From: Opitutaceae bacterium
GTDB lineage: Bacteria; Verrucomicrobiota; Verrucomicrobiia; Opitutales; Opitutaceae
NCBI GenBank assembly: GCA_023269585.1
Contig: JAHFTC010000010.1
Location: 1-57,495, forward strand
DNA: 57,495 bases
Reading direction: 5' to 3'
Shown: positions 1 to 57,495 of the stretch, piece after piece
Layout of the letters: every line of letters begins with the position of its first letter
Numbering within the stretch: position 1 is the stretch's first letter
Program-made: the position numbers and the translations under genes
The notes under the pieces: model-generated
Database searches by the model: none
What the model saw: the letters and a program-made list of their open reading frames with translations, nothing else
What the model was told of the DNA's origin: nothing

Positions 1-415
1 GGGCAAAATGCAGGAACGCCGCGCCGGTCATGAATTCGAAGAAACTCGGCTGGTCCTCGACGTCGCGCGCGGCGATCGTCTCCGCGTGGACCTGAAGTTC
101 CCTGGTGGCCGCGACGATTTCGGCGTCGGTCATCGGCACGCGGTCGACCTGCATCCGCTCGCCGAGCCGCACGAGATGCGGCGAGGTGTAGAGCCCCGTG
201 CGCCAGCCCGCCGCCCGGAAGATCGCCTCAAGCATGGCGGAGACAGAGCCCTTGCCGTTCGTGCCCGCGACGTGGATGCACGGGTAGCTCCGCTCGGGGT
301 GCCCCAGCGCCGCCGCGAGCAACCGCATCCGGTCGATGCCCAGCTTCACCCCCTGGACCTTCAGTCCGCAGAGATAGGCCTTGGTCGAATCGTAGTCGTG
401 CAAGGGGGAGCGCAC
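1..415 (-). CDS. folC: folylpolyglutamate/dihydrofolate synthase, N-terminal part (cut by window edge)
   Basis: First ~138 codons of FolC, the cytosolic ATP-dependent ligase that adds glutamate to folates and, in many bacteria, to dihydropteroate. The Mur-ligase-type P-loop GTNGKGS is at residues ~51-57 and YTSPHL at ~76-81; the remainder lies left of the window. There is no suitable ATG. I chose GTG at 413-415 because CAGGG sits just upstream; a TTG two codons earlier is an alternative. It follows accD by 53 bp on the same strand, the accD-folC arrangement known from enteric bacteria, so co-transcription is likely. Confidence 0.85.
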   Translation of the reverse strand, partial: MRSPLHDYDSTKAYLCGLKVQGVKLGIDRMRLLAAALGHPERSYPCIHVAGTNGKGSVSAMLEAIFRAAGWRTGLYTSPHLVRLGERMQVDRVPMTDAEIVAATRELQVHAETIAARDVEDQPSFFEFMTGAAFLHFA

Positions 416-467
416 CGCCAAACCCTGCCGGGCGTTCGTGCCTCCCGACAAGACGCGAATCCGTTCT

Positions 468-1322
468 TCACGCCGCCCGCTTCCGCCCGGCGAACGCCGT
501 GAGCAGGTCGCGCAGGCGGTCGCGCATGTCGAGCCGGCTCACGATCTGGTCGATCAGTCCGTGCTTGAGCAGAAACTCCGCGGTCTGGAAACCATCGGGC
601 AACGACTGCTTCGTGGTCTCCTTGATCACCCGCGGGCCGGCGAAGCCGACCACCGCGCCCGGCTCGGCGAGGATCACGTCGCCCAGCGTGGCGTAGCTGG
701 CCATCACGCCGGCCATCGTAGGGTTGGTGAGGATCGACACGTACGGCAGGCGTGCCTGCGCGTGACGGGCGAGCGCGGCGCTGGTCTTCGCCATCTGCAT
801 AAGGCTGTAGATGCCCTCGTACATGCGCGCGCCACCCGAGCTGCAGATCACGATGCACGGCACTTTCTTCGCCGTCGCCGCCTCGATCGCACGGGTGATC
901 TTCTCCCCGACCACCGCGCCCATGCTCGCGCCGAGGAAACGAAAATCCATGCACGCAATCGAGACCTCGCTGCCGTGGATCCGGCCGAAGCCGGTCACGA
1001 CCGCGTCGTTGAGCCCCGTCTCCTTCCGGTACTGCTCGAGCTTGCTGGTGTAAGACGCCGTGCCGGTGAAGCCCAGCGGGTCGACCGAGGTCAGCCCCGT
1101 GCCCGTTTCCGTGAAACTGCCCTCGTCGAGCAACCGCGCGAGCCGCGCCGGCGCCGAGATCGGGAAATGGAACCCGCTTTTCGGGAACACCATCTGGTTC
1201 TGCTCCAGCTCCTTGGTGAACACGATGTCGCCGGAAACCGGATCCTTCGTGTACGTCCCCTGCGGGATGTCCCGCTTCTTGACGATGACGGGCGTGTACT
1301 TGGGCTTGCCGAACAGAGCCAT
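468..1322 (-). CDS. accD: acetyl-CoA carboxylase carboxyltransferase beta subunit (zinc-ribbon cysteines absent)
   Basis: AccD, 284 residues, the beta subunit of the carboxyltransferase that with AccA moves the carboxyl group from biotin to acetyl-CoA, the first step of fatty-acid synthesis. The crotonase-like core is intact: [17 protein letters not shown] at 125-141 and SGGARMYEG at 162-170, followed by [12 protein letters not shown]. The N-terminal zinc ribbon is abnormal: where E. coli AccD has Cys27, 30, 46 and 49 (CPxCG twice) this protein reads DPVSG (27-31) and FPKSG (46-50). The fold frame is kept but all ligands are lost. The only cysteines are at 124, 156 and 160. folC follows on the same strand. 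Confidence 0.95.
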
Positions 1323-1503
1323 ACGGTGAGTGCGAACGAATTGCTGGGGCCGGTGCGAAGCGGTGTAGGTCTCCGCATCGGGATTGGGCTACGGTCTACT
1401 GGAGGTGCGTCGGGGTTGAACAGAAGGAAACCGCCCCCGGCGGCGGGCAGTAGCTGCGTTTATCTCGCCGTCTCCTCGGGCGTTTCGGCCGCGGGCGCGG
1501 GAC

Positions 1504-2253
1504 TCACCCGTGCCCGAAGGTCGCCACATCGATCACCCGCGCCCCGGCCCGGCGCAGCGCGACGGCACAGGTGTTGAGCGTCGCGCCGGTCGTGAAGACA
1601 TCGTCGATCAGCACAAACCGCTCCGCCGGATCGAGCCGCCGCCCCCGCCGCACCTCGAACGCGCCCTTCAGGTTCTCCTGCCGTGTCCGCCGGTCGAGCC
1701 GGGTCTGCGTAGGGGTGTCGACCACGCGCCGCAGCGGCTCCGCCAGCCGCGTACCACTGCCGGCGACACGGGCGAAAATTCCGGCCAGCAACCGCGACTG
1801 GTTGTAGCCGCGTTCGCGGAGTTTGCGCGGATGCAACGGCACCGGCACCAGCGTCGCGCCGCGCAGGTAGTCGAGAAAACCTTCCGCCTCGCGCGCGATC
1901 AGCCCGATCTCCTCGAGGAGGTGGGTCGCCCCGTGGTACTTGAGGTCGATCACCAGCGTCCGGGCCGGGCCGCGCAGCACCACCGCCGTGCGGCCCTCGC
2001 GAAACTCCGGTTCGAGCTCGAAGCAGTGCTCGCACACGCGGTCCGTGGCCGTGTCACCGAAAAACGGATAGCCACAGGTCGTGCAGTGCGGGCCGGCCAC
2101 CCGGTGCAGCCGCCGGGCGCACGGTTCGCAGAGGTGGTGGCGCCGCACCGGGTCGACCAGCGACCGGCAATGCGCGCACACCGGGGGGAACCACGTGTCG
2201 CGCAACGCCCGCAGCCACCGCCGCCAGTGTCGCCCTCTCTGCTGCCGCTCCAT
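1504..2253 (-). CDS. comF: ComF family phosphoribosyltransferase-like protein
   Basis: 249-residue ComF/GntX family protein. Four CxxC pairs lie at residues 26-29, 42-45, 57-60 and 74-77, a double zinc-ribbon-like N-terminus. A type I phosphoribosyltransferase domain follows, with the PRPP loop VLIDDVFTTGAT at about 214-225. In naturally competent bacteria ComF is needed for DNA uptake at the inner membrane; elsewhere its role is unclear, and no other competence gene is adjacent. The reading frame stays open upstream, but ATG at 2251-2253 starts just before the conserved region. It is divergent from the acyl-CoA synthetase gene, with 121 bp between them. Confidence 0.85.
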   Translation of the reverse strand: MERQQRGRHWRRWLRALRDTWFPPVCAHCRSLVDPVRRHHLCEPCARRLHRVAGPHCTTCGYPFFGDTATDRVCEHCFELEPEFREGRTAVVLRGPARTLVIDLKYHGATHLLEEIGLIAREAEGFLDYLRGATLVPVPLHPRKLRERGYNQSRLLAGIFARVAGSGTRLAEPLRRVVDTPTQTRLDRRTRQENLKGAFEVRRGRRLDPAERFVLIDDVFTTGATLNTCAVALRRAGARVIDVATFGHG

Positions 2254-2374
2254 TTCACGTCCGATCCTGCCGCCCCCGCGCGGCGGCGGGAAGCCGGAAA
2301 ACGACCGGCCGGCGCCGGGGGCCCGTCTTCTTCCGGCTTCCCTTCGCGCACCGGGTCGCAACACTTTCGCGGCC

Positions 2375-3967
2375 ATGCAGCCCCCCGAAGCACCCACCCT
2401 GCACGCCCCCGAGTTCTTCAACTTCGCCACCGATGTCATCGATCGATGGGCCCTGAGCCGCCCCGACGCCCTCGCCCTCTGGTGGGTCGACGGCTCCACC
2501 CGGGCTGAGCGCAGGTACACCTTCCGTGAGATCGCCGCACTCAGCGCCCAGGCAGCCAACTTTCTCCGCGCCTCCGGCGTGAAACGCGGCGACCGCGTCC
2601 TGGTGATGCTCCCACGCCTGCCCCAGTGGTGGATCTCGATGCTCGGCCTCATCCGCCTCGGCGCCGTGCCCGTGCCGGCCACGCTGCTCCTCACGCCACG
2701 GGAGGTCCACTACCGCATCGAGACCGCCCAGGTCGCAGCCGTCATCACGACGGGCGACGGCATCGCCAAGGTCGGCTCCTTCCGCGGCATCAGCCTTCTC
2801 GTCGAAAGCGCCGCCGTCGGCTGGGTGGATTTCGACGCCGGCATGCGCACCGCCTCCAACGTCTCTCAAGGCGAACCCATCCGCGCCTCCGACCCGGGCA
2901 TCATCTATTTCACCAGCGCCACCACCGGCGAACCGAAGATGGTCCTGCACACCCAGGCCAGCTACGCGATCGGCCATCGCCTGACGGGCGAACTCTGGCT
3001 CGATCTCAAGCCCGACGACGTCCACTGGAACATCTCCGATCTCGGCTGGGGCAAGGCGGCCTGGTCGAGCTTCTACGGTCCGTGGCAGATGGGCGCGTGC
3101 ATCTTCGCGCTCGAGGTGCACGGCAAATTCGATCCCGCCCTCACACTCGACATGCTCGAGTGCTTCCCGATCTCCACCTGGTGCGCGCCGCCCACCGCCC
3201 TGCGCCTCATCGTGCGCGAGGACCTCACGAAGCGCCGTTTCCCGAAGCTGCGCCACTGCGTGACCGCCGGCGAGCCGCTCAATCCCGAGGTCATCAAACT
3301 TTGGAAACAGGCCACCGGCCTCGACCTCTACGAGGCCTACGGCCAGACGGAGACCGTCGTGCTCATCGGTAACTTCCGCTCGATGAACTTCCCGATCCGC
3401 CCGGGCTCGATGGGCAAGCCCACGCCGGGCATGAACGTGAGCCTCATCGACGACGACGGCAACGAGGTCCCACCCGGCGGCGAAGGCGAGGTTGCGATCC
3501 GCGTGAAGCCCCACCGCCCGCTCGGCCTCTTCCAGGAATATTGGCTCAATCCCGAGGAGACCGCCGACAAGTTCCGCGGCGACTGGTACCTCACCGGCGA
3601 CCGCGCCACGCGCGACGCCGAGGGCTACTACTGGTTCGTCGGGCGCCGCGACGATGTCATCAAGAGCTCGGGCTACCGCATCGGCCCCTTCGAAGTCGAG
3701 AGCGCCCTCATCGAGCACCCGTCCGTGCTCGACGTCGCGGTCGTCGGTAAGCCCGACCCGGCCCGCGGGCAGATCGTCAAGGCCTTCATCGTTCTCCGTG
3801 CCGGCACCCCGCCGCACGACGCGCTGAAGGAGGAGCTTCAACAGCACTGCAAACGCACGATCGCGCCCTTCAAGTACCCGCGCGAAATCGAGTTCGTCGC
3901 GGAGCTGCCGAAGACGACCAGCGGCAAGACCCGCCGCGTCGAGCTCCGCGCGCGCGAAAAAAACTGA
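2375..3967 (+). CDS. acyl-CoA synthetase, AMP-forming (medium-chain/ACSM-like)
   Basis: 530-residue ANL-superfamily enzyme that activates a carboxylic acid to its acyl-CoA through an acyl-adenylate. Motifs in order: P-loop YFTSATTGEPK at 178-188 (the usual SGTTG is SATTG here), YEAYGQTE ending at 326, TGD at 407-409, hinge GRRDDVIKSSGYRIGP at 423-438, and the C-terminal catalytic lysine in TSGK at residue 518. The EVES/SSGYR hinge and overall length fit the medium-chain or acetate-activating ACSM-type branch rather than Acs. The chain length used cannot be read from sequence. The frame is open upstream to 2081, overlapping divergent comF; ATG 2375 matches the family N-terminus. It converges on the next gene with 12 bp between stops. 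Confidence 0.85.
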   Translation: MQPPEAPTLHAPEFFNFATDVIDRWALSRPDALALWWVDGSTRAERRYTFREIAALSAQAANFLRASGVKRGDRVLVMLPRLPQWWISMLGLIRLGAVPVPATLLLTPREVHYRIETAQVAAVITTGDGIAKVGSFRGISLLVESAAVGWVDFDAGMRTASNVSQGEPIRASDPGIIYFTSATTGEPKMVLHTQASYAIGHRLTGELWLDLKPDDVHWNISDLGWGKAAWSSFYGPWQMGACIFALEVHGKFDPALTLDMLECFPISTWCAPPTALRLIVREDLTKRRFPKLRHCVTAGEPLNPEVIKLWKQATGLDLYEAYGQTETVVLIGNFRSMNFPIRPGSMGKPTPGMNVSLIDDDGNEVPPGGEGEVAIRVKPHRPLGLFQEYWLNPEETADKFRGDWYLTGDRATRDAEGYYWFVGRRDDVIKSSGYRIGPFEVESALIEHPSVLDVAVVGKPDPARGQIVKAFIVLRAGTPPHDALKEELQQHCKRTIAPFKYPREIEFVAELPKTTSGKTRRVELRAREKN

Positions 3968-3979
3968 GGGGCGCCCGGC

Positions 3980-6900
3980 CTATCGGCCCGGCAGCACCTC
4001 GCGCAGGACCACGCGAAACTCGTCGAGCTCGTAGGGCTTGGCCACGCGCCCGGCGAAGCCGTAGGCGCGATGGTTGGCCAGCACCGGATCACTCGAGTAC
4101 CCGCTGGAGACGATCGCTTTCACCTGCGGGTCGATCGCACGGATCTTCTCCAGTGCCTCCAACCCGCCCATGCCGCCCGGAACCGTGAGATCCACGATCA
4201 CGAGATCGAAAGGCCGCGCCCCGCCGAACTCCGCGAGATACCGATCCACCGCTTCGCGCCCGTCAGCGGTGACCTCCACCTCACAACCCAACCGGCCCAA
4301 CATCAGCGTCACCATGCGGCGGATCGGGGCCTCGTCGTCCATGAACAGCACGCGGCCGCGGATCTTCCCGCCGCCCACGGGCGCCGCCGGCTCCGGCAAC
4401 GGCAATCCCTGTTCGGCCGCCGGCAGATAGACGTGGAACGTCGTGCCGCGCCCGAGGACGGACTCGACCTGGATGAGTCCCTTGTGCTTGCGCACGATCG
4501 AGTAGACGGTGGCCAAGCCGAGCCCGCTGCCGGTGTGCTTGGTCGTAAAGTACGGTTCGAAGACCCGCTCGATGTGCTCCGGCTTGATTCCCACCCCGGA
4601 GTCGACGACCGACAACCGCACATAGGATCCCGGCGCCAGCGAAGGCTGTTGCAGCGATCCGATCCGCTCGTTCGTGCCCACCACCCGCACGACGCCGCCG
4701 GCGGGCATCGCCTGCACCGCATTGATCACCAGATTCTGGACGACGCGGCCGATCTGCGCCTTGTCCACATCGGCGGGCCACAGGTCATCCGGAAGCGCAA
4801 ACTCCGCCTTCACCCTCGAGCCATGGAGGGCGAAACGCGCGACCTCGGCCACGATCTCCGGCAGACGCACCGCACTGCGGATCGGATCGCCGCCCCGCGA
4901 AAAAGTGAGCAACTGCTGTGTGAGGTCCCTCGCGCGGAGCGCCGCCCGGTCCGCATCCGCCAGCGCCAGTCCGATCTGACTCTCCGGCTCCACATCGAGC
5001 TTCGCCAAGGCGATGTTTCCCATCACCGCGGTGAGGATGTTGTTGAAGTCGTGGGCGATCCCGCCCGCCAGCAGACCGACCGATTCCAGCTTCGACGCCC
5101 GCTGGAGTTCCTGCTCAAGGCGGTCGCGCTCGGTGATGTCGCGGAAGACCAGCACCGTCCCCACCACCGCACTGTCCGCCGCATGGATCGGCGCGCAGCA
5201 CCCCTCCACCAGCCGCAGCGCCCCGGCCCGGCCCGCGAGCACGGTGTGTGCTGGGAGTTCGACGACATTGTCCCCGCGCAGCACCGTCGGGACCGGAACC
5301 GCCGTCGCATCCGCCCCCTCGGCGACGCGCAACGCGCACACCTCGTCGATCGGACGGCCCACCGCCGCATCGCCGTCCCACTGCGTCAAGGCGGCCGCCG
5401 CGGGATTGATGAACTGCACCCGCCCGTCCGTGTCGGTTGTCACCACCCCCTCGGCCATCGCGCGCAGGGTCACCGCCAGCCGCTCCTTTTCCGCCGCCAG
5501 TGCCGCCTCGGCGCGCTTCAGGTCGGTGAGATCGACGAGCACCAGCACGGCCCGCTGGAGATCCGCGCCACCCGCGGCATCGCCGATCCACCACCGCACG
5601 AGCATGTGTCGGCGCCGTCCCGCAAAATCGCGGATGCTGGTCTCCGCCTCGAACGTCCGGCGGCCCTCGGCCACGGCCACGAACACCGCCCGCACCACGT
5701 CGAGCGTCTCCGGCGCGAGCAGCCAACGCCGACGATTCTGCAGGTCCACCCGCGAGGCCGCCCCGAAGACCCGCAGGGCCATCTCGTTGCAATCAAGCAC
5801 CCCCACCAGGCCCGCTCCGCGCCACGCGAGCCGCCGATCCTGTTGCAGTCGCGCCGCCAACTCCGCTCCGTCGGTCGTGCTCAAACCCTGCAACCACCGC
5901 CCGGCCGCGCTGAAATCCATCTCCACCATCGCCACCGGTGTGTGCTGGAACAGCGTGCGATAGCGGAGCTCCGACTGCCGGACCTCCTGTTCCGCCTGCC
6001 GCCGCGCTGTGACGTCCACCACAACCCCCACGAGCTCCCAGCGGTCGAACGCCGCGCGCGTGATCGACGTGCGTTCGTAGAGCCAATACACCTTGCCGCC
6101 CACGTTCGCGCGGAACTCCTGTTCGTAGCCCGGGGCCCCGCCCCGAAGTGCTTCGGCGCTGCGCCGGTTCATCTCGTCGCACTCCGGGACGTTGGCCTCG
6201 TTCCAGTTCAACGCCGTCCGCGGTTCGGGGTCGGCGGGGCCGAAGAGTTTGTGATACAGGCGCGCCCCGGGGACGAAGACCAACCAGTTCAGCGTGCCGT
6301 CGGCCCGTTCGATGACCTCGGCCCGCCAGAGCAGGCAGTCGACCACGTCGAAGATCTTTTCGAGCTGCCGTTGGTGCGCCTGCTTGGCCTCCTCCGCCTC
6401 ATGTCGCCGGGTGACGTCGGTGATCACCCCGACCAACGTCCACTCCCCCGGCCCCTTCGTCTCGATCGTCACCTGCTCGTGCAACCAATGGGCCCGGCCG
6501 CCCCAGTGCGCCTGGAACTCCTGCGTATAGCCGCGCTCGCCGCCCAGGATCGCGCGCTCCGCCGCGCCGTCGATCTGCAGATCCGTCCGCGCGTCGACGA
6601 CGCGCTCCCAGCGGAAAAAGGCCCCGGCTCCCGGCTCCTCCCCGAAGACTTCGCGGAACAGTCGCGACTGCGGGATGAACATGACCCAATGGAGGCGGCC
6701 GTCGCCGCGATCGATGACCCGTCCCTGCCAGAGCATGCACTCGACCACGTCGAGGATGCGCGCGAGCTGCGCCTCGTGCACCCGTTGCGCCTCCTCCACC
6801 TCCCGGCGTGTTGAAATGTCCACCACCACGCCGGCCAACTGCCAGCGGTCGGCACCGGCCGCTGTGATCGTGACCTGCTCGTGCAGCCAGAGGACCCGGC

Positions 6901-8185
6901 CGGGCAAGAGCACGCGGAACTCCTGCGCATAGCCGGTCCGGCCGTCCAACACCGCCGCACGCGCCCGTTCGTCGATCTCGCGATTCTCGGGCACCGTCAC
7001 CCGGTGCCATTCGAGGTGGCAGGGCGTGCCCGCCGGTGGATCGCCGAAGATCTGCTGGTAGAGGACGGACCGCGAGGTCACCGTATCCCAATGCAGGGCA
7101 CCATCGTCCAGCCGCCGCACCTCCCCGCGCCAGAGCAGGCAGTTCGCCGCCGAGAGCAACTGGTGCAGCTGCGACTCCTCCGCCCGACGGGTCTCCTCCG
7201 CCAGCCGCCGCCGGGTGGAGTCGACCACCACACCGACCAGTTCCCAGGCTCCTTCTCCGATCGCCCGAATGGTCACCTGCTCGCGCAGCCAGATGTCGCC
7301 CTCCGCTCGCGGCACATGAAATTCCTGCTCGTAACCCGCGCGCCCGCCGAGGATCGCCTCCCGCGCCCGCGCCGTCATCTCCTCCGCCTCCGGTACCCCG
7401 ATGCTGGCCCAGAACAAGATTTGGAAGGCCCCCGGATCATCCCGGAACAGCCGTCGGTACAGTTCGGAGCGCGGAAGGAAAAGGTCCCAGTGGAGTTCAC
7501 CGTCGGGCCGGCGGCTCACCCGGGCCTGCCAGAGCATCGCGTGCATCTCGGCGGCGAGGCGCTCGAGCCGCTGCTCGCTGCGGCGCCGCGCCTCCTCGGC
7601 CTCGTGCCGCGCCGTCTGGTCGGTGACCACGGCCGCGACGTGCCAGGAATCGGGCCCCGTCTGTTCAACCGCGGCCGTTTCGTGCAACCAGAAGGTTCGG
7701 CCCTCGGCATCGAGGCGGAAGTCCTGTTCGTATCCTTTCTTCCCCTCCAGCATCGCCCGCGCGCTGCGGGCGTCCATCTCCGTCTGGTCGAGCAGCCTCA
7801 GATCCAGCCAGAGCCCTCTTTCCCGCGAGGGAATCTGACCACCGGCCAACCGCCGGTAGAGCTGCGAGGGCTGAAGCAGAGTGAATACCCAGTGCATCTG
7901 TCCGTCCCGGCGCCGCACCTCGGCCTCCCAGACCATGCAGTCGGTCATCGCCAGTAGATCCCGCCAGTGTCGGTCCGCCCGGGATTCCCGTCGGCCCCGG
8001 CGCGCCCGCAGCCACGCCGCAAACGCAGCTGCGACTGCAACCCCTCCCAGGACGGCCCAGGACCAGCCCGGGACCGCGGCCACCGTCGGCGGCGTTCCGG
8101 CAGCGTGCGCACAGCAGACCGGCACCGGCGCAACTGCGCCGGCCGCCATCGCCCGCCGCCAGAACATGCGTGCAGGGGATTTCAT
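3980..8185 (-). CDS. hybrid sensor histidine kinase with five tandem PAS-like repeats
   Basis: About 1401 residues. A basic N-terminus and one membrane segment (~42-59) lead into five consecutive, mutually similar PAS/PAC-type units of ~135 residues each (~74-750), every one containing a GYxQ(E/D)F-like stretch and a closing VVxDxTxRR(x)AEE linker. Two further, different PAS domains follow. Then come HisKA with GGIAHDFNN (phospho-accepting His ~1045), an HATPase_c domain (GSGLGLATVYSIV) and a C-terminal receiver (Asp ~1332 in VIVDLTVPGG). It is a membrane-tethered sensor that probably autophosphorylates and signals through its own receiver or an unlinked partner. ATG at 8183-8185 precedes the membrane segment; an ATG at 8245 with a better purine-rich leader is an alternative. 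Ligand unknown. Confidence 0.85.
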   Translation of the reverse strand: MKSPARMFWRRAMAAGAVAPVPVCCAHAAGTPPTVAAVPGWSWAVLGGVAVAAAFAAWLRARRGRRESRADRHWRDLLAMTDCMVWEAEVRRRDGQMHWVFTLLQPSQLYRRLAGGQIPSRERGLWLDLRLLDQTEMDARSARAMLEGKKGYEQDFRLDAEGRTFWLHETAAVEQTGPDSWHVAAVVTDQTARHEAEEARRRSEQRLERLAAEMHAMLWQARVSRRPDGELHWDLFLPRSELYRRLFRDDPGAFQILFWASIGVPEAEEMTARAREAILGGRAGYEQEFHVPRAEGDIWLREQVTIRAIGEGAWELVGVVVDSTRRRLAEETRRAEESQLHQLLSAANCLLWRGEVRRLDDGALHWDTVTSRSVLYQQIFGDPPAGTPCHLEWHRVTVPENREIDERARAAVLDGRTGYAQEFRVLLPGRVLWLHEQVTITAAGADRWQLAGVVVDISTRREVEEAQRVHEAQLARILDVVECMLWQGRVIDRGDGRLHWVMFIPQSRLFREVFGEEPGAGAFFRWERVVDARTDLQIDGAAERAILGGERGYTQEFQAHWGGRAHWLHEQVTIETKGPGEWTLVGVITDVTRRHEAEEAKQAHQRQLEKIFDVVDCLLWRAEVIERADGTLNWLVFVPGARLYHKLFGPADPEPRTALNWNEANVPECDEMNRRSAEALRGGAPGYEQEFRANVGGKVYWLYERTSITRAAFDRWELVGVVVDVTARRQAEQEVRQSELRYRTLFQHTPVAMVEMDFSAAGRWLQGLSTTDGAELAARLQQDRRLAWRGAGLVGVLDCNEMALRVFGAASRVDLQNRRRWLLAPETLDVVRAVFVAVAEGRRTFEAETSIRDFAGRRRHMLVRWWIGDAAGGADLQRAVLVLVDLTDLKRAEAALAAEKERLAVTLRAMAEGVVTTDTDGRVQFINPAAAALTQWDGDAAVGRPIDEVCALRVAEGADATAVPVPTVLRGDNVVELPAHTVLAGRAGALRLVEGCCAPIHAADSAVVGTVLVFRDITERDRLEQELQRASKLESVGLLAGGIAHDFNNILTAVMGNIALAKLDVEPESQIGLALADADRAALRARDLTQQLLTFSRGGDPIRSAVRLPEIVAEVARFALHGSRVKAEFALPDDLWPADVDKAQIGRVVQNLVINAVQAMPAGGVVRVVGTNERIGSLQQPSLAPGSYVRLSVVDSGVGIKPEHIERVFEPYFTTKHTGSGLGLATVYSIVRKHKGLIQVESVLGRGTTFHVYLPAAEQGLPLPEPAAPVGGGKIRGRVLFMDDEAPIRRMVTLMLGRLGCEVEVTADGREAVDRYLAEFGGARPFDLVIVDLTVPGGMGGLEALEKIRAIDPQVKAIVSSGYSSDPVLANHRAYGFAGRVAKPYELDEFRVVLREVLPGR

Positions 8186-8459
8186 CGTCCGGGGGCGCGA
8201 CGAGCGAAGGCGGAGCACCGTCCGGTGTCGAGAGGCAAAGCCCATCAGTCCGCCCCGGGCCGTGCAGGCCGGCCGCTGGCCCGCAGAATTCCGTTGCAAT
8301 TCCCCGCCGTTCCCTTCTTTTGGCGCCCACTTCGTTAGAGATACGTTAGAAGACAGAACATGGTGAATCGTCAGTTGGAGCGCTGCTTCAGAAGATGATT
8401 CGAAACCCGAGGTCCGGGAACAGGCTGCCTAGCGACGGGGATCGACGAAAGAAATTCAC

Positions 8460-8864
8460 ATGAGCAACTCCAAACTGTACGTTGGCAATATGGCTTTCGC
8501 TACCACCGAGTCCGACCTGCGCGATGCGTTCGGTCAGTACGGTACCGTGAGCGATGTCTACGTCGCCATGGACAAATTCACCGGCCGCGCCCGCGGTTTC
8601 GCGTTCGTCACCATGAGCACGGCTGAAGAGGCCAAGCTCGCCATCGAGAAGCTGCACGGCGCCGCCATCGGCGGTCGCACCCTCACCGTTAACGAAGCCC
8701 GCCCGAAGGAAGAAGGCGCCGGCCGTTCGTTCGGCGGTGGCGGCGGCGGCGGCGAGCGTCGCGGTGGTTTCGGCGGCGGCAGCGGCGGCGGCAGCCGTGG
8801 TTTCGGCGGCGGCGAGCGCCGTGGCGGTTTCGGCGGCGGCGACCGTGGCGATCGTCGCTACTAA
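8460..8864 (+). CDS. RRM-domain RNA-binding protein with glycine-rich tail
   Basis: 134 residues: one RNA-recognition motif followed by a Gly/Arg/Phe-rich low-complexity tail. RNP2 is LYVGNM (residues 6-11) and RNP1 is RGFAFVTM (~45-52). The tail from ~95 consists of GGGERRGGFGGG-like repeats ending in DRRY. The family resembles cyanobacterial Rbp and plant glycine-rich RNA-binding proteins, often cold-induced and binding single-stranded RNA; that regulation is inferred. The ATG at 8460 gives an exact RRM start, and an untranslated leader of up to ~150 bp precedes it. A strong terminator follows at 8895. Confidence 0.92.
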   Translation: MSNSKLYVGNMAFATTESDLRDAFGQYGTVSDVYVAMDKFTGRARGFAFVTMSTAEEAKLAIEKLHGAAIGGRTLTVNEARPKEEGAGRSFGGGGGGGERRGGFGGGSGGGSRGFGGGERRGGFGGGDRGDRRY

Positions 8865-8894
8865 TCCCCTCCGGTCCTAACGACCAAACTTTGC

Positions 8895-8924
8895 AGGCGG
8901 TCCGCTTCGGCGGCCCGCCTTTTT
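8895..8924 (+). terminator. rho-independent terminator of the RRM gene
   Basis: An 11-bp stem with one mismatch closes on a TTCG tetraloop (arms 8895-8905 and 8910-8920) and runs into five T residues. It lies 31 bp after the RRM stop. Confidence 0.85.
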
Positions 8925-8963
8925 CGCGTCCGCCCCACAGGGCCGCGGTAGCGGCCCCGTCCC

Positions 8964-9953
<990 letters not shown>

Positions 9954-10532
9954 GTTCGTTTTTGGTGCGCGAAGGCCAGGCGGGTGACGATAACCGCCGG
10001 TGCCGCTGTGGCACTCGGACTTCGCGGAGCGCAGAGCAGTTGCAGACAATTCTTCCCCCGTCAACGCCACTGCCACGGCAAAACGCAGGAAGCCCCCGCA
10101 CGTTCATCGATCACGTGGATCGGTCGGCTTGCCGCCGGCGAACACGGCCGCGCAGCAACTGTTACTCCCCGCAACCCCCGCCCGATTTCCGACCAAGACG
10201 CGACGGCGTCCCAACCTCTGCTGCCCCCCACATTGGTAGCATGAAGCGGGGAACGCCGTCGCGCTGATTGGTCAGTCCCATCCGGGAACCAGCCTGCCCC
10301 GGTCAAGAACGGGTGCCGCAGCACATCCATTCTTGAGGCGGCAAACATCGACTGCGGAAGCGCTGTGCGGCGTCCGGTCCGAAGACCGTGCCGACTCGCG
10401 TCGCCCGCAGGATTGTTCGTTTGCCGTCATAGTCGCTGAGGTTGCACGCCCCGCACCGGGCATCCACCCCAACGATTACCAACCTAAAGTGAGCGGCTTG
10501 CCATTTATTTGGTAAACGGGGACCCTTGACAC
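9954..10532. other. intergenic region between folE2 and the propeller kinase
   Basis: About 580 bp separating two divergent genes. I find no convincing ORF, tRNA, terminator or known riboswitch here. The final ~35 bp before the kinase GTG include a short imperfect palindrome (TTGCCA...TGGTAA, ~10497-10515) that could be part of a promoter or operator. The space is long enough for regulated divergent promoters, but none can be assigned. Confidence 0.5.
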
Positions 10533-13500
10533 GTGCACGTCCTGTGTCCTTCAGCGCGAACCGTCTTTCGCCGGCTCGCGAGCGTCGCGATCATCATCGC
10601 GGCGCTCGCGGGCCCGCGGACCCTGGCGGCGCGCTGGGACCACCCGGATATCGGGCTGCCGGTGCTGCGGGTCTTCGATGCGCGCGAGACGGGAATCTCC
10701 TACAATTACCGCTGCACGCTGCGCGCCGCCAACGGGCGACTCTACCTCGGGCACGACGGCCTGCTCGAGTTCGACGGCGAGACCTGGCGGCCGATGCCGA
10801 TCCCCTCCGACGCCGCGGTGCGCGCGCTCGGCGAGGACGAGACCGGACGGATCTGGGTCGGTGGCGAGAATGTCCTCGGCTACCTCTCACCCTCCGCCGT
10901 GGGGCCGGCGACCTTCACCTCGATCGTGCCGCTCCTCCCCGTCGAACACCGCCGCGAGATCGGCAGTGTGAGCTCCGTCTTCGCCCTGCCCGGGGGCGTC
11001 GCGGTGGCCGTGACCGACACCCGGGTGTTCTGCATCCGACCGAACGGCGTCCAGGCCTGGGTATTGCCTGCGCAACGACGCCTGTCGGCGTGGCGCGACG
11101 CAGCGGGCGGCGTCTACATCGTCCAGCCGGGCACGGGCACCCTGCTCGTCGGGCCCGCCGACCTCGGACCCGCCGACTTTCCGGAGCCCTACGCCTCCGC
11201 CGGCGTCGAATGGGCGGTGCGGCTCGAGGGCGGAATCCGCCTCTTCGGCACCGCCGATCGACTGATCCGCCAACACGCCGAACGGCTCGAGCCCCTCGCC
11301 AACCGTGCCGCCGCCATCCTCCGCGACGATCGGGTAACCGCCGCCGCACCGCTCGCCGGCGGATTCGCCGCCCTCGGCACCCTGCGCCATGGAGTCCTGA
11401 TTCTGGATGCCGCGGGCAACCTGGTCTCCACCATCGATCGCGCCGCCGGCCTGCCGGACAACCGCGTGGTGCACCTCGCCGCCAGCCCCGATCACGGCGT
11501 CTCCGTCACCACGCCCGAAGCCGTGGCGTGGTTCTGCGACGAGCCCCAGGCCACGGTCTTCGATCAGCGCCAAGGGTTGCAGCCCGGCCCGGTTCCCGCG
11601 ATCGCCCGCACCGGTTCCGGCCTGGTCCTCGCCAACGGAAAGCGGATACTCCTGCTCGAGCCTCCCAGCCAGCCGCGGACCCGTCCACACTGCCGGGTGC
11701 TCGCCGAACTCCCCGACAACGTCACCGGTCTCCGCCCCTTCCGCTCCGGCTTGATCACCGCCAGCACCAACGCCCTGAGCGCCCTCGATCCCGCCTCGGG
11801 GACGGTCGAGCTGTTGCGCCAGGGCGATATCCCCGCGCACTCCAGTTGGTCCGGGCAATCCGACGGCCTCGCTTGGATCGAACGCTCCGGGTTCTTCCGT
11901 GGTGCGCTGGCCAACGGCACCCTCCGCGCGCTCTCGGCGCCGCTGGAGGTCGACACCGATGCCTCCAGCCTCATCGAGGGGGAGGACGGCGCGCACTGGT
12001 TCTCCACCCTTCATTCCGGTGTCTTCCGGGTCGCCCCGGCCGATCCGGCGAAGTCCGGGCGTCCGGTCGTGCGCAACTACCGCAACAATCTCCGGCGCAG
12101 CGGCGTCGCCCCGCCGCAGTTGTTCCGCGTGGGCCGGCATGTCGCGATCACCACCGTTGGTGGGATCGCCCTGCACACCGCGACCGGCGACCGCTTCGTC
12201 ACCTACCCCGGGATCACTGATGCACGGATACACGCCATCTCCGCCCCCGAGGCCGACGGCACCGTCTGGCTCGCACTCAGCCAGCGCGACCGGTTCCCGT
12301 TCCAGGTTCGCATCGCCCGCCTGCGCCCCGACGGCGAGACCTTGTCCTGTGAACTGGTCCGCCTTCCGCCCCTGCCCTTGGAGGTGGCTCCGACCGCCCT
12401 CCTGGCCGAGCCGGGGCCGGTCGAACCGGCTCGCACCTTCTGGATCGGCCTTCCGGGCCAGCTGCTTCGAATCGATAGTCCGGGTACACCGACCACCAAT
12501 CCTCCGTTCACCCCCGAGATCGCCGCCACCGAGCTCCTCGCCGACGGTCGCGGTCTCCGTCCCATCCGGCCCGAGCTGCCGCGGGTCGAATTCGAAAACG
12601 CCGGCATCCGGTTCGACCTCAACCTGCCGGGCGGGCGCCTCGGGCAACGGGTCCATCTCGAGGCCCGTTTGGTCGATTTCGACCCCGACTGGGTGCCACT
12701 CGGCGAAATCCCCTCCCGGGTTTTCCGCGGTCTGCGCGACCGCGCCTATCGCTTCGAGGCCCGGACGATCGACGCGCTCGGCCGGCCCTCCCCGGCCGCC
12801 GTCATTGAGTTCTCGGTACTGGCGCCGTGGTGGCGCTCCCCGGCGGCCTACGCGGCCTATGCCCTCGGCCTCGTCCTCCTCTCCGGGCTTGTGTTCTTCA
12901 CCCGTTCGCGCCTCGACCGCCGGCATCGCCGCGAGCTCGAGGCGCTGGTCTCCCAGCGCACCCACGAGCTGGCCGCCGCCAACGCCGCCAAGAGCGAGTT
13001 CCTCGCCCACATCAACCACGAGATCCGCAATCCGCTCAACGGCGTGATCGGTCTCTCCGGCATGCTCGCCCAACAACACCAGGACGACCACTCCCGCCAG
13101 CTCGCGCGCTCGTTGCGCGCCTGTGCGAGCTACCTCGGCTCGGTCGTCGACAACGTCCTTGATCTCGCGCGCATCGAGGCCGGCCGCATCGAACTCGCCC
13201 CCCAGTCGTTCGAGCCGAGGAATCTCGTCGCCGATGTGGCCGAGATGTTCCGCCTGCAGGTCGAGGAAACGGGCGGCCGCATCAGCTGGTCCGTCGATCC
13301 CGAACTGCCGCAAAGCCTCTTCGGCGACTCCCACCGCATCCGCCAAGTGCTCGTCAACTTCACTGCCAACGCCGCCCGCTACGCCCGGGGCGGTGACGTC
13401 CGCCTCTCGGTGCGCCGCCGCAGCGAGTCCGACCAACACGTGATCGTCGTCTTCACCGTCGCCGACACCGGTCCGGGCATCTCGCCCACCGAGCAATCGC

Positions 13501-14483
13501 GCATCTTCGAGAAATTCACCCGCGGCCAGTCCGCCGGGGAGACCACCGCGACCCGCGGCCACGGCGTCGGGTTGGCGCTCGTGCGCAACCTCGCTGAACT
13601 CCTCGGCGGCGAAGCCGATGTCGATTCGCAGCTCGGCTTCGGCGCCAAGTTCCGCCTGACGATCCCGCTCCGGTTCACCCCGACCGCCGCCGCCCCGGCC
13701 ATGATGGTCCCGCTCCGCGCCATTCCCGCGCTGCGGGTGCTCGTGATCGACGATCAGGGATTCAACCGCCTCGTGCTGCGCGACCAGCTCGAACGCCTCG
13801 GCTGCCGCGTCGAGGAATCCGCCGATGGCCACAGCGCCTACCTCCTGCTCCAGGCCCGCGCCCACCACATCGCGTTCGTCGACCTCGACCTTCCCGGCCT
13901 CGACGGCCTCAACCTCATCAAGCGAGTGCGGGCCGACGCGGGCGGTCAGCCCGTCTTTCTCGTGGCGACCACCGCCTCCGCCACGCGTGGTATCGAAGAA
14001 TTGGTGCTCGCGGCCGGCGCCGACGCCTTCCTGCCGAAACCGATCTCGCTGCCGCTGCTCGTCACGCTCCTGGAGACCTGCGCCACCCGCAACCGTGACT
14101 TGCCCGACACCGCCGCCGCCCCTTTCGCCCGCCCGGAGCCACCCTCCACCCCCGCCGGCGGACTCTTCGCGGATCTGCCGCTCAGCGCCGAAATCATGCG
14201 GGATCTCCTCGCCGCGCTCGACGTGGAAGTCTCGGCACTTGCCACGAGTTGGCGGCTGGCCGAGGCGCCCGCCGCGCGGCGGCACGCCCACCGGATCGCC
14301 TCCCTCGGAATTCTCGCCCGCGACGAAACCTTGATTGCCGCCGCGCGGCACGCGGAAGACGCGCTGCAAACCGGGCGCCCCGTCGCCAGCCAGCTGGTGG
14401 ACGCCCTGCAAGGTGCCGCCCGGGCGCGCATCAAGTTGCTGGCCGACGAGGTCGCGGCCGCCCGCCGCGACCATCGGAACTGA
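10533..14483 (+). CDS. hybrid two-component sensor kinase with periplasmic beta-propeller
   Basis: 1316 residues. A signal-anchor-like start is followed by a long exported region built of propeller blades (two-component regulator propeller type), then a Y_Y_Y-like beta-sandwich (~670-765), a membrane helix (~770-790), HisKA with HINHEIRNPLNG (His ~829), HATPase_c, a receiver domain (FVDLDLPGLDG, Asp ~1116) and a C-terminal helical Hpt-like remnant (RRHAHRIASLG). This is the hybrid architecture common in polysaccharide-sensing systems of Bacteroidota and Verrucomicrobiota; here no polysaccharide locus is adjacent, so the signal is unknown. No in-frame ATG fits, so GTG at 10533 with GGGGA ~10 bp upstream is chosen. 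It converges on the LuxR-type regulator with 12 bp between the stops. Confidence 0.88.
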   Translation: MHVLCPSARTVFRRLASVAIIIAALAGPRTLAARWDHPDIGLPVLRVFDARETGISYNYRCTLRAANGRLYLGHDGLLEFDGETWRPMPIPSDAAVRALGEDETGRIWVGGENVLGYLSPSAVGPATFTSIVPLLPVEHRREIGSVSSVFALPGGVAVAVTDTRVFCIRPNGVQAWVLPAQRRLSAWRDAAGGVYIVQPGTGTLLVGPADLGPADFPEPYASAGVEWAVRLEGGIRLFGTADRLIRQHAERLEPLANRAAAILRDDRVTAAAPLAGGFAALGTLRHGVLILDAAGNLVSTIDRAAGLPDNRVVHLAASPDHGVSVTTPEAVAWFCDEPQATVFDQRQGLQPGPVPAIARTGSGLVLANGKRILLLEPPSQPRTRPHCRVLAELPDNVTGLRPFRSGLITASTNALSALDPASGTVELLRQGDIPAHSSWSGQSDGLAWIERSGFFRGALANGTLRALSAPLEVDTDASSLIEGEDGAHWFSTLHSGVFRVAPADPAKSGRPVVRNYRNNLRRSGVAPPQLFRVGRHVAITTVGGIALHTATGDRFVTYPGITDARIHAISAPEADGTVWLALSQRDRFPFQVRIARLRPDGETLSCELVRLPPLPLEVAPTALLAEPGPVEPARTFWIGLPGQLLRIDSPGTPTTNPPFTPEIAATELLADGRGLRPIRPELPRVEFENAGIRFDLNLPGGRLGQRVHLEARLVDFDPDWVPLGEIPSRVFRGLRDRAYRFEARTIDALGRPSPAAVIEFSVLAPWWRSPAAYAAYALGLVLLSGLVFFTRSRLDRRHRRELEALVSQRTHELAAANAAKSEFLAHINHEIRNPLNGVIGLSGMLAQQHQDDHSRQLARSLRACASYLGSVVDNVLDLARIEAGRIELAPQSFEPRNLVADVAEMFRLQVEETGGRISWSVDPELPQSLFGDSHRIRQVLVNFTANAARYARGGDVRLSVRRRSESDQHVIVVFTVADTGPGISPTEQSRIFEKFTRGQSAGETTATRGHGVGLALVRNLAELLGGEADVDSQLGFGAKFRLTIPLRFTPTAAAPAMMVPLRAIPALRVLVIDDQGFNRLVLRDQLERLGCRVEESADGHSAYLLLQARAHHIAFVDLDLPGLDGLNLIKRVRADAGGQPVFLVATTASATRGIEELVLAAGADAFLPKPISLPLLVTLLETCATRNRDLPDTAAAPFARPEPPSTPAGGLFADLPLSAEIMRDLLAALDVEVSALATSWRLAEAPAARRHAHRIASLGILARDETLIAAARHAEDALQTGRPVASQLVDALQGAARARIKLLADEVAAARRDHRN

Positions 14484-14495
14484 TCGCGCCCCCGG

Positions 14496-15146
14496 CTAGA
14501 ACTGGTTCCCGTCGGCACGCACGAAGCCCTTCCGCATGGCGTAGCGCATCAGCTCGGCCTGGGTGTTGGCCCCGAGCTTCTTCATGATGTTGCGCCGGTG
14601 GGAATGTACCGTCCATGCGGTCAACCCCATCTGCGCGGCCGCCTCTTCGTTGGTCAGGCCGCGGCCGAGCAGGCTCAGCAACTCCTGCTCACGATCACTG
14701 AGGACTTTGGAGAACGATGCCGGGTCGGACCGGATTGCCTGCTGCACCTGTTGCACCACTTCCGCGAAATAGACGCGCCCAGAGGCCACGGTTTCAATGG
14801 CGCTGCGCAGCGTAGCGGGAATCTGGACATTCTTGTCGACGAAACCTTGGATTCCCATGGATCGGATCCGGTGGATCGTCAGTTCGTCCCGCAGCGAAGT
14901 CAGGGCCAGGACCTTGACCTCGGGCATCGTCTCGAAAAGCCGGGCCGCCACCTCGAGACCGTCGCCGTCGGGCAGGTGCAGATCGAGCATCACCACATCC
15001 GGGTTCGCCGCCGGGATCCGTTCGATCGCCTCCGCCACCGAGCCCGCTTCGCAGACCACCTCGAATCCGAACTGCGTGGAGCACAGTCCCACCAGCAACC
15101 GTCGGAACAGTTCCTGATCCTCCACAATGGCCAGTTTGATCGACAT
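14496..15146 (-). CDS. NarL/FixJ-type response regulator
   Basis: 216 residues: a receiver domain with phospho-acceptor Asp55 in MLDLHLPDGDG and the conserved lysine at ~105, then a LuxR-type helix-turn-helix (~150-210) containing LSDREQELLSLLGRGLTNEE. It is a cytosolic transcription factor activated by phosphorylation. No non-hybrid kinase gene is adjacent; the convergent propeller hybrid kinase is a positional candidate partner only. ATG at 15144-15146 directly precedes the receiver fold; the open frame upstream to 15200 has no conserved sequence. Confidence 0.92.
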   Translation of the reverse strand: MSIKLAIVEDQELFRRLLVGLCSTQFGFEVVCEAGSVAEAIERIPAANPDVVMLDLHLPDGDGLEVAARLFETMPEVKVLALTSLRDELTIHRIRSMGIQGFVDKNVQIPATLRSAIETVASGRVYFAEVVQQVQQAIRSDPASFSKVLSDREQELLSLLGRGLTNEEAAAQMGLTAWTVHSHRRNIMKKLGANTQAELMRYAMRKGFVRADGNQF

Positions 15147-15229
15147 CGGACGATGAAAACGCCGCCGATTCAATTTCACCCCCACCACCCCGGCAAGCAC
15201 ACACCTTCGGCTGTGCCTGGAATTCAGGG

Positions 15230-15263
15230 CGGAAACGACAAGGCCCGGCGCGATGGCCGGGCC
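15230..15263 (-). terminator. probable terminator after the ACP gene
   Basis: A perfect 8-bp GC stem (GGCCCGGC, 15242-15249; GCCGGGCC, 15256-15263) with a 6-nt loop lies 27 bp beyond the ACP stop. On the minus strand it is followed by an interrupted T stretch (TTGTCGTTT), so termination may be incomplete. Confidence 0.5.
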
Positions 15264-15290
15264 CCGGAAAACCGCTGGCGAGGGACTTCG

Positions 15291-15545
15291 TCAGCCCTTC
15301 GCGGCGAACTTCGGTTCAAGGTAGTTCGCGCAACTGTCGAGGGTGGCGAGCTGCATGTACTCGGCCTCGGGCACCTCGATGCCGTGGCGCTTGCGCAGCT
15401 CCATGACGATGTCGAGGAAGTCCATCGAATCGAGTTGGAGCTGCTCGCGCAGGCGCACATCGGGCTTGAGGTTGCTGACGTCCTCGTCGGGCGCGATGTC
15501 GGCAATGATTTCGATGATCAGCTTCTTGATGTCGTCTTTCGTCAT
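15291..15545 (-). CDS. acyl carrier protein
   Basis: 84-residue acidic carrier protein. The phosphopantetheine attachment serine is Ser40 in LDSMDFLD, replacing the housekeeping AcpP sequence DSLDTVE, so this is more likely a specialised ACP than the main fatty-acid carrier. It starts 10 bp after the ketosynthase stop, on the same strand, so the two are almost certainly co-transcribed and work as a pair. The housekeeping acpP is expected elsewhere in the genome. Confidence 0.88.
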   Translation of the reverse strand: MTKDDIKKLIIEIIADIAPDEDVSNLKPDVRLREQLQLDSMDFLDIVMELRKRHGIEVPEAEYMQLATLDSCANYLEPKFAAKG

Positions 15546-15555
15546 GTGAGCAAAG

Positions 15556-16794
15556 TCAGGGGGAAAAGCGCTTCACGATGAGCGCGGAGTTGATTCCGAG
15601 CATACCGAACGAGTTGTTCAAAATGGCGTCAACCCGTTTCACGGCGCGCGGTTGGTTGATCACCAAGTTGGGCAAAGCACACTGCGGATCAAGGTCGTCG
15701 ACATTGATTGTGGGGTGCACGACGAGGTCGTCGAACGACGGCAGGTTGCCCGCCAGCTCGAGACTGCCGGCCGCACCCATCGCGTGGCCGATGAACGCCT
15801 TCGTGCCGTTCACATGCGGGAACTGCGACGACCCCTCGAACGCCGCCGCGATCGCCTGGCACTCCTGGATGTCGCCGAGCGGCGTGGAGGTGGCGTGGGC
15901 GTTGAGGATGTCGATCTGGTCGAGGGTCATCCCCGCGTGTTTGACCGCGAGGCGGATGCACTCGGCCTGGCGGACGGGATTGGGCAACACGTAGTCGCTG
16001 GCGTCGGAGTTGATCGAGTAGCCGGCGATCTCGCCGTAGATCTTCGCCCCGCGGGCGAGCGCGTCCTCAAGCCGCTCCATCGCATAGAGGCAGCCGCCCT
16101 CGGAGACCACGATGCCGTTGCGCGCCTTGTCGAACGGGCGGCTGGCCTTGGTCGGGTCCACGTGGTGCGCGAGCGCGCCTTGGCTCTTGAACGCCGCAAA
16201 GATGCCGAAGGAGCGGATGCTCTCGCTGATGCCGCCGGCCAGCGCGAAGTCGACCTCGCCCAGGCGCAGCATCTGCGCGGCGTGGATGATGCCGATGTTG
16301 CCGGCGGCGCAGGCGGCGCCGAGCGTGTAGGCGGGCCCGGTGACACCGAGATTCAACGACGCCTCGCCCGCCGGGTTGTTGGCGACGGTGCGGGGGTTGT
16401 GGTAGTGCGACCAGAACTTGGTGTCGTTGCCGAACGTGGCGAGGCTGGCGATCTCGTTCTCGGTCTCGACGTTGCCGTGCTCGGTGATGCCCACGTAGAT
16501 GCCCACGCGGCTCTTGTCGGTCCGGTCCCAGGCCACGCCGGAATCCTTCACCGCCTCGTGCGCGCAATAGATGCTCACACTGCCGGCCCGCGTGCCCACG
16601 CGCAGTTCCTTGCGGGTCTGGTAGCGCGTCGTCTCGAACTTGCACACGCCGGCCAGCACCTTGCCCATGTGGCGCGTCTCGAAGAATTCGACGCCGGACC
16701 TGCCGTGGAGCAGAGCATGCCGGAACTCGGGCAGACTGTTGCCGTTCGGGGCCGTGAGGCCCACGCCGGTGATGACAATGCGGCTGAGGTTCAT
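15556..16794 (-). CDS. beta-ketoacyl-ACP synthase (FabF-like, KAS family)
   Basis: 412 residues, thiolase fold. The Cys-His-His triad is present: Cys162 in GAACAAGN, His300 in NAHATSTPLGD and His337 in KAFIGHAMGAAG. The enzyme condenses acyl groups with malonyl-ACP. Pairing with a single ACP, with no fabG, fabD or fabZ around it, suggests a dedicated role such as an unusual lipid or polyketide-like chain, or one that borrows the rest of the fatty-acid machinery; this is inference. The start is ATG at 16792-16794. It is divergent from galE with 97 bp between them. Confidence 0.9.
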   Translation of the reverse strand: MNLSRIVITGVGLTAPNGNSLPEFRHALLHGRSGVEFFETRHMGKVLAGVCKFETTRYQTRKELRVGTRAGSVSIYCAHEAVKDSGVAWDRTDKSRVGIYVGITEHGNVETENEIASLATFGNDTKFWSHYHNPRTVANNPAGEASLNLGVTGPAYTLGAACAAGNIGIIHAAQMLRLGEVDFALAGGISESIRSFGIFAAFKSQGALAHHVDPTKASRPFDKARNGIVVSEGGCLYAMERLEDALARGAKIYGEIAGYSINSDASDYVLPNPVRQAECIRLAVKHAGMTLDQIDILNAHATSTPLGDIQECQAIAAAFEGSSQFPHVNGTKAFIGHAMGAAGSLELAGNLPSFDDLVVHPTINVDDLDPQCALPNLVINQPRAVKRVDAILNNSFGMLGINSALIVKRFSP

Positions 16795-16891
16795 GGTGAA
16801 GATTGGGCAACGACGACGGAGCCCGGCCGGAATAAGCCGAAAGTTTGCCTAGCCTCCCGCCCGTGAGGCAATAAAAGTTTCCCGCACTTCC

Positions 16892-17884
16892 ATGAACGTC
16901 CTCGTCGTCGGCGGAGCAGGGTACATCGGCAGTCATTGCGTGCGGCAACTCGCGGCCGCCGGGCACCGCCCGGTCGTGCTCGACAGCCTCGTCTACGGCC
17001 ACCGCGCCGCCGTCGCGCCGGAGATCCCCTTCCACGCATGCGACCTAGGCGACGAGGCCGCCCTCGCGCGCATCCTCGCGGACGAGAAGATCGAGGTGGT
17101 GATGCACTTCGCCGCGTTTGCCTACGTGGGCGAGTCCGTCACCGACCCGCTCAAATACTATTTCAACAACACCGTCGCCACCCTCCAACTCCTCCGAGCG
17201 ATGTTGAAGGCCGGCGTGAAGAAATTCGTCTTCTCCTCGACCTGCGCCACCTACGGCGTGCCACCCACGCTGCCCATGACCGAGGCCACGCCGCAGGCCC
17301 CGATCAACCCCTACGGCCAGACCAAGCTCGACGTCGAGAACGCCCTGAAGAACCTCGCCCGCGCCCACGGCCTGTCCTTCGCCGCCTTCCGCTACTTCAA
17401 CGCCGCCGGCGCCGCCGCCGATGGCACCATCGGCGAGGATCACAAGCCCGAGACGCACCTCATCCCCGTCGCCATCGATGCCGCCACCGGCCGCGGCCCC
17501 GCGCTCCAACTCTTCGGCACCGACTACCCGACACCCGACGGCACCTGCCTGCGCGACTACGTCCACGTCGACGATCTCGCCCGCGCCCACATCGCCGTCT
17601 TCCCGAAACTCGCCACACCCGGCGCCGGCTTCTTCTACAACCTCGGCACCGGCACGCCGACCTCCGTACGCGAAGTCATCGCCGCCGTCGAAAAGGTCAC
17701 CGGCCGGAAAGTCCCCGTAGTCGAGTCGCCCCGCCGCGCCGGCGACCCGCCCGCCCTCTACGCCGATGCCACCAAGGCCCGCGCCGAGCTCGGCTGGGTG
17801 CCCGAATTCAAAACCATCGAGCCCATCGTCGCCTCCGCCTGGAAGTGGCATGAGTCCCGCCCAAAGGGCTACGCGGATCGTTGA
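16892..17884 (+). CDS. galE: UDP-glucose 4-epimerase
   Basis: 330-residue extended short-chain dehydrogenase. The NAD-binding GGAGYIG is at residues 7-13; the catalytic Ser/Thr region SSTCATYG begins at 115 and YGQTK gives Tyr141/Lys145. The C-terminal half matches GalE, with LRDYVHVDDLA and GTPTSVREV. It interconverts UDP-glucose and UDP-galactose for galactose use or for surface polysaccharides. No Leloir or polysaccharide gene is adjacent, so the physiological role is open. Confidence 0.93.
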   Translation: MNVLVVGGAGYIGSHCVRQLAAAGHRPVVLDSLVYGHRAAVAPEIPFHACDLGDEAALARILADEKIEVVMHFAAFAYVGESVTDPLKYYFNNTVATLQLLRAMLKAGVKKFVFSSTCATYGVPPTLPMTEATPQAPINPYGQTKLDVENALKNLARAHGLSFAAFRYFNAAGAAADGTIGEDHKPETHLIPVAIDAATGRGPALQLFGTDYPTPDGTCLRDYVHVDDLARAHIAVFPKLATPGAGFFYNLGTGTPTSVREVIAAVEKVTGRKVPVVESPRRAGDPPALYADATKARAELGWVPEFKTIEPIVASAWKWHESRPKGYADR

Positions 17885-18091
17885 TCCAACGCGGGCTGCG
17901 CCCCGACGATCGGGCCAGATCCGCCGCCACTGCGCACGTCCTGGACCCGGCCACGGCAAGAGCGGGCTGACTTCCCGATGCGGCGCAACTCATCCAGGCC
18001 CCAGACCCTCGACGGCATTTAGGTCCCCCGTTCCTGCCTCCTCCGCCCCCACCCCAGGCAACCTCGCCCCACACCTCGCGCCGCCCCCCTC

Positions 18092-18129
18092 CCGCCAAAT
18101 ACTCTCACGACCGTGAACTTATTTGGCGG
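18092..18129 (+). repeat. nested 38-bp palindrome, copy 1
   Basis: The outer arms CCGCCAAATA and TATTTGGCGG are perfect 10-bp complements. An inner palindrome TCACG-AC-CGTGA sits at the centre. It is almost identical to the reverse complement of copy 2, 52 bp downstream. Confidence 0.85.
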
Positions 18130-18181
18130 CGCGTTCTCCGCCCGTTTTCCGGCTACAGTTCCCAGTTCTCACCCTCCTTCC

Positions 18182-18219
18182 CCGCCAAATGTTCTCACGG
18201 TCGTGAGAGTATTTGGCGG
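18182..18219 (-). repeat. nested 38-bp palindrome, copy 2 (inverted)
   Basis: Same design as copy 1 in opposite orientation. The outer arms have one mismatch, the inner core TCACG-GT-CGTGA is intact, and the first 25 bases of its reverse complement equal copy 1. The paired inverted arrangement resembles a bipartite REP/BIME unit or a small non-autonomous element. Confidence 0.85.
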
Positions 18220-18322
18220 GCGGCGCGCGGCCGCCGAATTGGGGCAGCACGGCGGGCGGCGTCCTCCGCTGGACCGGCATTGACCCCCGACGCATCCGCT
18301 GGCTTTGTATCCACCGTTCCCC

Positions 18323-19330
18323 ATGAACTTCCCCGTCGGCGGCATGCTGGCCTTCTTCGCGCTTTTCTGGTCGGCGATCACGCTGCCGTTCGACGGCTTT
18401 CTCATCCGCACCGCGTTCCTTCAACTGCGCGCCCTAGGCTACACCGTCACCGACGGCACCATCGTCGCGAGCTCTATTGCCCGCAGCGACGATGGGGACA
18501 GAACGACCTATCGCCCCGACGTGAGTTTCCGCTACCGCGTCGGAGAACAGGAGTTCGTCGGCGATCGCCTCGCGTACGGCACGATGTTCACCTCCGGGCG
18601 CGATTGAGTGGAGCGCACCGTGACCGAGCTCAAGGCCGGCACCGCCGTGCGCGTTTACTACAACCCGGCCAAGCCCGCCGATGCGCTGCTAAGCCCCGGA
18701 ATCGACAGCAGCCAGCTCTTCCTCGCGCTCTTCCTCATGCCCTTCAACGCCGTCATGGCCTTTCTCTTGGCCGCTTTCGCGCAGGCCGCCCGGCTCAAAT
18801 GGTTCCCGCCGCCCGCGGGCGGGCTGCGCATCGAGCACGGCCCCCGAGGCGCGAGCATCCGGCTCGACGGTTGGCCTGCGCTCGGCGCCGGCCTGGCGGC
18901 GATCGCGCTGGCGGCGTTCGTCGGCATCTTCGCGGTCGCGATCTTCGGCGGCTTCAATCCCCCGCTCTCCGTTGTGTCCATCGTGTGGATCGTGGTTCTC
19001 GCCGCCGGCGTCGCCACCACGCTCCGGCAATTCGCCCGCAACCGCTCCGACCGCGCGCGCCTCCTGCTCGACGAGGGAAACGCGATCATTGTGCTCCCGG
19101 CGCTCCACGGCCGCACCGCACGCCTCACCCTGCCCTTCGCAGACCTCACCGCGCTGCGGTTCACCCGCGAACTGACCCGCGACAGCGAAGGTTCCTCACA
19201 AACCAAATACGCCCTCGCCGCGAAGGGGCGCGCCCCCGAGCGCCTCGCCCTCTGGTCCAGCGAGCCGCAAACCCGCGGCTTCGCCACCTGGCTCGCCACC
19301 AAACTCCGCCTGCCGCTGGTCGAGGCGTGA
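18323..19330 (+). pseudogene. DUF3592-like membrane protein interrupted by in-frame TGA
   Basis: Reading from ATG 18323, one continuous frame encodes a two-to-four-helix membrane protein of the DUF3592 type, with a beta-rich segment (DVSFRYRVGEQEFVGDR) then KAGTAVRVYYNPAKPADALL. A TGA at 18605-18607 splits it into 95 and 240 residues without any frame change. The codon right after the stop is GTG, so the second part might be re-initiated, but it would begin mid-domain. Explanations are a real nonsense mutation, a base-calling error, or a functional two-part gene. The HEAT-repeat gene follows after 33 bp and may share the transcript. Confidence 0.7.
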
Positions 19331-19363
19331 GCGTTTCGTCACCTTGCCCAGAACCTCTTTGTC

Positions 19364-21085
19364 ATGATCCGCCGCCTCCTCCGCATTTCCGGAATCACCA
19401 TCGCAATAGTTGCCGTCTGGCTCGTCGCGTTCGTCGGAGTGGCGCTCCTGCCTCATCTCTGGTTCGTGATCACGCGCCCGCCTTCCGATGCCCAGATCGT
19501 TGCGCGGGCGGTCAAACTACCTGCCCCGCCCTATCGCGACTCCGGCCCGGTCGTCAACGTACTGCGTAACCTGCCAGGTGCATCCCTTCGGCTCTTCACG
19601 GGTCCCAATCCAGAAGTCCGATCCGCCGCACTGAGGCTCGTCGACTACGGCCTCCGGCCCGCATTCAACGACGAGCAAAGCGAAACGCTTGTCTCGCTAC
19701 TCCCCAATGCCCCTGCGAGCGATCGATGCTACATCTTCATGGCCCTCGGAGACGATCCCCGGACCAGAATCCGGTTGGCCAACATCCTCGCCTCGCCGCA
19801 ACCCATCGAGGCGAACCTCCGCAACGAACTGGTTAGCCACATCGCCAGCGGGGAGATGCCCGAAGGGACCACTGCAGATCTGCACCAACGCCTGCTGGCC
19901 ATTGCTACCGACGCGGCCTTCGATCCCGACAACCGCCGCGCCGCGGTGGAAGCCCTCGGCCGCTCCGGCGCGAGAGCCGAAGGCTGCATCCGAGCGCTGG
20001 AGACACTGACTATTGCAGCGCCGGCCACCTTCGGTCGCACCGTCGCCATCGCAATCTCGCGAATGCGCAACACGCCCGACCTCGAACGGTTGCGTGCGGA
20101 TCTTGATTTGGCCCGGCAAGAATTCTGGATTGGGGGCACAATCACCGAAATCGCCAAGTTCGGCCCCGCCGCCCACGACATCGGACCGGAACTTGTGAAA
20201 GAGCTGCAACCGTTTCGTAATGACACCGGCCAAGCCGCAGCTTACGCGCTCGGAGCGATCGGCTACCGCGAGGCGATCCCGGAACTTCGTGCCGCGCTCC
20301 ACTGCCAAGTGGACGAACGCCTCGTTCGCGCAGCCGCCTATGCGTTGGGCCAACTCGGCGCCAAGGAGGCGGCACCGGACCTCGCACAACTCGCCCAAAC
20401 CCACTGGGAGCCAAGCGTCAGGTTGGTCGCTGGAAAAGCCGCCAGTTTCCTCACCCAAACCGAACGATACGACGGCAGCGTGCCCGACTTCCAACGAGTC
20501 GTTCGCGATGAACTGGGGCGAAACCCGAACGCCGAGAACCAAGCCCTACGGCGCTTCGCCGCCACGCATCCCGTGAGCGCAGCGTCACAAGCGCTGTACC
20601 ATCTTCGTGTCGCCTGGAGTCAGTTGATCTCGCCCCGGTTTGCCTCGGTCACGTTACGAGGCCCAGACAAGACCGAGGAGCATTTGCCATGGCAGATGCT
20701 CCCTCGCCACCGAATGCGCTTCGGGGGCGGGATTCTGCTTGGTTATGATGAAGGCGAATTCGGTGCCGGCGTCGTCTTCGTCACCGCCAGCGGCAAGCCG
20801 TTCGAACTACCAACCCCGAACGTCAAGAGGTTCATCCGCTGGGACGATTCGGTGATCGTTGCAACCGATCAAGCGATGTTCAGCGATCCGATGCTCTACC
20901 GAATCCATCTCGGTGCCGATGGGCACCCCACCATCGAGCCGTTCATGCGACCTCCGACCTTCACTATGGGGATCCTCGTCGACGATTCCGGTGGCTTGAT
21001 CATGGAAAGCCCCGTCTGCGGACTCGTCCGCGTGGCCCCCGACGGCACCGTCGGGGTCGTGAAGCCGCCGGCCGAAATCCATTAA
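19364..21085 (+). CDS. HEAT-repeat membrane-anchored protein, paralogue 1
   Basis: 573 residues, function unknown. An N-terminal membrane helix (~8-35) is followed by HEAT-like helical repeats (~60-360), for example RRAAVEALGRSG, GRTVAIAISRMRNT, AAAYALGAIGYREAIPELRAAL. A distinct C-terminal beta-rich domain includes LPRHRMRFGGGILLGYDEGE and FGAGVVFVTASG. It is clearly paralogous along its length to the protein at 42097-43662. HEAT repeats usually mediate protein contacts; the terminal domain could sense or display something, but this is speculation. Base use looks less GC-extreme than in neighbouring core genes. Confidence 0.75.
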   Translation: MIRRLLRISGITIAIVAVWLVAFVGVALLPHLWFVITRPPSDAQIVARAVKLPAPPYRDSGPVVNVLRNLPGASLRLFTGPNPEVRSAALRLVDYGLRPAFNDEQSETLVSLLPNAPASDRCYIFMALGDDPRTRIRLANILASPQPIEANLRNELVSHIASGEMPEGTTADLHQRLLAIATDAAFDPDNRRAAVEALGRSGARAEGCIRALETLTIAAPATFGRTVAIAISRMRNTPDLERLRADLDLARQEFWIGGTITEIAKFGPAAHDIGPELVKELQPFRNDTGQAAAYALGAIGYREAIPELRAALHCQVDERLVRAAAYALGQLGAKEAAPDLAQLAQTHWEPSVRLVAGKAASFLTQTERYDGSVPDFQRVVRDELGRNPNAENQALRRFAATHPVSAASQALYHLRVAWSQLISPRFASVTLRGPDKTEEHLPWQMLPRHRMRFGGGILLGYDEGEFGAGVVFVTASGKPFELPTPNVKRFIRWDDSVIVATDQAMFSDPMLYRIHLGADGHPTIEPFMRPPTFTMGILVDDSGGLIMESPVCGLVRVAPDGTVGVVKPPAEIH

Positions 21086-21188
21086 CGCCCGCAAGCTCCT
21101 GCGCCAGCGCCCACCTTTCAAGAATCCCTTGGTTCCGGATTCCTGATTTCGTGAGTTCAAGATTCCCCCCTTCCGAGATGCGCCCCGC

Positions 21189-22469
21189 TCACCCCGCGCG
21201 CTGTTTGCCGAAGTGGTCGTCGACCTTGATCAGGGCGGTCACGGCGAAGGACGGAAGCGTGGCGAGGCAGACCCAGCCGAAGAAGCTCACGTAGCCGATC
21301 TGCTCCTGCAACCAGCCGGCCTTCAGGCCGGGCACCATCATGCCCAGCGCCATGAAGCCCGTGCAGAGTGCGTAGTGGGCCGTCTTGTTCGCTCCCTCCG
21401 CCACGAGCATCATGTAGAGCATGTACGCGGTGAACCCGAAGCCGTAACCGAACTGCTCGATCGCAATCGCGCCGCCCACAGCCGCCATCGTTCCGGGCTG
21501 CACCACCGCGAGGTAGACGTAGACGAGGTTCGGCACGTTGATCGCCAGCGCCATCGGCCAGAGCAGCCGCCGGAGCCCGCAGCGCGACACCGCCCAGCCT
21601 CCGAGCAGCCCGCCGGCCAGCAGCGCCCCGGTGCCGATCGTGCCGTAGTACCAGCCGACCTGATCGAGCGTGAGCCCCATCCCGCCCTTCTCCCGCGGAT
21701 CGAGCAGAAACGGCTGGACCAGTCGCACAAGCTGGGCCTCGGCGAAACGATAGAGCAGCAGAAACGCGAGCGCCGTCACGATCTCCTTCTTACGGAAGAA
21801 CGCCGCGAACACCGCCCACGAACTGCCGAGCAGGTCGCGCTCCCGTTTCGCGACCACGTCGCCCGCCGGCCGCGGCAGGAGAAAATGATGACACAGCGCC
21901 ACGCTCCCGAAGAACACCGCGAGCAGCGCGAACACCCCGCTCCACGCCTCCGCCACTCCCGTGCCGCCCTTGATCCAACGGCCGGCCAGCCAGACCAGCC
22001 CGCCCTGCGCCGCGAGCAGCGCGATCCGGAAGAACGTGCTGCGCACGCCGACGAACGCCGCCTGCTGCTGCGCCGGCAGCGCGAGCAGGTAGAAGCCGTC
22101 CGCCGCGATGTCGTGCGTGGCCGAGCTGAACGCCAGCAGCCAGAACAGCGCGAGCGTCGCCCGGAAGAAATCCGGGCCGGGCACCGTCAGCGCCACCGCG
22201 GCGAACAACGCCCCCAGCAGCACCTGCGTCGCCACAATCCAATGCCGCTTGCGCCCGAGCAGCTCGACCAGCGGCGACCACAGCGGCTTGATCACCCACG
22301 GCACGTAGAGCCAGCTCGTGTAGAGCGCGATGTCGGCGTTGGAGACGCCGAGGCTCTTGTACAGTGCCACCGAGAGCGTCACGGCCGCCGCGTTCGGCAG
22401 ACCCTGCGCGAAGTACAGCGTCGGGATCCAGCTCCAGGCGCGGCCGGCGCGCGGTTGGGTTTGCTCCAT
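21189..22469 (-). CDS. MFS transporter, AmpG-like
   Basis: 426 residues with about 12 membrane helices. The start WIPTLYFAQGLPNAAAVTLS resembles AmpG-type carriers, which import anhydro-muropeptides in proteobacteria. SSATHDIAADGFYL is a further hallmark of that subfamily. Import of cell-wall fragments is therefore possible, but related MFS proteins carry other substrates. ATG at 22467-22469. The next gene upstream on the same strand (FKBP) ends in a strong terminator, so this gene is probably transcribed alone. Confidence 0.75.
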   Translation of the reverse strand: MEQTQPRAGRAWSWIPTLYFAQGLPNAAAVTLSVALYKSLGVSNADIALYTSWLYVPWVIKPLWSPLVELLGRKRHWIVATQVLLGALFAAVALTVPGPDFFRATLALFWLLAFSSATHDIAADGFYLLALPAQQQAAFVGVRSTFFRIALLAAQGGLVWLAGRWIKGGTGVAEAWSGVFALLAVFFGSVALCHHFLLPRPAGDVVAKRERDLLGSSWAVFAAFFRKKEIVTALAFLLLYRFAEAQLVRLVQPFLLDPREKGGMGLTLDQVGWYYGTIGTGALLAGGLLGGWAVSRCGLRRLLWPMALAINVPNLVYVYLAVVQPGTMAAVGGAIAIEQFGYGFGFTAYMLYMMLVAEGANKTAHYALCTGFMALGMMVPGLKAGWLQEQIGYVSFFGWVCLATLPSFAVTALIKVDDHFGKQRAG

Positions 22470-22531
22470 GGTGGCGGTGAGGTGCGGCGACGCTGGGTGG
22501 TGGCGGGCCGGCGGTCAAAGCCGTCCGGCAA

Positions 22532-22559
22532 AGAAAAAGCGCCCCGGAAGCGGGGCGCT
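22532..22559 (-). terminator. rho-independent terminator of the FKBP gene
   Basis: A perfect 8-bp stem (AGCGCCCC / GGGGCGCT) with a short loop, followed on the minus strand by a T-rich run (TTTTTCTTT). It lies ~40 bp after the FKBP stop. Confidence 0.9.
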
Positions 22560-22597
22560 GCGGTGGAGACCGTACCGGTCGCGCGGGCGACGGGTGG

Positions 22598-23395
22598 TTA
22601 TTTGAAGTCGACGAGCTCGACCTCGAACTCGAGGACGGAGCCGCCGGGGATGGGACCGCCGTCGGCCTGGTTGCCGTAGCCGAGCTCCGCGGGAATCCAG
22701 AGGTGGATCTTGCCGCCCTTGCCGATGAGCTGCAGGCCCTCGGTCCAGCCCTTGACCACCCCGCCGAGCGGGAACTCGACCGGCTCGCCGCCGTTCTTGT
22801 CAGTCGTGTCGAATACGTTGCCGTCGCAGAGCTTGCCGGTGTAGCGCGCCTTCACGGTGTTGGCAGGCGTGGGCTTCTCCGCCGAACCGGCGGCGATGAT
22901 CTGGTAGCGCAGACCGGAGGCGGTTTTGGTGATGGTGGTGTCGGCGTCGACCTTGGCGAGGAAGGCGGCGTTCTTTTCCGCCCAGATCTTCGCCTCGGCG
23001 GCCTGCTCCACCGCGGCCAGTTGGGCGCGCTCGGCAAACATGGCCTGACCGCCGGGGATGATCGCCTCGACCGGGAACGGGAGCTGCTCGCGCTTGAGCG
23101 CGACCGCCATGCCCTGCACGAGGGCGTCGATCTCGGCCGGGGACATCCGCAGCTCCTTGATCATCGGCGCGAGTCCCATCTGCGGGGCCATCAGGAAACC
23201 GTAGGCCATGAAGGCCTGTTTCTCCTGCTCGGGCGTGAGCTTCGCGGGGGCCGGAAGCGGCACGGGCTGCGCGGGGGCGGCGGGGGCCGCCGGAGCGGGA
23301 GCCGGGGCCGCAGCGGGCTGGGCCGGCTGGGCGACATCGGCGGCCCAGACGGCCGCACTGGTGAAGACAAGGGAACCAAGCAGTAGAGTACGCAT
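22598..23395 (-). CDS. FKBP-type peptidyl-prolyl isomerase, exported
   Basis: 265 residues. A signal peptide (MRTLLLGSLVFTSAAVWA) is followed by an Ala/Pro-rich linker, a helical FKBP_N dimerisation region (~50-150) and a C-terminal FKBP domain with VKARYTGKLCDGNVFD, GVVKGWTEGLQLIGKGGK and IPAELGYG. This is the Mip/FkpA architecture: a periplasmic dimeric chaperone and prolyl isomerase. ATG at 23393-23395 begins the signal peptide; the open frame continues upstream without meaning. It is divergent from the receiver-kinase gene with 152 bp between them. Confidence 0.92.
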   Translation of the reverse strand: MRTLLLGSLVFTSAAVWAADVAQPAQPAAAPAPAPAAPAAPAQPVPLPAPAKLTPEQEKQAFMAYGFLMAPQMGLAPMIKELRMSPAEIDALVQGMAVALKREQLPFPVEAIIPGGQAMFAERAQLAAVEQAAEAKIWAEKNAAFLAKVDADTTITKTASGLRYQIIAAGSAEKPTPANTVKARYTGKLCDGNVFDTTDKNGGEPVEFPLGGVVKGWTEGLQLIGKGGKIHLWIPAELGYGNQADGGPIPGGSVLEFEVELVDFK

Positions 23396-23547
23396 CGCGC
23401 CCCACGTGCTAGAGTACCCGCCCGCGCGGGGGAAGCCCGATTCTCGCCCCGGGGTTTCATACATCTTTGCACACAATCGGCTCTCGTTTCGGCCGATCAT
23501 TCGTTTAATCCGAACCGTTCCCCCCGCCCAGCTACTCCTGCCGCCAC

Positions 23548-24672
23548 ATGACCAAAATCCTTGTCATCGACGATGAAGTCATGCTCCGCGAAGCAATCGT
23601 CCTCGGCCTGCGCGCGGAGAACTTCGAGGTCTTCGAGGCCGAGGATGGCATCAGCGGCATGCAGATCGCCCGCTCGATCCACCCCGACCTGATCGTGAGC
23701 GACATCAACATGAAGGGGATGGACGGCTACGACACCCTCTCCGCCCTCCGCACCGACAAGAACACGGCCAACATCCCGTTCATCCTCATGACCGGCCGGG
23801 CCGACCTGAAGGGCATGCGCCACGGCATGTCGCTCGGCGCCGACGACTACCTGCCGAAACCCTTCCGGCTCCACGAACTGGTTGATGTCGTCCGCACCCG
23901 CCTGCGCAAGCAGCAGGCGATCCGCGAGGAGGCCGAGCACCGCCTTTCCGAGCTGCGCAGCAACATCTCCATGATGCTGCCCCATGAGCTGCTCACGCCG
24001 CTCACCGGCATCATCGGCATGGCGGAGATGATCGTGAACGAGTCCGAGAGCCTGAGCACGGCCGAGCTCCGCGAGTTCGGCAACGACATCAAGCTCTCCG
24101 GCGTGCGCCTCCACCGGCTCATCATGAACTTCCTCGTCTACGCGCAGATCGAGATGATGACCGTCCAGCCCGAGCGGGTACGCGCCCTGCGCGAGGTCTC
24201 GCCCATTCCGGCCGCCGGCACCGTCGAGAACGCCGCGCGCCGCAAGGCCCAGGACACCGGCCGCAGCCCCGATCTCCAGTTCGATCTCCAGCCCGGCCAG
24301 GTCGCCGTGTCGGAATCCAACCTCGCCAAGATCGTCGAGGAGCTCGTCGACAACGCCTGCAAGTTCTCCCCCGCCGGCAAACCGATCGTCGTGCGCACCC
24401 TCACCGACGGCTCGTGGACCGAGATCAACATCTCCGACCAGGGCCGCGGCATGAAGTCCGAGCACGTCGCCAACATCGGCGCCTACATCCAGTTCGAACG
24501 CCGTATCCACGAGCAGCAGGGCTCCGGCCTCGGCCTCGCCATCGTCTCGCGCCTCGCCGAGCTCCACGGCGGCCAACTCACGATCACCAGCCAGCCCGAC
24601 ATGGGCACGACCGTGACCGTCCATCTGCCCGCCCAGCCCATTCCGGCCCCCGGTAACACGGGCCCGAACTGA
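23548..24672 (+). CDS. receiver-first histidine kinase
   Basis: 374 residues, cytosolic, no membrane segment. It has an N-terminal receiver (Asp52 in VSDINMKGMDG, KPF at 104-106), a short coiled linker, HisKA with MMLPHELLTPLTGI (His146), and HATPase_c ending in GSGLGLAIVSRLAELHGG. This REC-HisKA-HATPase order occurs in kinases that take phosphate from another system and act as relays or modulators. No membrane sensor is adjacent. ATG at 23548 directly precedes the receiver motif KILVIDDE. Confidence 0.92.
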   Translation: MTKILVIDDEVMLREAIVLGLRAENFEVFEAEDGISGMQIARSIHPDLIVSDINMKGMDGYDTLSALRTDKNTANIPFILMTGRADLKGMRHGMSLGADDYLPKPFRLHELVDVVRTRLRKQQAIREEAEHRLSELRSNISMMLPHELLTPLTGIIGMAEMIVNESESLSTAELREFGNDIKLSGVRLHRLIMNFLVYAQIEMMTVQPERVRALREVSPIPAAGTVENAARRKAQDTGRSPDLQFDLQPGQVAVSESNLAKIVEELVDNACKFSPAGKPIVVRTLTDGSWTEINISDQGRGMKSEHVANIGAYIQFERRIHEQQGSGLGLAIVSRLAELHGGQLTITSQPDMGTTVTVHLPAQPIPAPGNTGPN

Positions 24673-24874
24673 TCCAGACCGGCGGCCCGCAACGACCCGC
24701 GCGCGCCGAGTCACACCCCGTCCCCGCCGTGCGGCCCCGTGCGGCCCCGTGCGACAGGGACGAGCCGAGATACCTTGGCCAGGCCGGAACGCCGCAGGCC
24801 GCAACAATCGGAAGGAGTACGCTTCCCGGTCTGAACTTGCGTTGAGAGTCAGTCGCGATAAGCATTGGCGCGCT

Positions 24875-25759
24875 ATGCCTTTCCTCCGTCTCGCTGCCAT
24901 CGCCGCCCTCGCCTTTTCCCTGACGGGCTGCGCCCCCGAGCCCGCGACCAAGCTCGTCGTGGCGCTCAAGCCCGACAAAAACCCCGAGGTTTTGCGCGCC
25001 GAGAAGACGCAGTTGGAAACGTTTCTGGCGCAACGTCTCCAGCGCCCGGTGGAGGTCATCATTCCGCTCTCCGGCACCGTCATTCTGGAGGGGTTTGCCA
25101 ACGGCACGATCGACCTCGGCTACCTGTCCGCCACCGATCTGGTCAACGCGCGCCAACGCGGTGTCGCCACCCTACTGCTCGCCGGCGAGTTCCCCGACGG
25201 CCGCACCGCCTACGACAGCTACTGGGTGGTGAAAAAGGACGCGCCGTACGCCTCCGTCGCCGATCTACGCGGCAAGCCCGTGGCCTTCGCCAGCCGCACC
25301 AGCACGAGCGGGTTCATCATTCCGTTGCTCGATTTGCAGCGGCGCGGATTGCTCGGGGAGGATGCCGACCCGGCCGGCTATTTCGGTGCGGGCAACGTGT
25401 TCTACGGCGTGGGCTACGTCTCAGCCATCGAGCGTGTGCTCGCGGGCGAGGCCGAGGCGGCGGCAGTTTCCTACTACGTGCTCGACCAGGACAAACACAT
25501 CGCGCCCGAGCAACGCGCCGCGCTGCGCCGGTTGCAGACCCAGGGGCCGGTGCCGAGCCATGTGCTCGCAGTGCGCTCCTCGCTCGCACCGGCCGAGGCC
25601 GAGGCGCTCCGCGCGGCGTTGCTGGTGCTGAACGAACCCGGGCACGCCGGGCTGCGTGATCGGCTTTTCACCACCAAGCTGGTGCCGGCCGACGCGCACG
25701 CCCACGTCGCCAGCCTCGCTGAAGGCATCGCGCTCGCGAAAAAAGCGCTGAAACAGTGA
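24875..25759 (+). CDS. phnD: PhnD-like phosphonate/phosphite-binding lipoprotein
   Basis: 294-residue substrate-binding protein of an ABC importer. The lipobox is SLTGC with Cys19. The body is a PBP2 fold typical of PhnD/PtxB: LVVALKPDKNPE, a segment around ATDLVNARQRG, and SRTSTSGFIIPL, where Ser/Thr residues contact the oxyanion in relatives. ATG at 24875 is chosen because it begins the signal peptide. It is the first gene of a three-gene operon with overlapping stops and starts. Substrate (phosphonate, phosphite or related anion) cannot be decided from sequence. Confidence 0.85.
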   Translation: MPFLRLAAIAALAFSLTGCAPEPATKLVVALKPDKNPEVLRAEKTQLETFLAQRLQRPVEVIIPLSGTVILEGFANGTIDLGYLSATDLVNARQRGVATLLLAGEFPDGRTAYDSYWVVKKDAPYASVADLRGKPVAFASRTSTSGFIIPLLDLQRRGLLGEDADPAGYFGAGNVFYGVGYVSAIERVLAGEAEAAAVSYYVLDQDKHIAPEQRAALRRLQTQGPVPSHVLAVRSSLAPAEAEALRAALLVLNEPGHAGLRDRLFTTKLVPADAHAHVASLAEGIALAKKALKQ

Positions 25760-26514
25760 GTGCCGCCCGGAGCGAACAACCTCCCGCGCCGGCCCCGTCC
25801 CTCGCGGCCGCGGACCTTGCGCCGCATCTGGAGCTGCGCGGCTTCGGCCTGAAGCGCGGGGAACGCTGGTTGGTGCGCGGGCTCGATCTGGTGGTGCCAC
25901 GCGGCGCGTTCGTGGCGGTGGTCGGCCCCTCCGGCGTGGGCAAGTCGTCGTTTCTCGCCGCAGTTGCCGGTCTGCTCGAGCCGACCGAGGGCGAAGTCGT
26001 CGTGCGCTGTCATCAAGGTTGCCACCACCGCCCCTTGGATTTGCAGCACTGCACGGGCATCGTGTTTCAACAAAACCTGCTGGTGCCGAATGCGAGCGTG
26101 CTGACCAACACGCTGGCGGGCCGGCTCGGCCGCCACTCGGCATGGCGCACGCTGTTCGGGTTTCCCCGCGAGGACCGCGCGGCGGCCTACCGCATCCTGT
26201 GCGACCTCGGGCTGGCGGCGCACGTGCACCGCTGGAGTTGCCAGACCTCGGGTGGCGAGCAGCAACGCACTGCGATCGCGCGCGCGCTCCTGCAGGAGCC
26301 GGACCTCTACCTCGCGGATGAGCCGGTCTCGAGTCTCGACGCCTACCTGACCGGCCGCGTGCTCGGTCTTCTGCGACAGGAGGCCCACGAGCACCGGCGC
26401 ACCGTGCTTTGCGTGCTGCACAGTGCGGAGCTGGTGGAGCGCTTCGCGGACCTCGCGCTGAGCTTTGATCCCGGTGACCCGCACAACTGGAAGTTGCGGG
26501 AGGTGCGCCGATGA
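25756..26514 (+). CDS. phnC: PhnC-like ABC transporter ATPase
   Basis: 252-residue ATPase: Walker A GPSGVGKSS at 57-65, Q-loop FQQNLLVPN, signature SGGEQQR at 165-171, Walker B DLYLADEP at 183-190. PhnC-like features are ASVLTNTLAGRLG and the W-rich linker region. It starts with GTG overlapping the phnD stop by four bases (GTGA), so translation is coupled. It carries an ~25-residue Ala/Pro-rich N-terminal extension. Confidence 0.87.
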   Translation: MSAARSEQPPAPAPSLAAADLAPHLELRGFGLKRGERWLVRGLDLVVPRGAFVAVVGPSGVGKSSFLAAVAGLLEPTEGEVVVRCHQGCHHRPLDLQHCTGIVFQQNLLVPNASVLTNTLAGRLGRHSAWRTLFGFPREDRAAAYRILCDLGLAAHVHRWSCQTSGGEQQRTAIARALLQEPDLYLADEPVSSLDAYLTGRVLGLLRQEAHEHRRTVLCVLHSAELVERFADLALSFDPGDPHNWKLREVRR

Positions 26515-27422
26515 AAGGCGCAGATTCCGGGGAGCCGCAGAAATCGGGGCCGCAGTTGCCGCAATCGCCGCCGCCGGCGTCCAAGCCCGGCCCGGCACCC
26601 GGCGTCGACCCCTCCATGCCACCGGGCTTGCCCGCGGAGCCGCCGCCACCGCCGCGCATCAACGTATTCACCGTTACGCTCGCGGCCTTTGCGCTGGCGG
26701 CGATCGCGTCGTGGCCGGCGATGCGCGGTTCGGGGCGCGATCTCGACACGTGGACGAACCTCGCGCGTTTCCTCGGGCATTTTTTCCCGCCCGACTGGTC
26801 GGTGTGGCGTGAGACGCTGCGCGCGCTCGGCGAGACCTTCCAGATCGCCATTCTCGCCACGGTGTTTGCCACCGTGCTCTCGCTGCCGTTGGCGGTGCTC
26901 GGTGCCCGCACCATCGCACCGGCGTGGCTGGTCGCGCCGGCGCGGCTGGTGATGAACTTCTCCCGCACCGTGCCCAGCCTGGTCTGGGCGCTGTTCGGGG
27001 TGGCCATCGTGGGGGCCAACCCGCTGGCCGGCGTGGTCGCGTTGACCCTCTACTCGCTCGGCTACCTCGGGAAGTTCTTCAGCGACGCCTTCGAGTCGGT
27101 CGACGCCGAGGTGGCGCGCGGGCTCTCCGCGCTGGGGGCCAATCGCGCGCAGGCTTTCCAATACGGGCTTTGGCCCCATGCGAAGCCGCTGATCGCGAGC
27201 CACGTGCTCTGGATGCTTGAATACAACCTGCGCGCGGCCTCGATCATCGGCTACGTCGGCGCGGGCGGGCTGGGCGCGCAGCTGGCGAGCTACTACGAAT
27301 ACTATGCGTGGGACAAGGTCGCCACCGTGCTGCTCTTCATCCTCGCGCTCGTGACCTTGCTCGACCTGCTCGGCGAGTGGGTGCGACGGCGCATCACGCG
27401 CTCCCTCGGGGTGCGGCGCTGA
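26511..27422 (+). CDS. phnE: PhnE-like ABC transporter permease
   Basis: 303 residues. A Pro-rich hydrophilic N-terminus (~1-48) is unusual for the family and precedes about six membrane helices. The permease signature loop is recognisable near GLSALGANRAQAFQYGLWPHA, followed by the RAASIIGYVGAGGLG stretch common to PhnE. It overlaps phnC by four bases (ATGA). No C-P lyase, phosphonatase or ptxD gene follows in the window, so catabolism must be encoded elsewhere or the importer serves another oxyanion. Confidence 0.87.
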   Translation: MKGADSGEPQKSGPQLPQSPPPASKPGPAPGVDPSMPPGLPAEPPPPPRINVFTVTLAAFALAAIASWPAMRGSGRDLDTWTNLARFLGHFFPPDWSVWRETLRALGETFQIAILATVFATVLSLPLAVLGARTIAPAWLVAPARLVMNFSRTVPSLVWALFGVAIVGANPLAGVVALTLYSLGYLGKFFSDAFESVDAEVARGLSALGANRAQAFQYGLWPHAKPLIASHVLWMLEYNLRAASIIGYVGAGGLGAQLASYYEYYAWDKVATVLLFILALVTLLDLLGEWVRRRITRSLGVRR

Positions 27423-27520
27423 GGTCGCGCGGCCAGCCCCGGTTTCCCACGCTGGGCTGTTCCCGCCGCCGTGCACGACTCCGGCCTCGGCGCGCGGGAC
27501 CGCGACGGGCGAGGCGCGTC

Positions 27521-28138
27521 CTAATCCTTCCTGCCCGTGAGGCGCTCCACGGCGCGGTCCCACGTGGCCTCGCTGGTCACCCGCTCCAACGGATCGAGCA
27601 GCGCATGCTTCAGCCCCAGCTCGGTGCAGCGCCGGGTGATCGCGAACAGAACCTGGTTCGTGCCCCAGTTCACCTCATGGAGCAGCCCTTCGGGCCAGCG
27701 CCGCAGGCCGAGCAGATAGAAATCACCGTCGGTCGCCGGTCCCAGCACCACCTCGTGTTCCAGCAACGCCTCCGCCGCCGCCACGATCTGCTCGACGCCG
27801 CAGTACGGACAATCGCCGCGGAGCAGGATCACCATATCGTCATGACGCGCGGTCGCCTCCGCCGCCGCCTGCGCCAACCGCTCGCCCCACGGGGCCGCGA
27901 CCTGCGCATGCACCGTGATCGGCTTCGCATTCAGCCAGCGCCGCACCTCCGCCACCCGCTCGCCCGGGGCCACGTGGATCTCCATCGGCCAGCTCTGCGG
28001 CACATTCGCCAACTGCAGTTCGGCCAGCAGCCGCACGATGCGCACCGCGAACTCGTCGCCCACGCCCTGCCGCAGCCCCGCGGGCAGCCATTCGCCCTCG
28101 GGATAATCGAGCAGAAGTACCATCGCGGGAGGTTCCAT
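27521..28138 (-). CDS. DUF2064/TIGR04282-type glycosyltransferase-like protein
   Basis: 205 residues with a nucleotide-sugar-transferase-like GT-A half-fold: VILLRGDCPYCGVEQIVAAA corresponds to the family's GSDxPxLxxxxL signature, and EVVLGPATDGDFYLLGL is the second conserved block. Members of this group are annotated as cofactor or arsenosugar biosynthesis glycosyltransferases without firm function. GSD is changed to RGD and there is an extra CPYC. A second ATG five codons in is possible. It is convergent with phnE. Confidence 0.7.
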   Translation of the reverse strand: MEPPAMVLLLDYPEGEWLPAGLRQGVGDEFAVRIVRLLAELQLANVPQSWPMEIHVAPGERVAEVRRWLNAKPITVHAQVAAPWGERLAQAAAEATARHDDMVILLRGDCPYCGVEQIVAAAEALLEHEVVLGPATDGDFYLLGLRRWPEGLLHEVNWGTNQVLFAITRRCTELGLKHALLDPLERVTSEATWDRAVERLTGRKD

Positions 28139-28199
28139 GCGCGCAGCGTGGGTGGCACCGCGCCGGTTGACGATTCCGATCTCGGCGCAAGCGCGGGTC

Positions 28200-28745
28200 C
28201 TATCGCCGATTCGGCAGAACCAACAGGAGCACGATAAACATCCAGATCAGCGAGAACAGGGCACTCACGACCGTCGCGATCACCAGGCGACGGCGCTGGC
28301 TCGGCCGCAGCGGCTCGGGTCGCGTGAGCGCATTCACCGAGCAAAGCAACGCGTACCACGAGAGAAACGGCACGAACGGCCCCAGGGCGGAACAACGGTA
28401 GGCCCGCTCGACCAGACGTTCCCGCTCGTTCCAGTCGGCCCGATACAGGGCGGCGGCCCGCGCCCGCGTGGACTCGGGAATCGGAACCACATCTGGCTCC
28501 GGTTGCGCCTCCGGAAGGCGCACGGCCGCGAGTTGCTCCTGCAGGCAGCGCAACGCCTCAGCGGCCTCGCCCGGCGGCACCTTCAGCTCGATCCGCACCA
28601 GCGGATTGCCCGCGCCAAGCACCGCCGTCTGCATCGCCTGGTTCGCCACCTCGGCCGCGAAGCCCTCGGAGCGAAGGAACTCGCACGCGATCTCCGCCTC
28701 CACCGGATTCGGATAGGTCGCGATCGTCACCAAAGAATCGGACAT
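28200..28745 (-). CDS. DUF2007-domain membrane protein
   Basis: 181 residues. The N-terminal ~70 residues form a DUF2007 domain (LVTIATYPNPVEAEIACEFL, then a segment ending in VRIELKVPPGEAAEAL), a small ferredoxin-like fold called a putative signal-transducing domain in databases. The C-terminal third has two hydrophobic segments, around LGPFVPFLSWYALLCSV and IATVVSALFSLIWMFIVLLL. Function unknown. It lies upstream of the DUF2064 gene on the same strand (61 bp gap) and may be co-transcribed. Confidence 0.7.
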   Translation of the reverse strand: MSDSLVTIATYPNPVEAEIACEFLRSEGFAAEVANQAMQTAVLGAGNPLVRIELKVPPGEAAEALRCLQEQLAAVRLPEAQPEPDVVPIPESTRARAAALYRADWNERERLVERAYRCSALGPFVPFLSWYALLCSVNALTRPEPLRPSQRRRLVIATVVSALFSLIWMFIVLLLVLPNRR

Positions 28746-28894
28746 GCCGCCACGGTGACCGCCGCCGTCGTGCCGTCGACCGGATTCGCGCCCCCCGGTT
28801 GGGGCAGACCGTCTCTCCGACCCCGGCGGTCGTTCGGATCACCAGACCGTGGTGGAGGGATGAAGCCGCCGGTTCAGCGACCGCAAGCGCGTGC

Positions 28895-29893
28895 TCAACC
28901 TGGGCGTTCCATCCCGGCGAGTTCGGCCAAAGCGGCGGTGCGCACGGGCTCGGGCATCGTGCCGACCTCAAACCCGTTCCGCGCCAACTGCACCAGTTCG
29001 GCGCCACTGAAACCCGCCTCGTTGGCCAGACCCTCGTACTCGTCGGTCAGTGTGTTGCCGAAGATGAGCGGATCGTCGGTGCTGATCGTGCACCGCACCC
29101 CGGCGGCGAGCAGGTGGCGCAACGGATGGGCGCGTAGCGATGACACCACACCAAGCTTCACATTGCTGATCGGCGTGATGTCGAGAGTCACGCCCTCTCG
29201 CGCCAGCAACGCCACCACCGCTGGATCGTCCACCGCCCGGACCCCGTGTTGGACCCGTCGCACGCCGAGCCGCTCGACCGCGAGACGCACGTTCGCCGCC
29301 CCGCCGAACTCTCCCGCGTGCGCCTTCATCTCCTTGCCCGCCGCGCGCGCACGGCGCCAGACGTCGACCGTCCAATCCTCGAGCGGAAGCGCCTCGTGCC
29401 CGTGCAGGTCAAACCCCGCCAGCCAGCGCCAACGCAGGGCATCGGCGATCACCGCCGGCATCGGGCCCGCGTAACAGTCGCGCACGAGCCCGGCGAAGAC
29501 CCGCACCGTCAGGCCCGGCGGCGCCGCCTCGAGGATCGCCTGCAGGATCGCTTCCCCACGGTCGGCGATGAACTCCACGATCGGCAGGTGGAAGCTGATC
29601 TCGACATAGCGCACGTTCTGCTCCGCCAGCCGTCGAAACACCACGGCGGCCGCCTCATGGTACCGCGCCGCCGAGACGAACCAAGGCGAGAGCAGCCCGA
29701 TGATCAGCTGGTCGAACTCCGCGAAGCTGCCGAATCGGAAGTCGGGCGCCCACGACGCCGGTGGCGCCGCGAACTTCGTCGCATCGAGCCGCTGGAGAAG
29801 TTCGTAGGGCAGCGCGCCCTCGAGATGCAGGTGCGTCTCCGTCTTCGGCAGCCGCCGGACGAAGGCGCGCAGGTCGTCGGGATGTTCACGCAT
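28895..29893 (-). CDS. add: adenosine deaminase family protein
   Basis: 332-residue amidohydrolase. Metal and substrate motifs: THLHLEGA with His21/His23, KAHAGEFGG (~189-197) with the catalytic HAGE, VQHGVRAVDD, and STDDPLIFGNTL (~270-281). These fit enzymes deaminating adenosine to inosine in purine salvage; related enzymes act on adenine or aminodeoxyfutalosine, and the window offers no context to separate them. ATG at 29891-29893. Confidence 0.85.
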   Translation of the reverse strand: MREHPDDLRAFVRRLPKTETHLHLEGALPYELLQRLDATKFAAPPASWAPDFRFGSFAEFDQLIIGLLSPWFVSAARYHEAAAVVFRRLAEQNVRYVEISFHLPIVEFIADRGEAILQAILEAAPPGLTVRVFAGLVRDCYAGPMPAVIADALRWRWLAGFDLHGHEALPLEDWTVDVWRRARAAGKEMKAHAGEFGGAANVRLAVERLGVRRVQHGVRAVDDPAVVALLAREGVTLDITPISNVKLGVVSSLRAHPLRHLLAAGVRCTISTDDPLIFGNTLTDEYEGLANEAGFSGAELVQLARNGFEVGTMPEPVRTAALAELAGMERPG

Positions 29894-30113
29894 GAGCCGA
29901 TTTCAACCCGCCGCACCGGCCCGGGCAAGCGCGCAGCGGACCGCCGCATCTTGTATCCGATAATCACAGTACAATGCGGAACGGGTGACGAGGGCGAAAA
30001 TTTCTCGCGACTCGGTATTTACTTTCCCGGCCAAGTCGTCTTGTCTCGGGCCTGCCCCGGTCAGGATCCCTTGGCGGGGCTAGTTCACCCTCAACCGATA
30101 ATATCCATAGATC

Positions 30114-30200
30114 ATGGCCAAGAAATCGCCCAAGACCGCTGCTCCCAAGAAAACCGCCGCCAAGAAGGCTCCCGCCAAGAAGGCCGCGAAGAAGAAGTGA
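30114..30200 (+). CDS. 28-residue lysine-rich histone H1-like peptide
   Basis: A very short ORF encodes a peptide of Lys, Ala and Pro with two Thr and one Ser: it starts MAKKSPKTAAPKK and ends in repeated AKK units. Eleven or more lysines in 28 residues and the (P/A)AKK periodicity match the C-terminal tails of eukaryotic H1 and of chlamydial Hc1/Hc2-like proteins, so nucleoid or RNA binding is plausible. Support for reality: it sits alone in a ~410-bp gap, and a strong terminator begins 32 bp after its stop. There is no clear Shine-Dalgarno; the leader contains GATAAT ~15 bp upstream. Confidence 0.7.
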   Translation: MAKKSPKTAAPKKTAAKKAPAKKAAKKK

Positions 30201-30232
30201 TCGGCCGGGCCTCACGCCCGACCTGCAATTGA

Positions 30233-30264
30233 AACCCGGCGACGTAAAACGCGCCGGGTTTTTT
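30233..30264 (+). terminator. rho-independent terminator of the histone-like gene
   Basis: Perfect 9-bp stem AACCCGGCG / CGCCGGGTT with a 10-nt loop, followed by an uninterrupted T run of six in total. Its orientation matches the small lysine-rich ORF. Confidence 0.92.
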
Positions 30265-30303
30265 CATGCCCGCCGCCGGCGGGCGGCGCGCCCCGCCACG
30301 CCA

Positions 30304-30657
30304 TCAGAGGATGCGCTCGTCCTTGAGCTTGGCCGCCAGTTCGGGGGCCTCCTGCTGCAGGATCTTCTTCAGGCCGTTGCGCCGGCGCTTCTCGAGATAG
30401 AGCGCCAGCGGCATGACGAGGAGCGCGTAGAGGAAGAGCCCGATGCGGCCCATCACGTCCAGCGCCGCCCGGTCCTTCGCCGCGGTGAGCGCATTCGCCA
30501 GCAGCACCAGGCTCGCGAGCCCGAAGAGCCCCACCGCGATCATGAACCAGGGCGGAGGCTGGCAGCGGCGCCGGTGGGCTTCCCAGCGTTGCGCGTCCTG
30601 CTCGTCGCGGGCGCGCCGCGTGGCGAGTTCGTCGAGGATCTCTTTTGCGTTGCCCAT
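30304..30657 (-). CDS. small two-helix membrane protein, unknown function
   Basis: 117 residues: a charged N-terminal helix (AKEILDELATRRARDEQDAQ), two membrane segments (~36-56 and ~70-88), and a basic, amphipathic C-terminus (LEKRRRNGLKKILQQEAPEL). No family recognised. It lies 28 bp after the interrupted aminopeptidase gene on the same strand and could be its operon partner. Confidence 0.6.
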   Translation of the reverse strand: MGNAKEILDELATRRARDEQDAQRWEAHRRRCQPPPWFMIAVGLFGLASLVLLANALTAAKDRAALDVMGRIGLFLYALLVMPLALYLEKRRRNGLKKILQQEAPELAAKLKDERIL

Positions 30658-30685
30658 GGCGAGGTCCGCGATGGCGCGGGGCCGC

Positions 30686-31807
30686 TCACTGCCCGCCGAG
30701 GAGGTATTCGGGATTCAGTTTCTCGAGCGCCTTCACCACGAAGCGGCCGTCCTTGCGGATGAGCTTCCCGTCGAAGCGGATCTCGCCACCGCCGCACTCC
30801 GGACGCTGGATCGAGACGAGATCCCAGTGCACCTGCGAACGGTTGCCGTTGTCGGCGTCGCCGTAGGCCTGGCCGGGGGTGAAGTGGAAGGAGCCGGCGA
30901 TCTTCTCGTCGAACAGGATGTCGCGCATCGGCTGCTGGATGTGCGGGTTGAATCCGAGGGCGAACTCGCCCACGTAGCGCGCGCCGGCATCCGAGTCGAA
31001 GATCGCGTTGAGGCGCCGGTTGTCGCCGCTGCAGGTCGCCTCGACGATGCGTCCCTTCCTGAAGACGAGCCGCACGCCGGAAAACTCCACGCCCTGGTAG
31101 ACCGAGGCGGTGTTGTAGGTGATCTCGCCCTCGACGCTGTCCTTCACCGGGCAGGAGAAGACCTCGCCGTCCGGAATGTTGCGCAGCCCGCCGCACGGCA
31201 CGGCCCCGATGCCCTTGATCGAGAAACGCAGGTCGGTGCCCGGGCCCTTGATCTCCACGCGGTCGGTGCGCTACATGAGCTTCTTCAGCGCCGCCATGCC
31301 GGGCCGCATGCGCGCGTAATCGAGCGTGCACACGCGGAAATAGAAGTCCTCGAACTGCTCGGTGCTCATGCCGGCCTGCTGCGCCATCGCGGACGTCGGC
31401 CAGCGCAGCACCACCCACTTGGTCTTCTCCACGCGCCAGTTCAGCACCGGTCGCATGAGGCCGTTGACGAGCTGCATCCGATCCGCGGGCACATCGGACG
31501 CCTCGAAGATGTTGTCGGAGCCGCGCAGCGCGATGTAGGCGTCCATCTTCTTCATCCGCACGAGTTCGGTCTCGGCCGCGGTCGCGTACTGGTCCTTTTC
31601 GGCTCCGCGCAGGAGCTCGCGGGTGACGCGCGCCCGGTGCAGCTGCACATACGGGAACGCACCGCGCGCCCGGGCCGCGCGCACGAGCGCGATGACCATC
31701 TGCTCGGGCACGTCGAAGGCGTCGATCAGCACGCGCTCGCCCTGGGCGAGCGAGGTGGAGAAACGGGTGAGAACGTCGGCGAGTTTCGCGAAGCGGGGAT
31801 CGTTCAT
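30686..31807 (-). pseudogene. M29-family aminopeptidase gene with in-frame amber stop
   Basis: The frame from ATG 31805-31807 encodes the N-terminal 178 residues of a thermophilic-type (AmpS/AmpT, M29) aminopeptidase. It stops at TAG (31271-31273), then continues in the same frame for 194 more codons ([20 protein letters not shown]... [11 protein letters not shown]), which carry the metal-binding half. Full length, ~373 codons, equals the family norm. Only the stop spoils it; a single base change from GAG or CAG would explain it. Without the C-terminal half the protein would have no metal ligands. Alternatives are sequencing error or stop-codon readthrough. Confidence 0.8.
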
Positions 31808-31849
31808 GCGGCCATGTTGCGCAGGCCGGTCGCGCTGTCCAGCCCCCCC

Positions 31850-31876
31850 AATCCGCATTCCGCAATCCGCAATCGG
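31850..31876. repeat. AATCCGCA-type short tandem element, copy 1
   Basis: Three imperfect units of (A)ATCCGCA / ATTCCGC in a row between two genes. The reverse-complement type recurs at 41831-41861 after leuS. Confidence 0.6.
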
Positions 31877-31947
31877 CACTGCTTGGCTTCCCTTCGGCTG
31901 CAACTCTGCCGGGCTCCGCTCCGTCGGCACCGTGTTCTCCGCTCCGC

Positions 31948-32829
31948 TTAAAACAACTCCGGCTGCTCGTAACGGCGTCGCGCCTCCTCGGCGGCCGTGC
32001 GCATCTCGTACTCTTCGAGGAAACCGATCACCTCGCCCACGCACACCGAGCCCGGCGCCGCCACCGGCCGCGGCAGCGCCGTGTTCAGCGTCGTGAGTTT
32101 CAGGTTGCGCCGCAGATCCTCCGCGCGCGCCGCCACCACCTCGCGGAAACGCTCCGGCTTCAGCTCCGCCGCGTGCGCGAGCACGCCCTCGAGCGAACCG
32201 AACGCCTCCAGCCACTTCGCCGCGGTCTTCGGCCCCACGCCGTCGAGCCCGGGGATGTTGTCCGACGTGTCGCCCACGAGCGCCAGCAAGTCGGCGATCT
32301 GCCGCGGCGGCACCCCGAACTTCTCCTGCACCCCCGCCGCATCCATCGTGCGCCAGCCGGCCTTCGGGTTGCCCGGCGGCGGCGGATTCAGAATCTTGAT
32401 GCGCTCGCCCACGATCTGCGCGAAATCCTTGTCGGCGCTCACGATCAGCGCCTCGTGCCCCTCGGCCGCGACCGCCACCGCCTGCGCGGCGAGCAGGTCG
32501 TCGCTCTCCACCCCGTCGCGCTCGAACCCCACGAAGCCCAGCGCCCGCGTGAGTCTCTTCAACGGCTCGATCTGCTGACGCAGCGCCACCGGCATCTCCT
32601 CGCGTTGCGCCTTGTACTCGGGCAACAGCGCCAACCGGTCCTGCGCCCCGCCAAGGTCGAAGAACACCACGCACGCCTCGGGCCGCTCCTGGTCCGTCAG
32701 CCGCCACAACGTCTTCACCCAGCCGTGCAGCGCGTTGGTCGGAAACCCGTCCTTGCGGGTCAGGTCCGGGATCGCGTGGAACGCGCGGTACGCGAGATTG
32801 AAGCCGTCGACGAGCAGCCATTTTGCCAT
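31948..32829 (-). CDS. 5'-3' exonuclease (PolI N-terminal/FEN-like)
   Basis: 293 residues. Acidic metal ligands are visible in [43 protein letters not shown] and [18 protein letters not shown]; the last is the helix-3-turn-helix of flap endonucleases. The protein lacks any polymerase domain, so it is a stand-alone paralogue or supplement to PolA, acting on 5' flaps or RNA primers. Start ATG 32827-32829. It lies 140 bp upstream of the aminopeptidase start on the same strand. Confidence 0.88.
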
Positions 32830-33108
32830 GCCGCGACTCTGCGGCCCGCCGCCGAAAAGAGAAGCTCGGCTTTCGCGCTCCCGCTACCGCGTCCGCAGTT
32901 GCCCCCCCGGAGAATCGTCCTTCCGCCTGCCGGCAGGACGTTCTGCCGAACGGCCGAATGGGCGCGCCGCGCAGACGGACGGCCCGGCGGTCCGTCCCTC
33001 CCCCAATCGCGGCACCCACGACTCAGGTTCAGCCGGAACGCCCCGCCCCTTCCTCCGCAATTCGCATCCATTGGCCGCCACCCGCAGTCCTCCCCGCGTA
33101 TCCACGCA

Positions 33109-33135
33109 TCATGTCAACTATTGGTTGACATGATC
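33109..33135. promoter_or_regulatory. perfect 11-bp inverted repeat, operator-like
   Basis: Arms ATCATGTCAAC and GTTGACATGAT are exact reverse complements around TATTG. It is A/T-rich in a GC-rich setting and is not followed by a T run, so it looks like a dimeric regulator site rather than a terminator. It lies 280 bp upstream of the exonuclease start; no regulator gene is adjacent. Confidence 0.6.
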
Positions 33136-33188
33136 CCCCTCCACCGCCCAGCCGTGCTCATGCCATTGCCGCGCGCCAACAAGAGATA

Positions 33189-33253
33189 GGGCTCGCACCG
33201 AGGGTGACGCTGTAGGCCAGCGTGCTTGCACGCGCTTTTCAGAGCGCGAGCCC
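33189..33253 (+). repeat. GTAG-headed REP-like hairpin enclosed in a 9-bp outer stem
   Basis: GTAG at 33212-33215 precedes the hairpin GCGTGC-TT-GCACGC (33220-33233). Outer arms AGGGCTCGC (33189-33197) and GCGAGCCCT (33245-33253) are exact complements, making a cruciform-capable unit. Confidence 0.65.
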
Positions 33254-33350
33254 TTCGACCCGCTCAAAACAAAACGAAGCCGCACGCTCGCTGACCGTCG
33301 CGGCAATCGAATCGTCACGGCTCGCCGGCGCCGCCGACCACGCGCGGAGG

Positions 33351-33411
33351 CGATCAGCCGGAGCCGCACCATCGATGGTTCTCCCATTGGCGAACCGCAT
33401 CAGTGGTTCAA
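33351..33411 (+). repeat. structured intergenic repeat, copy 1
   Basis: Begins CGATCAGCCGGAGCC and ends CATCAGTGGTTCAA; a central stem pairs GGTTCTCC (33377-33384) with GGCGAACC (33389-33396) with one mismatch. Copy 2 is at 44821 with a compensated stem. Confidence 0.75.
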
Positions 33412-33508
33412 CCCTCCGACTCCAACGCCTCGCCTTCACCCCTTTCGTAATTTGCGTCCATCCGCGGTTCCACTTCTCCGCGCCGACCCTCCGCGCTCCT
33501 CGACCACT

Positions 33509-35470
33509 TCACCGTTGCGGCTTCCCCTCTTTCGCCGTCTTCACCTCCACTCTCTCCGGCTCCGGCGCCAGCACCTCCACCGGACGCGCCGGCGTCGCCG
33601 CCACGTACTGCCGCAACCCGCCGCCGGGACTCACCAACCGCGCCGTCACGAAGATCAGTAGGTTCCGCTTCGTCGCGCCCTCGCCGCTCGAACGGAACAA
33701 ACGCCCCACTGCCGGCAGGTCGCCGAGCAACGGTACCTTGTCGCGCACCTTCTTCGTCTCCTCGCGCGTGAGCCCGCCCATCACCAATGTCGCGCCGTCC
33801 CATAACGTCACTCGCGTGCTCACCGCGCGGCGCGAGAAGATCGGCTGGTAGAAGCCGGAGGGGATCGTGACCGTCTTCCCGCCCGACACCGCCAGGCTCG
33901 GTCCCCCGTACTCGACGAAGCCCTCGAACTCTGTCACCACCGGATGGAGATCCAGCGTGATGCTCCGCGCGTCCTCCTCGACGGTCGGCTTCACCGCCAG
34001 CTCCACGCCCACGTTCTCCGTCGTGAAATCCTGCGGCGTGCCCGCCGTGATCGTCACGCCCGCCGAGCTCGAATTCTCGCCCCCGCCCGACTGCCCCACC
34101 TGACTCTGGATCTGTCCGTACTGCCGCGGGTACCGCAGTTGTCGCGCCACCGTGATGCTCGCCGGATGGCCCGACAGCACCGTCACCTTGGGGGCGCTGA
34201 GCAGATCACTGCCCTGTTTCTGCGAGAGTGCCCGCACCGTCGCACTCACATCGAACTCCCCGATGAAGCCGCTGATCTGCGCCAGCGGTGCCGTGCCCGC
34301 GCCGAGCGGCACGGTCCCCGGCAACACCGGCGCCGTCACGTTCGCCACCGAAGCCCCGTCGATCTGGATCGCGCTGCCGCTGGCGCTCCCGCCGAACGCG
34401 CCCGCCACGCCGCGATTGCCCGATTGGTAGAGTTCGCGCGGGTTGCCGGTCACCGGATCGATCCGCCGCGAGGCGTTCCAGTTCACGCCGAGTTCCTCCA
34501 GCGCGCCGTCCTCCACCTCGAGAAACTTCGCCTCGATCTCCACCTGCCGCACCGCCATGTACCGCGTGATGATCGTTCGGATGCGCGCGAGGTTGCGCGG
34601 CGTCTGCGTCACCAGCAACGCCGAGCCGTCGAACACCACGCTGCTGCCTTCAACCCCGTCGAACTTCACCCCCGCCTGTTGCAGAAACGCCTGCAACGCC
34701 GCGGAATCCGCGCGGCACCCGCCCGTGGTTCCCGCCTCCCCGCTCGCCCCGCCCTCTGCCTTCGCGCCGCCCGCCGCAGCCATCCGCGCCACGATCGCGG
34801 GAGAGAGTGGCAGTACCACCGTCTCCAAGGTCGTGCGCTCGCCGCCGGGCCGGATCACGACCGCATCCGCCTGCACCTCGTAGCAATAGCCCGTTGCCTC
34901 CGTCACAAAATCCAGCACGCGCCGCAACGACAGGTCGCGCACCGTCAGCTGCACCGCTGGATTCGCGTTCGTCGGGTCGAGCAGCACGAGGTTCAGCCCG
35001 CGATTGCCCTTCGCCCCCTCGCGCTCCGCCGCCAGCGTGCCGAGCGTGGCCAGCGCGCTCGACAGGCTCGCCCCGGAGAAGCTCACCTCCGGCAGCACGA
35101 TCGCCTCCAGCCGCCGCGCCAATGCCGCCGCCGGCCCCGCGTCGCGCGGCTCCTGCGCCGTCGCCTCCACCACAACCGGCGCCTGACTCCACGCTTCGGC
35201 GACACTGCCGAGCATCTCCTCGCGCGTCCGCCACCGCGCGCCCCTGCCTGCTTCGTCGGCGCGCGCGAGGAAACCTGCGGCCTCCGTGTTGCCGGCCTCC
35301 CGCGCCAGCACCTCGCGGTACGCCGCCGCCGCGGCCTCCGTCTCGCCCGCGAGCAGTCGGCTCCGCGCCCGCAGGAGCAACAGGTCCACCGAATCGCCGT
35401 CCGCGGCCAGCAGCCGCATCGCCGCCGCCAACGCCGCGCCAAAGGTCCCCAACCCTCTTCCGGTTTTCAT
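33509..35470 (-). CDS. type IV pilus-like secretin (Amuc_1098/PilQ-GspD family)
   Basis: 653 residues. A short signal-like N-terminus is followed by a TPR-like segment (~30-75), an STN-type beta domain (LSLRRVLDFVTEATGYCYEV), an N1-like region (VRQVEIEAKFLEVEDGALEE), and the secretin domain with LSAPKVTVLSGHPASI, KPTVEEDARSITLDL and the closing VPLLGDLPAVGRLFRS. It forms the outer-membrane pore of a pilus or secretion system. ATG at 35468-35470 is 14 bp after the upstream gene's stop. Order in transcription is PilM/N-like, Amuc_1100-like, secretin, as in the Akkermansia muciniphila pilus locus. Confidence 0.85.
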   Translation of the reverse strand: MKTGRGLGTFGAALAAAMRLLAADGDSVDLLLLRARSRLLAGETEAAAAAYREVLAREAGNTEAAGFLARADEAGRGARWRTREEMLGSVAEAWSQAPVVVEATAQEPRDAGPAAALARRLEAIVLPEVSFSGASLSSALATLGTLAAEREGAKGNRGLNLVLLDPTNANPAVQLTVRDLSLRRVLDFVTEATGYCYEVQADAVVIRPGGERTTLETVVLPLSPAIVARMAAAGGAKAEGGASGEAGTTGGCRADSAALQAFLQQAGVKFDGVEGSSVVFDGSALLVTQTPRNLARIRTIITRYMAVRQVEIEAKFLEVEDGALEELGVNWNASRRIDPVTGNPRELYQSGNRGVAGAFGGSASGSAIQIDGASVANVTAPVLPGTVPLGAGTAPLAQISGFIGEFDVSATVRALSQKQGSDLLSAPKVTVLSGHPASITVARQLRYPRQYGQIQSQVGQSGGGENSSSAGVTITAGTPQDFTTENVGVELAVKPTVEEDARSITLDLHPVVTEFEGFVEYGGPSLAVSGGKTVTIPSGFYQPIFSRRAVSTRVTLWDGATLVMGGLTREETKKVRDKVPLLGDLPAVGRLFRSSGEGATKRNLLIFVTARLVSPGGGLRQYVAATPARPVEVLAPEPERVEVKTAKEGKPQR

Positions 35471-35484
35471 AGAAATTCTCGGGC

Positions 35485-36945
35485 TCACTGCGCCGCAACC
35501 GCCAGCGTTCGCCGCTCGGCGGGTCGCCCGTTCGCCGCCATTCGCGTGACCTCCGCCGTCGCCGTCTCCGGCGAGACCACGCCGATCGTATAGCGATCCC
35601 CGTTGGCCTCCACCGTGCCGCCTTCGGCGACCTCCACCGGCTCCGACCGTCCGTGGACTCGCAGCACCGCCGCACCGCGCGTCGGGTCGGCGCCTCCCGC
35701 CGTACCGAGCTCGACCGGGACGGTCTCCGCCGGATCGTGCAACGTCGCCCGCACCCGCCGCCCGCCGTCCGCTCCGCGTCCAAAATCCACCGCCACCAAC
35801 TCCAGCCCACTGGCCGGGTCGCGCGCGCCGATCCGCAGCAGCGCCCCGCGGCGGGTGGCCGCCTCCTCGAGCAGCACCGCCGGCGACTCCGCGCCGCCGA
35901 CATGCCCCACCAGACGCCACCGGTACGGCACCCGCCGCACCGCCAGAAGCGCCACCCCAAAGTCCGCGCTCCCCCAACTCTCGTCTTTCTCCAACGCCTC
36001 CACCCGCCCCGAACGCCGCTCCCGGCCGTCCTCCGCCGGCGCCATCGCAAACAACCCGCCACCGCGTCCGCCGGCAGGGCTCCGCCACGGCGGCGGCTCC
36101 CCCGCGCGCGCCGTGGACTCGGCCCCCGTGCCACCCGCCACTGCGACCGCCTCCAGCGTAACCGTGAACCGGCGACTGGCGCGCGTTCCGTGTTGCGCCG
36201 TCCCCCGCGCCGCCTTGTCTTCGCCGGGTTCAGCCGCCACCTCGCGCACCACCAGCGCCGACTCCCCGGCGAGACGGTTCAGAAACCCCCGCAGGCACGC
36301 GGTCGTCCCGACAAACGCCACCCGCATCGCCTGCGTCTCCACGAGGCCGGGCAGGCGCAACGAGCGCGCCGCCGGCCAGACGCACCACTCGCCGTCCCGC
36401 GCCGCCGCCTCCGGCTGCGGGTTCTCGCGCCACACCCCGACCAACCGTCCGGGCTCCGAGGCAAACAACGCCTGCAGCACTCGTTCAAGCGTCCGCTGCT
36501 GTGTTCGGACTGTGAGCACGACGGCCGCCGCCGGGGCGGTCTGCGCGTGTTGTGCAAAGCCGAAGGCCTCGCCCTTGGCCAGCGCCACGCCCGCGGCAGC
36601 CGCCTGCGCCCGCATCCGCTCCCGGAACGCGACCAGCTCCGCGTACGCCTCGAGACGGTCGCCCGGGGCCGCGGTCTCAGCGAAATCTGGCCAGTTCATC
36701 CGCGCCTGCCGCAACTGCTCCCGGGCCCGCTCCAGCGCCACCCCGGCGGCAGCGATCAACTCCGGCCGCGCCTGGGGGGCGAGCAGCTCCATCCGCAGCC
36801 GCGCGCAATCGGCTTCTGCCGCGCGCCAGCGACCCGCCTGCCGCACCGCTTCGATCGCTCCGCCGCCGGCCGCGACCACCAGCACGGCCCCCAGTGCCCA
36901 GAATCCCGGATACACCCGCACCCGCGCGGGAAGACGCAGACTCAT
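35485..36945 (-). CDS. Amuc_1100-like pilus-associated protein (possible fusion with Amuc_1099-like region)
   Basis: 486 residues. An N-terminal membrane helix (YPGFWALGAVLVVAAGGGAIEA) is followed by a long coiled-coil stretch (~35-110) and a ferredoxin-like periplasmic half (~150-290), the PilO-like plan of Amuc_1100, the Akkermansia surface protein. A Gly/Arg-rich linker leads to a second beta-rich part (~320-486: VPYRWRLVGHVGG..., VEANGDRYTIGVVSPETA), which may be the Amuc_1099-type component joined here. Family assignment rests mainly on gene order and topology. The start overlaps the pilM-like stop by four bases (ATGA). Confidence 0.65.
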   Translation of the reverse strand: MSLRLPARVRVYPGFWALGAVLVVAAGGGAIEAVRQAGRWRAAEADCARLRMELLAPQARPELIAAAGVALERAREQLRQARMNWPDFAETAAPGDRLEAYAELVAFRERMRAQAAAAGVALAKGEAFGFAQHAQTAPAAAVVLTVRTQQRTLERVLQALFASEPGRLVGVWRENPQPEAAARDGEWCVWPAARSLRLPGLVETQAMRVAFVGTTACLRGFLNRLAGESALVVREVAAEPGEDKAARGTAQHGTRASRRFTVTLEAVAVAGGTGAESTARAGEPPPWRSPAGGRGGGLFAMAPAEDGRERRSGRVEALEKDESWGSADFGVALLAVRRVPYRWRLVGHVGGAESPAVLLEEAATRRGALLRIGARDPASGLELVAVDFGRGADGGRRVRATLHDPAETVPVELGTAGGADPTRGAAVLRVHGRSEPVEVAEGGTVEANGDRYTIGVVSPETATAEVTRMAANGRPAERRTLAVAAQ

Positions 36946-38504
36946 GGCCGCGCCTCCGGCTGGAGCACCAGCACGCAGCTGAACCGCAGCAGCCCGGATT
37001 CGCTCGGTTCGAACCGTTCCTCCTCGACCGCCGCCACCCCCTCCGCCGCCGCCCACTCGCGCAACAGCCCGCGCACCTGATCCAGCCCGCGGCGGCCGTC
37101 TCCACCAGGATCGAGCGCGCAACCGCCGATCATCAGCCGGTGCGCGACGCTCGCCGGGCTGCCGGCGGCCCCGTTGTGCCCGGGCCAAGACCCCGCCACG
37201 GCGCGCGCCGCCTCGCCGGCCGGTTCCAGGCGCTCGAGCCAGATGTCCCCGTGGCGCGCCAGGCGCGCCTCCTGTTCGCCCAGCCAGGTCGCCCAGCCGG
37301 TGCGCACCCGCTCCAGTTCCGTCAGCACCGCCAACTCGCGTTGACAAGTTTCCAGTTCGCGCTGCCGCTCCGCCAACAGGCGCTGCGCTGCGCGCCACGG
37401 CTCCAGCTCGCGCCCGAGCGCCACCGCCTGCGCCTCGCGGCTCCCGACCGCGGATCGCAGCCCCCACACCGTCGCGGCCGCCGTCGCCGCAGCAACCCCG
37501 AGGGCCACCAGCCAACGCCCGCGGTTGCGCCGAAAGACATTCTCGCGCTGCCGCGCCTCCGGCAGAAGGTTGACCGCCCCGCCGCCCCGCGCCGCGACCG
37601 CGAGCGCCGTTCCCACCACCGCACCGAATTGGTGGGACAACGCCGCCGCCCCGCTGGCCGAACGGCCGATCCGCACCCGGCGCAGCGCGTCGAAACGCTC
37701 CACCCGTGCCGCCGCGCCAAGGACACAACGTTCAACCGCTTCGGGATCCAGCGCGTCCGGCCCGCCGAGCAGCAACACCGGCGGTGGCGCCGTCTCCTCG
37801 GCACCGCGCCCTTCCTCCGCCAGACGCAGCATCTCCGCGCCAAGCCGGCGCACGCGCAGATCGTCGCCGCTCACCGTGGCGTCGTTCCCGCTCGGCTCCC
37901 CCGGTCCCGCCGGAACCGGGGCCATCGCCGGCAAACCGATCAGGCGCACCGCTGCCATGTCGCCACCGCACCGCACCAGCAGCGCGGTGGACTGCTCCAC
38001 CTCCGCCAGGATCGCGCCACGCTGCTCCGGATAGTTGTGCGCCAGCGCCAAGCTCAGCGCCGCCGCTCGCGGCACGATCGCGTCCAGGCGCACACCTGCG
38101 GCCGCCGCCTCGGCCGCGAACGTCTCCGCCGCCTCACCCTTCATCGCCGAAAGCTGGACCCGTCGCCCCCCGTCTCCGCTGGGCATCCAATCCCAGCACA
38201 ACTCTTCGAGCGGCCGTGGGATCGCTTGCGCCGCCTCGAAGCGCACCACCCGTTCCTGCTGCGCCCGCGCGACCGCCGGCAGCTCGATGAGCTTCGTCAA
38301 CGTGAGATTGGGCGCCGGGGAAGCCGCGAATCGCGTACCGTGGCGCAGGGTGTCCGGTAGCTCCGGCCACTGCGCGCCCTCGTCGGTGCGCCGCGGCAGC
38401 AGGGCGTACTCCTCCAGCATCAGCTCGCCATCGGCCGCGGGGGTGAACGCTCCGACAACGCTCCGACTGGTGCCGCACTCGATCGCGACAATTCGGGCTC
38501 GCAT
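36942..38504 (-). CDS. PilM-like pilus ATPase-fold protein fused to PilN-like region (Amuc_1101-like)
   Basis: 520 residues. The N-terminal ~340 residues have the actin/FtsA-like PilM fold: IVAIECGTSRSVVGAF at the start, LTLTKLIELPAV, and a central region with VLLLGGPDALDP. After NLLPEARQRENVFRRNRGRW, itself a PilN-type cytosolic motif, comes a membrane helix (~350-368), a coiled coil (~375-420) and a periplasmic domain. PilM and PilN are separate proteins in proteobacteria; here they are joined. ATG 38502-38504. It is the first gene of the pilus operon; the upstream 680 bp hold three inverted repeats. Confidence 0.78.
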   Translation of the reverse strand: MRARIVAIECGTSRSVVGAFTPAADGELMLEEYALLPRRTDEGAQWPELPDTLRHGTRFAASPAPNLTLTKLIELPAVARAQQERVVRFEAAQAIPRPLEELCWDWMPSGDGGRRVQLSAMKGEAAETFAAEAAAAGVRLDAIVPRAAALSLALAHNYPEQRGAILAEVEQSTALLVRCGGDMAAVRLIGLPAMAPVPAGPGEPSGNDATVSGDDLRVRRLGAEMLRLAEEGRGAEETAPPPVLLLGGPDALDPEAVERCVLGAAARVERFDALRRVRIGRSASGAAALSHQFGAVVGTALAVAARGGGAVNLLPEARQRENVFRRNRGRWLVALGVAAATAAATVWGLRSAVGSREAQAVALGRELEPWRAAQRLLAERQRELETCQRELAVLTELERVRTGWATWLGEQEARLARHGDIWLERLEPAGEAARAVAGSWPGHNGAAGSPASVAHRLMIGGCALDPGGDGRRGLDQVRGLLREWAAAEGVAAVEEERFEPSESGLLRFSCVLVLQPEARP

Positions 38505-38627
38505 ACGTTGGGCTGGGTGTATGCGGGGGGCGGAGGCATGCCGCCACTTCGGCACTACCGCCGCAAGTCGAATATCACCCGCCACCGCAGTTTTCCCCAT
38601 TCCGCCCCCGACGCCGCACTCCGGCCC

Positions 38628-38675
38628 AAGAACGCAGATCCCCGTCCGACCGCGACACGATTCTGCGTCTTTCTT
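38628..38675. repeat. ~45-bp inverted repeat with conserved core, copy A
   Basis: Left arm ends ACGCAGA, core CGTCCGACCGCGACAC, right arm TTCTGCGTCTT. The arms are complementary apart from one slipped base. Confidence 0.8.
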
Positions 38676-38757
38676 CACCTGCCCCCGTGGTGCGCCCGGC
38701 GTGACCGCGCATTCCCCGCCGAACGCCCTTACGCCTTGCGCTCATCCCCCCTGGCCC

Positions 38758-38802
38758 AAAGACGCAAAAGTTAGTCCGACCGCGACACGGTTTTGCGTCT
38801 TC
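38758..38802. repeat. ~45-bp inverted repeat with conserved core, copy B
   Basis: Perfect 11-bp arms AAGACGCAAAA / TTTTGCGTCTT around a core containing GTCCGACCGCGACAC. Confidence 0.85.
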
Positions 38803-38923
38803 GCGCCCAGGGCCCGGCGTCGCCCACGCTCGTCTCCGGGAGTCCCTAACGGTGCCCCCGCGGGCCGCTCGCCCGCCGCCACTTCGCCACCCGCTACGGC
38901 TCCCGCGCGCACCACTTCTCCGA

Positions 38924-38969
38924 AAAAGACGCAAATCTTCGTCCGACCGCGACAGAGAGTTGCGTCTTT
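38924..38969. repeat. ~45-bp inverted repeat with conserved core, copy C
   Basis: Perfect 10-bp arms AAAGACGCAA / TTGCGTCTTT around a core containing CGTCCGACCGCGACA. Confidence 0.85.
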
Positions 38970-39188
38970 GTCCACCGCCGCCCCCCCAAGACCCTGCGTT
39001 GCGCGTGCGCGGCCTCCCGGTGTCGCCGTCCGACTCCCCGTCACCATCCACCGCGCACAACCTACCGTTCGCTGGTCCACCGCCCTCCGGCCTCCGCACA
39101 CCGCCAATCGCCGAACGGGCACCCCAAATCGCAACTCCACCGGACTTGCCCCGCCCCGCCCCGCCCGCCAACCTCCGCCCTTTTCCCG

Positions 39189-41825
39189 ATGCAGACTTCG
39201 AACCCGCCCTCCGCCGACTACAACTTCACCGAGATCGAACCGCGCTGGCAGCGCGTGTGGGACGAGCTCAAGCCGCAGCGCGCCCTCACCGGCGACGCGC
39301 GTCCGAAGTACTACATCCTCGACATGTTCCCGTACCCCTCGGGCGCCGGCCTCCACCTCGGGCACTGCGAGAACTACGCGATCACCGACATCATGGCCCG
39401 CTACAAGCGCGCCAAGGGTTTCAACGTCCTCTACCCCATCGGCTGGGACGCCTTCGGCCTGCCCACCGAAAACTACGCCGTCAAAACCGGTCGCCACCCC
39501 GCCGACGTTACCCTCGAAAACGTCGCCACCTTCCGCCGCCAACTGAAGTCCTTCGGCGTCTCCTACGACTTCGAACGCGAGGTCGACACCACCGACCCGA
39601 AGTACTTCCGCTGGACGCAGTGGATCTGGCTCCAGCTCTTCAAGAAGGGCCTCGCCTACGTCGAGGAAAAGCCCGTGTGGTGGTGCCCGGCACTCGGCAC
39701 CGTGCTCGCCAACGAGGAGGTGATCGACGGCCTGTCCGAAGTCGGCAAACACCCGGTCGAGCGTCGCCCGCTCCGCCAGTGGGTGTTGCGCATCACCGCC
39801 TACGCCGACCGCCTGCTCGCCGACCTCAAGGACCTCGACTGGCCCGACTCCACGAAGCGAATGCAGGAAGCCTGGATCGGCCGCAGCGAGGGCAGCGAGG
39901 TCGAGTTCGACCTCCCGTCGCTCCCGGGCGAACGGCTCCGCATTTTCACCACGCGCGTCGACACCATCTACGGCGCGACCTACATGGTCATCGCGCCCGA
40001 GCACGCGCTCGCTGCGAAGCTCACCACGCCGGCCCAGAAGGCCGCGGTCGACGCCTACGTGAAGGCCACCGCCTCCAAGAGCGACCTCGAGCGCACCGAG
40101 CTGGCCAAGGACAAGACCGGCGTCTTCACCGGCTCCTACGCCCTCAACCCCGCCACCGGCACGCAGATCCCCGTCTGGATCGCCGACTACGTCCTCGCGA
40201 GCTACGGCACCGGCGCGATCATGGCCGTGCCCGCGCACGACGAGCGCGACTTCGCGTTCGCCCAGAAGTTCGACCTCCCGATCCCGCAGGTCATCGCCCC
40301 GGCCGACGGCTCGACCGTGGAGTTGCCGTTCTGCGACAAGGGCGGCGAGGTAAAGCTCGTCAACTCCGCCGACTGCAACGGCCTCACGCCCGCACAGGCC
40401 AAGGACAAACTCGACGCCCGCTTCGGCGCCGAGAAACGCGGCAAGGGCACCGTGCAGTTCAAGCTCCGCGACTGGCTCTTCTCCCGCCAGCGCTACTGGG
40501 GCGAGCCCTTCCCGATCGTCTGGGTCGGCGAGGCCGACTACCGCGCCACCGTCGCCAGCGGCGCCCAGCTGCCCCAGCTCCCGGCCGAGCCGGTCACTTG
40601 TGTGATCAACGGCGAAACACGTTACGCCCTCCCGCTGCCCGAGACCGCGCTGCCGCTGCAGCTCCCGATCGTGAAGAGCTACCAGCCCACCGGCACCGGC
40701 GAGAGCCCGCTGGCCTCGATGCCCGAGTGGATCGACATCTGGTACAACCCGGCCACCGGCGAGTCCGTGCCCTCCACCGAGCCGCGCCCCGCCGGTGCGC
40801 TCTGGATCCGCGGTCGCCGCGAGTCCAACACCATGCCGCAGTGGGCTGGCTCCTGCTGGTACTACCTGCGCTACACCGACACCCAGAACGCCACCGCCCT
40901 CGCCTCGCCCGAGGCGCTGAACTACTGGGGCGTGCCCGACCTCTACGTCGGCGGTGCCGAGCACGCCGTGCTCCACCTCCTGTACGCGCGTTTCTGGCAC
41001 AAAGTGCTCTTCGACATCGGCGCCGTGCCGACCCACGAACCGTTCACCAAGCTCTTCCACCAGGGCATCATCCTTGGCGAGGACGGTGAAAAGATGTCCA
41101 AGAGCCGCGGCAACGTCGCCAACCCCGACGCCATCATCGCCGACTACGGCACCGACACCCTGCGCCTCTACCTCATGTTCCTCGGACCGCTCGAGGCGAT
41201 GAAGCCGTGGAGCCCGAAGAACATCGAGGGCGTGCACCGTTTCCTCCGCAACCTCTGGCGCGAAGTCGTCGCCGAGGACGGCCAGCTGAATCCGAAGATT
41301 GTCGACGGCCCCGAGCCCGACGCCGAGACCGAGAAACTCCTCCACGCCACGATCAAGAAGGTCGGCGAGGACATCGAGGGACTGCGCTACAACACCGCGA
41401 TCCCGCAGATGATGATTCTGCGTAGCCAGATTCAGAAGGCAGCCCAGGTTTCGCGCAACACCCTCAAGGCGTTCGTGCAGATCCTCCAGCCCTTCGCCCC
41501 GCACCTCGCGCACGAGCTCTGGGCCCGCCTGCACTCCGTGTCCGGAACTGTAGCCGGGGGCGGTGACCCCGGCTCCGTCCCCCCGCTGCATACAGCCCCG
41601 TGGCCCGTCGCCGACGAATCGAAGCTCGTCTCCGACACCATGAAGGTGGTGGTGCAGGTGAACGGCAAACTCCGCGGCGAGTTGATCCTCCCGAAGAGCG
41701 CCGACCAAGCCGCCGCCGAGAAAGCCGCCCTCGAACTCCCGAAGGTGCAGGAGTTCACCGCCGGCAAACAGGTCCGCAAAGTGATCTTCGTCCCCGGCCG
41801 CATCCTGAACCTCGTCGTCGGCTGA
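39189..41825 (+). CDS. leuS: leucyl-tRNA synthetase
   Basis: 878 residues, class I synthetase attaching leucine to tRNA-Leu. The HIGH-type motif is HLGH at 56-59 (within PYPSGAGLHLGH), and KMSKS is at 635-639. The CP1 editing domain is present, with TTRVDTIYGATY and AIMAVPAHDERD. A tRNA-binding C-terminal domain completes a normal bacterial length. ATG 39189 gives the usual short N-terminus before YNFTEIEPRWQ. A terminator follows 63 bp after the stop. Confidence 0.97.
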   Translation: MQTSNPPSADYNFTEIEPRWQRVWDELKPQRALTGDARPKYYILDMFPYPSGAGLHLGHCENYAITDIMARYKRAKGFNVLYPIGWDAFGLPTENYAVKTGRHPADVTLENVATFRRQLKSFGVSYDFEREVDTTDPKYFRWTQWIWLQLFKKGLAYVEEKPVWWCPALGTVLANEEVIDGLSEVGKHPVERRPLRQWVLRITAYADRLLADLKDLDWPDSTKRMQEAWIGRSEGSEVEFDLPSLPGERLRIFTTRVDTIYGATYMVIAPEHALAAKLTTPAQKAAVDAYVKATASKSDLERTELAKDKTGVFTGSYALNPATGTQIPVWIADYVLASYGTGAIMAVPAHDERDFAFAQKFDLPIPQVIAPADGSTVELPFCDKGGEVKLVNSADCNGLTPAQAKDKLDARFGAEKRGKGTVQFKLRDWLFSRQRYWGEPFPIVWVGEADYRATVASGAQLPQLPAEPVTCVINGETRYALPLPETALPLQLPIVKSYQPTGTGESPLASMPEWIDIWYNPATGESVPSTEPRPAGALWIRGRRESNTMPQWAGSCWYYLRYTDTQNATALASPEALNYWGVPDLYVGGAEHAVLHLLYARFWHKVLFDIGAVPTHEPFTKLFHQGIILGEDGEKMSKSRGNVANPDAIIADYGTDTLRLYLMFLGPLEAMKPWSPKNIEGVHRFLRNLWREVVAEDGQLNPKIVDGPEPDAETEKLLHATIKKVGEDIEGLRYNTAIPQMMILRSQIQKAAQVSRNTLKAFVQILQPFAPHLAHELWARLHSVSGTVAGGGDPGSVPPLHTAPWPVADESKLVSDTMKVVVQVNGKLRGELILPKSADQAAAEKAALELPKVQEFTAGKQVRKVIFVPGRILNLVVG

Positions 41826-41830
41826 CGACG

Positions 41831-41861
41831 ATTGCGGGCTGCGGATTTCGGATTGCGGAAT
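41831..41861. repeat. ATTGCGGA-type short tandem element, copy 2
   Basis: Imperfect tandem units of ATTGCGG / GCGGATTTCGG directly after the leuS stop; reverse complement of the type at 31850. Confidence 0.6.
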
Positions 41862-41888
41862 ACTCCGCTCGCGAAGCCCATCATCCCC

Positions 41889-41920
41889 ACGGCCCGGCCT
41901 CCCCGCCGGGCCGTTTCTTT
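41889..41920 (+). terminator. rho-independent terminator of leuS
   Basis: Perfect 10-bp stem ACGGCCCGGC / GCCGGGCCGT around CTCCCC, followed by TTCTTT. Confidence 0.9.
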
Positions 41921-41936
41921 ACGGCCATCTCCCGTC

Positions 41937-41960
41937 GTAGCGAAACTCGCCAGAGTTTCG
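41937..41960 (+). repeat. GTAG-headed REP-like hairpin
   Basis: GTAG followed by CGAAACTC-GCCA-GAGTTTCG, a perfect 8-bp stem. A second imperfect hairpin (GGTCCG...CGGACC) follows within 35 bp. Confidence 0.75.
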
Positions 41961-42096
41961 TCCGCCCGTGGTCCGCTCCTTCAGGACGGACCGCTCGACT
42001 CCACCCGAGTCTGATTGCTCGACCTTGCGTCGCGTCTCCAGTCCGTGCTTTCCGCAAGACCCCCGAGTCCGTACGGTCACCACGTCGCCCCGCCAC

Positions 42097-43662
42097 ATGC
42101 GCTTTCTTCGCCGCCTTCTCCGTTGGATCGGTATGGTCCTCGCCGCGCTTACAACGTTGCTGGTCATAATCGTCGCCTTCGCGATACTCCCTTACCTGCA
42201 GCTTTGGGTCTCACGCCCCCCTACAGAGCTACGATTCAACGCAGAGGCGATTGCAGATCTACCACGGGAGGCGCTCCTAGATCGCCTTCCGAAGCTTGGC
42301 ACATTCCAACTGCGGGAAGTGCTCATGGTCCTGCGCAGCAACACCCAAGCAGGGCACCTCCGACTCGCGGAGCTTCTCGCGACGCCCGCGGCACTTGAGC
42401 CACGCCTACGCGAGGCAGTCGTGAACTGCGTCAGAACTGACCAATACAACGAGGCGTTTGCCCCCACGATCCACCAGCGCCTGTTCACCATCGCAGGCGA
42501 CACCGCCGTCGCCCTCGAGAACCGGCACGCGGCGGTGGAGGCACTCGGCCGTTCCGGTAAATCAGCCGAGCTGCATATTCCCCAGCTCGAATCACTGGCG
42601 GCTTCCGACCCACAGGCCCTCGGCCGAACAGTTGCCATCGCGATCTCTCGCCTGCGCAATACACCAGTTCCAGAGCGACTAGTCGACGACCTCGAAATTG
42701 CACGCCGGGGCGATTATGTCGGATCGGCCATCCGCGCTATCGGCGAATTCGGTTCAGCAGCACACGATATCGGCCCAGAGATCCTCAAAGAGCTGAATCC
42801 CCTCGGCGACGATACCGGGCCATGCGCCGCTCTCACGATTGCCCTGATCGGCTACCGCGAAGGGATTCCCGAGCTCCGTGCTGCCTTGCACTGCCCGACA
42901 GACTGGCGGCTCGTCGCCGCCGCCGCCGAAGCGCTCGGTCGCCTTCAGAGCAAGGAAGCCGAACCTGAACTTGCACTTGTCGCTAGGAACCACTGGGAAC
43001 CGCTTGTCCGCGAGGTCGCGCAAAACGCCGTCGATTCGCTCGTCGGAAGACACGAATACAGAAAGCCCGGGCAAGGCACCGACTGCCTTGAGTACGACCG
43101 CCTCTTCATCGACCAACTGCTGAAGGCTCACAGCGAGGGCTGGTATCCCACCAAGGATGAAATCGCACGCGAGGAGCGGGCCAAGCGCCGAGAGCAGCTC
43201 CGTGTGGCTTGGGTGCGCCTCATCTCCCCGCCGGTAAGAGTGGTTACCTACCAAAGCCGCGAGGGCACGCTGGGGCGAGAAGCCTGGCGGCACCTCCCAC
43301 GACACCGCATAAAGTTCGCTGGCGGACTTCTGCTCGGCTACGATGAGGGTGAGTTCGGCGCGGGGCTCATATTCGTTTCAAAAGCAGGCGAGGCGCGGGC
43401 CTTCCCGATGGGCAACGTCACCCAGCTTGTCCCCTGGAACGACGGAGTAATCGCCCTCACCACAGAAGCCATGATCGACACAAGCCGGCTCTACTTCGTG
43501 CGCGCCCGACCCGACGGCGCTCCGACCGTCGCTCAATTCATGCGCATGCCAAACAGGACGGAGCGTTGCACCGTCGAGGCATCTGGTGCCCTCAATTTCT
43601 ACGGAAGACTCCGTCTCAAGACCAACGGTGAACTTGAGATGCTCCCCGAACACTCCAAGTGA
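42097..43662 (+). CDS. HEAT-repeat membrane-anchored protein, paralogue 2
   Basis: 521 residues, unknown function. It matches paralogue 1 throughout: an N-terminal membrane helix (~11-35), HEAT repeats with AAVEALGRSG, LGRTVAIAISRLRNTP, AAHDIGPEILKELNP and ALIGYREGIPELRAAL, then the C-terminal domain with LPRHRIKFAGGLLLGYDEGE and FGAGLIFVSKAGE. It has an extra charged insert (~340-370, rich in Glu/Lys/Arg) compared with its partner. ATG at 42097 gives the membrane helix; the open frame runs upstream through non-conserved sequence. It lies between REP-like repeats in the accessory stretch and looks less GC-rich than leuS. Confidence 0.75.
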   Translation: MRFLRRLLRWIGMVLAALTTLLVIIVAFAILPYLQLWVSRPPTELRFNAEAIADLPREALLDRLPKLGTFQLREVLMVLRSNTQAGHLRLAELLATPAALEPRLREAVVNCVRTDQYNEAFAPTIHQRLFTIAGDTAVALENRHAAVEALGRSGKSAELHIPQLESLAASDPQALGRTVAIAISRLRNTPVPERLVDDLEIARRGDYVGSAIRAIGEFGSAAHDIGPEILKELNPLGDDTGPCAALTIALIGYREGIPELRAALHCPTDWRLVAAAAEALGRLQSKEAEPELALVARNHWEPLVREVAQNAVDSLVGRHEYRKPGQGTDCLEYDRLFIDQLLKAHSEGWYPTKDEIAREERAKRREQLRVAWVRLISPPVRVVTYQSREGTLGREAWRHLPRHRIKFAGGLLLGYDEGEFGAGLIFVSKAGEARAFPMGNVTQLVPWNDGVIALTTEAMIDTSRLYFVRARPDGAPTVAQFMRMPNRTERCTVEASGALNFYGRLRLKTNGELEMLPEHSK

Positions 43663-43699
43663 CGCCCTACGGTGCTATTTCCATCCACCTTCGCCCGCC

Positions 43700-43903
43700 A
43701 TGAAGAAGGCCGATTTCGAAAACCTCCTCCAAGGCGTCCGCGAGCTGAACGCTGCCCGCCGCGGCACATTGCCGGCCGGCTCCGTCCGAGATCACCGCTG
43801 GGCAGGTTCGCTCGCTGCCTACGGCAAGAACGTCGCGAATCGCGACAGGAACTCCACCCGCACCCGCAACACCGCCAGCCGCAACACCCGGCGTATGCCA
43901 TGA
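43700..43903 (+). pseudogene. possible antitoxin remnant
   Basis: A 67-codon ORF whose first ~22 residues (MKKADFENLLQGVRELNAAR) resemble the opening of small HTH antitoxins (HigA-like). The rest is low-complexity Arg/Asn/Thr sequence without the helix-turn-helix. Probably a gene 5' end fused to unrelated DNA; a REP-like hairpin begins 14 bp later. Weak evidence. Confidence 0.3.
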
Positions 43904-43916
43904 ACCGGTCTTCCCT

Positions 43917-43944
43917 GTAGGTGCGCCTGATTGCAGGCGATTCC
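43917..43944 (+). repeat. GTAG-headed REP-like hairpin
   Basis: GTAGGTG then CGCCTG-ATTG-CAGGCG. With the oppositely oriented element at 44071 it makes an inverted pair ~150 bp apart sharing GCAGGCGATTCC. Confidence 0.75.
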
Positions 43945-44070
43945 AAGGTAGGGCGAACCCTCCGGGTGAGCCGCAGCTCGGTGGGGACGACACTCCGCGT
44001 TCTCCGCGACTCCGCGTGCCACCACTCCAACGCATCCTTTCACGCGGAGCTGCGGAGCGCGCGGGCACCG

Positions 44071-44095
44071 GAATCGCCTGCAAGCAGGCTCCTAC
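44071..44095 (-). repeat. GTAG-headed REP-like hairpin
   Basis: Read on the minus strand: GTAGGA, stem GCCTGC-TT-GCAGGC, then GATTC. Nearly identical to the elements at 43917 and 44722. Confidence 0.8.
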
Positions 44096-44171
44096 ATCCG
44101 GACCATCCACCCGCGATCAGCGCCCGGCGGCATGCTTGCCTCGGAGCGACGCCTAGGGCACCTTCCCGGCC

Positions 44172-44375
44172 ATGATCGACCGCGATCTCTCGCACACCGC
44201 CTTGGAGTTGCCACCGGCCGAGCGTCTTGAACTCGCCCGCCGACTGGTCGAAAGCGTGGTCGCGCCGCTCCCGCTCAGCGATGCCGTACGCGAAGGTATT
44301 CGCCGCATCGAGGACGTGGCAGAGGGCCGAGCCCCGGGCCTGACCGAGGAGCAATATCGCGCCGCGCTGGGATGA
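44172..44375 (+). CDS. addiction-module antitoxin (TIGR02574-like)
   Basis: 67 residues with the pattern of unstable antitoxins paired with ParE/RelE toxins: ALELPPAERLELARRLVESV followed by an acidic-helical middle and LTEEQYRAALG. Its stop overlaps the toxin start (ATGA), so expression is coupled and the antitoxin is made first. It presumably binds and neutralises the downstream toxin and may repress the operon; that is family knowledge, not visible here. Confidence 0.8.
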   Translation: MIDRDLSHTALELPPAERLELARRLVESVVAPLPLSDAVREGIRRIEDVAEGRAPGLTEEQYRAALG

Positions 44376-44692
44376 AGGTCGTCTTCCACCCTGGGTTCCC
44401 GGCCGACCAGCGGAAGTTCGAGGCCAGCTACGCCGAAATCTCCGCCGGACTTGCCCAACGCTTCCGCCGGGAGATCGACGAAGCCATCACCGCGATCAAG
44501 GCCGCGCCCGGAGCCGCGGGACACTTCGTCAACACCGGCTCGTCCGTGGCGACGGAGTTTCGGCGCCGCAACTTGGACGCCTTTCCGTTCTTCGTCCTGT
44601 ACGGATGGACCGGCGACACCCTGATTTTCGGTTCCATCACGCCGACCCGCTCCGATCCACTGCACTGGTTGGCTCGCTTCCCCGGCCGGTGA
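44372..44692 (+). CDS. RelE/ParE-type toxin
   Basis: 106 residues: VVFHPGFPADQ at the start, a helical pair including LAQRFRREIDEAITAIKAAP, and a beta-sheet half with FPFFVLYGWTGDTLIFGSI. This is the RelE/ParE superfamily fold. Members poison gyrase or cleave mRNA; a choice is not possible from sequence. REP-like elements flank the pair on both sides. Confidence 0.82.
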   Translation: MKVVFHPGFPADQRKFEASYAEISAGLAQRFRREIDEAITAIKAAPGAAGHFVNTGSSVATEFRRRNLDAFPFFVLYGWTGDTLIFGSITPTRSDPLHWLARFPGR

Positions 44693-44721
44693 TGGCCGCC
44701 CCGGAGCTCGTCGGGCCCGGC

Positions 44722-44744
44722 ATCGCCTGCGAGCAGGCTCCTAC
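44722..44744 (-). repeat. GTAG-headed REP-like hairpin
   Basis: Minus-strand GTAGGA with stem GCCTGC-TC-GCAGGC; same subtype as 44071, including a shared flank GCGATCAGCG further on. Confidence 0.8.
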
Positions 44745-44820
44745 CGTCGATCCACCCCGCCCGCGATCAGCGGTTCGACAGGCTCAACGCAGGCGAGTGC
44801 CTCCCACCGCAGCCCGGCGC

Positions 44821-44879
44821 CGATCAGCCGGAGCCCACTCCCAAGGCTTCGCCGTTGGCGAAGCCCATCAGTGGTTCGA
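44821..44879 (+). repeat. structured intergenic repeat, copy 2
   Basis: Same ends as copy 1 (CGATCAGCCGGAGCC ... CATCAGTGGTTCGA). The central stem GGCTTCGCC-GTT-GGCGAAGCC is a perfect 9-bp hairpin; compared with copy 1 a T-A pair is replaced by C-G. Confidence 0.78.
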
Positions 44880-44895
44880 TGCCGCCCGGGGCATA

Positions 44896-44922
44896 CGGAC
44901 GGCGGCGGAGCGCCGTCCCTAC
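44896..44922 (-). repeat. GTAG-headed REP-like hairpin
   Basis: Minus strand: GTAG then GGACGGCG...CGCCGTCC, an 8-bp stem with a 6-nt loop. It lies 18 bp beyond the stop of the UPF0158 gene. Confidence 0.75.
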
Positions 44923-44939
44923 CTTCAAACCACAAGCGT

Positions 44940-45425
44940 TCACTTTCCACGCCGCGCCGTGTCGTCCTCATACGGCACCTCGTTCGCCTCAGCCCAGCGG
45001 ATCACGAACTGCTTCGCGCGCTCGTCGCGGAAGCGGTACCAGGAGTCGAGCAGGCCACACCGCGCCGCGGTGTCCTTGAAGTTCCGGAACGCGCCCTTGC
45101 CCTTGATCGCCCGCCACAGTTCCTCGGCTACGCGGGCATCCTCCACGGTGCCGATGAACCGCTCCATCTGCCGGTATTCGTGAAGCTCGAATGTGTCCGG
45201 CAGCGCGATGAACTGACTGCCCTCGTTCGCGATCATCGCCCGGGCCAGCGGGACCGATTCGTCGTCTAGGTCGAGTTCTTCGTCCGGCGAATCCTCCACC
45301 TTGGCGTAGACCGCGCGCTCCACCATCGCCGTTGCGCCGGCCTTTCGATCGTAGCGATAGATCCACTCCTCCGACTGCATCTCCATCGAATCCATCAACT
45401 CGGTGAGCTTGGCCGTGGCGTCCAT
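44940..45425 (-). CDS. UPF0158 family protein
   Basis: 161 residues, acidic, cytosolic, function unknown. The family hallmark is visible in the centre and C-terminus: FIALPDTFELHEYRQMERFI, LWRAIKGKGAFRNFKDTA and WYRFRDERAKQFVIRWAE. ATG at 45423-45425 starts the protein; the open frame upstream is not conserved. Surrounded by repeats and the toxin-antitoxin pair, it is part of the accessory stretch. Confidence 0.82.
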   Translation of the reverse strand: MDATAKLTELMDSMEMQSEEWIYRYDRKAGATAMVERAVYAKVEDSPDEELDLDDESVPLARAMIANEGSQFIALPDTFELHEYRQMERFIGTVEDARVAEELWRAIKGKGAFRNFKDTAARCGLLDSWYRFRDERAKQFVIRWAEANEVPYEDDTARRGK

Positions 45426-45712
45426 GACAGGGATAGGATTTGGTGGAATTGCCTGCCAACAGCGTTTCTCCGGCAAGCGCGAATCCGGCCACGATCAACG
45501 ATTCGGCAGCCTCACCACCGGCGGATCCGTTCCGACCAACGCGACGACGGGGCGGTTCGGTCGACCACTCTGCCGGCCGTTCGCCAGCAGATCGCACTCA
45601 AAGTGATCGTCATCCCCGATCGGATCCCCAACCTCATCGTCCCCGTGCCCGGGCACCGTCCACGATTCCCCCATGCGAGACCATTCCTCAACCCGTCTGT
45701 ACCGCGCGCAGC

Positions 45713-47368
45713 TTGTCGCACCGTTGCAGCGTTTCGCGCGCGGTCGCGACTGAACCCTCCTTCCGCTGGTGGCTGGTGGCCACCGTCCTCGGCCTCGTCG
45801 CCGCGGCGACGCTCTACACCACGTTCACCCACAACGTCTGGGAGGACTTCCTGATCACGATCCACTTCTCCCAGAATCTGGTCGAGGGCCACGGGTTGGT
45901 CTATTTCCCCGGCGAACGCGTCCACGGCTTCACCTCGGTGATCAACACGCTGCTCCCGGCGCTGTTTCTCTTTGTTGGCGACGTGGAAAACTACCAGGGC
46001 GCCCTCGCCGGATACCGGGCCGTCTCGATCCTCGCGTTGGCGGGCGGCCTCGGCGTTCTCGGCTACGCCATCTACCGGGACCGTTCTTGGACGACGGTCG
46101 GGCGCTGGCTGCTCGCCCTGTTCGTCGTACTCGACTTCAAGCTGATCGCCTTCGCGTCGAACGGCATGGAGACCGGGTTCCTCGTCGGATTCCTCGCCCT
46201 CGGTCTCGCAGCAGCGCTCCGCGACACCAGTCGCTACTGGCTGATCTCCGGCCTGGCGTGGGCTGGCCTGATGTACACGCGCCCGGACAGCCCGCTCTAC
46301 ATCGTGCTGCTCGCCGGACTCGGCATCTGGCTACGCCGGGAAACGTGGCGCGCGGAAGCGGCCGGGCTCCTCAAAGCCGCCGCGGTATGCACGCTCCTCT
46401 ACCTGCCTTGGTTCCTCTGGGTCTGGAGCTACTACGGTTCACCCGTCCCCCACACCATCATCGCCAAATCGTGCTACCCGACGCAGCCGCCGCTCGCCGG
46501 CTGGGCGGAGTGGTTCAATGCGCTGTGGGACGCGATGCAGACGCGCGGCCCGATGGTCTTCCTCCCCATGGATGTCCGGACCTCGAACTGGTGGGGGCCG
46601 GCGATTGTGGTCGCCCAACTGGCGGTGCCCGGCGTGCTGCTCGCCGGATGGTGGGCAGGGAAGGACCGGCTGATCCAAGGCCTGTCGGTGATTTTCGGAT
46701 GCCTGCTGCTCTACTTCGCTTTCCAGAGCGTGCGCGGAGCACCGTTCCCCTGGTACCTGCCGCCCGGCATGTTCATCGCGGGCGTGGTGCTGGCGCGTGG
46801 CTTGGGCGCCGCGGGAAGCTTGCCGCAGCGGGTTCTTCGCGGGGTGTGCGCGCTGGCGCTGCTCAGCGCACTCATTGGCAATTGGGTGTACGGCCTCCCC
46901 ATGGTGCGCGCCCAGCAATCGATCGTCGAAGACGGCAACCGGGCCGAGGTCGGCCGCTGGCTGAAGGCGCAGGCCTCGCCGCAGGATACCGTGTTCCTGG
47001 AGCCCTTGGGTTACATCGGCTATTTCAGCCGCCTGCACATGCGGGACTATCCCGGTCTGGTTTCCCCTCCCACCGTCGCGGCCCTGCGGCACGGCAGCGC
47101 CTCCTTCGCGGAGGCCGCCCTGACGCTCCAGCCCGACTGGATCGTGCTGCGCGGGCATGAGATCTCGATGTTTCAGAACAAACCCCGCTTCGAAGCAACG
47201 TACCGTCTAGCCGCACGCTTCGATGTCCGGGAGCGGGTGCGCGCCAACGGCCCTTTCCCCGGCATCTCGTTCCCGTGGTTTGATGCAGAATACCTCGTTT
47301 TCCGCAAACAGCCGACCGACGCCGCGCCCGCTCCCCTGTCACCCTTCACGGACACCGGAGGCTGGTAG
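45713..47368 (+). CDS. GT-C-like polytopic membrane glycosyltransferase, uncertain start
   Basis: About 551 residues with roughly ten membrane helices. The first loop VWEDFLITIHFSQNLVEGHG and the following PGERVHGFTS are characteristic of GT-C enzymes that use polyprenyl-linked sugars, such as bacterial arabinosyl- or mannosyl-transferase relatives. The substrate is unknown. The start is unclear: TTG at 45713 is the nearest in-frame option before the first helix. An ATG at 45673 in another frame encodes 26 plausible residues and stops exactly where the conserved frame begins, so a frameshift near 45740 is possible. Confidence 0.65.
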   Translation: MSHRCSVSRAVATEPSFRWWLVATVLGLVAAATLYTTFTHNVWEDFLITIHFSQNLVEGHGLVYFPGERVHGFTSVINTLLPALFLFVGDVENYQGALAGYRAVSILALAGGLGVLGYAIYRDRSWTTVGRWLLALFVVLDFKLIAFASNGMETGFLVGFLALGLAAALRDTSRYWLISGLAWAGLMYTRPDSPLYIVLLAGLGIWLRRETWRAEAAGLLKAAAVCTLLYLPWFLWVWSYYGSPVPHTIIAKSCYPTQPPLAGWAEWFNALWDAMQTRGPMVFLPMDVRTSNWWGPAIVVAQLAVPGVLLAGWWAGKDRLIQGLSVIFGCLLLYFAFQSVRGAPFPWYLPPGMFIAGVVLARGLGAAGSLPQRVLRGVCALALLSALIGNWVYGLPMVRAQQSIVEDGNRAEVGRWLKAQASPQDTVFLEPLGYIGYFSRLHMRDYPGLVSPPTVAALRHGSASFAEAALTLQPDWIVLRGHEISMFQNKPRFEATYRLAARFDVRERVRANGPFPGISFPWFDAEYLVFRKQPTDAAPAPLSPFTDTGGW

Positions 47369-47395
47369 GCGACCGCTGCCCGCCCGGATCGCCTC

Positions 47396-47422
47396 CCAGC
47401 GGGCGTCCCCGCTGGCAGCTAC
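47396..47422 (-). repeat. GTAG-headed REP-like hairpin
   Basis: Minus strand: GTAG, spacer CTG, then CCAGCGGG-GACG-CCCGCTGG, a perfect 8-bp stem without T run. It lies 28 bp after the GT-C stop. Confidence 0.75.
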
Positions 47423-47590
47423 CGCCGTCCGCGCACCGCTCCAGCAATGCCACGAGCGCGTGTGTCAGGCGGCAATCGAGGAGGAAATCGATCGCGTTCA
47501 GATCGCTCCGCCGTCCGCTCCCGGCGAAGCCGTCCCCGCACCGTGTCCCGCGCGGCCCCGCCCGGCGACGCTCCAGGCTCCCGCCACGCC

Positions 47591-47809
47591 ATGGCGCTGC
47601 GGATCCTCGCCCTCGCCTCGCACGACATCGATGGCCTCGGTTGGCTCGCCGATGTCGAACCCGAGATGGCGACCTGGGCGCTGGCGATCGTGCCGGTGTT
47701 CGTCGGCGGCGGCACCCGTATCAAGATCGCCGAGGCGCTCAGCCGCCGCTGCCCGCTCGTCGCCACCGTGCGGCCCCGGAACCCGCCCGCGTTCCTGCTA
47801 CGGGAGGCT
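47591..47809 (+). pseudogene. fragment of a group 1 glycosyltransferase
   Basis: About 70 codons from ATG 47591 contain ALAIVPVFVGGGTRIKIAEA followed by LSRRCPLVAT, the donor-binding block near the C-terminus of GT4 (group 1) glycosyltransferases. Both the N-terminal acceptor domain and the proper C-terminus are missing; the frame then runs into the oppositely oriented mrpG. This is a remnant, probably of a surface-polysaccharide gene once next to the GT-C protein. Confidence 0.65.
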
Positions 47810-48109
47810 TCACGGCTTTCGGGCGCGGCGGCGCTGCTGCTGTCGCCACGCGAGGCGGGTGAGCAGATGCGTGGAAACCGGGATGGTGAGGAACATGAAG
47901 AACACCACCAGCAGCACCTTCAGCCCGAAGCCGCCCCCGCCAAGTTTCAGCCAGAGCCCCACCAGCATCGAGTTGATGCCAAGCGTGAACGCCTTGCCCA
48001 GCGCGTGCGAACGGCAGAACACATCGGGCAGGCGGAACAGGCCCACCGCCGCCACCACGACGAAGAACATCCCGAAGCCGAGCAGACCCAGTCCGAGCCA
48101 CTCAGTCAT
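47810..48109 (-). CDS. mrpG: Mrp antiporter subunit G
   Basis: 99 residues, three membrane helices: GLGLLGFGMFFVVVAAVGLFRLPD with the typical LPDVFCRSHALGKA motif, then LLVVFFMFLTIPVSTHLL. The subunit belongs to the Mrp Na+/H+ antiporter complex of the inner membrane. Its start overlaps mrpF by eight bases. It is the last gene of the operon; the 3' end abuts a glycosyltransferase remnant and no terminator is seen. Confidence 0.9.
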   Translation of the reverse strand: MTEWLGLGLLGFGMFFVVVAAVGLFRLPDVFCRSHALGKAFTLGINSMLVGLWLKLGGGGFGLKVLLVVFFMFLTIPVSTHLLTRLAWRQQQRRRARKP

Positions 48110-48395
48110 CGCGCACCTCCGCATCCTCGCGTTCCACCGTCTCGGGCTGTGACAGGTAGAAATAGAACGCCACCGTCGTGAGAAACCCAAGACTGGCGAT
48201 CACCACGATGAGCTCGGCGAAGAGCGCCGTCTTCCAGTGCACGGAGAACAGCACCATCATCGCCACCGTGCAGATCACGATGCCGTCGAAGGCGAGCACG
48301 CGGTCGAGCAAGGTGGGGCCGAGCCCCATCCGCCCCAGACAGAGCAGCGTCGCGAGCATCGCGACCACCATGCAGACGATGAAGAAGGTGTTCAT
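48102..48395 (-). CDS. mrpF: Mrp antiporter subunit F
   Basis: 97 residues with three helices and the MrpF signature GRMGLGPTLLDRVLAFDGI. ATG at 48393-48395 overlaps the mrpE stop by one base. Forms the antiporter complex with its neighbours. Confidence 0.9.
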   Translation of the reverse strand: MNTFFIVCMVVAMLATLLCLGRMGLGPTLLDRVLAFDGIVICTVAMMVLFSVHWKTALFAELIVVIASLGFLTTVAFYFYLSQPETVEREDAEVRDD

Positions 48396-48871
48396 CAGCG
48401 GGTGAAGGCGAGGATGCGGCGTTCGAGGTTGTCGCGGATCCCGCGGCGGGTGGCCTCGAGATCGCGCGAGTCGATGGTGTGCAGCCGCAGCAGGCGGAAA
48501 TTGTTCTCCACGTCGATGGTGGCCGTGCCCGGCGTGAGTGAGATCGCGTGCGAAAGCAGCAGGATCTCGAGCGGCTTGAGTCCTTCCACCGGGTACGTGA
48601 AGATCTGCGGCGAGAGCGTGCTCGTGGGCCGGGTGAGCACGATCCACGCGAGCTGCAGATTCGACACGATCAGTTCGCGCGAAAACACGGCCATGAACAC
48701 GCAGAACGCGAGCACCCGCCGCGTGTAGCTGTCGGTCGGCAGCGCCCCACGGAACAGATACAGCATGCCGAAACCCATGAGGTAGCCCACGATCAGCCGC
48801 GCCCCGTCCGGCTCGTCGCCGAAGAAGAACCAGATCAGCGCAATCGCGAGGTTGAGCAGGAACGCGATCAT
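48395..48871 (-). CDS. mrpE: Mrp antiporter subunit E
   Basis: 158 residues: two N-terminal helices, then a cytosolic ferredoxin-like domain with ILLLSHAISLTPGTATIDVE, the conserved MrpE block. The start overlaps the mrpD stop by four bases (ATGA). Confidence 0.9.
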   Translation of the reverse strand: MIAFLLNLAIALIWFFFGDEPDGARLIVGYLMGFGMLYLFRGALPTDSYTRRVLAFCVFMAVFSRELIVSNLQLAWIVLTRPTSTLSPQIFTYPVEGLKPLEILLLSHAISLTPGTATIDVENNFRLLRLHTIDSRDLEATRRGIRDNLERRILAFTR

Positions 48872-50403
48872 CGCTCGCCTCCTTCCGCCGCACCTTCCGC
48901 CGCCACAGCCGCCGGCGGGGGCGCCACCGCCCGCACCGCGGCCACGTAGCCCGCGCGGTCCATCGCCTGCGCGGCCGCCTCACGCGCGAGGCGGAACACG
49001 CCCTCCGCCCCGAAACCGATCACCAACGACAGCGCCGCCAGCGCGCACACCGTCGCGCTCATCGCCCGCGCCCCTGCCGGGGCCGCGCGCGGCGCCGCCT
49101 CCGGCGCCGGGCGCCAGAACCACGCCAGCCAGATCTTCAACATGCTCACGAGCGTGAGCACGCTCGCGACGATCGAGGCGCCCACGAGCACCCATTCGCC
49201 GAGCCGCAGGCCCTCGAGGATGATCAGATACTTGCCCCAGAAGCCGCTCAGCGGCGGCAGACCCGCGAGCGAAAGCGCCTGCAGCAGAAAACCCGCGGCC
49301 AGCCACGGCGCCGCGCGCATCAACCCGCCGGCATCGTCCAGCCGATCATGCCCGCAGCGGTGCTGGATCGCCCCGCCCACGAGGAAGAGCGCGGCCTTCA
49401 CCACGATGTGGTGCATGATGTAGAGGATCGCCGCCGCGATCGCCAGCGGGGTGCCGAAGCCGATCGCCAGCACCATGAAGCCGATCTGGCTGAGAATGTG
49501 GTAGGCGAGGATGTGTTGCACGCGGTCGCGCGAAACCGCGCCAAGCACCCCGAGCACCATCGTCGCCCCGGCGCCCCAGGCGAGCAGCTCGCCGATCCAC
49601 GGCGTGCCCGGCGGGAACACCGTCACGAACACCCGCAGCAGCACGTACACGCCCACCTTGGTGAGCATGCCCGCGTAGAACGCCGCCATCGAGCCGGGCA
49701 GAATCGGGTAGCTGTCGGGAAGCCAATAATACAGAGGGAACAGGCCGGCCTTCACCGCAAAAACCACCAGCAGCACCAGCCCGAGCAGCACCACGCGCGG
49801 GTCGGACCCGGCGGCATCGAGCCGGACGCCCAGCTCCGCGAAGTTGAGCGTGCCCAGCCAGCCATAGGCCAGCCCGCAGCCGAGCAGGAAGATCGCGCTG
49901 CCCACCAGGTTGATCGCCAGATACGACCACGCGTGCCGCACGTTGCGGTTGTCGGACTCCAGCGTGAGCAGCGCGTACGAGGCGATGAGCATGACCTCGA
50001 ACGCGACGAAGAGGTTGAACAGGTCGCCGGTGATGAACGCCAGCGAGATGCCCACGAGCAGGAACTGCAGCAGGGGCAACTGCAGCGGGTGCTCGCGCGC
50101 CGCCGGCCGCGCGGCGAACGCGAACGCCGTGCAGGCCAGGGCCGTGAGCGCCGCCAGCGCCAACATGATCGCCGCCAGCAGATCGACCACGAACACGATG
50201 CCCAGGTCCGCGCCCCACCCGCCCGGCGCGAGCACCAACCGCTCGCCCCCGGCGGTCGCGGCGACCAGCCCGAGCGCCACGGCGAGCTGCGCGACCGCGC
50301 CCGCGCCGAACAGCACCCGCCGCGCGCGACCCGGCCGGGCGAAGAACAGACCGGCGATGCCCAGGAGCATCGGCAACAGCAGCGGCACGACGGGCGCGTT
50401 CAT
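48868..50403 (-). CDS. mrpD: Mrp antiporter subunit D
   Basis: 511 residues, about 14 helices, homologous to complex I subunits NuoL/M/N. The key charges are kept: Glu136 in FVAFEVML and Lys218 in VFAVKAGLFP match Glu137 and Lys219 of the Bacillus protein, which are needed for proton-coupled Na+ export. An Ala/Pro-rich C-terminal tail is present. It overlaps mrpC by four bases. Confidence 0.93.
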   Translation of the reverse strand: MNAPVVPLLLPMLLGIAGLFFARPGRARRVLFGAGAVAQLAVALGLVAATAGGERLVLAPGGWGADLGIVFVVDLLAAIMLALAALTALACTAFAFAARPAAREHPLQLPLLQFLLVGISLAFITGDLFNLFVAFEVMLIASYALLTLESDNRNVRHAWSYLAINLVGSAIFLLGCGLAYGWLGTLNFAELGVRLDAAGSDPRVVLLGLVLLVVFAVKAGLFPLYYWLPDSYPILPGSMAAFYAGMLTKVGVYVLLRVFVTVFPPGTPWIGELLAWGAGATMVLGVLGAVSRDRVQHILAYHILSQIGFMVLAIGFGTPLAIAAAILYIMHHIVVKAALFLVGGAIQHRCGHDRLDDAGGLMRAAPWLAAGFLLQALSLAGLPPLSGFWGKYLIILEGLRLGEWVLVGASIVASVLTLVSMLKIWLAWFWRPAPEAAPRAAPAGARAMSATVCALAALSLVIGFGAEGVFRLAREAAAQAMDRAGYVAAVRAVAPPPAAVAAEGAAEGGER

Positions 50404-50792
50404 CGCGCGGCCTCCTTCTTGTCGTCGAGCGGCGGCGCCGCACCGGCCTCCGGCGCCTCCGCGAGCGTCTCAAGGTCGGCGGTGTCGTTGTCGACGAACA
50501 GCCGGTAGAACAGAAAAACCAAATACGCCAGCACGCCGAAACCGATCACGATGGCGGTGAGGATCAACGCCTGCGGGAGCGGGTCCACCATCGTCCCCCC
50601 GCCGGCGACGTCGACCACCGGCGCGGCGCGTTTGGATGGGTCGCCCGACACAGCGAGAATGCCGAGGTTGACGGCATTGGAGAGCAGCAGGAACCCGAAG
50701 AGGATGCGGACGAACCCGCGGTGCAGGATCAGCCACACCGCCACACCGACCATCAGGCCGACGAGCAGCGCCGTGTCGAGTTGCACGTTCAT
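50400..50792 (-). CDS. mrpC: Mrp antiporter subunit C
   Basis: 130 residues, NuoK-like, three helices; PLPQALILTAIVIGFGVLAY is the conserved block. It has an acidic cytosolic C-terminus. ATG 50790-50792 overlaps the mrpA stop by four bases (ATGA). Confidence 0.92.
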   Translation of the reverse strand: MNVQLDTALLVGLMVGVAVWLILHRGFVRILFGFLLLSNAVNLGILAVSGDPSKRAAPVVDVAGGGTMVDPLPQALILTAIVIGFGVLAYLVFLFYRLFVDNDTADLETLAEAPEAGAAPPLDDKKEAAR

Positions 50793-53701
50793 CGGCCGCC
50801 CTCCCCACGTTCGCTCTCGATGGGTTCCTCGTCGGGTGCCGCATAGGCGCCCTCCTCCTCGACGATGAACGCCCGGTAGCCCTGCACCGATTTCACCAGC
50901 GGGAACACGATCTTGAGCACCACGCCCACGACGACCAGGTACACGCCCAGATCGAAGAAGACCGGCGTGCCGAGGTAGACGTCGCCGAGCAACGGCACGT
51001 TCTTGAGGTACGGATGCACATGTTGCAGGAACGCTCCGCCGCCAAACACGCCCACCAGCCCCGAGGCGATGGCCACGAGCAGGCCGATCGCGGCCAGCCG
51101 CATCGGGTCGATGCGCAGGAAGCGGTGCAATGTCTCGATGCCCTGGACGAAGCCGAGCATCACGAACGACAGCGCGGTGCACAGCCCCGCGATGAAGCCG
51201 CCGCCCGGCCGGTGGTGCCCGCGGAAGAAGAGGTACACGGCAAAGACGTTGATCAGGAAGAACAGGAACGTGACCACCGCCAGGAGGATGAAGCTGTCGC
51301 CCACCGGCGCCCGCGCCCCGGCACCGGTGTCGCTCACCGCCGGATGGGGCGGCGCATCGACCCGGCGGCGCATCAGCAGCCCGAGGCAGCCGAGCGTGGC
51401 GATGGCGAGCACGAGGATCTCGAAGAGCGTGTCCAGCCCACGGAAGTCGATCAGCGTGGTGTTCACGGCATTGGCGCCCTTCGCGGCCGGCAGGGTCACC
51501 GCCAGCACGGCGTCGCCGATCGCCGGATTCACCCCGCCGTTCTGGAAGACGAGCAGGAAGAGGGTCGTCACCGCTCCCGCGCCCAGCGCAAGCAGGAGGC
51601 GCACGCCGCGGTAGCCGCGGCCCGCGGACCCGCGCCGCTCGGCGTGGCCGCCGCGCCGCAACCGCATGATGAACACCAAAACGAGCAGCAGGCCCGCGGT
51701 CTCGACGAGGATCTGCGTGAGCGCGAGGTCCGGCGCCTTGTAGAGCACATAGAAGAAGCTCACCAGGAAACCCACGACGGAGAGGGCGAGCAGCTCCAGC
51801 AGCCAGTTGCGCGCAAACACCACGATCGCCAGCGCCGCCGCACACAAGGCCACCACGAAGTAGCGATGGTAGCCCGCCAGCGCCGCCGGCCACGGTTCAA
51901 TCTGCCCGAGCAGTGTGCGGAAGGACCCCGCATTGGCTCCAAGCCACGCCGCCCACAACACCAACGCCGTGCCGAGCACGACCGGCAGGTAGTGCAGCGG
52001 GCGGTTGCCCTGCGTCCAGCGCACGCTCGCCGCGCCCAGCGTCGGCAGGCCATCGACCGCGCGATCGAACCAGCGATCGAAGCCGAGCCAGGCCGGCACG
52101 CCACCGCGGTCCGCGCGCCACCGCCGCTTAAGCACGTAGACAACGGTGCCGGCCACCACGATCCCGATGCTGGTGAGCAGCGCGGGGGTGAAACCGTGCC
52201 AGAGATGCAGCGCCGCGGGCACATCCAGGTGTTTGCCGGGGATCGAGAACGCCGCGCAAAACGCGCCGAAAGCCCCCGGCATCATGCCAAAGCCCAGCGC
52301 CGCGGCGGCGAGCAGCAGCGGCGCCAGCTGCAGCCCGAACGACGGCGCATGCCAATGCGCCGCGAGCGGCTCCGGGAAGGCACCACAGAACACCCGGTGG
52401 AAGATCCGGATCGAGAAGACAATCTTCAGCACTGAGGCCAGCACCACCGTGCCGAACACCCAGTTGGCCAGCAGGTGGTCGCCATGCCAGAAGGCCAACG
52501 TGGTATCGAGCAGCATCTCCTTGCTCAGAAAACCCGTGGTGAACGGCACGCCGCCCATCGTGGCCACGCCGACCAGGCACGCGAATGCGGTCAGCGGCAT
52601 CTTCCGCCCGAGGCCGCCAAGTTGGCGGATGTCGCGCGTGCCCGTGCTGTGATCGACAATACCCACGACCATGAAAAGTGCCGCCTTGTAGAACACATGA
52701 TTGGCGATGTGCAGGTAGTCCCACTCGACCGGCACGCCCTTGGGAAACAGCCCGTAGTAGCCGACGAGCAGGCCGAGCTGGCTGATGGTCGAGTACGCGA
52801 GGATCGCCTTCAGATCATGGGCAAGCACGGCCAGCGCGGCGCCGAGCAGCATCGTGCCGAAGCCGAGCAACACGAGGGTGGGCGTCCACGCCGGCAGGTC
52901 GTGGAAGACCGGCAACAGGCGGGCGGTGAGGAAGACACCCAGCTTCACCATCGTGGCGGAGTGCAGGTAGGCGCTCACCGGGGTGGGCGCGGCCATCGCG
53001 TTGGGCAGCCAGAAGAAGAACGGGAACTGCGCGGACTTGCCCGCCACGCCGATCATGCAGGCGGCAAACGCCCAGGGCAGCAGCGCCTCGTTCCCGGGCA
53101 GCGGCTGGCCGCCGAGCATCGTCTCAAGATCGTAGGTACCGTACGCCTGCCCGAGCAGCACCACGCCAATGAGCAGGAACAGCCCGGTGCCGGCGGTGGT
53201 GAGCAACGCCATGCGGGCGCCGTAGGCGGATTTCTTGTTCTCGTGGTTGAAGCCGATGAGCAGAAACGAGGTGAGCCCCGTGAGCTCCCAACACACGAAG
53301 AGCTGCATCAGGTTGCCGGCGAGCACGGTGCCCAGCATCGCGCCCATGAAGAGCAACAAGGCCGCATAAAACCGCCCGTGGCCCTGATGGTGGTCGTCGA
53401 GGTAGAAGGCGCCGTAGAGCACGACCAGCGCGCCCACCACCGAAACGACAAGGCCGAAGAACAGCGCCAGCCCGTCGGGCCGGAAAACCAGGTCGATGCC
53501 GAGCGAGGGCATCCACGCCACGGACACCGTCGTCGCGGCCGCGGGATCGAGCACCAACCGGCCGAGCGCGAGCGCCGCCAGGACCGGCGCGACCAGCGCC
53601 AGCCAAGCGGCGCGCGCCCCGAACCGCCGGCCGGCCCACGGCATCAGGGCCGCCAGCAGAAACGGCAGGGCCGGCACGAGTGGGAGCGGAAGCGCGGACA
53701 T
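50789..53701 (-). CDS. mrpA: Mrp antiporter subunit A fused to subunit B
   Basis: 970 residues. The first ~500 are the NuoL-like antiporter core with Glu139 (CWELTG) and Lys222 (AGKSAQFPF), equivalent to the essential Glu140 and Lys223 of Bacillus MrpA. An MbhD/E-like C-terminal region of MrpA follows, with APDLALTQILVETAGLLL and LIDFRGLDTLFEILV. From ~800 comes a complete MrpB domain (VYLFFRGHHRPGGGFIAGL). Such a fusion defines group 2 Mrp operons like PhaAB of Sinorhizobium. The complex expels Na+ (or K+) in exchange for H+, for salt and alkali tolerance. First gene of mrpA-C-D-E-F-G, all overlapping. Confidence 0.94.
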   Translation of the reverse strand: MSALPLPLVPALPFLLAALMPWAGRRFGARAAWLALVAPVLAALALGRLVLDPAAATTVSVAWMPSLGIDLVFRPDGLALFFGLVVSVVGALVVLYGAFYLDDHHQGHGRFYAALLLFMGAMLGTVLAGNLMQLFVCWELTGLTSFLLIGFNHENKKSAYGARMALLTTAGTGLFLLIGVVLLGQAYGTYDLETMLGGQPLPGNEALLPWAFAACMIGVAGKSAQFPFFFWLPNAMAAPTPVSAYLHSATMVKLGVFLTARLLPVFHDLPAWTPTLVLLGFGTMLLGAALAVLAHDLKAILAYSTISQLGLLVGYYGLFPKGVPVEWDYLHIANHVFYKAALFMVVGIVDHSTGTRDIRQLGGLGRKMPLTAFACLVGVATMGGVPFTTGFLSKEMLLDTTLAFWHGDHLLANWVFGTVVLASVLKIVFSIRIFHRVFCGAFPEPLAAHWHAPSFGLQLAPLLLAAAALGFGMMPGAFGAFCAAFSIPGKHLDVPAALHLWHGFTPALLTSIGIVVAGTVVYVLKRRWRADRGGVPAWLGFDRWFDRAVDGLPTLGAASVRWTQGNRPLHYLPVVLGTALVLWAAWLGANAGSFRTLLGQIEPWPAALAGYHRYFVVALCAAALAIVVFARNWLLELLALSVVGFLVSFFYVLYKAPDLALTQILVETAGLLLVLVFIMRLRRGGHAERRGSAGRGYRGVRLLLALGAGAVTTLFLLVFQNGGVNPAIGDAVLAVTLPAAKGANAVNTTLIDFRGLDTLFEILVLAIATLGCLGLLMRRRVDAPPHPAVSDTGAGARAPVGDSFILLAVVTFLFFLINVFAVYLFFRGHHRPGGGFIAGLCTALSFVMLGFVQGIETLHRFLRIDPMRLAAIGLLVAIASGLVGVFGGGAFLQHVHPYLKNVPLLGDVYLGTPVFFDLGVYLVVVGVVLKIVFPLVKSVQGYRAFIVEEEGAYAAPDEEPIESERGEGGR

Positions 53702-53786
53702 GGTTTGCGGGTCTGCTTTGTCTCCACGAAGCCCGGAACGTCAAGGTTCCGGCTTCAAATTACGCGCGGCGCTCGGCGTGAGGCGC

Positions 53787-53820
53787 AAAAAACCGCGCAG
53801 TCCCGGACGGGCCTGCGCGG
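53787..53820 (-). terminator. rho-independent terminator after rplI
   Basis: Perfect 8-bp stem CCGCGCAG / CTGCGCGG followed on the minus strand by six T residues; 28 bp after the rplI stop and before the mrp promoter region. Confidence 0.92.
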
Positions 53821-53848
53821 ATGGAAAACAGAGACGATGGGTGGGCCC

Positions 53849-54376
53849 TTACTTGCGCTCGGACCGCTCGCGCCGCTCGTACTTCTCGGCCTTCGGCGCC
53901 TCGACCTCGGTCGGGACGATCGGGTTCTCCGACACGACGTCGAAGGTCAGGGTGACCGTGACCTCGGCGTGGAGCTTGATCGAGGCCTCGTGTTTGCCGA
54001 GGGTCTTGACGGCTTCGCCGAGGTGGATGCGCTTCTTCTCGATCTCGACGCCGGCGGCTGCGAGCTTGCCGTGGAGGTCGTTGGCGGTGACAGAGCCGAA
54101 GAGGCGGCCGCCCTCACCGGTCTTCACGGCGATGGCGATGTTGACCTTCTCGATCTGCGCGGCGACGGCCTTCGCGCCGTCGAGCTCATGCGCCTCGCGG
54201 TTGGCGCGGCGCTGCTTGAGCACCTCGACCTGTTTGCGGTTGGCGGCGGTGATGGCGACGCCGATCTTCTGCGGGAGCAGGAAGTTGCGGGCGTAGCCGT
54301 TGCGAACCTTCACTTGGTCGCCTTCGGCGCCCAGGCCCTCGACGGGCTTGATCAGGAGAATCTCGGTATGGGACAT
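53849..54376 (-). CDS. rplI: large-subunit ribosomal protein bL9
   Basis: 175 residues. The N-terminal rRNA-binding domain is canonical: ILLIKPVEGLGAEGDQVKVR followed by NGYARNFLLP. A helix connects to the C-terminal domain (VNIAIAVKTGEGGRLFGSVT). A ~25-residue charged tail (APKAEKYERRERSERK) extends beyond most bL9 proteins. It follows ssb by 49 bp. The usual neighbour rpsR is absent between them. Confidence 0.95.
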   Translation of the reverse strand: MSHTEILLIKPVEGLGAEGDQVKVRNGYARNFLLPQKIGVAITAANRKQVEVLKQRRANREAHELDGAKAVAAQIEKVNIAIAVKTGEGGRLFGSVTANDLHGKLAAAGVEIEKKRIHLGEAVKTLGKHEASIKLHAEVTVTLTFDVVSENPIVPTEVEAPKAEKYERRERSERK

Positions 54377-54425
54377 GGCAGTCGTATTGAGTTAAAGGAT
54401 TGGAAAGTGGCAGGCAGGGTCGCGA

Positions 54426-54911
54426 TCAGAACGGGACGTCGTCCTCGAGGCCGGGGGCCGACTCGGGCGCGGGGGCCGGGCGGCCGGTGCTGCGCGGCGG
54501 AGGGGCGCTGTGGCGGGGTTCCTCGGAGGGCTCGCCGCCCATCTCGCCGCCTGGGGCGGCACCACCGCCGCCACCGGGGCCGCGGGAGAGGAACTGGACG
54601 TTGTCGAGCACGACCTTGAGCTTGCTGCGCTTCTGGCCGGAGGTCTTGTCCTCCCATGAGTCCAGGCGCAGGCGGCCCTCGACCATGCAGGGGCTGCCCT
54701 TGGTGAGATACTTCGAGACGAGTTCGCCCTGTTTGCCCCAGGCTTCGATGTCGACAAAGGTCGTCTCGTCGCGGGCTGCGCCGCTCTCGTCGCGGTACTG
54801 GCGGTTGACGGCCAGACCGAACGAGCAGATCGCGGTGCCCTTCGGCGTCACGCGCAACTCGGGGTCACGGGTGAGGTTGCCGATGAGGAAGACTTTGTTG
54901 AGGTAGGCCAT
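54426..54911 (-). CDS. ssb: single-stranded DNA-binding protein
   Basis: 161 residues: an OB-fold (~1-110) starting MAYLNKVFLIGNLTRDPELR, a Gly/Pro-rich linker, and the acidic tail EDDVPF that recruits repair and replication proteins. It forms tetramers on single-stranded DNA. It sits 18 bp after rpsF, the standard bacterial arrangement. Confidence 0.95.
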   Translation of the reverse strand: MAYLNKVFLIGNLTRDPELRVTPKGTAICSFGLAVNRQYRDESGAARDETTFVDIEAWGKQGELVSKYLTKGSPCMVEGRLRLDSWEDKTSGQKRSKLKVVLDNVQFLSRGPGGGGGAAPGGEMGGEPSEEPRHSAPPPRSTGRPAPAPESAPGLEDDVPF

Positions 54912-54929
54912 GGGGCGGGAGGGGCGTAC

Positions 54930-55226
54930 TCAGACCTTCTCGAACATGGCCCGATACACAATCTGATTGAGGCGGAGGCGCTCGTGGAGGTGCTTCGGGC
55001 CGTCGACCGGCGCGAGGAACTCCATCTGCACGTAGGGGGCGTTGACGAACTTCGGGTCGGTCGCGCGGGTGAGGTCGCGCTGGCCGAGGTTTTCCACGGC
55101 CACCACTTCGCCGTGAATGGCGGTGATGTCCTGCTTCACCTTCTCCAACAGCTGGTCGAGGGTCTCCTCGCGACCGCGGGTGTCGATGATGAACGTGGCC
55201 TTATACTTGCGCTTGGTCTGTGTCAT
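54930..55226 (-). CDS. rpsF: small-subunit ribosomal protein bS6
   Basis: 98 residues with the bS6 ferredoxin-like fold: YKATFIIDTRGREETLDQLL, GEVVAVENLGQRDLTRA and a C-terminal LRLNQIVYRAMFEKV. The start lies inside the last 26 bases of pth, so the two are translated from one transcript. In E. coli bS6 pairs with bS18, whose gene is not in this cluster. Confidence 0.93.
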   Translation of the reverse strand: MTQTKRKYKATFIIDTRGREETLDQLLEKVKQDITAIHGEVVAVENLGQRDLTRATDPKFVNAPYVQMEFLAPVDGPKHLHERLRLNQIVYRAMFEKV

Positions 55227-55812
55227 TTGCGGAGGAAATGCGGCGGTTGAGCTGATTCATGGCGGACTCCAGTCCGCGCGTGGCGAGGAGTTCGAGTCCG
55301 TTGATGTAGTTGGAAATCTGTTGGTCGATGATCTGCTGGTCGGCCGGGGGGAAGCGGCCGAGCACAAAGTCCTTCAAGTCGATCTGAGCGGGGGTCCGGG
55401 GGCCGATGCCGATCCGGAAGCGGATGAAGCCCTCGCCGACGTGGTCGATGAGGCTCTGCACCCCGTTGTGGCCGCCGGCGCTGCCGTTGACGGAGAGCTT
55501 CAGCCGGCCCACCGGCAGCGTGAGATCGTCGTAGACGACCGCGAGCTTGGTCGGCGGGTGGCGGAAGTAGTCGCAGGTCCGGCGCAGGGACGAGCCGCTC
55601 TCGTTCACATAGGTGAGCGGCTTGACCAGCAGCACCGGCGGTCGCGCGGGGAGCTCCCAGCGCGCGACCATCGCGGAGGCGTTGCGATCGCGCGACCAGG
55701 AGAGGCCGGCGCGGGCCGCGAGCGCGTCGAGCACGACCCAACCGAGGTTGTGGCGCGTGCCCGCGTACTCCTCGCCGGGGTTGCCCAGACCGGCGAGAAC
55801 AGCAATCGACAT
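55201..55812 (-). CDS. pth: peptidyl-tRNA hydrolase
   Basis: 203 residues. Active-site residues match E. coli Pth: Asn11 in GLGNPG, His21 in TRHNLGW, Asp95 in VVYDDLTLP and Asn116 in GGHNGVQS. It releases tRNA from stalled peptidyl-tRNA. It overlaps rpsF by 26 bp at its 3' end and follows rplY after a hairpin-containing 60-bp gap. Confidence 0.95.
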   Translation of the reverse strand: MSIAVLAGLGNPGEEYAGTRHNLGWVVLDALAARAGLSWSRDRNASAMVARWELPARPPVLLVKPLTYVNESGSSLRRTCDYFRHPPTKLAVVYDDLTLPVGRLKLSVNGSAGGHNGVQSLIDHVGEGFIRFRIGIGPRTPAQIDLKDFVLGRFPPADQQIIDQQISNYINGLELLATRGLESAMNQLNRRISSANDTDQAQV

Positions 55813-55817
55813 GACTC

Positions 55818-55856
55818 AAAGAACAAGCGCGGCGCCGCCGGATGAGCGGCGGCGCC
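55818..55856 (-). terminator. hairpin between rplY and pth, possible partial terminator
   Basis: Perfect 9-bp stem GGCGCCGCC / GGCGGCGCC with an 8-nt loop, followed on the minus strand by a weak T-rich stretch (TTGTTCTTTG). It ends six bases before the pth ATG and may attenuate or process the transcript. Confidence 0.5.
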
Positions 55857-55872
55857 ACGCGCAGGGAAAACG

Positions 55873-56637
55873 TTACTTCTTGGCGGGAGCCTTCGCAGCC
55901 GGAGCGGTGGCGGGCTTGGCACCGGCGGCCGGCTTCGCACCAGCGGCAGGAGCGGCACCGGCGGCGGGAGCAGCACCAGCGGCGGGAGCGGCACCGGCAG
56001 CGGGCGCAGCGCCAGCGGCGGGAGCGGCAGCACCCTCGGCGGTGGCGGCACCGGCGGCGGGAGTGACTTCCTCCTCGGCGGCGGGAGCGACGCAGGCCAC
56101 GACGGGCTGCTTCGGGTTGTCGAGGAACTCGACGCCCGCGAGCTTCGTCATCTCGGAGACGTGGATCGAACCACCGACCTTGAGAGTCTCGACGTTGACG
56201 TCGATGAACTCCGGCAGATCCTTCGGCAAGCAGCGCAGGCGCAGCGTGTGCGTGGAAACATCAAGAATGCCACCCTCGTTCTTCACACCGTCGGCTTCGC
56301 CGAGGATGCGGACGCGGACATTGATCTCCATCGTCTCATTGGCCGCGACTTCGTGGAGGTCGAGGTGGAGGTATTCGTCGGTCAGCGGATCCTTTTGGAT
56401 TTCCTGGATGAACGAAATGGCGTCGCGACCATCCGGGCGCTTGAACTCGATAAGGGAGGCGGAACCGCCGATGGCCTTCAGGAGGCGGCGAAATTCCGGC
56501 TCTTCGACGGCCAGCTGCACCGGCTCGGTGTGCTTTCCGTAGAGGATGGCGGGGATCTTCCCGCTCGAACGCAGACGGCGCGAGGCACTGCGACCTTTGC
56601 CCTCGCGGGCGATGACGTTGAGCTTAAGCTGCTTCAT
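55873..56637 (-). CDS. rplY: large-subunit ribosomal protein bL25 (CTC/TL5 type) with repetitive tail
   Basis: 254 residues. The N-terminal 5S rRNA-binding domain (LKLNVIAREGKGRSASRRLR, GKIPAILYGKHTE) and the TL5 beta domain (to ~185) are standard. The C-terminal ~65 residues consist of APAAGA-type hexamer repeats (six or more) ending in a lysine-rich KAPAKK. The repeats are also near-identical in DNA, so they are prone to length change. First gene of the rplY-pth-rpsF-ssb-rplI cluster; rplY-pth is a common pairing. Confidence 0.95.
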   Translation of the reverse strand: MKQLKLNVIAREGKGRSASRRLRSSGKIPAILYGKHTEPVQLAVEEPEFRRLLKAIGGSASLIEFKRPDGRDAISFIQEIQKDPLTDEYLHLDLHEVAANETMEINVRVRILGEADGVKNEGGILDVSTHTLRLRCLPKDLPEFIDVNVETLKVGGSIHVSEMTKLAGVEFLDNPKQPVVACVAPAAEEEVTPAAGAATAEGAAAPAAGAAPAAGAAPAAGAAPAAGAAPAAGAKPAAGAKPATAPAAKAPAKK

Positions 56638-56703
56638 GGAAAAACGGGTTTTGGTGGTCTGTATCCCCCAGAAGAGGGGCAGGCCGATGGTGAAAAGGGC
56701 CGG

Positions 56704-56731
56704 ACGCTAGTAGGCGGATTTCCGAAATCAA
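56704..56731 (-). promoter_or_regulatory. possible promoter of rplY
   Basis: Minus strand: TTGATT, 16-bp spacer, TAGCGT, 67 bp upstream of the rplY ATG. Only a partial match to the sigma-70 consensus. Confidence 0.3.
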
Positions 56732-56781
56732 CCAAAACTTTCTCCGGCACGGTGTTTTGGCGGTCGGCCCGCGTGGGATTG

Positions 56782-56811
56782 TATGAAACAGGCCGATCGA
56801 AACGACCGGCC
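56782..56811 (-). terminator. probable terminator of the ROK gene
   Basis: A 9-bp stem with one G-T pair (GGCCGGTCG / CGATCGGCC on the minus strand) around TTT, followed by a short T-rich stretch; 29 bp after the ROK stop. Confidence 0.6.
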
Positions 56812-56840
56812 CGCGGCGGACTCCGACGCGCCCGAACGTC

Positions 56841-57495
56841 TCAGCGGCTCTCCTGTTTGGCGGTGTAGAGCGCGACGAGCGCGGCGCCGATCGCCTGCGA
56901 GAGCTCACCGAGCGTGGCGGCCACGATCCGCATCGAGGCGCGCTGCGCCGGGAAAAGATACGGCAGGGCCGACTCGCGCACGATCCGCAGGTAGCGCTCG
57001 CGAAATTCCGGCGTGGTCGACTCCGGATCCATCAGGCCACCGCCGATCACGACGTACTTCGTGTCGAGCGCCATGGTCAGGTTGGCCACGTGCAAGCCCA
57101 TCGCCTTGGCCTGGAAATCGAAGATCTCGAGCGCGAGCGCGTCGCCCTTCTGCGCGCGACCGCGCAACGAGAGCACCTTTTCCTTCGGCGTGCCCGTGGC
57201 GGTGGCCAGCTCGTGCTGCGGGTATTTCTTCAGCATGTCCTCGAGCAGGTGCGGCAGGCCCGAGATGGTCGTGTACGCCTCGACACAACCCCAGGTGCGG
57301 CCACAGCCGCAGGGATACGCGCGCACGCCACCGAGGAGGTGCAACGGCGCGGGCATGTGCGCCCCCTCCATGCCCGCGAGGGTGTCGCCATCGAGCGGCA
57401 AGCCGTCCTGGCCCACGTAGGCGCAACCGAGACCCGAACCGGGCGCGAGCATGAGCACCGACGCCTTCTCGTCCCCGCGCACGCGCTGGGCTTCG
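56841..57495 (-). CDS. ROK-family sugar kinase, C-terminal part (cut by window edge)
   Basis: The last ~217 codons of a ROK protein; the frame is still open at the right edge. Visible are the phosphate-binding stretch LMLAPGSGLGCAYV and the zinc-binding CGCGRTWGCVEAY, in which the cysteine cluster CxCGxxxGCxE is typical of ROK kinases. No helix-turn-helix can be judged because the N-terminus is missing. It is likely a glucokinase- or N-acetyl-sugar-kinase-type enzyme. It lies upstream of rplY on the same strand, separated by a terminator. Confidence 0.85.
   Translation of the reverse strand, partial: EAQRVRGDEKASVLMLAPGSGLGCAYVGQDGLPLDGDTLAGMEGAHMPAPLHLLGGVRAYPCGCGRTWGCVEAYTTISGLPHLLEDMLKKYPQHELATATGTPKEKVLSLRGRAQKGDALALEIFDFQAKAMGLHVANLTMALDTKYVVIGGGLMDPESTTPEFRERYLRIVRESALPYLFPAQRASMRIVAATLGELSQAIGAALVALYTAKQESR

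Follow-up and report, generated by a model that had tools for sequence, protein, structure and literature searches.

The window, by which we mean the whole stretch of 57,495 nucleotides analysed here, carries three palindromes between 38.6 and 39.0 kb (Table 1). They lie in an intergenic region that has leuS, which starts at 39189 and was confirmed by Pfam as encoding leucyl-tRNA synthetase, on one side and a divergent gene of the minus strand on the other. That second gene (36942-38504, start near 38.5 kb) had been labelled part of a pilus operon, which stays a provisional assignment; it has no Pfam match at E 0.001. Each palindrome is 39 bp long and follows the plan GACGCA-N7-GTCCGACCGCGACA-N6-TGCGTC, and the three are direct repeats with start-to-start distances of 130 and 167. 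All copies share one and the same 14-bp core, GTCCGACCGCGACA, which does not recur in the window at zero or one mismatch. The original prediction of three inverted-repeat copies with a nearly invariant core is thus confirmed, while its impression that the spacers are partly duplicated is not, as we saw no convincing spacer repeat outside the elements.

A dispersed palindrome family

A genome-wide search, which had been proposed together with the original prediction, showed that this element, here called family A, is a dispersed family that goes beyond a local triplication. Allowing at most 3 mismatches to the pattern given above, we counted 25 copies in the window's own genome (G000), 17 in the congener G001 and none in 55 other genomes of the order, namely a second congener (G002) and 54 more. 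The reversed control pattern gave zero matches, and of 84,980 species genomes scanned for the exact pattern only that of the congener, Verrucomicrobia bacterium WAS_Bin_16, contained it. The census was based on such patterns and on sampled sequence, some 0.79 Mb from G000 and 0.75 Mb from G001. At the site of the window's triplet, the three copies of G000 compare with two in G001, and no palindrome copies were found upstream of leuS in G002.

Among 42 distinct family-A copies the core and the outer six bases on each side are almost invariant, whereas positions 7 and 9-13 vary, with paired counts equal to the shuffled expectation. The earlier claim that the arms are kept as complements therefore stands for the outer 6 bp only, and co-variation, being absent from the inner stem, had to be rejected as hairpin evidence for family A. 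Fixed outer arms and a fixed core around an inner stem that does not co-vary argue for a bipartite protein site, not a hairpin maintained by compensation, and judged from conservation the family-A element is a bipartite palindromic site of outer arms and core. In the CGTTTA family co-variation is partial, and may in part reflect differences between genomes. Three 40-bp elements of G000 (C40:503-542, C114:46007-46046 and C201:35488-35627) have the family-A arms (GACGCA..TGCGTC) around other cores, and their arms and cores look as if recombined.

Table 1. Palindromes of the window, the family-A partner gene and the composite pairs
Feature	Position	Strand	Basis or remarks
Family-A palindrome, copy 1 (AACGCAGATCCCCGTCCGACCGCGACACGATTCTGCGTC)	38631..38669	+	pattern and genome-wide family
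Family-A palindrome, copy 2 (GACGCAAAAGTTAGTCCGACCGCGACACGGTTTTGCGTC)	38761..38799	+	pattern and genome-wide family
Family-A palindrome, copy 3 (GACGCAAATCTTCGTCCGACCGCGACAGAGAGTTGCGTC)	38928..38966	+	pattern and genome-wide family
Second-family palindrome, left half of inverted pair (CGCCAAATACTCTCACGACCGTGAACTTATTTGGCG)	18093..18128	+	
Second-family palindrome, right half (CGCCAAATGTTCTCACGGTCGTGAGAGTATTTGGCG on +)	18183..18218	-	90 bp from left half
Family-A partner gene	G000:C203:5583-6329		other contig of the window's genome; bracketed by family-A copies
Five composite pairs	L178, L210, L214, L221, L226		G000 contigs C47, C55, C93, C127, C190

A PaaX-like gene bracketed by palindromes

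In both carriers of family A one gene is bracketed by a cluster of family-A copies (on contig C203 of G000 and contig C77 of G001). Its product in G000 has 249 aa and matches PaaX_M and a Cas2-like domain (8e-22), with CRISPR_Cas2 just above and PaaX_C just below the respective cut-off. The architecture of the partner protein is a winged helix, a Cas2-like domain and PaaX_C, and scores of 51-65 bits, against a cut-off of 264.55 for the PaaX equivalog TIGR02277, fall far short of the canonical level. Genes with PaaX_M are present in only 8 of 57 related genomes, with seven in G000 and three each in G001 and G002. The G001 family-A gene (L051 6667-7370) has a frameshift after the Cas2-like domain, and given this lesion the 17 copies of that genome may be without an active partner. 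An AlphaFold model of the N-terminal part of the G001 homologue, computed without an alignment, reached a pLDDT of 40 and was unusable.

A palindrome scan of the loci showed that nearly every PaaX-like paralogue has its own palindrome sequence (for example CTCAAAACCATGTTCCGGTCGGAACATGGTTTTGAG, CACATTTTCGTGATACGGTCGTATCAC.., ACACATTCCTGTCCCGATCGGGACAGGAATGTGT, GCCCATTTTGTGTTACGACCGTAACAC.. and AACCGTTTACCCTCACGGTCGTGAGGGTAAACGGTT), closely similar palindromes being common to two of the G000 paralogues. At the genus and family level, same-family copies of 34-39 bp flank the gene on both sides at 13 of 16 loci; the exceptions have an upstream pair only (L118), an upstream copy only (L124) or a downstream copy only (L125). 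The upstream copy begins about 320-332 bp ahead of the Cas2-like domain, which places it ~47-77 bp ahead of the likely start codon, and the downstream copy follows the stop codon at a distance of between 13 bp and a few hundred bp.

Relatives of the PaaX-like proteins were detected by profile search in 26 of 387 Verrucomicrobiota genomes, and the phylum-level set comprises 26 further loci from genomes of 48-73% G+C. At 15 of these 26 loci the gene stands between two similar palindromes (at least 20/30) separated by 780-1050 bp, where the threshold of 20/30 was lowered from 22/30 after the loci had been seen. Taken over the Verrucomicrobiota, such a pair usually surrounds the genes of this clade, with a typical separation of some 0.85-1.0 kb. 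As background, a 1.34 Mb sample of G000 and G001 has four pairs at that spacing that reach 20/30 and none that reaches 21/30, and at 22/30 the comparison is 11 of 26 loci against 0 in the same 1.34 Mb. None of 12 control loci with a Y1 transposase has a bracketing palindrome pair. About a third of the phylum-wide loci have no detectable pair. L140, L143 and L153 have perfect, identical pairs of 34-mers. The genomes of genus g112 share a syntenic gene locus, yet its two palindromes have switched jointly, from AACAAATAAGTTCACG.. to TCATCTAATACCCACG... The gene and its palindromes are thus a linked, vertically held unit, as are RAYTs. Beyond the Verrucomicrobiota our survey covered viral contigs and plasmids; the viral contigs searched contained no relative, and the PaaX matches on plasmids are useful as negative controls only.

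All 43 proteins of this clade that were checked (16/16 at the genus and family level and 27/27 at the phylum level) have [FY]D at the position of the Cas2 active-site Asp, followed by an LQxS motif, mostly LQxSVW. The conserved Asp would correspond to the Cas2 catalytic residue, as indicated by the ungapped start of the Pfam match and general knowledge of Cas2. In five ordinary PaaX regulators of actinobacterial plasmids this position is taken by Y, S, Q, S or T, and their loci, three of which adjoin aromatic-compound genes, show no bracketing palindrome pair, and the two PaaX-family sequences from the PDB also lack the Asp. In an approximate tree of a profile-selected set, the palindrome-associated proteins group apart from the PaaX controls with a support of 0.94.

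Placement, pairing and turnover of the copies

Where tested, the palindrome family of a gene also has copies elsewhere in the same genome. G005 has seven, two of them beside the gene; the other five sit in unrelated flanks and are nearly identical over 36-38 bp. There are 15 in G250, from another family of the phylum, and four in G291. The core TCACGACCGTGA, common to two families, occurs 61 times in G000, 17 times in G001 and 38 times in G002, against 0, 0 and 1 control matches, respectively. The possibility raised at the outset, that copies are scattered at random, inside genes as well, and without complementary arms, does not describe what we found. Of 102 elements in 0.79 Mb of G000, with genes called by a home-made codon model, 97 are intergenic, 3 are at the edge of a contig and 2, chance palindromes that belong to none of the families, are in genes. 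The 97 intergenic elements are divided among codirectional, divergent and convergent gaps as 52, 26 and 19, which tracks the 88, 38 and 24 kb of intergenic bases of each type. This placement is REP-like and unlike that of promoter operators, as there is no promoter bias.

Many copies form REPIN-like inverted pairs 74-90 bp apart. One such pair, of a second family, lies in the window itself; the gene-linked copies of this family are found beside a PaaX-like gene of the congener (G001:C60), and the family looks orphan in G000, whose seven PaaX-like genes carry other palindromes. The 74-75 bp class includes a composite unit of ~111 bp at five sites, two of which are inverted as a whole. The five pairs have a common spacer of 38-39 bp, with a spacer similarity of 118 against a maximum of 83 in 300 shuffles, and an IHF-like motif stands at one fixed offset in 5/5 spacers, with 0-2 mismatches from WATCAANNNNTTR. 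The IHF-containing BIMEs (RIB/RIP) of E. coli are likewise palindrome pairs with an IHF site in between, although both the repeats and the partner protein are different here.

At orthologous sites of G000 and G001 a palindrome is mostly present in both genomes, though the flanking intergenic DNA is barely alignable, and the palindromes differ in how many there are, in orientation, in family or in variant. One site shows a joint change of the two arms (GACCG..CGGTC versus GACAG..CTGTC), and at two sites G001 has a PaaX-like gene where G000 has palindromes only (L119 versus L227 and L118 versus L228). Around the family-A gene, the homology of G000 and G001 sets in precisely at the edge of the upstream palindrome. 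Two G000 positions are empty in G001, that of a single copy (L219 15793) and that of the L205 pair, but neither was accepted as a precise empty site because the gaps are not palindrome-sized; a candidate at the C110 unit was rejected because its flanks are rearranged in G001 and G002. The orthologous-site comparison, between intergenic regions that are strongly diverged, revealed neither a clean empty site for one palindrome nor a target duplication. Two side observations concern L197. At its position 4699 and at L232 near 8022, two families with the same core occupy one orthologous site, with CCAAATA arms in G000 and CCGTTTA-type arms in G001. In the same locus (L197 12888-14432, contig C75), a stretch of ~1.5 kb between two different palindromes of G000, whose reading frame opens like that of a lipoprotein, is missing from the orthologous site of G001.

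Interpretation and alternative explanations

The palindromes form dispersed families, each tied to a Cas2-domain gene that is usually bracketed by its own palindrome and keeps the Asp. We think it reasonably probable that this is a REP/REPIN-like repeat system in which a Cas2-domain protein is the partner in place of a RAYT, with the window's element as a non-autonomous representative of one REP-like, extragenic palindrome family. We infer that the PaaX-like protein binds its palindrome, regulates itself and mobilises or homogenises the copies. It would bind as a symmetric dimer, with the winged helices contacting the family-specific outer arms and the Cas2-like dimer sitting at the central CGRYCG-type core, and could repress its own gene via the upstream copy. 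It might also nick, copy or recombine the palindromes, as single copies or inverted pairs, whereby a family would spread and stay uniform within a genome, as is thought for RAYTs acting on REPINs. Of the three options first considered (hairpin with a protein-binding site, transposon end, small structured RNA), this favours a protein-linked palindrome resembling a transposon end, as the cognate palindromes bracket a gene for a winged-helix and Cas2-like protein.

Several points speak against mobilisation. The comparison of G000 and G001 caught no transposition event, and the occupation of most orthologous sites in both genomes also suits a conserved function. The upstream copy at a fixed 47-77 bp is what is expected of an autorepressor operator, and we know of no strand-transfer chemistry for Cas2. 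The stronger proposal of a self-contained class of mobile palindromes, in which a Cas2-domain nuclease without Cas1 recognises, cuts and copies palindromes of 34-39 bp, is therefore put forward tentatively, with the odds somewhat against it.

The most serious alternative is a regulon, with the PaaX-like proteins as ordinary transcription factors and the scattered palindromes as operators that co-evolve with them. PaaX is a regulator family, the palindrome is at a fixed distance upstream of the gene, most positions are shared by G000 and G001, with joint changes in the two arms, and the lack of inner co-variation in family A is as for a dimer site on double-stranded DNA. However, the number of copies scales with intergenic length and shows no surplus ahead of genes (19 of 97 are between convergent genes), and a second copy normally lies just past the stop codon. 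Inverted pairs of fixed spacing and a repeated composite unit are also not accounted for, nor are Cas2 active-site residues that are kept in all these proteins and lost in ordinary PaaX. We consider a regulon alone rather unlikely, and regulation and mobilisation could both hold. Sites for chromosome organisation or maintenance (loop anchors or replication marks), bound by the Cas2-domain protein and immobile, would be extragenic, dispersed and positionally kept as observed, and could explain the IHF-like motif at one place in the five pair spacers. This is improbable in view of seven paralogues in one genome, most with a different palindrome, of palindromes exchanged together at a syntenic gene locus, and of near-identical G005 copies with unrelated flanks.

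A structured RNA, riboswitch or bidirectional terminator could be suspected from the A-rich and T-rich ends and from the folding of each window copy, which on both strands is stronger than that of dinucleotide shuffles (z -2.6 to -4.6). It is very improbable, since the window element matches no Rfam family, the inner stem does not co-vary, and copies are found alike in divergent, codirectional and convergent gaps, whatever their orientation to genes. Classical REPs or MITEs moved by a RAYT or another Y1/IS200 transposase of the genome are hardly credible and were rejected, for in spite of the REP/REPIN-like size and pairing and 11 Y1_Tnp matches in G000, no family-A copy is within 12 kb of any of these, ten of the 11 have none on the same contig, there is no unpaired GTAG or CGTC tag, and it is the Cas2-like gene that is bracketed.

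The REP-like reading with a Cas2-domain partner has to be set against the systems already described. To our knowledge, the RAYT transposase is the only dedicated partner of REP-type palindromes in bacteria. The present system resembles RAYT-REPIN in its short, dispersed extragenic palindromes, often in inverted pairs and in lineage-specific families, and in a partner gene bracketed by its own repeats. It differs in that the partner matches PaaX_M and CRISPR_Cas2 and not the HUH/Y1 transposase (PF01797), in that the palindromes of 34-39 bp are symmetric to the end with no GTAG when the copies are read directly, and in having tens of copies where RAYT-REPIN systems have hundreds. CGTC-tagged REPs, reported without a dedicated transposase, have stems of 8-9 bp, loops of 4-5 nt and an unpaired CGTC tag (PMC3733652). 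They share with our families the dispersed, mostly paired palindromes and the lack of a RAYT, however the GCGTC of family A is inside the paired arm, and the arms of the other families differ and are tag-free. The domains PF20803 and PF08223 (PaaX_M and PaaX_C) are those of PaaX repressors, but the Asp and the bracketing palindromes are absent from the five ordinary PaaX, and the copies are not concentrated at promoters. Like CRISPR Cas2, the protein has the active-site Asp and an LQxSVW-like motif, and CRISPR repeats are of similar length and partly palindromic; unlike in CRISPR adaptation, there is no repeat-spacer array but dispersed single copies or pairs at irregular spacing, and the Cas2-like domain is fused to an N-terminal DNA-binding region and PaaX_C.

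RAYT-REPIN, CGTC-tagged REPs, canonical PaaX and CRISPR adaptation thus each have a defining feature that this system lacks, though the repeats alone look REP-like. No text containing both PaaX and Cas2 was found in a literature that was largely open-access and exclusive of preprints, and as far as their titles and abstracts tell, the few that mention PaaX along with palindromic repeats or transposition do not describe it. It looks like an undescribed system for spreading or managing repeats.

The place of the RAYT would then be filled, across a phylum, by a protein that is not homologous to it and that has a Cas2-like domain complete with the catalytic residue. The families, at about one palindrome sequence for each paralogue, provide matched protein-DNA pairs for binding and nuclease tests. 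The findings also suggest that some annotations as 'PaaX family regulator' may hide a different function, and they bear on the roles of Cas2 domains outside CRISPR. If the proposal is true, Cas2-driven repeats would represent a second route, without an HUH enzyme, to the REP/RAYT lifestyle, one that may be related to the way in which CRISPR repeats and Cas2 joined.
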